Below the pieces are notes generated by a model. The model made no database searches. It had not been told where the DNA came from and saw nothing but the letters and a program-made list of their open reading frames with translations. Made by a program: the position numbers and the translations under genes. A stretch of DNA of 30,046 nucleotides from a virus. Of the stretch, positions 1 through 30,046 are shown in pieces (positions within the stretch are counted from its first letter, which is position 1; each line of letters opens with the position of its first letter). The stretch is taken from the IMG/VR virus record IMGVR_UViG_3300030329_006293, positions 6,725-36,770 of that record. One strand, written 5' to 3'.

Positions 1-2
1 AT

Positions 3-392
3 GAAGGAGGCAACCAATCATTCTTCGATATGGTGGATTTGCACGCGCATCATGCAACAGTGTATGCGTATCCTCCAAAGAAAGTTGCGATGCATTTTCC
101 AATGGCAAAGATACAGCCGCGTGATAGCCCACTCAAACAGCACGATGCTATCGTAGATGCGTGTGATATTTTGATTGTTGCTACTGATAGGCCATGGGCA
201 GAGTATCAACAAGATTTGTGTTGGAGAGCAGCACGTCGAGCTGAGCGCCAAGGAAAGCAAGTGATTTGTGTTTATCCACAAGGAGTTATTGGTCCAGAAC
301 CATGGAACTTTGAAGTTCCAGAGCAACAAGCACCAGACCCGAAAATGCTTGCTAAGGCGATAAAAATTGCAAAGGGAGATGAAGAAGAATGA
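3..392 (+). CDS. SLOG-like Rossmann-fold protein, 5' end outside window
   Basis: The reading frame is open to the left edge, so the N-terminus is missing; the internal ATG at 30 is probably not the true start. The visible part begins with a Gly-Gly stretch followed by FFDMVDLHAH, then a strand ending in AYPPKK, then RDSPLKQHDAIVDACDILIV and a helix before GKQVICVYPQG. This order (GG loop, PP turn, RD..IVDACD, final Rossmann strand) resembles SLOG-superfamily proteins, which bind or cleave nucleotides or nucleotide-derived ligands. The usual Gly-Thr loop after the LI strand is not obvious; WAEYQQDLCWRAA stands there instead. Its stop overlaps the DNA polymerase start as ATGA, so the two are co-translated. 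A role in nucleotide metabolism is inference from fold and neighbours. Confidence 0.6.
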   Translation, partial: EGGNQSFFDMVDLHAHHATVYAYPPKKVAMHFPMAKIQPRDSPLKQHDAIVDACDILIVATDRPWAEYQQDLCWRAARRAERQGKQVICVYPQGVIGPEPWNFEVPEQQAPDPKMLAKAIKIAKGDEEE

Positions 393-2845
393 AGTACACT
401 CATCTCTGTGTTAGGTACGCTGATAAAAAGCGTTCGTTTCCTGAAATATGGTTGCAGCATAGAGATGAAGATGGCAATTTGCATTTATCGAAACAGGCCG
501 AATCTCCACCTCACGTACTTTACGTTAGTGAAGATGCTCCTTTGAAAAAGGATGATGTTCGCGTGAAAAATGTGACTGAAGGATTTATTGGTTATCGTGG
601 AGAAAAATTGAAGCGAATCGAATTAAATTGGCCGCTCACTAGGAAAGAAATACGCGAGTATGTACAGTCATTTGAACGTACATGGGAAGCCGACTACGAA
701 TATCTTATTCGCTTTATGGTGGAGCATGAAATTGAAATGACCGATAATAGACGTGTGTGTAATATCGATATTGAGACTTACATGTGTCTTGATTCAGAAA
801 AATCGCCTCAGCCGGTTTTAACAATGACCGTACACGACAGCTTTACAGATAAAATGTGGGTATTTGGTTGGTCTGAAAACTTTACTATTCCGTTAGAATC
901 TAAGAAAAGTCCGCAAGGACGTGATGTCGACATTTTAATTAGAGGCACTGAAGTTGAAATGTGGCAAGATTTCATATTGTGGTGGGATGAATATCGTCCA
1001 GATATTGTGACTGGATGGAATGTGGAATACTTCGATATGGCATACATTATCAACAGACTTCAAAGACTTGAAGGGAATGGTATGCAACCACTTTCAAACG
1101 CTTTAAGTCCTTATGACGATAGACCTTGGGCCGCGCGTAAACGCGGAAAGGCATATGTTCAGCCATCTATTCATGGTCTCGATATACTTGACCTAAAACG
1201 CGCTTATGAACGCTTAGTTGGAGGTCGTAGAAGTATGACTGAAAAAGGCATTAGAGCACTCACTTCTTACAGTCTTCAGAATGTTGCAGTTCATGAATTA
1301 GGATGGGGGAAATTACCTCCCGCGAAAAGAATTGATGAAGCGTGGGATTCTGAGGACATCGCAGATTTGTGGCAACTTATCGACTATAACATTACTGACG
1401 TAGAAGCTTGTGTTGAAATTGATTTAAAGGCTGGGTTGACCGAGTATTATGTTGCACAACAGTGCAAGTTCCCGTACCCATTCAATGCATGGGACCAGAA
1501 CTCACGTATTATTGATGCGCAATTACTCAGAACATTTCATGGAGAAGTCGTATTGCCTTCTAAGCCTCCATATCGTAAGCAGACATTTGAAGCAGCAAAA
1601 GTTTTCTATCCACCTGCTGGAGTATTCAAAAATGTTGGATGTCTTGACATTGCTGCGATGTATATCAACGTTATTCTGTCATGCAACATCTCGCCTGATA
1701 CTATAGTGGGGCCAGATTTTGATGGTCCAAAATGTTGTGTAAATGATGTATTCTTTAGACTCGATAAGAAAGGAATTATTCCTACTGCTGTTGAGAATGT
1801 TCTAGCACAACGAAAGAGAGCAAGAAAGGCAGCTGTTGAAGCATTGAATCGTGGAGACAAGGAATTGCACAAGGCGTTGTGGGTAGAGCAGGGAGCATGG
1901 AAGACGTTGCAATTATCATTTTATGGTGTCACAAGTTTGCCGAGCTTCAGACTAAATGACCCTCGTGTAGCGCGTGGTATCACATGGACTGGCGAGTTTT
2001 TGATTAAGTACACTTGGTGGTTGGTAGAGCAAGATGAGTTTGCAATGCCGTTATATGGTGATACAGATTCGGTCTACATAAAGCTTCCCGATGAGTGGGA
2101 CAGAGAGCGGTGCTTCATGTATATGAATGCTCTACAGGATGACATCAATGATGCATACAACAAGTTTATGCTTGAACCTCATGATTTCTCATTCACACCA
2201 TGGACAGAAGAAGAGGAAATCACTTTTGATTTCACGATTGGTGTTAAAGACCACAGTATGGAATTGAAATTCGAGAAGTGGTACACTGCAATGCTTGTTG
2301 AAGGTGTTAAGAAACGATATGCAGGAAATAAAGTGTGGGAAGAAGGAGCAGAGAAGAATAATGTTATTGATGTCACTGGCTATGAAGCCGTTAAGAAAGA
2401 TACTCATGAAGTGTTTCGACACGCTCAAGCGGAAATGTTCCGCCTTCTTCTTGATGGTGCGACCCAAGAAGAAGTACAGAACTGGGTAGATGAAAAGCGC
2501 GACATGGTTTTCAGTTTGCCTCCAGAAGAACTCGCGTTTTCAAAACAGCTTACCAAGCCACTTGAGAAATACAAGGTACGCGCACAACATGTGAAAGCAG
2601 TGGAGTATGGAATACGGGCCTTCCAGAGGGAGTTTTCCGTGGGAGAAGATATTACCATGCTCAAAGTAAAAGGCACCCCTGAGGGCTATCCTGAGCATGA
2701 AGGAATTATTCCTTTTGACCCAGATAGGGGTCTTCATGAAGATTGGATTCCGTTCGTAGATAGAGAAGCCATTTGGAAAGATGGTGTTGGAAAGAAAATC
2801 CAAACGACTCTTACGCGTATAGGAATGAACGAGGTGAAGATATAA
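389..2845 (+). CDS. polB: Family B DNA polymerase with 3'-5' exonuclease
   Basis: Replicative DNA polymerase of 818 residues. Exonuclease motifs are present: Exo I NIDIET (Asp127, Glu129), Exo II around TGWNVEYFD (Asn211, Asp216) and Exo III YNITD (Tyr333, Asp337). Polymerase motif A is DIAAMY (Asp420) followed by the archaeal-looking NISPDTI. Motif B is KTLQLSFYG (Lys505-Gly513), where Leu509 replaces the usual Asn of KxxxNSxYG. Motif C is YGDTDS (556-561). A thumb motif KKRYAG follows. Length and spacing fit a complete archaeal-type PolB; no protein-priming insertion is evident. The ATG at 389 overlaps the previous stop and has GGAGAT about nine bases upstream. The stop overlaps the next start as TAATG. 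Confidence 0.95.
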   Translation: MKYTHLCVRYADKKRSFPEIWLQHRDEDGNLHLSKQAESPPHVLYVSEDAPLKKDDVRVKNVTEGFIGYRGEKLKRIELNWPLTRKEIREYVQSFERTWEADYEYLIRFMVEHEIEMTDNRRVCNIDIETYMCLDSEKSPQPVLTMTVHDSFTDKMWVFGWSENFTIPLESKKSPQGRDVDILIRGTEVEMWQDFILWWDEYRPDIVTGWNVEYFDMAYIINRLQRLEGNGMQPLSNALSPYDDRPWAARKRGKAYVQPSIHGLDILDLKRAYERLVGGRRSMTEKGIRALTSYSLQNVAVHELGWGKLPPAKRIDEAWDSEDIADLWQLIDYNITDVEACVEIDLKAGLTEYYVAQQCKFPYPFNAWDQNSRIIDAQLLRTFHGEVVLPSKPPYRKQTFEAAKVFYPPAGVFKNVGCLDIAAMYINVILSCNISPDTIVGPDFDGPKCCVNDVFFRLDKKGIIPTAVENVLAQRKRARKAAVEALNRGDKELHKALWVEQGAWKTLQLSFYGVTSLPSFRLNDPRVARGITWTGEFLIKYTWWLVEQDEFAMPLYGDTDSVYIKLPDEWDRERCFMYMNALQDDINDAYNKFMLEPHDFSFTPWTEEEEITFDFTIGVKDHSMELKFEKWYTAMLVEGVKKRYAGNKVWEEGAEKNNVIDVTGYEAVKKDTHEVFRHAQAEMFRLLLDGATQEEVQNWVDEKRDMVFSLPPEELAFSKQLTKPLEKYKVRAQHVKAVEYGIRAFQREFSVGEDITMLKVKGTPEGYPEHEGIIPFDPDRGLHEDWIPFVDREAIWKDGVGKKIQTTLTRIGMNEVKI

Positions 2846-3903
2846 TGCCAGACCCAACAGGAAAAAGGAGAACAAATAAGGTCCTAGCACCTAAGAATTC
2901 GATAGCAAATGACGTTGATACGTTAACTGAAATGGCATATCTAGACCTTGTAGAATCAGGCACTTCAAACAATCGTTTAGTTGGAGAATGGGCTATGCAA
3001 CCTGAAGGAGAACAAGATATGTTGGAACTTCACAATTATACGATGGTTTTGAGAAATCCATGGAATTGTGTTGGACGCCATTTTGGAGCTAAACATGTCG
3101 GAATAATCATTGAGTTTTTCGATGTTATTAGAGGCGATAATCCTGGATTCATTCATAGAGAATGGAAGTTTTACGAAAAATGGATGACGCTGAACAATAC
3201 TCCTTTTGGAACGAAACACTATCCGTACACGTATGGAATAATCATTAACGGAGCATCTAGACAGTGGAAAGAATGTGTGCGCAAATTGAAGGAGAATATG
3301 AACACTCGACATGCAGGAATTGTGTGTTGGAATACTGATGGATGGTGCCCTGACGCAGATGGCGTGCATCATCGTGATTTTGTACCTTGCACATATCAGT
3401 TCCACTTTCAAGTCATTGATGGCAAACTGTGCATGACAACTATGATGCGGTCGCAGGACGCATTGAAGGGGTGGTGGTTAGATTGCTTCCTCTATAGTAA
3501 TTTAGCGATGATGATGGCTGATGAGTTAGATATTCCTGTAGGACACTACACAGTATTTCAAAACAATTTCCACGTCTATCCATCTGACCGCGCAGCGCTC
3601 GATACGTTCCTAAGTGAATTTCGTTTATATCCGGGACCGACTGAAGGTTCCCTCGCACCTAAGCTGTCCTCGGCAGATAGTTTGGAAATTCATACGGCGT
3701 TACTACACCTTTACTCTGCTGTTGAAAAGGAGGAACCTTTATATACAGTTGAGCACATCGAGCGTATAAGAGAACCGTACTGGCGTTCACTACTCGCGAT
3801 AGTATTCACAAAATATGACCCAAAAAATAAGGAACTGGAAAAATACATGGTTTCGACATCACACTCCAACTGGAGACAAAACATCATAAATGAGGTGAAC
3901 TAA
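2845..3903 (+). CDS. Thymidylate synthase-family enzyme, probable dCMP hydroxymethylase
   Basis: 352 residues from the ATG that shares a base with the polB stop; GAGGTGA lies eight bases upstream, favouring it over an in-frame ATG at 2773 inside polB. Family hallmarks: YTYGIIINGASRQW (129-141), the phosphate-binding region NMNTRHAGIVCWN (161-172), the nucleophile in PCTYQFHFQV (Cys182), RSQD (Arg202, Ser203, Asp205) and HVY (His243, Tyr245). Without any gap from RSQD to the following Tyr, Asp213 falls where thymidylate synthases carry the Asn that recognises dUMP. Known dCMP-specific relatives, such as T4 dCMP hydroxymethylase, carry Asp there. It probably uses methylenetetrahydrofolate to modify C5 of dCMP. 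The family is firm; substrate and product (hydroxymethyl or methyl) are inference. No modified-dCMP kinase or glucosyltransferase is visible. Confidence 0.8.
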   Translation: MPDPTGKRRTNKVLAPKNSIANDVDTLTEMAYLDLVESGTSNNRLVGEWAMQPEGEQDMLELHNYTMVLRNPWNCVGRHFGAKHVGIIIEFFDVIRGDNPGFIHREWKFYEKWMTLNNTPFGTKHYPYTYGIIINGASRQWKECVRKLKENMNTRHAGIVCWNTDGWCPDADGVHHRDFVPCTYQFHFQVIDGKLCMTTMMRSQDALKGWWLDCFLYSNLAMMMADELDIPVGHYTVFQNNFHVYPSDRAALDTFLSEFRLYPGPTEGSLAPKLSSADSLEIHTALLHLYSAVEKEEPLYTVEHIERIREPYWRSLLAIVFTKYDPKNKELEKYMVSTSHSNWRQNIINEVN

Positions 3904-3905
3904 AA

Positions 3906-4265
3906 ATGGCTTATGGATTAATGAAAATAACGAAGCTCGGCGGAGGACGCTATGTGGGTATTCCAATTCACATTGCTGGAAATATCGCTGAAGGACAGAA
4001 CTTGAAAATTGAAATGACCGACAACCAAACTCTGGTATGCAAGCCAGTAGTACCTGAAGAATATGCTCGTGATGACACGAGTAGGGTTAGACTGCGAACT
4101 GCGTACGATGAGCAAAAGTGGTTCCGTATTCCGACTGCTTTGGTACGTACCTTGAATGACATGTGGGAAATTGGCGAACAGATAATCGTTCGATACGACA
4201 ATGAAACAAGTGTTATTACAGTACAGCCCACTGCAGCTCGAAAGGTGGAATCGGTAAATGTCTGA
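3906..4265 (+). CDS. Tandem AbrB-like (swapped-hairpin) DNA-binding protein
   Basis: 119 residues holding two related halves. The first (about 7-48) reads KITKLGGGRYVGIPIHIA, then IAEGQNLKIEM and TLVCKPV. The second (about 62-108) reads TAYDEQKWFRIPTALV, then WEIGEQIIVRY and SVITVQP. Both follow the AbrB/MazE/SpoVT pattern of a basic or aromatic strand, an Ile-Pro turn, a helix, Gly, and two short strands. Such proteins bind DNA, usually as dimers; a tandem copy could form the fold as a monomer. It starts three bases after the preceding stop, with GAGGTG eight bases upstream, so it belongs to the polymerase operon. A role as transcription regulator is inference. Target sites are unknown. Confidence 0.6.
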   Translation: MAYGLMKITKLGGGRYVGIPIHIAGNIAEGQNLKIEMTDNQTLVCKPVVPEEYARDDTSRVRLRTAYDEQKWFRIPTALVRTLNDMWEIGEQIIVRYDNETSVITVQPTAARKVESVNV

Positions 4266-4614
4266 AGATTACGAGAAAATCAACAAACCTGAATTGATTG
4301 CACTATGTGAAGAGCGTGGCTTGGACCATGAAGGTCAAACTGCAAAAGAGTTGAGAACTGCACTTAGATATTTCGATAAGCGAGAAATCTATGATTGTGA
4401 CACTTGCCATTATTTCGAGGGAAGTGTGCTGGTTAGAAAGTTTATTCCTAGTAGGTCTGGCGATATGATTGGAGATGTATGTCGACAGTATAAATGCTGG
4501 CTTACAATAAAAATGAAAGGATGCGAAGAGTACATTAATGTTGATACAGCGAATGACCCGAACAGAGCAATGACTAAAGATGCTAGTCGAACAAATCACA
4601 ATTTACCTGAATAA
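4258..4614 (+). CDS. SAP/HeH-like helical motif plus Cys-rich (zinc-binding) protein
   Basis: 118 residues, beginning inside the end of the AbrB-like gene (eight-base overlap). Residues 8-37 (INKPELIALCEERGLDHEGQ, then TAKELRTALR) match the helix-extended loop-helix shape of SAP/HeH domains, which often bind nucleic acid. After it come CDTC (Cys47, Cys50), Cys75, YKCWL (Cys80) and GCEEY (Cys89), a spacing that could hold one zinc. The C-terminus is polar and probably disordered. The same ELxALCEERxLD signature recurs in the acidic protein near the capsid gene (24193-24543). Last gene of the rightward operon. Function unknown; DNA binding is inference. Confidence 0.7.
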   Translation: MSEDYEKINKPELIALCEERGLDHEGQTAKELRTALRYFDKREIYDCDTCHYFEGSVLVRKFIPSRSGDMIGDVCRQYKCWLTIKMKGCEEYINVDTANDPNRAMTKDASRTNHNLPE

Positions 4615-4830
4615 TCAGCTCACTTGAGCTATGTAAACTTGCAGGTTCGCCAGGGTATTTAAAGCATACACTTTTCTTCCGCGTACGCGGGCGTAAACAA
4701 CGGAAATTACCTACATTTGCCATGTCATACAAGCCCCAGAAGATAAGGGCAAAGACGGGCATGATTTCTGATACGCGCGTGCCCCTTTACCCCCTTTTTG
4801 ATATAGCTAATAGGGGAAGTTATTCTTCGG

Positions 4831-4850
4831 ACACGGAGCATGCTCCGTGT
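4831..4850. repeat. Perfect 20-base palindrome
   Basis: ACACGGAGCATGCTCCGTGT is its own reverse complement. It is enclosed by AGGGG (4812-4816) and CCCCT (4854-4858), which can pair around it, and a short AAG/CTT hairpin can form between the left outer arm and the palindrome. The whole could fold as a three-way junction in either transcript. It may act as a terminator, RNA-stability element or protein-binding site. Confidence 0.75.
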
Positions 4851-4853
4851 GAA

Positions 4854-4880
4854 CCCCTTTTTCATAAAATACGATAAAAA
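4854..4880. terminator. T-rich terminator candidates on both strands
   Basis: On the + strand CCCCTTTTT directly follows the base-paired region. On the - strand the hub gene stop is followed by TTAACATTTTTATCG and then TTTTATGAAAAAGG, so a T5 run lies just after its stop. Archaeal termination commonly uses short T-tracts with little or no hairpin requirement. Assignment is by pattern only. Confidence 0.45.
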
Positions 4881-4882
4881 TG

Positions 4883-7800
4883 TTAAGGTTTAACGAATCT
4901 CTGAATTACTGTCAGAGAATCCTTTTCCCATTTGTAAATCGAATTTTCTAACGCAGAAATGTATGAAGTTGCTGGAGTGGTGATTTCTTCGCTTTCAACT
5001 TGAATTATAGGTTGTGCATCATTAGCAATAGTTCCATATCCCGCTAAGAACGACCCAACCAAAAACCATTCTCCGTCTCCATCAACAACTGTTGGTGATT
5101 TGTCTTCTCCTGCGATAATTCTTCCTGTGGAATCGCGTACGTACATCATCATTGTCGTACTCAGTGCAAGCGGGCTCGGAGCATCACATTTTTCAGTATA
5201 TCGGTTTCCGATATCTTGTTCTTTCTGTTCATTCTTTTTCAATTGATTGATTGTGCGCTGCGCCTCGACATAATCTGTATTCTCAATAATTGTTGTCAAT
5301 TGCAGACTCGTCTTATGTTCCCGCGATTCATACTCAATTCCAGTCACTCTAAACACGTTTGTCGTTCCTGTTGGAGAATCTCCAGTCACGGCATACTTGT
5401 CCATAATTCTAACAACAGCATTCCTATCGAACATCAATCCTAAACTTGCATTCTCATAAAGTGGATGGCATCCTGATAATGTGAGTGTTCCTGAATACTG
5501 GTCTTGTGCATAAATCGTTTTCAGTGCTTCTGCAGCTTTTTTCGCTAGTTCAAATGATGTGATGTTTTTCTCAGATTTGAACTCAAACTCTTTTCGATAC
5601 CCTGTTAACGTTTGCATTTGTGGAACATCTAAAATCCATGAAATTGGAGGAGAAGATGTATTTGCTGTTGGAAGACCTGGAATTGTGTATGTTCCAGAAG
5701 CCTCATCTGGAGACGCACCAATGATTCTAAATCTAGTGTACATATTTTCGATATCTTGACTAATTTTTGTGTACGTCATATATTTCAAAATGTCTGGGTC
5801 TTCTGTTCGATTTGAAAATGAATACTGGTGAATGCCTGGATTGTTGTATGCAAAATCAGTTATTGTTGTCATCTTCTCAAATACTAATGTGTTGTTTCCA
5901 GACAAATCGGTGTGAATCCAAACCTTAGCGTCGTACTGCTGTGCGAGCTTCACGATACTTTTCCACACAGTTTCATTGGTGGAACTGAAGTATGATAACT
6001 CGAATGTTGATGAATCGTTATATCCTGTTCCATACACATCATCAGCTCCATCTAGAGTATAATCACATACCACGGTGCCCCACTCTGATACTCTAGAACA
6101 AAGTGAGTGGAAAACATCGCGGACTGTACTTTTATTTGACGCTCGAAGTAAACCACCAGTTGATGGATTTGAATAGTACGATATTCTAGACATTTTAATG
6201 TTGCCAATATCTGTCACTGGTTGGTAGTCAGCCGAACCTGCTCCCCAAAGAACCAATCTGCGCTGTGCATCCCATTTCCAATATAGGTTTTCTCCGGCAA
6301 CTTTCCATGCTCCACTAACAACTGAGAAATAACTTGAAATGTGCGAGCCCTTTCCTCTGAATCCACAAACTGGGAACATTGTGGGCATCTCAACAGAACC
6401 TGCCGCGCTCCCTCCTTTGTCAGACACCATCACGTTATAATTCAAGTCTCTTGCAGCTTGAGTGCTCAGCCAATCTTCATATTCCCAGAATCCAAATTCT
6501 GCACCTGATATGTATGGTCCTGCACGACTTGATGGAGTATGTTGCCAAGTTGGTGGACTGCCCTGTCCATATGTGATGTCATATCCTGGTAGAGAGCGTA
6601 TTTGTGAACTGTATGTGACTCGTCCATGGTGTCCAACCATATTTCCAGTACCATCACTATTAGTGTTTTCATTAAGCGCTGATTTTAGATGCGCACCTTC
6701 ATCGTATATTGTCCATGCAGTATTTGTCACGCCTGAAATATGGTTTATTAGCGCATCATTTGCAATTGCAATTCCCACTGCCCAAGCGATTGCTGGAGAA
6801 AGATATCCTGGATTTGGCGTCCCACCAATGTCCGTTCCATCAGTTTCTTGTGGGTGGTTTGGATTCCCTAACATTTCAAATACTAACGCATAAGTTTCTC
6901 CTCTTTCAATGTTTACTGGAGTCGATTCTAGATTCCAACCAAATAGCGTATATGCATCAGCATAGTTTTCATCGTGCATAAATACTTCATGTCCATGTCC
7001 TCTTTTATTGTCAGGGTAATTTGTGTTGTGATTCATCAACATGTAGTTAGTGGCAATAGTTTCTCCAGCTGGGTAGTGTGGTGAAGGCACTGGATTTTCT
7101 GGCTCAATAGTAATCTGAATTGGATTTCCATCACTATCTTTCATCACCTCTACAGCTGCGTATGACAAATCGTCCAAATTTGTCCAATCAATTCCAGCTT
7201 CTGGCGTACCACCTAATTGTCCTAATGATACAGCAGAAGGAACCATTTCTTTTTTATTGACGTGTGTGTCATATTTTGTTGTTGCTCCTCCTGATGATAC
7301 TGTGCTTCCAGATTGAGCCGACTCGCTTTGTGTACATTTTACAAGTGTGACTTTCAAATCTAGTCCTGGTCCAAATGTGTTGTATGGTTGCCCACGTGCT
7401 GTGTCATGAAGTCTAGTTTCTTGTGGGCATCCGACGATTTCGTGCCATCCATAATTTCCTGGAGACAGAGCTGAAGTTTGGTCCCATCCGTCATCGGCAA
7501 TTACATTCGTTCCGCTCGCGATATTATTGCCATGCTCGTCTTTTCCTCTAGACGCTGTGATTTGGGAAGGATATCGACGTATGCATTTTGCTATTGGAAA
7601 GAAAATGTTTGTAATTTGGTCGTCTCTAGTTGCTTCGAATGTTTGCGCTACAACCTTTTTAGCTCCATTACTAAAGTAAAACTCGTCTGCAGAATAATAA
7701 TTTCCACTACCCAATACTGGCCTTTCTACTGTACTTAGCGGATTTACATCTTCTGGAAAATCTACCCATGGGTCATCTTCACTTCCATCACCAGTTGACA

Positions 7801-8434
7801 ACCTACCCAGTCCACCAACACCTCTTAGTACAAATCCAGATGGTTCTGGAGCAGTATACACTAACTGTCCTCTATGCATCCACAGATTGTCGAATTCATT
7901 TTGCAGGTGTTTACCATAACATTGTCGTGTTTCAGCTACAATTGGCGCATATACTGTGGTATCGGTTGGCAACTCTGTATACGAATTGTCAACTCCAACT
8001 ATAGCTGTTGCACCTATGTGCTTATTGAGAGAAAATTCGACATTTGAATTGAACTTCTGATAGAGTACAGTATTCATGAAAACGTTCTCACCATAAGTTG
8101 TTGTGTCAATTGCATTTATCTGTACTAAATGGGTATTTCCTTCAAATTCGAGGGATTGTATTAGACCATAAAATAGACAGTTTTCAACACCAGACGAATT
8201 CAGCATTACAAGTTTCAAAGTGTCTCCAACTGTCAATTGGTCAATAAATCTTACGCCTCCTTCTGTTGGAGTGTTGTCTAACATTGCTTCAACTATTGTT
8301 GATTTGTTAGAATCGAATCGAATTTTGAACTCTCCTTTTGGGTCATACTCAGCAGCACCATCAGGAAACGTCCCACTCTTCTTCTTAATTCTCATGAACG
8401 GTCTTCGTTCATGAGGAAGAAAGGGCAGGCCCAT
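4883..8434 (-). CDS. Large tail hub/baseplate-like protein
   Basis: 1183 residues from the ATG that shares one base with the previous stop (TAATG), with GGAGG eight bases upstream; an in-frame GTG at 8449 is less likely. The N-terminal part (about 1-170) has a beta-rich pattern with LFYGLIQSLEFEGNTHLVQI, as in tail-hub proteins where a strand pair surrounds an FxGxI motif. The C-terminal third (about 740-1110) contains VRDVFHSLCSRV, VWKSIVKLAQQYDAKVWI, FELAKKAAEALKTIY and FRVTGIEYESREHKTSLQL, a pattern typical of phage gp27/gpD-like hub domains. Between them lies a large Gly/Asn/Pro-rich stretch (about 180-730) of unknown fold, possibly a receptor-binding or carbohydrate-binding insertion. 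Last gene of the tail operon, after the fibre gene. Hub assignment is moderately sure; the insertion is unexplained. Confidence 0.6.
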   Translation of the reverse strand: MGLPFLPHERRPFMRIKKKSGTFPDGAAEYDPKGEFKIRFDSNKSTIVEAMLDNTPTEGGVRFIDQLTVGDTLKLVMLNSSGVENCLFYGLIQSLEFEGNTHLVQINAIDTTTYGENVFMNTVLYQKFNSNVEFSLNKHIGATAIVGVDNSYTELPTDTTVYAPIVAETRQCYGKHLQNEFDNLWMHRGQLVYTAPEPSGFVLRGVGGLGRLSTGDGSEDDPWVDFPEDVNPLSTVERPVLGSGNYYSADEFYFSNGAKKVVAQTFEATRDDQITNIFFPIAKCIRRYPSQITASRGKDEHGNNIASGTNVIADDGWDQTSALSPGNYGWHEIVGCPQETRLHDTARGQPYNTFGPGLDLKVTLVKCTQSESAQSGSTVSSGGATTKYDTHVNKKEMVPSAVSLGQLGGTPEAGIDWTNLDDLSYAAVEVMKDSDGNPIQITIEPENPVPSPHYPAGETIATNYMLMNHNTNYPDNKRGHGHEVFMHDENYADAYTLFGWNLESTPVNIERGETYALVFEMLGNPNHPQETDGTDIGGTPNPGYLSPAIAWAVGIAIANDALINHISGVTNTAWTIYDEGAHLKSALNENTNSDGTGNMVGHHGRVTYSSQIRSLPGYDITYGQGSPPTWQHTPSSRAGPYISGAEFGFWEYEDWLSTQAARDLNYNVMVSDKGGSAAGSVEMPTMFPVCGFRGKGSHISSYFSVVSGAWKVAGENLYWKWDAQRRLVLWGAGSADYQPVTDIGNIKMSRISYYSNPSTGGLLRASNKSTVRDVFHSLCSRVSEWGTVVCDYTLDGADDVYGTGYNDSSTFELSYFSSTNETVWKSIVKLAQQYDAKVWIHTDLSGNNTLVFEKMTTITDFAYNNPGIHQYSFSNRTEDPDILKYMTYTKISQDIENMYTRFRIIGASPDEASGTYTIPGLPTANTSSPPISWILDVPQMQTLTGYRKEFEFKSEKNITSFELAKKAAEALKTIYAQDQYSGTLTLSGCHPLYENASLGLMFDRNAVVRIMDKYAVTGDSPTGTTNVFRVTGIEYESREHKTSLQLTTIIENTDYVEAQRTINQLKKNEQKEQDIGNRYTEKCDAPSPLALSTTMMMYVRDSTGRIIAGEDKSPTVVDGDGEWFLVGSFLAGYGTIANDAQPIIQVESEEITTPATSYISALENSIYKWEKDSLTVIQRFVKP
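8391..8415. repeat. Perfect 10-bp inverted repeat at the start of the hub gene
   Basis: CTCATGAACG (8391-8400) and CGTTCATGAG (8406-8415) are exact reverse complements with a five-base spacer. They lie in codons about 7-15 of the hub gene, roughly 20 bases after its ATG. In the mRNA this would form a stable hairpin close to the start, and could tune hub translation relative to the upstream fibre gene. Confidence 0.7.
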
Positions 8435-11400
8435 TAATCTTCCCTCCACTCTTCAATCTCGATTACAAACTGTGCAGCACTGATTTGCGGGTTGAGAATA
8501 CGTTGGTTGAATTGTGTAATTTTTCCACGATATGTGTAGCAATATGGAGAGATAAATTCGATAAGAGTTCTATCCATCCATAGTTTCTCCATCATTCCCA
8601 TGATGTACGCATCATTAACACAGACGCACGTCACGGTGCTGAGCCGACTTTCAAATCCATTATCAGTCATTCTGTCGAAGTTTAATCCTACAATTCTGTG
8701 TCTTTGAACATCGATATCTTTATCTGTTTGCATTCTAATTACCGAGGTATTGTGCGATGCGTCGTCAAGTAAGAGTGTTTCGTATGGAGCATTACCGATA
8801 GGTCTTACACTATAATTTAATCCTGATAGTAAACATCCTTCAATCTTAAGTGGAGGCTCATTTTCATAGCTAATTCCTTCCGTTCGTATTCTCCATTTGG
8901 TATCGTTCTTTCCAGATATGTTGCACCCAGTTAGCCAAAGCTTTCCATTTCCTGATAGTGTGATGTCCTGGTCAACTTCCAATGTCACGCCTATCAATTG
9001 AACGAAAGATTCAATATCTTCATCCATCCGAGTATCTGCCCATGTCACGTCTTCTATCACAGGATTCCAATCTCCATTATTGATGTTGGAAAATACTGCT
9101 GAAAGATTCGAGTTCACCGTGAGGTGCCGCAAATCTACATACTCTGTCGACGCACCAAGCACGTATCCTGAAGAGGGCATAAATGTTAGCGCTGTATTTC
9201 GATAGATTAGAGTGTTTGTTGTGCTTCCCTCTCTTACCCACACCCTATCGAATTGTGTAGAGGTACTGTTATTTCCATATCCAGACAATCCATAATAACC
9301 ATTCGTAAATGTGGAATCAGTAGCAGTCAATGTTCCACTATCATCAAAATATCCTTTTACTTGGCCTGTGTGTATATCGTAGCTTGCTTCCATATATGTG
9401 ACGGAAGCTGCAAAATTAGGAACAAATGTTGTTGGGCCTGTCAATACAGTCTCCACGCCATTCTGAATCTTTATGATTTGATGCGACCAATTTCCAACAG
9501 AATAACTGACGACATATTCGTATCGATTATCTTCGTCTTGTGCACACAGCGCCATTCTGTATGTTGCTGCACTTCCTGGTGTTGTGCCACGAGATGGTAT
9601 CAATTCGCCTGTGACCATTTGTTTCTGTGGGTCATTATATTGATGACTTTGTGTTGCTCTATTAGATGCGGAGTTAGTGCTTGCAATTCCGAAATAATCT
9701 GTTCCAGGACCAGTTTCATTTTGTTGGATAGAATCCATTTGTGTTATGAACTTCAATGGTTGCGAATCAGAGAATAATGTAAGCCCACTAACAGTTTCAA
9801 CCAATTTCATATTTGCAAATCCTGCTTCCTCATTTCCAAATGATACTACCACTTGAACACTACAACAACCACTGAGGTCTACATTTTCTCCATTAGTAAC
9901 GCCACCACTAGTAGAGCCAGAAGAATTATGTTTTACTACTACAACTGTTATCGGATTTGCTTCGTCCCATTCATCCCATGTGAACTTTACGCTACTACTA
10001 CCAGCAGGCAGATGAATACTAGTTATTTGTGTGTCAGCGCCTTTTCCTTTCCGATATGATTTATCTCCGCTTTGTACAGTAATTGCTGGAGATGCTCCAG
10101 TTGATGTTTTCCAAAGTGGAGGATGGAATGCTACAGTGGTTCTATGACAATCTAAAGTTCCAGATAGTAGAGTTTGCGAAAGATTTGTCATATTTGTCCA
10201 TTCTGATATCGCTACTCCAGAGCCACCTCGCACTGAAAATCCGAATCTCGTATTTGATAGTGGTAAAGACCATCCACATATGTGCATATCATTTGAGGAT
10301 GTTGAGGTTGTTATAGGTGTCACTACACTAGGTACCGCGATAAAGTTTCTAGTAGTATCTGTGAAGGTAGTGACTGGCATTAGCACTCCAATTCCTGCCG
10401 TCATATTATTTCCAACGAAGGCATTATGTCTTAAATATGAAGGATATCCAGGTGGCCAAAGTATTGAACTTCCAAACAAAATATGCGCAGTTTCGCCCGT
10501 GACTTCAATTCTGTTTTCATGTATTGTAGATGTTAATGATGGAAGTCCACCAAGTACTATCGTACCGGTTACGGCGGATGGGAAGTTTCCAACTACTTCG
10601 TTATTTTCTATGTTATGCTCGAAATAGGTACACATTGCAAAGTGTAGGAATCCACATCCTCCGTCATTTATAGTTCCAACGTGGCAATTTCGGAGTTCAA
10701 CAGTACTATTTGTTGCTCCAGTTTTTGTAGTTCCATTATAGTTCGATATGCGAAACATGTGGACGGTATCGACACCTAAACTAGAATACATATTGCAATT
10801 TTTAATTGTCGTCGTGTTTGCTGCCTTCGCATTGTCTTTTCCTAAGTACACTCCACGACCATTCAGATACATCCATGTAGTCGTCACATCTGTAGAAGTG
10901 TCTCCAAGTACAAAGTTTGAAGTTCCATAAATAGCTGCAGCTCCAACAGCATCTCCTCCACCTTCCCCACTAGGTGAACCTAGTACGAGGATGGATTGAG
11001 TTCCGTAGCGACCATTGTTGGATGGCCAATAGAAATTAGAATCATAGCAGTGCAAACTTGGATTTGTCCATGATTCGCTATATCCGATACCTGCATCTTT
11101 ATTATCTGTTGCACCAGTTCCAAATACATCTGCACAGCTGCGACCTTTCAGATATAGGTGGGTGTTGGCATTTGACCCAGATGTTGTAAATGTTGCTCCA
11201 TTATTTAGATACAGTAGGTCTGCAATTATTCCTTGATTTGCGTTTTGAACTGAATGTGTAAGAGTATGTGGTCCATCTACTACAATAAGTCCAAGAGTTG
11301 GCGTTCCATAAACAGGTCCTACCATACCACTCTCAGGATTCACAGCTTGGTCATTCCAATCGATAATGTCACCACTTCCAGACCATATCCAATATGAGTG

Positions 11401-14400
11401 TCCTGCCTCAAATGATACTATGCTATCGTTTCCGAGTGTTAGATTTTGAACTGAGAATGCAGTTCCATTTCTCGCTCCAAGCATTCCAGTATCCTGAAGT
11501 CGTATGTTGGAATTTGTTGAGCCATCTCTCCCAACATAAATGTTTGTGTATTCAGCCGTTCCATTTACCCATATCAGATATGTTGTGGATTTTCCTTTGC
11601 CAAGCATATACATCGAAGTTCCACTTAATGCTCCATTAAGTGTGTTGGTGAATATGTTGTATGCGTCTGTATTAACATGGTCGAATCTTACTGTGTCGGC
11701 ATTAACAGCTCCACCAGTATCAATTGTTAGGCCAGCTTCTTTCACATCCAAATCGATAGAGCTTAAAATATGCCCAGTTCGTTTTACTTCTAGAATGTCA
11801 TCTTCATTGACTCCATCAACTGTTAATTTAGCAGAACTCGCTCCACTAGCCAATCCAATTGTTGCACCTTTCAATACTCCATGTGCGGCGTCCCCATAGT
11901 CAACAACAAAGTTTCCATTGATTGTTGTGTTTGTATCTTCAATTACATACGCAGCACTCGTAGACCATGTGCCTGCACTTTGTAGACCAATTTCAACATT
12001 ACAGGTGAGTGTTGTTGGAAGCTCACATGCATTTGAATATGTTCCTGGGTCTAAATCAGGTGTGAATCTGAGAGTTGTAGAATATACAGGCTCTAAGAAA
12101 TGTCCATTTGCCATTGTCAAATTATTATGCCACGGATTTGTGTTATCGTGACGTGTGACTTCAAATATCAAATTCCCAATTGGAGGAGAACCAGTGTTAT
12201 TCCAATCGTAAGTACCACTACCAGTCACGTATCCTGCTCCAGTAGTCGCAATACCTTGGCGTGCAGTGCACCCTGCTGCAATGTTTAAGTGAGATGGATA
12301 CGAGCGCGCCGGTGCGGCAACGACATTCGACCAACTATAATCTGCTACTGTTGTATTGTAAGTTCCATCGCCAATTTGTACAGCAGTGTAGACTGGTGCG
12401 CTACCAATTATTTGCCAGTTTGAAGTCACGGTAATGTTCAAATTTGTTGGACTGCCACTTTTTGCTCCGAGCAAATATAGAGTTGGGTCTCCATCTGCTT
12501 CAACTGTTCCAGTACCAGCATAAGTAATGTCGCCATTCACAACTTTCAAATCCATTCCCTGAACGAATGTTTGTGTCGCTGTCCAGTTCGCTCCTGTTTC
12601 AATTCCCCAACCTACTGCATCGTCTACCACTGTATATGTGGTGTCCTGCGCTGTGCTGTGCGCTAAAGTTCCAGTTCCTCCGCCTCCAACAATCATGTGT
12701 ATTGTGTGTGGATGACAATCTGCGATGTCTGTAGTTCCAATATATGCTCCATCATTCAATACCTTTGAAGTTAATCGTGGCGCAACAGATGATGCTCCAA
12801 TTGTTCCACGAACATTATACAATTCATATGTTCCTCCACCTGGACCAGTATGTTGTAGATTTCCATTGAATGTGGTTTCAGTTGCAGAGTGGAGGAATCG
12901 CCCAAACAATTCATGTCCAGTTCCTTCCAATACAAGCTTCCCTGTTCCGCCTTTCATTCCAAGTCCTGTGTATCCGTCTCCACCTGTCATTGCTTGCTTA
13001 ACAGCGTTGTATTGTGCTGCATCAGTACTTTTGAAATCAAAATAAGCGCTAACTGACCTTCCGCTTGGCCACGAGCTAGGTGGATTTGTCATTGTTGCAC
13101 CATCAATCCACACGACATAATCAGCCTGTACTAGTGGGTTTGCATGGTCGCCGTATATTTCTATGGCTGTTTCAACGTGAGCACCAGGTCCTCCATATTG
13201 CCAATTAATGGTTCCAGCAAGCATTTCAAATCGTAAACACTTGATTGATGCTGCTGCCATTGTGACTGAGTTGTCAAACATTATTTCTCCAGTGTTTAAT
13301 GATAAGTTTGTGTAGGCAGTGTCGCCACTATTTCGACATTCTAATGTTCCACCTACGAAATTGAATGTATCGATTCCACCATTTGTTGCAAAGTCTATTG
13401 CTTGAAGACACTTTAGATTTCCTGTAAACTTGTGTTGAATTGTACTATCCTGACCATGGTCTACACGTAGTGGTTGTGTGATTACAGTGTTGTCTCCTAA
13501 ATGTTCGACAATAAATCCTCCGAGGCTACCTTGAGCTACATCGAATACTTCAATAGTACTCAGCTTCATATTCTCTACTTGAAGAACACTCCAATTTGCG
13601 TCTTTAAATGCAGCTCTCAATACACCATGTGGGTCAGTACTAAGTGAAGCAACTTTACATGTGTCTGCGTTTCCAAGATTTCTCATGTCTACTTCAATTT
13701 GAACGGCATTTAGTGTTGTGCCAGCATTAGAAATAAATGTCGTAGTACCATTAGTTGGATTCAATCTTAGTGGTTGCGCTGGAACAATAGTTGAAGTTCC
13801 AGCTAATGAGAATGATTTGAATCTTCCAGAAGTATAATTGACAGTTGCAGTACCATCTGCATATCCGATATTAACGTAATTTGCAGTCGCTGATGAAGTT
13901 TCTAATGGGTTATCTGGTGCGACAAAGGTATGTGTTCCTCCAGTCATAAATTGTAGATGTGGAATGTTTGTCCATCCATTAACATCGCCTAGAATCTGGA
14001 ATGTTGTTGTTCCTTCCATGTAGAGTTTAGCGCAATTTGACCAATCTATCGAACCAGTATTTGCACTCATTCCTGATGGCACTGTTAGTGTGTCTGTGAT
14101 TTTGACTTCACCTAACGAGTGATTAAACGTTAAGCTAGTATTTCCTCCTCCAAAGGTCAATTTCTTAATCACCATATTGGGACTTAAACCAGCAGTATTT
14201 TCCATGAGGAATGAGTTGGGTGTTGCTGTCCCAGACCCAACGAGAATGTATTCTCCGGTTGTGCCTGTGGCAGTTCCCCCTTGACCATGATATCCAATAA
14301 ATGCAGTTTGTCCTCCAACTGCTGGAGCAACTTTAATTGCCATTGCACTCCAATCACCCATACTGTTAATTGCACCTGGTGCGACTGAAGTTGTTCCACG

Positions 14401-15750
14401 AACTGTGATATCGAATCCTCCGCTATTTGTGACGGTTGCTCCATTTTGAATGTGTATTGTACTCAATACATCTGTCGTTCCAATGAAATCGACAAGTCCT
14501 CCTAGGCTCAAATTATTTGGACCAACCTGAGTAGTTGATGATACACCACCAATGTTGATTGGTGTTCCCCATCCTCCGCTTCCAAGTGTCTGATTTATTT
14601 CTACACTCGTAGCTGTGAATGAACTAGTAGCATCATCACAAGTGTAAAGGCATGTTCGATAAGGACCACCATTTTCTTGCAGTGTAGCGCCCAATAAAAT
14701 TAATGTTAGTGTAGTATCTAGAACTGCTCCGCCAGTTTGCCATGGAATCTCTGCTCCAACTAACCAACTACCGTTTCCAGTTCGTAATTGCCCCCATCCA
14801 GTCACTCCGTCCAATGGATTGATTATGGCTGCATCGAGTTTATTTTCTCCTGATAGATTTGGTGTCGCATTTTCAGTAGCGTGGAGAAAAATGTTTGCCC
14901 AAGTTCCAGTCAATAAAAATCTCCATTCTTGTGTTGGATTATTGACAGAAGTTGGTAATAGCGAACTGTATCCTCCATCGATAGCTCCGAAGAACATATC
15001 AGTGTATGTACCAGGAGTACCATTCCAACTAAGATTTACTGGGTCTGCTGTGGATTGGAAATCTACAACCTTTGGGTAAAAGGATTGGAAATTGGTAGTT
15101 CTCGAACCAAGGTATGGTGCGCTAGTTAGGTCCAATTGAAGTGTGCAAGTACCTCCAGTTGAATTATTCATTGCGAATTTTCCACAAGCAAGATTATCTT
15201 TCGTAATCCATAATTTTGAAGTCATAGTCGACGCTGGTGAGTAATAAAACTCTGCTGTCGTTAAAATAGGGTCAATTCCAGTTGCCCCATCTCCAAGCCA
15301 TAAACTTGTAGAATAATGAAAGAGAGATGTCCAAGTTCCTCCGTTTATCCACATTGTATCGGCCATTATCATTTGTGGTACACCATTACTAACTAGACCT
15401 GGGTCGGCAAATCCAGTACCTTCATTCTGAAGTGTGGTACCTTCAGTTCCACATCCAACAGAAAATACCCCTGAACATTGGATAGTCATGATATCGATTA
15501 ATGTAGGAGTTTGAACTCCAGGATTTGGAACACCTGGTGGCATAAAATATGATGCGCTATCTCCGAAAATGTACATGTTTTCAACAGCTAATGTCGTACC
15601 AATTAGATGTGGATTTATCGAATCTCCAATGTAAACGGTATCACTTACACCTGGCATAAGAGGTGGTGGAAGCTGGGTTGCCTGGTCGGTCCAATTATCT
15701 GGGTTTGTGATGTCTGAACTGACTAGTCCATTCCAAATGAGTATTGCCAT
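8434..15750 (-). CDS. Giant beta-rich tail fibre/adhesin
   Basis: 2438 residues, the largest gene in the window, starting at an ATG with a strong AGGAGG site. The N-terminus has a WNG...NPDNW...DTVYIG motif, a common entry to beta-solenoid surface proteins. Most of residues 50-1850 are short Thr/Gly/Asn/Val-rich strands consistent with a parallel beta-helix; near 1650-1760 are turn ladders of the NosD type such as LRNCHVGTINDGGCGFLHF and IENNEVVGNF. Around 2000-2170 is a concanavalin-like (LamG-type) domain with RYEYVVSYSVGNW, QVKGYFDDSG and FDRVWVREG. The C-terminal 100 residues (SRLSTVTCVCVNDAYIM, YCYTYRGKITQFNQ) look like a compact baseplate-attachment domain. Lying between tape measure and hub genes, it probably forms the receptor-binding tail tip. 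No catalytic motif was identified. Confidence 0.75.
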   Translation of the reverse strand: MAILIWNGLVSSDITNPDNWTDQATQLPPPLMPGVSDTVYIGDSINPHLIGTTLAVENMYIFGDSASYFMPPGVPNPGVQTPTLIDIMTIQCSGVFSVGCGTEGTTLQNEGTGFADPGLVSNGVPQMIMADTMWINGGTWTSLFHYSTSLWLGDGATGIDPILTTAEFYYSPASTMTSKLWITKDNLACGKFAMNNSTGGTCTLQLDLTSAPYLGSRTTNFQSFYPKVVDFQSTADPVNLSWNGTPGTYTDMFFGAIDGGYSSLLPTSVNNPTQEWRFLLTGTWANIFLHATENATPNLSGENKLDAAIINPLDGVTGWGQLRTGNGSWLVGAEIPWQTGGAVLDTTLTLILLGATLQENGGPYRTCLYTCDDATSSFTATSVEINQTLGSGGWGTPINIGGVSSTTQVGPNNLSLGGLVDFIGTTDVLSTIHIQNGATVTNSGGFDITVRGTTSVAPGAINSMGDWSAMAIKVAPAVGGQTAFIGYHGQGGTATGTTGEYILVGSGTATPNSFLMENTAGLSPNMVIKKLTFGGGNTSLTFNHSLGEVKITDTLTVPSGMSANTGSIDWSNCAKLYMEGTTTFQILGDVNGWTNIPHLQFMTGGTHTFVAPDNPLETSSATANYVNIGYADGTATVNYTSGRFKSFSLAGTSTIVPAQPLRLNPTNGTTTFISNAGTTLNAVQIEVDMRNLGNADTCKVASLSTDPHGVLRAAFKDANWSVLQVENMKLSTIEVFDVAQGSLGGFIVEHLGDNTVITQPLRVDHGQDSTIQHKFTGNLKCLQAIDFATNGGIDTFNFVGGTLECRNSGDTAYTNLSLNTGEIMFDNSVTMAAASIKCLRFEMLAGTINWQYGGPGAHVETAIEIYGDHANPLVQADYVVWIDGATMTNPPSSWPSGRSVSAYFDFKSTDAAQYNAVKQAMTGGDGYTGLGMKGGTGKLVLEGTGHELFGRFLHSATETTFNGNLQHTGPGGGTYELYNVRGTIGASSVAPRLTSKVLNDGAYIGTTDIADCHPHTIHMIVGGGGTGTLAHSTAQDTTYTVVDDAVGWGIETGANWTATQTFVQGMDLKVVNGDITYAGTGTVEADGDPTLYLLGAKSGSPTNLNITVTSNWQIIGSAPVYTAVQIGDGTYNTTVADYSWSNVVAAPARSYPSHLNIAAGCTARQGIATTGAGYVTGSGTYDWNNTGSPPIGNLIFEVTRHDNTNPWHNNLTMANGHFLEPVYSTTLRFTPDLDPGTYSNACELPTTLTCNVEIGLQSAGTWSTSAAYVIEDTNTTINGNFVVDYGDAAHGVLKGATIGLASGASSAKLTVDGVNEDDILEVKRTGHILSSIDLDVKEAGLTIDTGGAVNADTVRFDHVNTDAYNIFTNTLNGALSGTSMYMLGKGKSTTYLIWVNGTAEYTNIYVGRDGSTNSNIRLQDTGMLGARNGTAFSVQNLTLGNDSIVSFEAGHSYWIWSGSGDIIDWNDQAVNPESGMVGPVYGTPTLGLIVVDGPHTLTHSVQNANQGIIADLLYLNNGATFTTSGSNANTHLYLKGRSCADVFGTGATDNKDAGIGYSESWTNPSLHCYDSNFYWPSNNGRYGTQSILVLGSPSGEGGGDAVGAAAIYGTSNFVLGDTSTDVTTTWMYLNGRGVYLGKDNAKAANTTTIKNCNMYSSLGVDTVHMFRISNYNGTTKTGATNSTVELRNCHVGTINDGGCGFLHFAMCTYFEHNIENNEVVGNFPSAVTGTIVLGGLPSLTSTIHENRIEVTGETAHILFGSSILWPPGYPSYLRHNAFVGNNMTAGIGVLMPVTTFTDTTRNFIAVPSVVTPITTSTSSNDMHICGWSLPLSNTRFGFSVRGGSGVAISEWTNMTNLSQTLLSGTLDCHRTTVAFHPPLWKTSTGASPAITVQSGDKSYRKGKGADTQITSIHLPAGSSSVKFTWDEWDEANPITVVVVKHNSSGSTSGGVTNGENVDLSGCCSVQVVVSFGNEEAGFANMKLVETVSGLTLFSDSQPLKFITQMDSIQQNETGPGTDYFGIASTNSASNRATQSHQYNDPQKQMVTGELIPSRGTTPGSAATYRMALCAQDEDNRYEYVVSYSVGNWSHQIIKIQNGVETVLTGPTTFVPNFAASVTYMEASYDIHTGQVKGYFDDSGTLTATDSTFTNGYYGLSGYGNNSTSTQFDRVWVREGSTTNTLIYRNTALTFMPSSGYVLGASTEYVDLRHLTVNSNLSAVFSNINNGDWNPVIEDVTWADTRMDEDIESFVQLIGVTLEVDQDITLSGNGKLWLTGCNISGKNDTKWRIRTEGISYENEPPLKIEGCLLSGLNYSVRPIGNAPYETLLLDDASHNTSVIRMQTDKDIDVQRHRIVGLNFDRMTDNGFESRLSTVTCVCVNDAYIMGMMEKLWMDRTLIEFISPYCYTYRGKITQFNQRILNPQISAAQFVIEIEEWRED

Positions 15751-15780
15751 ATTCTATCCTCCTGTGTTAGTTTTTCGAAT

Positions 15781-15797
15781 TCCTTTAAGCTATATCA
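15781..15797 (-). promoter_or_regulatory. Archaeal-type promoter of the fibre gene
   Basis: On the - strand GATATAGCTTAAAGGA lies about 35-45 bases upstream of the fibre ATG at 15750. A start about 26 bases downstream of the TATA portion would give a short leader still containing AGGAGG (15758-15764), the same layout as the tail tube promoter. Identified by similarity to the other boxes here. Confidence 0.5.
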
Positions 15798-15823
15798 ACT
15801 TCCCTATTCTTCTCCCTGCGTGC

Positions 15824-17842
15824 CTACCTATTTAACTCCAGTCTTTGCATTCTTGCCAACTTTCTTGCTAAGTCTCCCGCGAAGGCGGAATCAGCTCTTT
15901 GCGTTGTGACGTTAATAGTGTTATTGAATGTTCCTCCCCTATTATTGTATCCTTGTCGTTCTTCTTCAGATACTGCTGCAGCAGGTTTGACTGTTTCTCC
16001 CGCGGCGAGCATAGCAAGACCACCATGAGACATTCCACCTTTATGGAAGATGTCGATATTACCCCATCCATCAAATAATGTACCAGCACCACCGAAATCA
16101 GTCAAACCAAATGTCATTGTGTTTACTAGTTTCGCTAACGCTTCTATAACATATTCAATTGCGACACCAATTCCATAGAGAATCTCTTCCCAGAAAATGA
16201 AGATGGCAATAACTGCAGCTACTGCTGCAACTATCGCAAGAATTATTAGTGTGATTGGAGACATTAAGACGTTCATCACAACTAACGCTGCATTAACACC
16301 CCATGTTGCTGCAGCCCAAATTGCTTTTGCCGTGACTAACGCGTATGTAGCAATTGTGCTTCCATACTGATAGAATGTGTACATGATGAGCAACACAATT
16401 ATTGCTTGCCACATCTCGATATTTCCTTGCTGTACAGAAAGGAGTGCTGCACCAACTATTGCAACAGTACCCATTGCCCTAATAGAAGCCCATGTCCATG
16501 CAACCAGTTTTTGTTTACCCATTGTGTATATTGCATCTTTAGCCGTCTGTGCCATAGTGAGAATAATATCTACCTTTTTGGCGATTGCCAATAGAATATA
16601 TGCTTGAACTAATGCTGACACTATTTCAGAATGCTCTGCTAAAAACTCAGCAACTGGAGCAAGTACTACCAGTATTTGCAATAAGATTCTAGCTACTTCA
16701 CCTAATGCTCCAAAGAATGGAATTAGCGCGACTGTTAAAGACGAAAGCGATTCACCTAAACCACCTTCTCCACGGAAAGCATCGATGAACTCGTTGATAA
16801 TGGGCATAATAGCGCCACCCAATACAATCTTAAAATCATCCATTGCGCTAGTAAACTTCTTAAATTCGATGTGTGCAGACTGTTCCATTGTGCTCGCAAC
16901 TTGATTTAGTTCTCCATCAGAATCATTAATTGCCTCAGACAACTCTTCAAAACCTTCTACACCTTGTTGAATAATTGCACCCACACCAGGTGCTGCCCTG
17001 ATACCGAAGATTGTCGTTACATCGTTTGCTGTCATTTGTGCATCAATCAATTGTTGCACGATATCAATCATCGGTAATAATTCACCTTGAGCATTAGTGA
17101 ATTGTAGACCCAATTCTTGCATTCGTCTAGCAGCATCTGTTGTCGGGTCAATCATTTTTGATAGCATCTGCCTAAATGTTGTACCTGAACGAGCACCTGC
17201 GATACCTGCGTTAGCGAACAGACCTAATACTGTCACGCTGTCTTCAAGACTAACGTTTGCCAACGCGGCAACTGGACCTACGAAAGAAAGACCAGCTCCC
17301 ACTTCAGCCAATGTCATAGCAGAGTTTGTAAATGCTGCAGTGAGTCTATCACCAATTTCGGTGATATCTTCAGCTTCATAACCGAATGCATTCATTGTTG
17401 CAACAGCAATACGAGCTGATTGTGCCAAACCCATATTTCCAGCCATCGCAAGCTTAAGTGTCGTTTCAGTTGTTGCCATAACTTCATTCACTTCTAGACC
17501 TGCAAGTGATAATTCAAACATAGCATCTGCTGACTCAGACGCTGTAAATGGGAACTCTCTTCCTAATCTTCTGGCTTCTGCAGTCAATTCTTTCAATTGG
17601 TCGACAGTTCCACCCGTCACCGCTTGAACTTTTCGCATCGAATGGTCAAACTGCGCAAAGGTCATTACTGCATTCTTCATGAAATCGAATGCCATTGTTG
17701 CTGCTAATAGTGTGAGTTCAGCTCTGACCTTTTTGACTGCACCTTGCAGTCCAATCATTCCGCCTCCAAGCTTTTTGAATTGAGAAAAACCACGTAGTGA
17801 GGCACTGAAAATAACACCAACACGGACATTCTGCGAACTCAT
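15824..17842 (-). CDS. Tail tape measure protein
   Basis: 672 residues from the ATG overlapping the chaperone T stop (TGATG), with GGAGTGAT just upstream. Residues about 60-280 match the TP901-type tape measure region: FDHSMRKVQAVTGG, EFPFTASESADAMFELSLAG, TMNAFGYEAEDI, NSAMTLAEVGAGLSFVGPVA and GIAGARSGTTFRQML. Several hydrophobic, probably membrane-active segments follow in the middle (about 370-590), then a polar C-terminus with GGTFNNTINVTTQ. The protein spans the tail lumen and sets tail length. At roughly 1.5 angstrom per residue it would specify a tail near 100 nm, an estimate from the family rule. Gene order after the frameshifted chaperones is classical. Confidence 0.95.
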   Translation of the reverse strand: MSSQNVRVGVIFSASLRGFSQFKKLGGGMIGLQGAVKKVRAELTLLAATMAFDFMKNAVMTFAQFDHSMRKVQAVTGGTVDQLKELTAEARRLGREFPFTASESADAMFELSLAGLEVNEVMATTETTLKLAMAGNMGLAQSARIAVATMNAFGYEAEDITEIGDRLTAAFTNSAMTLAEVGAGLSFVGPVAALANVSLEDSVTVLGLFANAGIAGARSGTTFRQMLSKMIDPTTDAARRMQELGLQFTNAQGELLPMIDIVQQLIDAQMTANDVTTIFGIRAAPGVGAIIQQGVEGFEELSEAINDSDGELNQVASTMEQSAHIEFKKFTSAMDDFKIVLGGAIMPIINEFIDAFRGEGGLGESLSSLTVALIPFFGALGEVARILLQILVVLAPVAEFLAEHSEIVSALVQAYILLAIAKKVDIILTMAQTAKDAIYTMGKQKLVAWTWASIRAMGTVAIVGAALLSVQQGNIEMWQAIIVLLIMYTFYQYGSTIATYALVTAKAIWAAATWGVNAALVVMNVLMSPITLIILAIVAAVAAVIAIFIFWEEILYGIGVAIEYVIEALAKLVNTMTFGLTDFGGAGTLFDGWGNIDIFHKGGMSHGGLAMLAAGETVKPAAAVSEEERQGYNNRGGTFNNTINVTTQRADSAFAGDLARKLARMQRLELNR

Positions 17843-18111
17843 CAAATCACTCCAAGTCTTTTTCTCCTTTCGTCCATCTCGTGCTGTTTGTGTGCCCTCT
17901 CACTCTTCTTAGACGCTGCCCTCTTTTGTTTCCCTTCTTCTCCCATAATCACCATCAATTCCCCGAAGTATTCAGGGTGTCGTTCGAATTGACGGTGGAA
18001 GTCATCCACGGTCCAGCCGTATCGTTGAAGGATGGTATCAATGAAGACAGATTCAGGTAGGGGTTCTTTCTCATTGAACTTTCCTCCTATTATCTCCTTT
18101 ATCGTGTTCAT
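17842..18111 (-). CDS. Tail assembly chaperone, T-like frameshift extension
   Basis: 89 residues from its own ATG, which overlaps the G-like stop (ATGA), but more likely mainly expressed as the C-terminal part of a G-T fusion. The frame is -1 relative to G and stays open through the A7 slippery run at 18117-18123, entering as SRMNTIKEII. Visible features are the Trp/Phe-rich helix LQRYGWTVDDFHRQFERHPEY and a very basic tail, KQKRAASKKSERAHKQHEMD. By analogy with lambda gpGT the basic T part recruits tail tube subunits to the tape measure. The position directly before the tape measure gene supports this. Confidence 0.85.
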   Translation of the reverse strand: MNTIKEIIGGKFNEKEPLPESVFIDTILQRYGWTVDDFHRQFERHPEYFGELMVIMGEEGKQKRAASKKSERAHKQHEMDERRKRLGVI

Positions 18112-18467
18112 TCTACTTTTTTTGGGGTCAGCCTCTTCGTTTGCTCAGCAATCAAATTGAAAAGTTCCATTCCATGTTCAAGTTCTAGTTCTTCTCTAAC
18201 GTAAGTCGCTGGGTCATCGATTTCTTGACCATTTACACCACGTAGACATTGTGTTATTGCTTTTGGCATTAATTCCATGCTTTTAGCAAGTGAGTCTGTT
18301 CCTCCCAAATCATCCATCGTTAAAGATTCAATTTCTTCTTGCTCCATTCCCGCAAATTGGGAAAGGTCTTCAACCTGAAATGCTTCAGACATCAGACGTT
18401 GAATTTCCATTATGTTTCCAAATCCAAACGACAATTTATAGGTCGTTTCTCCAATTTTGTGCTCCAC
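18108..18467 (-). CDS. Tail assembly chaperone, G-like
   Basis: 119 residues starting at GTG (18467). Acidic helical protein (FGNIMEIQRLMSEAF, EQEEIESLTMDDL, ELEHGMELFNLIAEQ), the usual character of G-type chaperones that coat the tape measure. The last codons run CCA AAA AAA GTA GAA TGA, so the ribosome meets A AAA AAA in frame just before the stop. Lies between the tail tube and tape measure genes, where these chaperones almost always sit in long-tailed phages. Sequence similarity was not needed for the call; position, composition and frameshift signal agree. Confidence 0.85.
   Translation of the reverse strand: MEHKIGETTYKLSFGFGNIMEIQRLMSEAFQVEDLSQFAGMEQEEIESLTMDDLGGTDSLAKSMELMPKAITQCLRGVNGQEIDDPATYVREELELEHGMELFNLIAEQTKRLTPKKVE
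18117..18123 (-). promoter_or_regulatory. Programmed -1 frameshift slippery site (A7)
   Basis: The heptamer A AAA AAA is in frame with the G-like gene (CCA AAA AAA G). Slipping back one base lets both tRNAs re-pair perfectly and continues as AGT AGA ATG AAC into the T-like frame, without a stop. The two genes are offset by exactly the -1 frame. Confidence 0.85.
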
Positions 18468-18489
18468 TACTAATCACTTCTCCATCACC

Positions 18490-19428
18490 TCATGCAATTT
18501 GGTCTACCGTAATACTGGCTGCATGGAAGTCATAGCTCTCCTCTAGCTCTTTCACATCGTCGCCAGGACGGCTAAAGTCTCTCGACAATAGTCTACAATC
18601 GGTGAGTGTAATAACGACTTTTTCAGCCGCTGAGTTCTTTGATAGCGTGACAGTAATTGTCTCTGAATTGTTGAATGGGTCGCTTAGGAACTTATCCATT
18701 GCACTGTCATCTTGCTTAATAAGTGTGAATGAACCAGTGACATCTCGCTTTGTTGCGAATGATTCAGCAATTGTTGCACTTCCACTGAGACCATAAACTC
18801 TTGACAATACATTGTTGATATCGATTGTCATGTTAGTCACGATTTCTGAACCAAATGATGCAAATCCAACTGTCACGTCTTCCATTGTGAATGGTTTTGT
18901 AGCGTGCTCTGAAAGTTCGCTCAAATCTGTAGTTGCACAGTTAACTTCAGCTGCACCACGAGTTAATTCCTTAGCGAAAAGTGTCGTGCTTAAAGTGCAT
19001 GCTTCTCCTGAGTTCATTTCTAATGAAAGGGATTCTACTCTACATCCAGTGTACAGTTCGTACCATGCAGAACTTCCGTCATTCCAACCAGTTTCTAAGG
19101 TGAAGGAGCGAAGCGCATCTGTATTTGTCACTGTTCCTCCAGCGCAGGTACCCAGTGCAAGACCAAAAATCGAAGCCGCACCAGTCGTATCTTGATTAAG
19201 TAGGCTATCAATTACCAAACCGACTTCTTTTTTCGTTCTGTAAAACATGCCTGGGTCGCGTCCTGACCCAAGACCACGAATTACGGTCTTACCGTAATCC
19301 TCTGTTGGATTGGGAATAGAAGTCACGATTCCAGGCCAGCGTACGCGAGTATCAGCCGCGTCAGTACCAAAAGTAGCCTCCGCTTCGATACCGACCATTG
19401 TTAAATCATATCCACCTTGAATGGCCAA
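18490..19428 (-). CDS. Major tail tube protein
   Basis: 312 residues starting at TTG (19428), supported by AAGGAGA seven bases upstream and by a promoter giving a 14-base leader. The N-terminus GYDLTMVGIEAEATFGT followed by a beta-rich protein rich in Thr, Ser and Val, with GLGSGRDPGMFYRTKKEVGL and a C-terminal LTDCRLLSRDFSRPGDDVKE, is the pattern of siphovirus/myovirus tube proteins. The first gene of the leftward tail operon, immediately before the G and T chaperones. It forms the hexameric-ring tube around the tape measure. Length is somewhat above the common 150-250 residues, so an extra outer domain is possible. Confidence 0.8.
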   Translation of the reverse strand: MAIQGGYDLTMVGIEAEATFGTDAADTRVRWPGIVTSIPNPTEDYGKTVIRGLGSGRDPGMFYRTKKEVGLVIDSLLNQDTTGAASIFGLALGTCAGGTVTNTDALRSFTLETGWNDGSSAWYELYTGCRVESLSLEMNSGEACTLSTTLFAKELTRGAAEVNCATTDLSELSEHATKPFTMEDVTVGFASFGSEIVTNMTIDINNVLSRVYGLSGSATIAESFATKRDVTGSFTLIKQDDSAMDKFLSDPFNNSETITVTLSKNSAAEKVVITLTDCRLLSRDFSRPGDDVKELEESYDFHAASITVDQIA

Positions 19429-19460
19429 ACCTATCTCTCCTTATAAGGTACAAGACTAGT

Positions 19461-19476
19461 GGCCTTTATTAAGCTT
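19461..19476 (-). promoter_or_regulatory. TATA-type promoter of the tail tube operon
   Basis: On the - strand AAGCTTAATAAAGGCC holds the core TTAATAAA (19465-19472). A start 26-27 bases from its centre falls at about 19442 and yields the leader AAGGAGAGATAGGT before the TTG codon, which exactly includes the ribosome site. The core is identical to that at 24560-24567. Confidence 0.65.
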
Positions 19477-19494
19477 CCCCAACTGAGGGGTAAG
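19474..19494. promoter_or_regulatory. Dyad between divergent promoters, possible operator
   Basis: CTTCCCC-AACTGA-GGGGTAAG is a near-perfect inverted repeat with one unmatched T. It fills the space between the leftward tail tube TATA box and the rightward ligase TATA box, where a bound regulator could affect both. The binding protein is unknown. Confidence 0.45.
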
Positions 19495-19503
19495 TTAATA
19501 TAC
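19494..19503 (+). promoter_or_regulatory. TATA-type promoter of the ligase cassette
   Basis: GTTAATATAC has its TTAATATA core at 19495-19502, centred 26-27 bases before the ligase ATG at 19525. No ribosome site precedes the ATG. This is the spacing of a leaderless archaeal transcript. Confidence 0.65.
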
Positions 19504-19524
19504 TGAGTTTGCTTAGCATATTAC

Positions 19525-20319
19525 ATGCCAGAAAGGGTCATGTTAGCAAAGAAGTACGTTGAGGGTAAAACCAATCCTAAGGGTTGGTATATGAGCCACA
19601 AAATAGATGGTATTCGTGCTACTTGGGACGGAACTAAATTACTCACGCGAGGAGGAAATGAAATCTTTGCTCCAGCATGGTTTTTAGAAAGTTTGCCTGA
19701 AGATTTCACACTTGATGGAGAATTAGTATTTGCTCCAGATGGAAATGAATGTGGTAATTTTCAACAGACATGTTCAGTTGTCAAGAGACACGTACCAGAC
19801 GAGAGATGGAAACACGTGATATATTTTGTGTTTGAATTCCCATCAAAGGATTATACATTCGATGTGATATATGATTGGGCCAAAGAATGCGTTACTCCCC
19901 CGCACATACGCGTACTCAAGCAAGTAGTATGTACTAGCGTAGAACACATGAAGCTATTCCATGACTTGTATACTGCTCGTGGTGGTGAAGGAATTATGTT
20001 GAGAAATCCAGATTCAAAATACGAATACAAGCGAAGCAAAAACATATTGAAAGTGAAAATATGGGATGATGCAGAAGCGACAGTTATTGACTATCTACCT
20101 GGTCAAGGAAAACATGAAGGTAGACTTGGTGGAGCAATTTGTAATTGGACTGACGGTAGAAATGACCGCACATTCCATGTTGGAGTTGGCTGGACAGATG
20201 AAGAACGCGAGAATCCTCCACCTATTGGTACAGTAATCACATTCAGTTATTTTGGATTGACAGACGCAGGAAGTCCTCGCCATCCAAAATATCTGAGGAC
20301 GCGTGATGACCATGAGTGA
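19525..20319 (+). CDS. ATP-dependent DNA ligase (minimal)
   Basis: 264 residues. Nucleotidyltransferase motif I is HKIDGIR with the AMP-accepting Lys26; motif III is LDGEL (63-67); motif IV is GGEGIMLRNP with Glu155; motif V is ILKVKIW (Lys176, Lys178). An OB-fold follows (about 181-264), with GRLGGAICNW, GTVITFSYFG and SPRHPKYLRTRDD. This is a minimal two-domain ligase without an N-terminal DNA-binding domain, of the size seen in viruses. It seals nicks in DNA replication or repair and pairs functionally with the PolB at the left. First gene of a rightward cassette inserted in the leftward structural genes. Its start has a TATA box at leaderless spacing and no Shine-Dalgarno. Confidence 0.93.
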   Translation: MPERVMLAKKYVEGKTNPKGWYMSHKIDGIRATWDGTKLLTRGGNEIFAPAWFLESLPEDFTLDGELVFAPDGNECGNFQQTCSVVKRHVPDERWKHVIYFVFEFPSKDYTFDVIYDWAKECVTPPHIRVLKQVVCTSVEHMKLFHDLYTARGGEGIMLRNPDSKYEYKRSKNILKVKIWDDAEATVIDYLPGQGKHEGRLGGAICNWTDGRNDRTFHVGVGWTDEERENPPPIGTVITFSYFGLTDAGSPRHPKYLRTRDDHE

Positions 20320-20620
20320 AGAAAACGAAAAAATGACAATGAAAGTATGTGCTAATCCAGATTGTGAAAAGCCGTTCATTATGGAACAATCAGTAAGCTT
20401 TATATTAGAGGTAGGTTTGCCAGATACAGTTCGGGAGGAGTCAATGGATGCGGCATCAGTTCTGTGCGTGGATTGCAATATGGAAAGATTGCAAGAAGTT
20501 TACGACATTACCTTTGTACGCTCGCTTAGTACGATAATTACCGAAGAAATAAAAGCCTATACACCAGAGGAGTTTGAAGAATATGAAAAACAGAAGGACA
20601 CAGAAACAGATGGCGCGTGA
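20306..20620 (+). CDS. Small zinc-ribbon-like protein
   Basis: 104 residues from ATG 20306 (GAGGA seven bases upstream); GTG 20303 and ATG 20312 are alternatives. It overlaps the ligase end by 14 bases. Cys15 and Cys20 (VCANPDC) and Cys54 and Cys57 (LCVDC) can hold one zinc in a CX4C...CX2C ribbon. The rest is acidic, ending in EFEEYEKQKDTETDGA. No family was recognised. Translational coupling with the ligase suggests a role in DNA transactions or regulation of the cassette, which is inference. Confidence 0.7.
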   Translation: MTMSEENEKMTMKVCANPDCEKPFIMEQSVSFILEVGLPDTVREESMDAASVLCVDCNMERLQEVYDITFVRSLSTIITEEIKAYTPEEFEEYEKQKDTETDGA

Positions 20621-20954
20621 CCAGCGCAGGACTCTCAATCTTATTGAGAAAAAACCTGGGTTGAAATCACGCCAGTATTGTGAATTGCTAGAAATGACAA
20701 TGGAACAGTGGCACTACGATACTCGAGTGCTATCAGACAGTGGTGCAATCTTTAGAATTGCAGGCCGATGGTTCCATATCAACCGAATGCCAGAACAAGT
20801 TATCGTTAAGGTACATTCAGAAGAAGACCCAACAATTGCTGCACTGCGCGCAATCGAGTCGAAAATCACTGAACTTGAGTTGATGAAGACCTCACTCGAA
20901 TTGCAGATGACTGAACTCAACGAGGCAGCAAGATTGTTGGAGAGTTTGAATTGA
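20610..20954 (+). CDS. Winged-helix DNA-binding protein with C-terminal coiled coil
   Basis: 114 residues from ATG 20610, which overlaps the previous gene by 11 bases and has AAGGA upstream; an in-frame ATG at 20574 would overlap further. Residues about 6-58 form a winged helix: RTLNLIEKKPGLKSRQYCEL, a recognition helix MTMEQWHYDTRVLSDSG, then the wing AIFRIAGRWFHI. Residues 76-114 (LRAIESKITELELMKTSLEL and on) are a leucine-rich coiled coil, probably for dimerisation. Likely a transcription regulator, possibly of the divergent tail tube/ligase promoters nearby. The target is not known. Confidence 0.75.
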   Translation: MARDQRRTLNLIEKKPGLKSRQYCELLEMTMEQWHYDTRVLSDSGAIFRIAGRWFHINRMPEQVIVKVHSEEDPTIAALRAIESKITELELMKTSLELQMTELNEAARLLESLN

Positions 20955-21088
20955 AGCGAAAGATTCAGACCACTTGGACCAACATTAATGTATGTTGCGT
21001 ACAAATGCTATCGCAAGAGCCATTAAACGAATTACAACCCTATCGGGTATTTTGTGAATGCGGCCGCCAGTGGGAAATTAAGCCCTAG
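20951..21088 (+). CDS. Possible small Cys-containing protein
   Basis: 45 codons from a TTG that overlaps the previous stop (TTGA), or 27 residues from ATG 21005. The longer form holds NINVCCVQ and the shorter C-terminal VFCECGRQWEIKP, which resembles half of a zinc ribbon (CxC-G). The overlap with the preceding gene supports translation, while the weak start codon and short length count against it. Not recognised. It would be the last gene of the ligase cassette. Confidence 0.35.
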   Translation: MKRKIQTTWTNINVCCVQMLSQEPLNELQPYRVFCECGRQWEIKP

Positions 21089-21243
21089 ACGCGCCGTACG
21101 CGTTTCCGTATAGCCCCTGGCTTTATATCCGGGATTGGATTTAGAATAGCATGCCACGTGTTAAGCCTGTGGCCGAAGAGCCTTTTGCTTAGGTACTTAT
21201 CAAATAACATGACGGACAAACACGGAGGCATGCCAGAATTGAC
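21089..21243. other. Convergent intergenic region, GC-rich
   Basis: Separates the rightward ligase cassette from the leftward HNH gene. It holds ACGCG-CCGTA-CGCGT, AGCC-CCT-GGCT, and a TATA-like CTTTATATCC (21121-21130). An ATG 27 bases after the centre of that box opens a 13-codon frame (21151-21192). No longer coding frame is evident. It may contain terminators and a short RNA; nothing firmer can be said. Confidence 0.4.
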
Positions 21244-21714
21244 CTATTCTAAGCCCGCCTCACGCGCGGCTTTGAACATGTGATATGTTTGACGAGCCGT
21301 ACGTTCGCGGTGGCAATTTGCGCACAAAACCTGACATTTGCCTATTTCTTCTAAAATCGTCGTCCAAGCAATACCTCGGTTAACGCCTTGACAGATACCG
21401 AATTTTTTGGTGCTTCTATCGATGTGGTCAAAATCTAACATGATTGGATCGTTAACTTTGCATCCTTTGTGTTCACAACCACGCTGTCTCTTGATATCGC
21501 GTACGCGCGCGAGGATAAAATCTTGTCGAATTCTTACTTGCTGTTTCCGATATTCTTTATTCTCGTGGTAGAGTCTTTTATTTTTCTTGTTGAACATGCC
21601 CTTATGTTTTTGATAATAGTCACGCTTATTTTGAAGAATACGTTCTCTGTTCTCGCGATAGTATTCTCTACGCTTTTCGCGTATGTGCAACGGAACCTTG
21701 TAGTCGTCCTTCAT
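21244..21714 (-). CDS. HNH endonuclease
   Basis: 156 residues. The N-terminal half is very basic and repeats a 13-15 residue unit three times (REYYRENRERILQNK, RDYYQKHKGMFNKKN, KRLYHENKEYRKQQV), common in DNA-binding segments of phage HNH enzymes. The C-terminal half has CEHKGC (Cys80, Cys85), the catalytic DFDHID (His97) and VLCANCHRER (Cys131, Cys134, His135), a Zn-stabilised HNH fold. Its ATG overlaps the stop of the morphogenesis gene. It may be a free-standing homing endonuclease or assist packaging; sitting at the end of the head-neck operon rather than beside terminase argues mildly for a mobile gene. Confidence 0.88.
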   Translation of the reverse strand: MKDDYKVPLHIREKRREYYRENRERILQNKRDYYQKHKGMFNKKNKRLYHENKEYRKQQVRIRQDFILARVRDIKRQRGCEHKGCKVNDPIMLDFDHIDRSTKKFGICQGVNRGIAWTTILEEIGKCQVLCANCHRERTARQTYHMFKAAREAGLE

Positions 21715-22283
21715 CTAAAACCCTTCGCTGGCAGTTTGCGCGTCGCTAGTCGCGATCGTGCTCTTCCAGTAGGACCTGTATATTGTCGTAACCACCGAAC
21801 TAAAACGTCTTGTATTTTCTGTTTTTCCTTTGGGTGTACGCCAATAAATGGTCTGGCTGGAATCGGTGCAGGCGCCTGATTTTGTCTGAATCTAACGAGA
21901 TTGTGTGGGTTGCCAACCTGATGAATTAGTGAGTATTTATTCTGTGTACCGATAATAGCATTTACTACTCGCTGTTTAGGAACCACTTTGTAATCTATAC
22001 TATTTTTCAACGCACGTGTTTGTTGTAGAATTGGCGAGTTCGGAAACTTTCTCAATTGAATAGTGAGCGGTTTTAATGGTGCCCATTTTTTATGTGTCAT
22101 TGGATTCCATTCTTGTTTGAATGCACGCATTGACGACTTCTTTACAAGTCTAGCAATTTTATCGACTGGATTTGTTAGTTCTCTAATGAGAACCCTCTGC
22201 TGTATTCCAGCCATTAGGCGCTTGGCTTCATCAAAGTTTTCCAGATGAATCCTGCTATGTGTTTGAGTCCAACGGGTAGGCAA
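21711..22283 (-). CDS. Phage virion morphogenesis protein, Mu gpG-like tail completion
   Basis: 190 residues. The core matches the virion morphogenesis family: HKKWAPLKPLTIQLR, then ILQQTRALKNSI, then an IIGTQNKYSLIHQVG strand-helix and RPFIGVHP near the C-terminus. In Mu and relatives this protein completes the head-tail junction. It lies with the other neck genes, which supports the call. The C-terminal 40 residues are basic (RWLRQYTGPTGRARSRLATR). Family membership rests on the W-PL / L..T..L..S / HQ.G / RPF.G series. Confidence 0.8.
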   Translation of the reverse strand: MPTRWTQTHSRIHLENFDEAKRLMAGIQQRVLIRELTNPVDKIARLVKKSSMRAFKQEWNPMTHKKWAPLKPLTIQLRKFPNSPILQQTRALKNSIDYKVVPKQRVVNAIIGTQNKYSLIHQVGNPHNLVRFRQNQAPAPIPARPFIGVHPKEKQKIQDVLVRWLRQYTGPTGRARSRLATRKLPAKGFR

Positions 22284-22284
22284 A

Positions 22285-22644
22285 TTATTCCTCCTCGTTT
22301 GTAGCTCCTGGTACCTGTATTCCTACAGAATGCTTCTCCACTATCATTCTATGGGTATGTTGTCGGCTTCCCTCTTGTCTAGCATGCATGTAATCTGCAG
22401 GAATCTCGGCCACTTCATTTGTTTGCTCAGCTTCCCACATTCGTAGTAGAGTATTTAATGCTGGAGCAGCTACTCCACCAATAATTGCTATCAACGCAAT
22501 AAATCCATCTAGATTTGCTAGTACTGTATCTGGGTCTTGAATGCCCATAAACACCACTGCACCAGATGCAAGCATCCAGAGATAAATGACAGGAAGCACC
22601 GTTTTGCTTACTAATCTGTCGTTAAAGGATTTATCGTCTGCCAT
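22285..22644 (-). CDS. Two-transmembrane-segment protein, holin-like
   Basis: 119 residues with two hydrophobic helices (about 15-34, LPVIYLWMLASGAVVFM; about 44-67, LDGFIALIAIIGGVAAPAL), a short acidic hairpin between them and a polar, acidic C-terminus. Topology is like small phage holins, and the next gene upstream encodes another small membrane protein. There is no lysin beside it, and archaeal lysis systems are poorly known, so holin is only a suggestion. It could instead be a membrane-interacting virion protein, since it lies among neck genes. Confidence 0.7.
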   Translation of the reverse strand: MADDKSFNDRLVSKTVLPVIYLWMLASGAVVFMGIQDPDTVLANLDGFIALIAIIGGVAAPALNTLLRMWEAEQTNEVAEIPADYMHARQEGSRQHTHRMIVEKHSVGIQVPGATNEEE

Positions 22645-22645
22645 T

Positions 22646-22858
22646 TTACATCACCAAGTTTTGCCCAGTTAGCACTGATAGAATGACAGCACTTATGAGA
22701 TATAATCTTTTCTTCACTTCGTTCATACCTAGTTCGATATGATGTAAGTGATTGTTTTCAATAATGTCTAATCTATTTTCGATTTCATACGTTTTCGCTA
22801 CTAAATAATTGAGCTTACCGTCGGTATCTAAATCCAATACTTCATGTAGGTCAGTCAT
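22646..22858 (-). CDS. Small coiled-coil protein with C-terminal membrane anchor
   Basis: 70 residues: an amphipathic region with KTYEIENRLDIIENNHLHHIELGMNEVKK, shown here only as a helix of about residues 22-50, and one hydrophobic segment (about 52-66, LYLISAVILSVLTG). The layout resembles XhlA-type proteins that act with holins. Its ATG overlaps the stop of the small Cys protein gene. Function unknown; a partner of the neighbouring two-helix membrane protein is the simplest inference. Confidence 0.65.
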   Translation of the reverse strand: MTDLHEVLDLDTDGKLNYLVAKTYEIENRLDIIENNHLHHIELGMNEVKKRLYLISAVILSVLTGQNLVM

Positions 22859-23031
22859 TGTCTCAGCTCCTTAATTCGACAAGCTTGACACCAGTCGTTC
22901 TGGTTATCAGTACGTTCCTTACATGAAGTGAGCACTATTTTAAGCTTAATCATTTCGCAATCTGGGTCTTCTGGACCAAGTACCTCATTGGACCATCTCT
23001 GAAGATTCAAACTGATTCTGTTATAGCCCAT
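22855..23031 (-). CDS. Small Cys-containing protein
   Basis: 58 residues, filling the only gap in this operon. It starts four bases after the previous stop and its TGA overlaps the next ATG (ATGA), which strongly suggests a real gene despite its size. Notable residues are TSCKERTDNQNDWCQACRIK, in which three Cys could bind a metal together with an upstream Cys (DPDCEM). No family recognised. Position among neck and membrane proteins gives no specific role. Confidence 0.65.
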   Translation of the reverse strand: MGYNRISLNLQRWSNEVLGPEDPDCEMIKLKIVLTSCKERTDNQNDWCQACRIKELRQ

Positions 23032-23035
23032 GTTA

Positions 23036-23461
23036 TCACTTCGAGTCTGACATATACGTCACTTCGACTTGGCATGTCACGCCATCAATAGTCGATTCTT
23101 CAAGTTCTGTTAACCCATAGAGTTTATTCGTCAGATACACAGACACAACAGTTTCTGTTACGGTTAAAGTTCGATTAGTCTTAAACAAATCTTCAAGACC
23201 ATCTGCAAATCCATAGCTCAATCGATTTCCATCTTGAGACCAAGATTGTGTAAGATAGCTAATAGTTAACGTTAATATGTGCTGTGTTTTAGTTGAACCC
23301 AATTGTTCTAGTTCGTCAGATTCAGCTAAGATTGTACAGAGTGGGAAGTCAAAGGTTTCATCATCCTTAGTAGACTGTACGTAGTGTTTGATATCTACGA
23401 ACTTATTGGATTGAATCATTAAGTTCTGGATAGCATCAATAATATCCTGAGTCTTACTCAT
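23036..23461 (-). CDS. Tail terminator/neck-like protein
   Basis: 141 residues. Alpha-beta pattern: N-terminal helix TQDIIDAIQNLMIQ, strand DFPLCTILAESDELE, strand QHILTLTISYLTQS, helix LSYGFADGLEDLFKTN, then beta strands ending DGVTCQVEVTYMSD. This helix/strand order and size match tail terminator or head-tail joining proteins, as does its place after the connector gene. It overlaps that gene by four bases. Specific family membership was not recognised; the call rests on order and secondary structure. Confidence 0.5.
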   Translation of the reverse strand: MSKTQDIIDAIQNLMIQSNKFVDIKHYVQSTKDDETFDFPLCTILAESDELEQLGSTKTQHILTLTISYLTQSWSQDGNRLSYGFADGLEDLFKTNRTLTVTETVVSVYLTNKLYGLTELEESTIDGVTCQVEVTYMSDSK

Positions 23462-24186
23462 GAGCTACTACCTCCAACAACTTCGATGATTGGAAGTTGC
23501 GTGTAATAATCTCCATTTCCATAATCTCTATCGAGTTCACGCTTGTGCACATCGACGAGAGCATGCCATGTTTCTCCCAAATCATTTCGAGTCTCAAAGA
23601 CTTTCTTCTTGCCAGCTGTCGATACAACAATAGAATTGCTCTTTAATGATGTGACGCCAGGAAGAATCATTATTCCATCTGCTAGATTCTTGACAATGTC
23701 AAGTGCAGTGTTTTTGTATTGGATAGCAAGTGAGGACTGTTCTTTCCTGCCAGTACTCGCGTACAAGGCATTCAATACTCGCTCAGAAGATAGAGAAGCA
23801 CTCAACATTTGGACTAAGGCGGGATATGCAGCGGGGCTGCCAGATTGAGAGAAAGGTACCACATAGTATTGCCCTAAGTAAGCATCAATCACAGCATCTG
23901 CCTCTTCCTGGAAGGCTTCTATCTCGGAGTCCGTAAAGAGAATGTTGGTTGTCACGTGGTATTCATCCGAAGCACTGGGAGAGGCTACAAGATTGATGGT
24001 ACGAGGCAATGTTATCGAGAAGTCAGCCGGAGTTGATAAGGCTGTCCCATTCTTCGTAATGGATACCACGGACTCAAAGTTTTGTCTAGTGAGAATCTTA
24101 TCATTGCTGATGTTTGCACCAGATACAGTTTCACTAGTTTGTGTACCTGATAGAAGGCGAACTCGAGATGTAGAAGAATACGCCAT
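23458..24186 (-). CDS. Head-tail connector, Mu gp36-like (DUF1320-like)
   Basis: 242 residues. Residues about 85-175 carry the adaptor pattern: FTDSEIEAFQEEADAVIDAY, LGQYYVVPF, YPALVQMLSASLSSERVLN and a helix with AIQYKNTALDIVKNLADG. This is the 'ID.YL..RY.lPf....P..l......A...' signature of DUF1320 and gp6-type adaptors that sit under the portal. The N-terminal 80 residues are an extra beta-rich domain (VSITKNGTALSTPADFSITL) not typical of the small Mu gp36. It follows the capsid genes in the usual order. Confidence 0.7.
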   Translation of the reverse strand: MAYSSTSRVRLLSGTQTSETVSGANISNDKILTRQNFESVVSITKNGTALSTPADFSITLPRTINLVASPSASDEYHVTTNILFTDSEIEAFQEEADAVIDAYLGQYYVVPFSQSGSPAAYPALVQMLSASLSSERVLNALYASTGRKEQSSLAIQYKNTALDIVKNLADGIMILPGVTSLKSNSIVVSTAGKKKVFETRNDLGETWHALVDVHKRELDRDYGNGDYYTQLPIIEVVGGSSS

Positions 24187-24192
24187 TTGTCA

Positions 24193-24543
24193 TCACTCTT
24201 GAAGGCGCGCGATTAGTTCACTCTTCTTTCCAGAGGTGTCCAAGTCGCGCTCCTCGCATAGAGCTCTGAGTTCTTTGGCTGATAGCTTAGTGAGGTCAAG
24301 TTCTTCCTCTTCTTCAGCTTCTGGCTCAGCTTCAAGTTCAGGTTCTTCTTCTACCTCTTCAATCTTTGGAGCAGCACTTTCTAATTGTGTAATTTCTTCA
24401 ACTAGTCCTTGTCCCACTAGTCTACGAAGTTGAAATGCGTCCCAAGGGCTTTCTTCAAAAATCTGACCTTCTTCAGTACGTCGGACCTGACCGACTACAT
24501 CATACATTAGGCCAGCAACTAACGCCTTTACTGCCATGGTCAT
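24193..24543 (-). CDS. Capsid-associated acidic protein with C-terminal SAP domain
   Basis: 116 residues. An N-terminal part (about 1-50) is followed by a Glu-rich linker (about 60-82) and a SAP/HeH helix pair at 84-116 (LTKLSAKELRALCEERDLDT, then KKSELIARLQE). Phages often encode such Rho-N/SAP-tipped proteins next to the capsid gene; some are head accessory proteins. Two starts are possible: ATG 24543 with GGGAGG upstream for operon read-through, and ATG 24537, which lies 26-27 bases after a TATA core and would be leaderless. The exact role is not known. Confidence 0.7.
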   Translation of the reverse strand: MTMAVKALVAGLMYDVVGQVRRTEEGQIFEESPWDAFQLRRLVGQGLVEEITQLESAAPKIEEVEEEPELEAEPEAEEEEELDLTKLSAKELRALCEERDLDTSGKKSELIARLQE

Positions 24544-24557
24544 TAGTATGCATCCTC

Positions 24558-24569
24558 CCTTTATTAAGG
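24558..24569 (-). promoter_or_regulatory. Internal TATA-type promoter
   Basis: On the - strand CCTTAATAAAGG, with core TTAATAAA at 24560-24567, is centred 26.5 bases from ATG 24537, the same distance as at the ligase gene. It would allow the neck genes to be expressed separately from the capsid gene. Confidence 0.6.
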
Positions 24570-24573
24570 TTCC

Positions 24574-24756
24574 TCATTCTTCGATTATGACGACTGCACT
24601 GAGTTCTATGTAAGTGACTGTTCCGTCAGGCTGCGTGCATTTCACGTGATTAGGGGCTTCCCATGGACTTACTACAATCTCTCCTTTTAGCGCGCGCTCG
24701 GGCGGACGGAAGACTACTTTTCCCTTGGGAATAAGTCGGCCATCTCGGCCAGTCAC
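24574..24756 (-). CDS. Small hypothetical protein
   Basis: 60 residues beginning at GTG (24756), with AAGGTGAT a few bases upstream. Beta-rich and compact: RLIPKGKVVFRPPERA, KGEIVVSPWEAPNHVKC, GTVTYIELSAVVIIEE. No family recognised. It lies 13 bases after the capsid gene stop and before the internal promoter, so it shares the capsid transcript. A minor capsid or assembly role is possible but not shown. Confidence 0.6.
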   Translation of the reverse strand: MTGRDGRLIPKGKVVFRPPERALKGEIVVSPWEAPNHVKCTQPDGTVTYIELSAVVIIEE

Positions 24757-24769
24757 TCAATCACCTTAC

Positions 24770-25690
24770 TCAAAGGTTGTACATTAGGCAAACGCCTTTT
24801 GGTTCCTTCAATACTGGTACAAGGTCTCTCCAGACTTGAATGTGATAGCGGTGGTCTGCATCACTTGTGTAAGTGTGAATGTTTAGCTTGCCCATAGTGC
24901 TGTAGTCAGGGTCATTAGATGTGTAGATAGTACAAGCTGGATTGTTCATATCCATTAGCAAAGCCTTTCCTTCTGGAAGACCAGCGTCTTTGAGCTTGTG
25001 AATCTTCATTCCTTCGACCATTCCGTTCCAGTCTCCAGTTGTTGGGTCTTTGACCCATTGGAAAGTGACACCAGTTTCGAGGTATGCTTTCAATTCTTTG
25101 TAGTTGGTTGGAGTCAAGAACAAGTCAGTTGGCGCGTACGCGTAGCCAGCTTGGTCTTCAATCAATAGAATTGCATCTCGAATGTTGTCGACTGGAGTTG
25201 CACTACCGCTGCTCCAAGCTGTGGTGCAATCAAATGTTAAGACTGCATCATCGCCAGTTTGAGTGGTGTCCAAATCATTGGTAAGAGTGTTCAACACTTG
25301 GGTGTTGATGGACTCAGCTACCCAGAATGCTAGTCTCTTTAGACCACGGTTGATGTGGTCAATGAATGTTTCATAACGTCGAACCCTTTCATCGAAGTCC
25401 ATCTCGAATGCGAATTGCATCATCTGAGCAGTCTTCTCTTGAATGCCACTCATCTTGACGTGTGGGAAGGTTCCATCTTCACGTCGTAGACTTGGGGCCC
25501 TCTTGTTAGGGTCGTTCGTTCGAGAGTATTGCTCTTTGAACCATGTGATGGACAATGCATCCACTACAACATGAGGGAACATATCCTCCCAAGGTAGGAG
25601 TGGGTCCATGAAGTCCATAATGGTTGATTCGACAAACTCCTTTCGCAAGTAGCGGTCATTTGGTAGGGTATTTACATTTCCTAGTGCCAT
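24770..25690 (-). CDS. Major capsid protein, HK97 fold
   Basis: 306 residues. Features: N-terminal helix YLRKEFVESTIMDFMDPLLP, an elongated strand region with HVKMSGIQEKTAQMMQFAFE, the spine helix VRRYETFIDHINRGLKRLAF and AESINTQVLNTLTND, A-domain core with DNIRDAILLIEDQAGYAYAP, TDLFLTPTNYKELKAYL, and C-terminal strands IQVWRDLVPVLKEPKGVCLM. This is the HK97-type order. Position between the protease/decoration genes and connectors agrees. An A9 run upstream and GGAG ten bases before the ATG suggest strong translation. No long N-terminal scaffold domain is present, in keeping with a scaffold fused to the protease. Confidence 0.88.
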   Translation of the reverse strand: MALGNVNTLPNDRYLRKEFVESTIMDFMDPLLPWEDMFPHVVVDALSITWFKEQYSRTNDPNKRAPSLRREDGTFPHVKMSGIQEKTAQMMQFAFEMDFDERVRRYETFIDHINRGLKRLAFWVAESINTQVLNTLTNDLDTTQTGDDAVLTFDCTTAWSSGSATPVDNIRDAILLIEDQAGYAYAPTDLFLTPTNYKELKAYLETGVTFQWVKDPTTGDWNGMVEGMKIHKLKDAGLPEGKALLMDMNNPACTIYTSNDPDYSTMGKLNIHTYTSDADHRYHIQVWRDLVPVLKEPKGVCLMYNL

Positions 25691-25733
25691 TTCATTTCAT
25701 CTCCGTTCTTAATTTTTTTTTCATACATTGTCA

Positions 25734-26294
25734 TCAGTTAGCACTCAATAGTCCGTAGTATCCGAACAATGCAGGAATAGTATCTCCGCTGCTAGCAGCT
25801 GCGTCTGCTAGTGCAACGATTGTAGAGTATCCAGCACCAAGCTTATCGAAAGCATTGATTGTGGTTCCTCCAACTGTTAAGTAATCTCCAAGGTCAACTG
25901 CTGTGTTTGCTCCTTCAAGAACGACTTCTCGAGTCATGATTCCGAAGACTTCTACAACTACAGTTCGTAGAACTTTGTTTGTGACTTGGTTTGCTTGAGT
26001 CATAGTTTCATTTAGCTCGCCAATGGGGACGTGCTGTGCGATTCCGATTGGATTGGCTGTAGTAGCGGTTGCTTGAGCAACACACCATGCTGCTCCACCA
26101 GTAGTATCAACTGGAACAAGTTCTACCAAATCGCCTTCTGCGATTGGTGTACCATATGTGACTCCAGTCACATCGCCACGAGGACCACTAATTGTGGTTG
26201 CTGTTGCGTCTCCTTCCATTGCTTGGAACGTTATGGTAAGCGTGTTGTCACCAAAGTTTCCGCGTAGTGCTGCTATATTCGATTCAGTTGCCAT
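25734..26294 (-). CDS. Capsid decoration-like protein
   Basis: 186 residues of Ala/Gly/Thr/Val-rich beta strands: TLTITFQAMEGDATATTISG, GDLVELVPVDTTGGAAWCVA, NPIGIAQHV, VVEVFGIMTREVVLEGANTA, GDYLTVGGT. The pattern of a potential 'set to default, process to reuse' beta barrel fits DUF2190-like head proteins and trimeric decoration proteins. It starts after AAGGAGTGA, the end of the protease gene, and lies directly before the capsid gene, the usual place. It probably cements the capsid surface; the exact family is uncertain. Confidence 0.6.
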   Translation of the reverse strand: MATESNIAALRGNFGDNTLTITFQAMEGDATATTISGPRGDVTGVTYGTPIAEGDLVELVPVDTTGGAAWCVAQATATTANPIGIAQHVPIGELNETMTQANQVTNKVLRTVVVEVFGIMTREVVLEGANTAVDLGDYLTVGGTTINAFDKLGAGYSTIVALADAAASSGDTIPALFGYYGLLSAN

Positions 26295-26301
26295 TTCTTA
26301 T

Positions 26302-27285
26302 TCACTCCTTAAAACCCATTTTTTGTCGGAATTCTCGCTTATCCTTTTCGAGCTGAGACATTGCAGCTTCCTCTGGTGAGAACTCTGCTGCGTCTGCTAG
26401 GTCATCTAATGGAACAACTGCTCCAAGACCAGCTTCAGCTCCTTCCCAAAGAGTCATTTGCTCTTCGTTAAGGCTTAGCAAGAATGTGTGTAGCTCGGCT
26501 GAATGAGATGGCTTAAATCTCCCTTCATCCATAAGAATTGAGACACGAGCGTCGATTTCTGCGACATGCTTCTCATGCTCAAGTGAAGCTTTGTGTGCTT
26601 CGAGTTCTGCGATTTGTGATGACATTGCTTCCATTTGTGCTTTCAACTCAATGTTTTCAAGCTCAGCTGTGTCATCCTTTTGAAAGTCATTTTGCTCAAC
26701 AACTGGCGCCTCTTCTTCCAATTCTGGTTCACATTCGCACAGTTCTTCATTTGTTTCTTCAACAATTTCTTCTTCAGTCATTTCTATTTCAGCTCCTTCC
26801 TCTTCCAGAGTTGCAACACTAAAATCAGTAATTTCACAGGATTTGCACGCTGGATTACCAGTTAGTGAAATCTCGTTGAAATCCATAATTGTAGCCATGC
26901 CATTCTTTGTCTGAATCTGAACTCCGACTGAAACGGAGTTTAGTTCTCCAGATTTAACACGGCTAATTGTGTTGGAATCGAATACCTTCAAACCAGCAAA
27001 TCCTTCACTGTCTACTGATTCTACCCATCCTTTAACATCGTCAGGAGTTTCGAATTCGTGGCTTACCAAAACTCTACGACCTTCGAGCATTGAAATCTTT
27101 TCTCCAATGTCGTCAGCTGCGAAGTAAATGCCATTCCATACTCCTTCGTCTAGTGCAAGAGCACGAATGTTCATGTACTCTTTATCTTCGTCATCTTTAC
27201 GAAGCTCTACAGAAGCAAATTCAAGAGTGACCATTTTGTCATCGAGCTTTTCCTCGACGATTTCTGGAACTGCGACTCCTGTCAT
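26302..27285 (-). CDS. Prohead protease fused to scaffold
   Basis: 327 residues from ATG 27285; an in-frame TTG at 27294 is less likely because the TATA spacing puts the mRNA start near 27292. Residues about 17-155 are the serine protease: RRVLVSHEFETPDDVKGWVE with catalytic His76, GELNSVSVGV with candidate Ser117 (or Ser119), and the closing strand FNEISLTGNPAC. A strongly acidic linker follows (about 160-200), then a coiled coil (about 205-250, IELKAQMEAMSSQIAELEAH) and a C-terminal helical tail ending FRQKMGFKE. The layout is protease plus scaffolding domain in one chain. It builds the prohead and then clears the core. Confidence 0.85.
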   Translation of the reverse strand: MTGVAVPEIVEEKLDDKMVTLEFASVELRKDDEDKEYMNIRALALDEGVWNGIYFAADDIGEKISMLEGRRVLVSHEFETPDDVKGWVESVDSEGFAGLKVFDSNTISRVKSGELNSVSVGVQIQTKNGMATIMDFNEISLTGNPACKSCEITDFSVATLEEEGAEIEMTEEEIVEETNEELCECEPELEEEAPVVEQNDFQKDDTAELENIELKAQMEAMSSQIAELEAHKASLEHEKHVAEIDARVSILMDEGRFKPSHSAELHTFLLSLNEEQMTLWEGAEAGLGAVVPLDDLADAAEFSPEEAAMSQLEKDKREFRQKMGFKE

Positions 27286-27312
27286 TTGGCTCAAACTTTG
27301 AAAGTGACTTAG

Positions 27313-27324
27313 CCTATATTAAGG
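27313..27324 (-). promoter_or_regulatory. TATA-type promoter of the capsid operon
   Basis: On the - strand CCTTAATATAGG, with core TTAATATA at 27315-27322. A start about 26 bases downstream lies near 27292, giving a leader of about seven bases before the protease ATG and no room for a ribosome site. It stands in the 60-base gap after the portal gene. Confidence 0.65.
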
Positions 27325-27354
27325 GTCCTATCGAATTCTTGAAATTGCCGACAA

Positions 27355-28902
27355 TTAGACCCCAAGCCAGTAAGTTCGAATGGTTTCATCTGTCTCCTGG
27401 CTAAGTATGGTCTCACGACGCCCTAGTAGTTCGGCTTCAGTTTGAGTCATTGCTCTACCACCGCGCTCCGCGATAGCGTATAATTGAGGCATGACATTCT
27501 TTTTATTCTTCCTGTGGTTAATAGGTGGATGTTTTGATTCTGATAGTCGATTCACTACTACTCGTTCTAGACTCTCTGGATTTTTTGGGGGGTCTCCTGG
27601 AGAACGGATTTCCTTGGGATCGACCTTCCGTTCTCCAGGAAGTGGGGGCTGTGAAGCGCCTTTTGGCAAATTGGTTGAAACGTCTGGGAAAACCTTAGGG
27701 TCGTAAAATTCGTCTGGTTCTGGAAGTTCAAGGAATTGTCGAATCCATCTTTCAGACGGACCAAGAACTCCAGAAGCTACAAGCTCTGTAATCATCTTGG
27801 AAAGACGCTGTTGGTCAGAGCGAGACCACGACTTGAAAGTGATTTCTGGGTACATGTCGAAGTCCCCAAAGTTCAGTCTTACCATTTCGCGAATATCCCT
27901 GTTAATTATGGTTCTGAGCTGCTGTTGGAGCGCACCAATGCGTGAGAGCTTAAACATCTCGTAGTGTACCTCGCTGAGTGCTCTCGACCCCATTTGTTCG
28001 TCCTGTCCAATGAGCAGAGAGGGGACCAGCATCCCTCGCATAATTTGAGCGTCATGATATCGTATCGCATTTTCGAAAGAAGTACCATCTTTTGTTGACT
28101 CAAGCATGTCTACTTCTTCCCCATCTCCAAGAGTAATAACTGCACTATTCTTCGCTGATTGTAGTGCACTATTCATGTCTTGCGTATCGCGATTGGTTTT
28201 CCCAACAAGCATAGGAGCTCCAAGGTTTTCCAAGAATTGAGAATGGAACTTCATGAGCCAGTCTTTAATGTACCAATTTTTGTATACAGGTTTTAGAATA
28301 CTCTCACCGTATGGGTCTCCAAACTTGCGATTCATACACATAATGTTGACTTTGCGTGCAGGAAGCTTCACACTGTCTCTATTATATCGATTCTGAATTA
28401 CTGCTGCTTCTTGTTTCATTCGACCTTTCTTGTCCATCTTAAATGTGACGGTTTCAGGTGGTAAAGTTTTGTATCGCTTAATGACCCATCTTGATTCTGA
28501 ATCTTGACCCCACACTTTTTCAGTCACACTAAATCCTGCCCAAAGACAAGTCAACATATCTGTAAGTACCTGGAACATATCGCTATTTACTCCGTCATTC
28601 TTATTGATGTTTCCGAATGCTGAACGAATAAACCACAAAATCTCGTCGCCCTTTTCTGGGTCTTCTGAAAAGGGAAAATTAAATTCCCATCCACTACCAA
28701 TCGTAGCAAGTGTGATAACTTCAACACCAGCACGAACTTGACCATCACCCATCATCAATTTGTATGTGTCTAGACCAACTTCGTCAGTATTTAGAACTTC
28801 ACCAAATCGCTCCTTACCGTGACTGAATATCCTCTGTTGAGTAATACCCATATCGCGACGCATCTTGCGATTTGGCACGGGGACGGGATCGTCATCTGCC
28901 AT
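27355..28902 (-). CDS. Portal protein, Mu gp29-like (DUF935-like)
   Basis: 515 residues. Matches the DUF935 portal pattern: YKLMMGDGQVRAGVEVITLA near the start, GFSVTEKVWG, KRYKTLPPETVTFKMD, FGDPYGESILKPVYKNWYIK near residue 195, FLENLGAPMLVGK, ALSEVHYEMFKLSRIGALQQ and LRTIINRDIREMVRLNFG. The C-terminal 90 residues are Pro-rich and basic, with a strong inverted repeat in the DNA. It forms the dodecameric DNA gate at one capsid vertex. Its ATG has no ribosome site but a TATA box 27-28 bases upstream, so it may be leaderless; it is also reached by read-through from terminase. Confidence 0.87.
   Translation of the reverse strand: MADDDPVPVPNRKMRRDMGITQQRIFSHGKERFGEVLNTDEVGLDTYKLMMGDGQVRAGVEVITLATIGSGWEFNFPFSEDPEKGDEILWFIRSAFGNINKNDGVNSDMFQVLTDMLTCLWAGFSVTEKVWGQDSESRWVIKRYKTLPPETVTFKMDKKGRMKQEAAVIQNRYNRDSVKLPARKVNIMCMNRKFGDPYGESILKPVYKNWYIKDWLMKFHSQFLENLGAPMLVGKTNRDTQDMNSALQSAKNSAVITLGDGEEVDMLESTKDGTSFENAIRYHDAQIMRGMLVPSLLIGQDEQMGSRALSEVHYEMFKLSRIGALQQQLRTIINRDIREMVRLNFGDFDMYPEITFKSWSRSDQQRLSKMITELVASGVLGPSERWIRQFLELPEPDEFYDPKVFPDVSTNLPKGASQPPLPGERKVDPKEIRSPGDPPKNPESLERVVVNRLSESKHPPINHRKNKKNVMPQLYAIAERGGRAMTQTEAELLGRRETILSQETDETIRTYWLGV
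27595..27640. repeat. Perfect 14-bp inverted repeat inside the portal gene
   Basis: TCCTGGAGAACGGA (27595-27608) and TCCGTTCTCCAGGA (27627-27640) are exact reverse complements, separated by 18 bases. In the portal mRNA the hairpin ends three bases before a C6A6 run (27583-27594 region). The arms encode LPGER and RSPGD in the Pro-rich tail. Confidence 0.8.
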
Positions 28903-28922
28903 AGTATTAGGAACGGTGATGG

Positions 28923-28934
28923 CCTACTTAAAGG
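28923..28934 (-). promoter_or_regulatory. TATA-type promoter of the portal gene
   Basis: On the - strand CCTTTAAGTAGG is centred 27-28 bases before the portal ATG. It overlaps the last codons of the terminase gene. The core TTTAAG differs from the TTAATAwA seen elsewhere, so this is the least certain of the set. Confidence 0.45.
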
Positions 28935-30046
28935 TTGTTAAACGCTCCCCGTTGTACGGTGAACTTCTTCTTCGCATTGAACGCAAACTGTCTTGCGCCA
29001 TCAGTTATCATCTGTGTGTTGCCTCTTTGGTAGACTTTAATTTCTCTAACAGCACACCATATCGCAGCTACCCAGTCTCCTAAGTGGCCATCTGCACCCT
29101 TTAACTTCGCGTCTACAGCACATAACTCATTCATTTTATCCCAATGCATGCCAAGTCTAATCTCTTGTCGGTGCATAAGTTCCCATAGGCTTCTAGCCAT
29201 AGCGAGCTTCTCAGCAAAGGAGAAAGTCACTCCCGCGACTGGCACTCCCATGCCTCTTAGAGCATCTACATTTGTGTCTTGAGTTCCTGTAGCATCACAA
29301 TTAACTTTAACTATTCTACCGCCTTGCTCGAATATCTCGTAAATCTTTTTGACTCTCTCCCACTGGTCGTTGTATCTTGTACGAATCCAACTATCCCAGA
29401 AAATCTCGTGCCATTCCTGAGTTTCTGTAAACTTACCAAGAACGGTTATACACGTCTTGTGTGCTCCACTGCCGGCCCAGTCTATACCAATTTTGAATTC
29501 GCTATATTTTGCGAGATAGTGGTCTATCTCCTCACGACTACTCTTCCAAATATCCAACGGTAAGATGTCATACATTGTGTCTTTGATAAGCGAAGATTCA
29601 TAGAACAATTCGTCTCCACCAACGAAATGTGCAAATACTTCTCTTCTTGCCGTAAGTGCATCTACAGTCTGAAGATATTCAATAACTTCAGGCTTACTCA
29701 TATGTCCACCAGTTTTCTTACACCCATGTACTTTAGTTATGTGGTCGACAGTTAATTTTCTGTGTTCTCCATCATCGACTAATGCCCAGCCTTCATCATT
29801 CAAATCTGCCATTGGGAAGTGGAACACTGTATAGCCTTGACTTGCATCTGTCGCTTTATCATAAAACCATCCAGCATCATCATAAGGTGTAGAACCAATA
29901 AATTCGTGATTGTCTCCAGATAGAGAAGAAATCGATAGGTCATGATAATCTTCATCCTTTACCTGTGCTGCTTCGTCCCAAACTATTCCATCAGGAGAAC
30001 GACCACGTTTTGTTGCTCCTCCGCTGGCCAATGCGTTAATAGCTGA
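28928..30046 (-). CDS. terL: Terminase large subunit, 5' end outside window
   Basis: The visible 372 codons run open to the right edge; the Walker A part lies beyond it. GIVWDEAAQV is the Walker B strand with catalytic Glu, and FIGSTPYDDAGWF is the coupling motif. The RNase H-like nuclease follows: KIGIDWAGSG (first Asp), VNCDATGTQDTNVDALR (second Asp) and GHLGDWVAAIWCAV (third Asp). It pumps DNA into the prohead through the portal and cuts concatemers. The portal gene follows 25 bases after its stop. The ATPase and nuclease signatures make the call firm; the packaging strategy cannot be told from this fragment. Confidence 0.92.
   Translation of the reverse strand, partial: SAINALASGGATKRGRSPDGIVWDEAAQVKDEDYHDLSISSLSGDNHEFIGSTPYDDAGWFYDKATDASQGYTVFHFPMADLNDEGWALVDDGEHRKLTVDHITKVHGCKKTGGHMSKPEVIEYLQTVDALTARREVFAHFVGGDELFYESSLIKDTMYDILPLDIWKSSREEIDHYLAKYSEFKIGIDWAGSGAHKTCITVLGKFTETQEWHEIFWDSWIRTRYNDQWERVKKIYEIFEQGGRIVKVNCDATGTQDTNVDALRGMGVPVAGVTFSFAEKLAMARSLWELMHRQEIRLGMHWDKMNELCAVDAKLKGADGHLGDWVAAIWCAVREIKVYQRGNTQMITDGARQFAFNAKKKFTVQRGAFNNL

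Follow-up and report, generated by a model that had tools for sequence, protein, structure and literature searches.

A thymidylate synthase-like enzyme predicted to act on dCMP and a candidate viral route to sugar-decorated cytosine

What does a thymidylate synthase (TS)-like enzyme act on when the asparagine that selects dUMP is replaced by aspartate, and what is it for in a virus? The question is raised by a gene in a 30,046 nucleotide stretch of viral DNA (IMG/VR record IMGVR_UViG_3300030329_006293, positions 6,725 to 36,770), referred to here as the window, in which it follows a family B DNA polymerase gene (Table 1). We consider it probable that the gene product modifies C5 of deoxycytidylate, most likely as a dCMP 5-hydroxymethylase, and would open a virus-encoded route to sugar-decorated cytosine in DNA. 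The gene begins on the final base of the polymerase gene, and both the gene order and a similar overlap are found in a second virus (L003), whose polymerase is 63% identical. The small AbrB/MazE-like protein gene directly downstream is also conserved in L003. The 193-codon gene that precedes the polymerase begins before the window, beyond ten consecutive Ns.

Table 1. Features of the enzyme gene and its neighbours (window coordinates)
Feature	Position	Strand	Support
3' part of a 193-codon gene, between the kinase-deaminase fusion and the polymerase	1..392	+	no family match
Family B DNA polymerase, 818 aa; immediately precedes the TS-like enzyme gene	389..2845	+	PF00136 4e-28, phrog_262 2e-101
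TS-superfamily enzyme with dCMP as predicted substrate; 352 aa	2845..3903	+	PF00303, MilA match, AF2 model
Asp178-Phe179 codons; -4 / -3 from the nucleophile	3376..3381	+	alignments; signature from PMC6400193
Cys182 (nucleophile) and Thr183 (at ThyA His147; T4 gp42 also has Thr) codons	3388..3393	+	alignments
Asp213 codon; ThyA Asn177 / T4 gp42 Asp179 / MilA Asp186 position	3481..3483	+	alignments
Small protein, weak AbrB/MazE-type DNA-binding match	3906..4265	+	PF04014, below cut-off

The enzyme family is established. The protein matches Pfam PF00303 (E 2e-15, 57 bits; cut-off 24.3) and four PHROG TS families (down to 2e-22), and equivalents of the nucleophilic Cys, Arg-Ser, Glu58, Tyr94 and HxY are all present together with a matching fold; the TS-like enzyme called by the first-pass annotation is therefore borne out by open reading frame, Pfam, PHROG and fold alike. 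The best solved homologue by both sequence and predicted fold is MilA, the CMP 5-hydroxymethylase of mildiomycin biosynthesis (PDB 5jnh, 5b6d). Structure prediction, a check which that annotation had suggested, gave an AF2 model built with 34 relatives (pLDDT 77.6) that is closest to MilA (Z 28.9 over 298 residues; next best 21.3 among the matches listed) and ends in a helical, MilA-like C-terminal extension. The absence of T4 gp42 from the best 50 fold matches listed is uninformative. A model built from two sequences alone reached a pLDDT of 45 and was set aside. With the window enzyme and its L003 homologue alone as queries, no further relatives were found in viral contigs and none in cellular genomes.

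The active site carries the switch. In a multiple alignment that took in E. coli ThyA, T4 gp42, phage G gp319 and others, Cys182 corresponds to Cys146/Cys148 (ThyA/T4), Arg202-Ser203 to Arg166-Ser167, His243-Val-Tyr245 to H-L-Y, Glu90 to Glu58/Glu60 and Tyr130 to Tyr94/Tyr96. Asp213 aligns gap-free to ThyA Asn177, T4 gp42 Asp179 and MilA Asp186, and HMMER independently aligned the enzyme to MilA, again gap-free (..MRANDAFRGAVSDVF..). The earlier placement of Asp213 at the dUMP-selecting Asn, as well as the retention of Cys182, Arg202-Ser203 and HxY, thus holds in these alignments. The residue switch is established; its Asp is kept in the L003 enzyme (54% identity) and is found in 40 viral relatives. 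With Asp at this position, dCMP is the favoured nucleotide in T4 gp42, engineered TS and environmental phages whose cytosine is modified (PMC5175136, PMC6400193, PMC8670742). Thr183 replaces ThyA His147, as Thr does in T4, and the His147 site is the other position singled out by MetaGPA.

A preference for dCMP over dUMP, which had been proposed from Asp213, is supported by the switch, by Thr183 and by the fact that the closest solved homologues are cytosine-nucleotide enzymes. Arg155 and Ser203 are of the dCMP type and not of the CMP type of MilA (Lys133/Ala176), and a CMP hydroxymethylase of the MilA/BcmA kind was set aside on this ground; together, Thr183, Ser203 and Arg155 point to dCMP rather than to dUMP or CMP. 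A plain TS was set aside since the Asn177 of ThyA proper is absent. Could this nevertheless be an ordinary TS making dTMP, whose residues have drifted, in a virus whose sugar genes modify virion or surface glycans? The upstream kinase-deaminase fusion might supply dUMP and there is no other TS gene in the record of the window virus, but we consider this very unlikely in view of the Asp at 177, the Thr at 147, NCBIfam TS models that score the enzyme far below their cut-off, and the C-terminal tail by which TS closes its active site, for which no match was found in the enzyme. Moreover, an Asp177-type enzyme is present in 5/5 carriers of the glycosyltransferase-like gene described below.

The chemistry performed on dCMP is less certain than the substrate. 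In both the window enzyme and that of L003 the residue at -3 from the nucleophile is Phe179, with Asp178 at -4, whereas Asp occupies -3 in T4 gp42, in MilA and in 40/40 of the Asp177-type viral relatives. The first-pass annotation had passed over this difference. In T4 gp42 this Asp (Asp145) is essential and D145N yields no product (PMC6400193). At -2 from the active-site Tyr the enzyme has Tyr128, with Thr129 at -1, and the T4-type Ser/Thr (Ser94) is missing; the phage G group has Gly there, so that not every Asp177-type relative shows this feature. With a bulge of one residue, Asp178 might still be correctly placed. With the water-activating Asp one residue out of place, hydroxymethylation is predicted with less certainty than action on dCMP, and the shift offers a test of how strict the published hydroxymethylase signature is.

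The displaced Asp, together with a hydrophobic residue at -3 (compare ThyA Leu143), would also suit a dCMP methylase, in which hydride transfer yields 5-methyl-dCMP as in phage Xp12 and the engineered N229D TS; the DNA would then contain 5-methylcytosine and the sugar genes would serve another purpose, for example virion or surface glycans. This we regard as unlikely: the missing tail is the part that closes the site for hydride transfer, the nearest structure is a hydroxymethylase (MilA), and relatives of the glycosyltransferase-like gene accompany hydroxymethylases with the full signature. Slightly less likely again is a dCMP 5-hydroxylase that depends on flavin, of the RB69/HY126 (AfhB) kind, with a sugar joined directly to 5-hydroxycytosine. 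Its structures (9iqc and 9iqu) come next after MilA in fold (Z 21, among the matches listed) and match in sequence too, the tree places the window/L003 pair weakly near the RB69 dCMP hydroxylase, and RB69-type DNA is reported to carry arabinose on 5-hydroxycytosine (as relayed in PMC13390438). However, the tree joins long branches, that of the window/L003 pair being one, and RB69 has lost the equivalents of Asp169 and Gly173 (MRSQNCAVVM), which the window enzyme retains as Asp205 and Gly209. The RB69-type hydroxylase was set aside on this folate-site criterion (Asp169/Gly173 replaced), which we derived here from the RB69 sequence.

Hydroxymethylation of dCMP also fits the genes just upstream of the window (positions 1966-6550 of the window's record, L002). 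These genes, which lay outside the view of the first-pass annotation, encode an NDP-sugar dehydrogenase with an intact Cys-x-x-Lys-Asp motif, a sugar epimerase with an intact Tyr-x3-Lys, a glycosyltransferase-like protein and a dNMP kinase-dCMP deaminase fusion. In terms of described activities, the dehydrogenase and the epimerase lie between several. The glycosyltransferase-like protein has no Pfam, NCBIfam, PHROG or PDB family match and no match in the phage collection, and its putative activity rests on its gene company and on a Glu-x-x-Gly-Gly-Cys-x-x-Arg-Glu motif reminiscent of GT-B enzymes. Of the partner genes which the first-pass annotation had named, a kinase (as a domain of the fusion) and a glycosyltransferase-like protein are thus present and a dCTPase was not found. 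No dCTPase, MazG or second TS was found in the L002 or L003 records, both possibly fragments; for the same reason the absence of UDG and dUTPase_2-type genes from the two is uninformative.

The gene set is conserved, and this too is established. L003 (about 50% identity) retains the whole of it, with the cassette order kept at 45-55% identity. Relatives of the glycosyltransferase-like family occur in three further viral contigs of 152-250 kb (L057, L060 and L061), each of which pairs the gene with a dehydrogenase, an epimerase, a kinase, a deaminase and a dCMP-hydroxymethylase-type enzyme. Two of these (L060 and L061) were retrieved by the glycosyltransferase-like gene alone, and their Asp177-type enzymes carry the full hydroxymethylase signature. 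The suggestion that the genome may have hypermodified cytosine draws strong support from this cassette, conserved in four other viral contigs.

The host is likely archaeal. The polymerase is closest to those of haloarchaeal tailed viruses, the capsid protein to that of a Methanobacteriales virus, and a TATA-like box is found more often than expected (4 seen, 0.24 expected). The first-pass annotation had spoken of archaeal promoters. The portal protein, however, has its nearest relatives in bacterial phages, which leaves an archaeal host likely rather than proven. No tRNA genes that might hint at a host were found. A primase-like protein, labelled from a motif read by eye, has no PDB match.

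How might these proteins act together? The steps below are our inference, as are the nature of the sugar and what the virus gains from it. Cys182 would attack C6 of dCMP, with the cytosine bound by Asp213 at N3 and N4; methylene-tetrahydrofolate would supply the C5 methylene, and addition of water would give 5-hydroxymethyl-dCMP. The kinase domain of the fusion and then a host kinase would raise this to the triphosphate, with the deaminase domain draining dCMP to dUMP, and the viral polymerase would incorporate the modified nucleotide into DNA. The dehydrogenase and the epimerase-family enzyme could make an activated uronic acid or derived sugar, which the glycosyltransferase-like protein would place on the hydroxymethyl groups of the DNA, protecting it from host nucleases. 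Glycosylated 5-hydroxymethylcytosine is the best reading of the virus DNA, and this small tailed virus probably escapes its host by coating its cytosines with a sugar that is acidic or has five carbons. More tentative, and somewhat short of an even chance, is the complete picture of an archaeal tailed virus that replaces the cytosine of its DNA with hydroxymethylcytosine bearing a uronic acid or uronate-derived sugar, using its own dehydrogenase and epimerase, a DNA glycosyltransferase of a so far unnamed family that large phage-like viruses also have, and a dCMP enzyme with a rearranged water-activating loop.

Sugar-modified cytosine is known from bacterial phages. In archaeal viruses, the only modified bases that our non-exhaustive search of open papers turned up are methylated cytosine and methylated adenine (PMC4284463). 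The compact gene set, which would make its own sugar donor and includes an unannotated glycosyltransferase-like family, makes it possible to ask directly whether archaeal viruses do likewise, and the cassette is a source of new enzymes with which hydroxymethylcytosine could be labelled or protected.

Among known enzymes, MilA resembles the window enzyme over nearly its full length, including the C-terminal helices, with Asp at the cytosine-reading position and Cys-Thr at the nucleophile. It differs in sequence (17-18% identity), in the residues that favour CMP (Lys133 and Ala176 in place of Arg155 and Ser203) and in having Asp at -3 from the Cys, where the window enzyme has Phe, with Asp at -4. 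T4 gp42 has the matching Asp179, Thr149, Met167, Cys148, Glu60, Tyr96 and Arg/Ser set, and similar gene company in kind (kinase, deaminase and DNA glycosyltransferase); the window enzyme does not have Asp145 and Ser94 in exactly those positions, and its C-terminus is longer by about 100 residues. T4 draws on host UDP-glucose, and we know of no dehydrogenase or epimerase genes of the cassette's kind in T4. The RB69/HY126 enzyme shares Asp at 177, the MRSQ and LD motifs and a viral DNA-modification role, but RB69 has lost the folate-site residues. The cassettes of L057, L060 and L061 have the same kinds of gene close together; these genomes are much larger, with dCMP enzymes that lack the MilA-like C-terminus, an extra uracil-DNA-glycosylase-like gene and separate kinase and deaminase genes. 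Finally, in the Maribacter phages Molly and Colly the genes for a dehydrogenase, an epimerase, a glycosyltransferase and a TS-like enzyme lie side by side; position 177 of this TS-like enzyme is Asn, which makes a uracil nucleotide the probable substrate, and their glycosyltransferase has no similarity to the glycosyltransferase-like protein of the window virus, a profile comparison with that of Molly revealing no kinship.

The 352-residue enzyme belongs to the thymidylate synthase (TS) superfamily and matches both PF00303 (Pfam, E 2e-15) and the PHROG TS families (best E 2e-22). The first-pass annotation had placed Asp213, without gaps, at the dUMP-selecting Asn of TS. This was borne out by a multiple alignment including E. 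coli ThyA, T4 gp42 and phage G gp319, in which Asp213 occupies the position of ThyA Asn177 and T4 Asp179, and by HMMER, which aligns the CMP 5-hydroxymethylase MilA in the identical register without gaps. The residues described as retained are indeed in place: Cys182 at the nucleophile position, Arg202-Ser203 at ThyA Arg166-Ser167 and the HxY residues His243/Tyr245 at ThyA His207/Tyr209. Glu90 and Tyr130 correspond to ThyA Glu58 and Tyr94.

In MetaGPA, positions 177 and 147 (ThyA numbering) were the two which best separated TS-like proteins of modified from those of unmodified environmental phage DNA (PMC8670742). These are Asp/Thr in the window enzyme and T4 gp42, and Asn/His in ThyA. At the places of MilA Lys133 and Ala176, where Arg and Ser favour dCMP over CMP (PMC5175136), the enzyme has Arg155 and Ser203. 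It very probably acts on dCMP, and its product probably carries a hydroxymethyl group. The RB69 enzyme, whose sequence matches PDB 9iqu across the aligned stretch, is assigned to the dCMP 5-hydroxylase type in PMC13390438. In contrast to this enzyme, which has lost the folate-site residues Asp169 and Gly173, the window enzyme keeps both.

An AF2 model built with 34 relatives (pLDDT 77.6, pTM 0.77; residues 100–127 unreliable) has a TS-type fold with MilA entries at the top of the Foldseek ranking. VIA-align gave Z 28.9 over 298 residues with MilA, 21.3 over 223 residues with the HY126 dCMP hydroxylase and about 20 with TS proper. T4 gp42 was not among the 50 fold matches listed; with a profile of the relatives its score is close to that of MilA. 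The MilA match extends to the enzyme C-terminus, so the two have the helical extension in common. In the tree, the enzymes of the window and of a second virus (L003) form a pair on a long branch with no firm neighbour, and T4 gp42 groups with those of two large viral contigs, L057 and L061.

Searching with an alignment of four sequences brought up 42 more viral loci, of which 40 have Asp at 177. All 40 also carry Asp three residues before the nucleophilic Cys (-3), as does T4 gp42 (Glu in RB69), whereas the enzymes of the window (HRDFVPC) and L003 (ERDFVPC) have Phe there and Asp at -4. Since the loop of L061 and of another viral relative, L054, is KDFVC, the window form could be obtained by one inserted proline, and would represent a one-residue insertion with the Asp retained.

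The source record (L002) is linear (36,770 bases) and its first 6.7 kb precede the window, with all genes on the enzyme's strand (see table). Among these genes, which lay outside the reach of the first-pass annotation, are those for a kinase-dCMP deaminase fusion and a candidate glycosyltransferase-like protein of 452 aa. The fusion is followed by a gene without family match, PolB and the enzyme, and the PolB stop and enzyme start codons overlap, similarly in L003. The gene before PolB, broken by a 10-base N run immediately before the window, encodes a product resembling Rossmann-like SLOG proteins by eye. L003 (IMGVR_UViG_3300037808_001156, 31.9 kb), the one close relative found, has the same order minus this gene. 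The entire set is kept at 45–63% identity (enzyme 54%, 452-aa protein 54%, fusion 50%, PolB 63%, dehydrogenase 45%, epimerase 55%), and Asp213 and adjoining residues are identical.

Features of the source record and of related viral loci
Feature	Location	Strand	Remark
TS-superfamily enzyme	window 2845-3903	+	352 residues
NDP-sugar dehydrogenase	L002 1966-3186	as enzyme	
Epimerase-family enzyme	L002 3183-4154	as enzyme	
452-aa protein	L002 4142-5500	as enzyme	no family match
Kinase-dCMP deaminase fusion	L002 5615-6550	as enzyme	
Kinase-dCMP deaminase fusion	L003 6490-7503		
Primase-like and helicase-like proteins	L002, first 6.7 kb	as enzyme	labels by eye, without family support
Gene between fusion and PolB	L002 6535-7116 (window 1-392)		no family match; not in L003
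2438-aa protein	window 8434-15750		tail gene region; no Pfam match
Uracil-DNA-glycosylase superfamily	L057 7301-7897		Pfam
Uracil-DNA-glycosylase superfamily	L060 8263-8826		by eye
Uracil-DNA-glycosylase superfamily	L061 11146-11739		by eye
Methyltransferase-like gene	L060 8816-9493		by eye; L060 only
Dehydrogenase, epimerase, glycosyltransferase, TS-like genes	L014 7969-12728		Maribacter phage Molly_1; adjoining
Collagen-like Gly-x-y repeat protein	L007 3-2195		end of a relative's contig

The 452-aa protein has no match in Pfam, NCBIfam, PHROG, PDB or the phage collection. L057 (250 kb), reached through the enzyme search, contains a relative (28.6% over 448 aa, E 4e-38), and searching with the 452-aa family alone led to L060 (178 kb) and L061 (152 kb). 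All three group a dehydrogenase, epimerase, kinase, deaminase and TS-like enzyme within about 10 kb, and their TS-like enzymes have Asp177 and the full hydroxymethylase signature. The complete gene set thus accompanies the family in all five carriers found. Among the motifs invariant across these carriers are DSN, WRQ, NR, TNP and E-x-x-GGC-x-x-RE, the last reminiscent of GT-B nucleotide-sugar binding. Judging by its gene company, the protein would act on DNA. Given the tree, the sugar genes and the glycosyltransferase-like gene are common to viruses with dCMP enzymes of apparently different origin, which speaks for functional coupling.

The dNMP kinase and dCMP deaminase, fused in L002 and L003, are separate genes in the large viruses, whose cassettes also include a uracil-DNA-glycosylase-superfamily gene (no match in the window's record) and, in L060, a methyltransferase-like gene. 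Maribacter phages Molly_1 and Colly_1 (L015) have a comparable set, undiscussed in the main text of the describing paper, but their TS-like enzyme has Asn at 177 and their glycosyltransferase is unrelated to the 452-aa family; theirs is likely a parallel route to modified uracil or thymine.

The dehydrogenase (intact Cys-x-x-Lys-Asp motif) is nearest, among solved structures, to archaeal UDP-ManNAc-type and UDP-glucose dehydrogenases, and the epimerase (intact Tyr-x3-Lys pair) to GalE-like, GDP-mannose epimerase and UDP-glucuronate decarboxylase enzymes. Either a uronic acid or a pentose derived from it may serve as the sugar donor.

The closest PolB is that of Halorubrum tailed viruses 27 and 25 (26%), and the closest capsid protein (26.9% over 96%) belongs to a Methanobacteriales virus; the portal is nearest to those of bacterial phages. 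The TATA-like CTTWAWWWAGG occurs four times, at three places (0.24 expected), about 25–30 bases upstream of start codons, including that of the 27294 gene. The tail region also encodes what is probably a large host-contact protein of 2438 aa, shorter in L003.

The earlier proposal of hypermodified cytosine in a virus with archaeal promoters gains strong support from the upstream cassette, and we lean towards glycosylated cytosine in the viral DNA; an archaeal host is likely. The sequences establish the enzyme family and the gene set, whereas we infer the chemistry, sugar and purpose; the pathway that emerges is a new form of the T-even strategy, in what is probably an archaeal virus.
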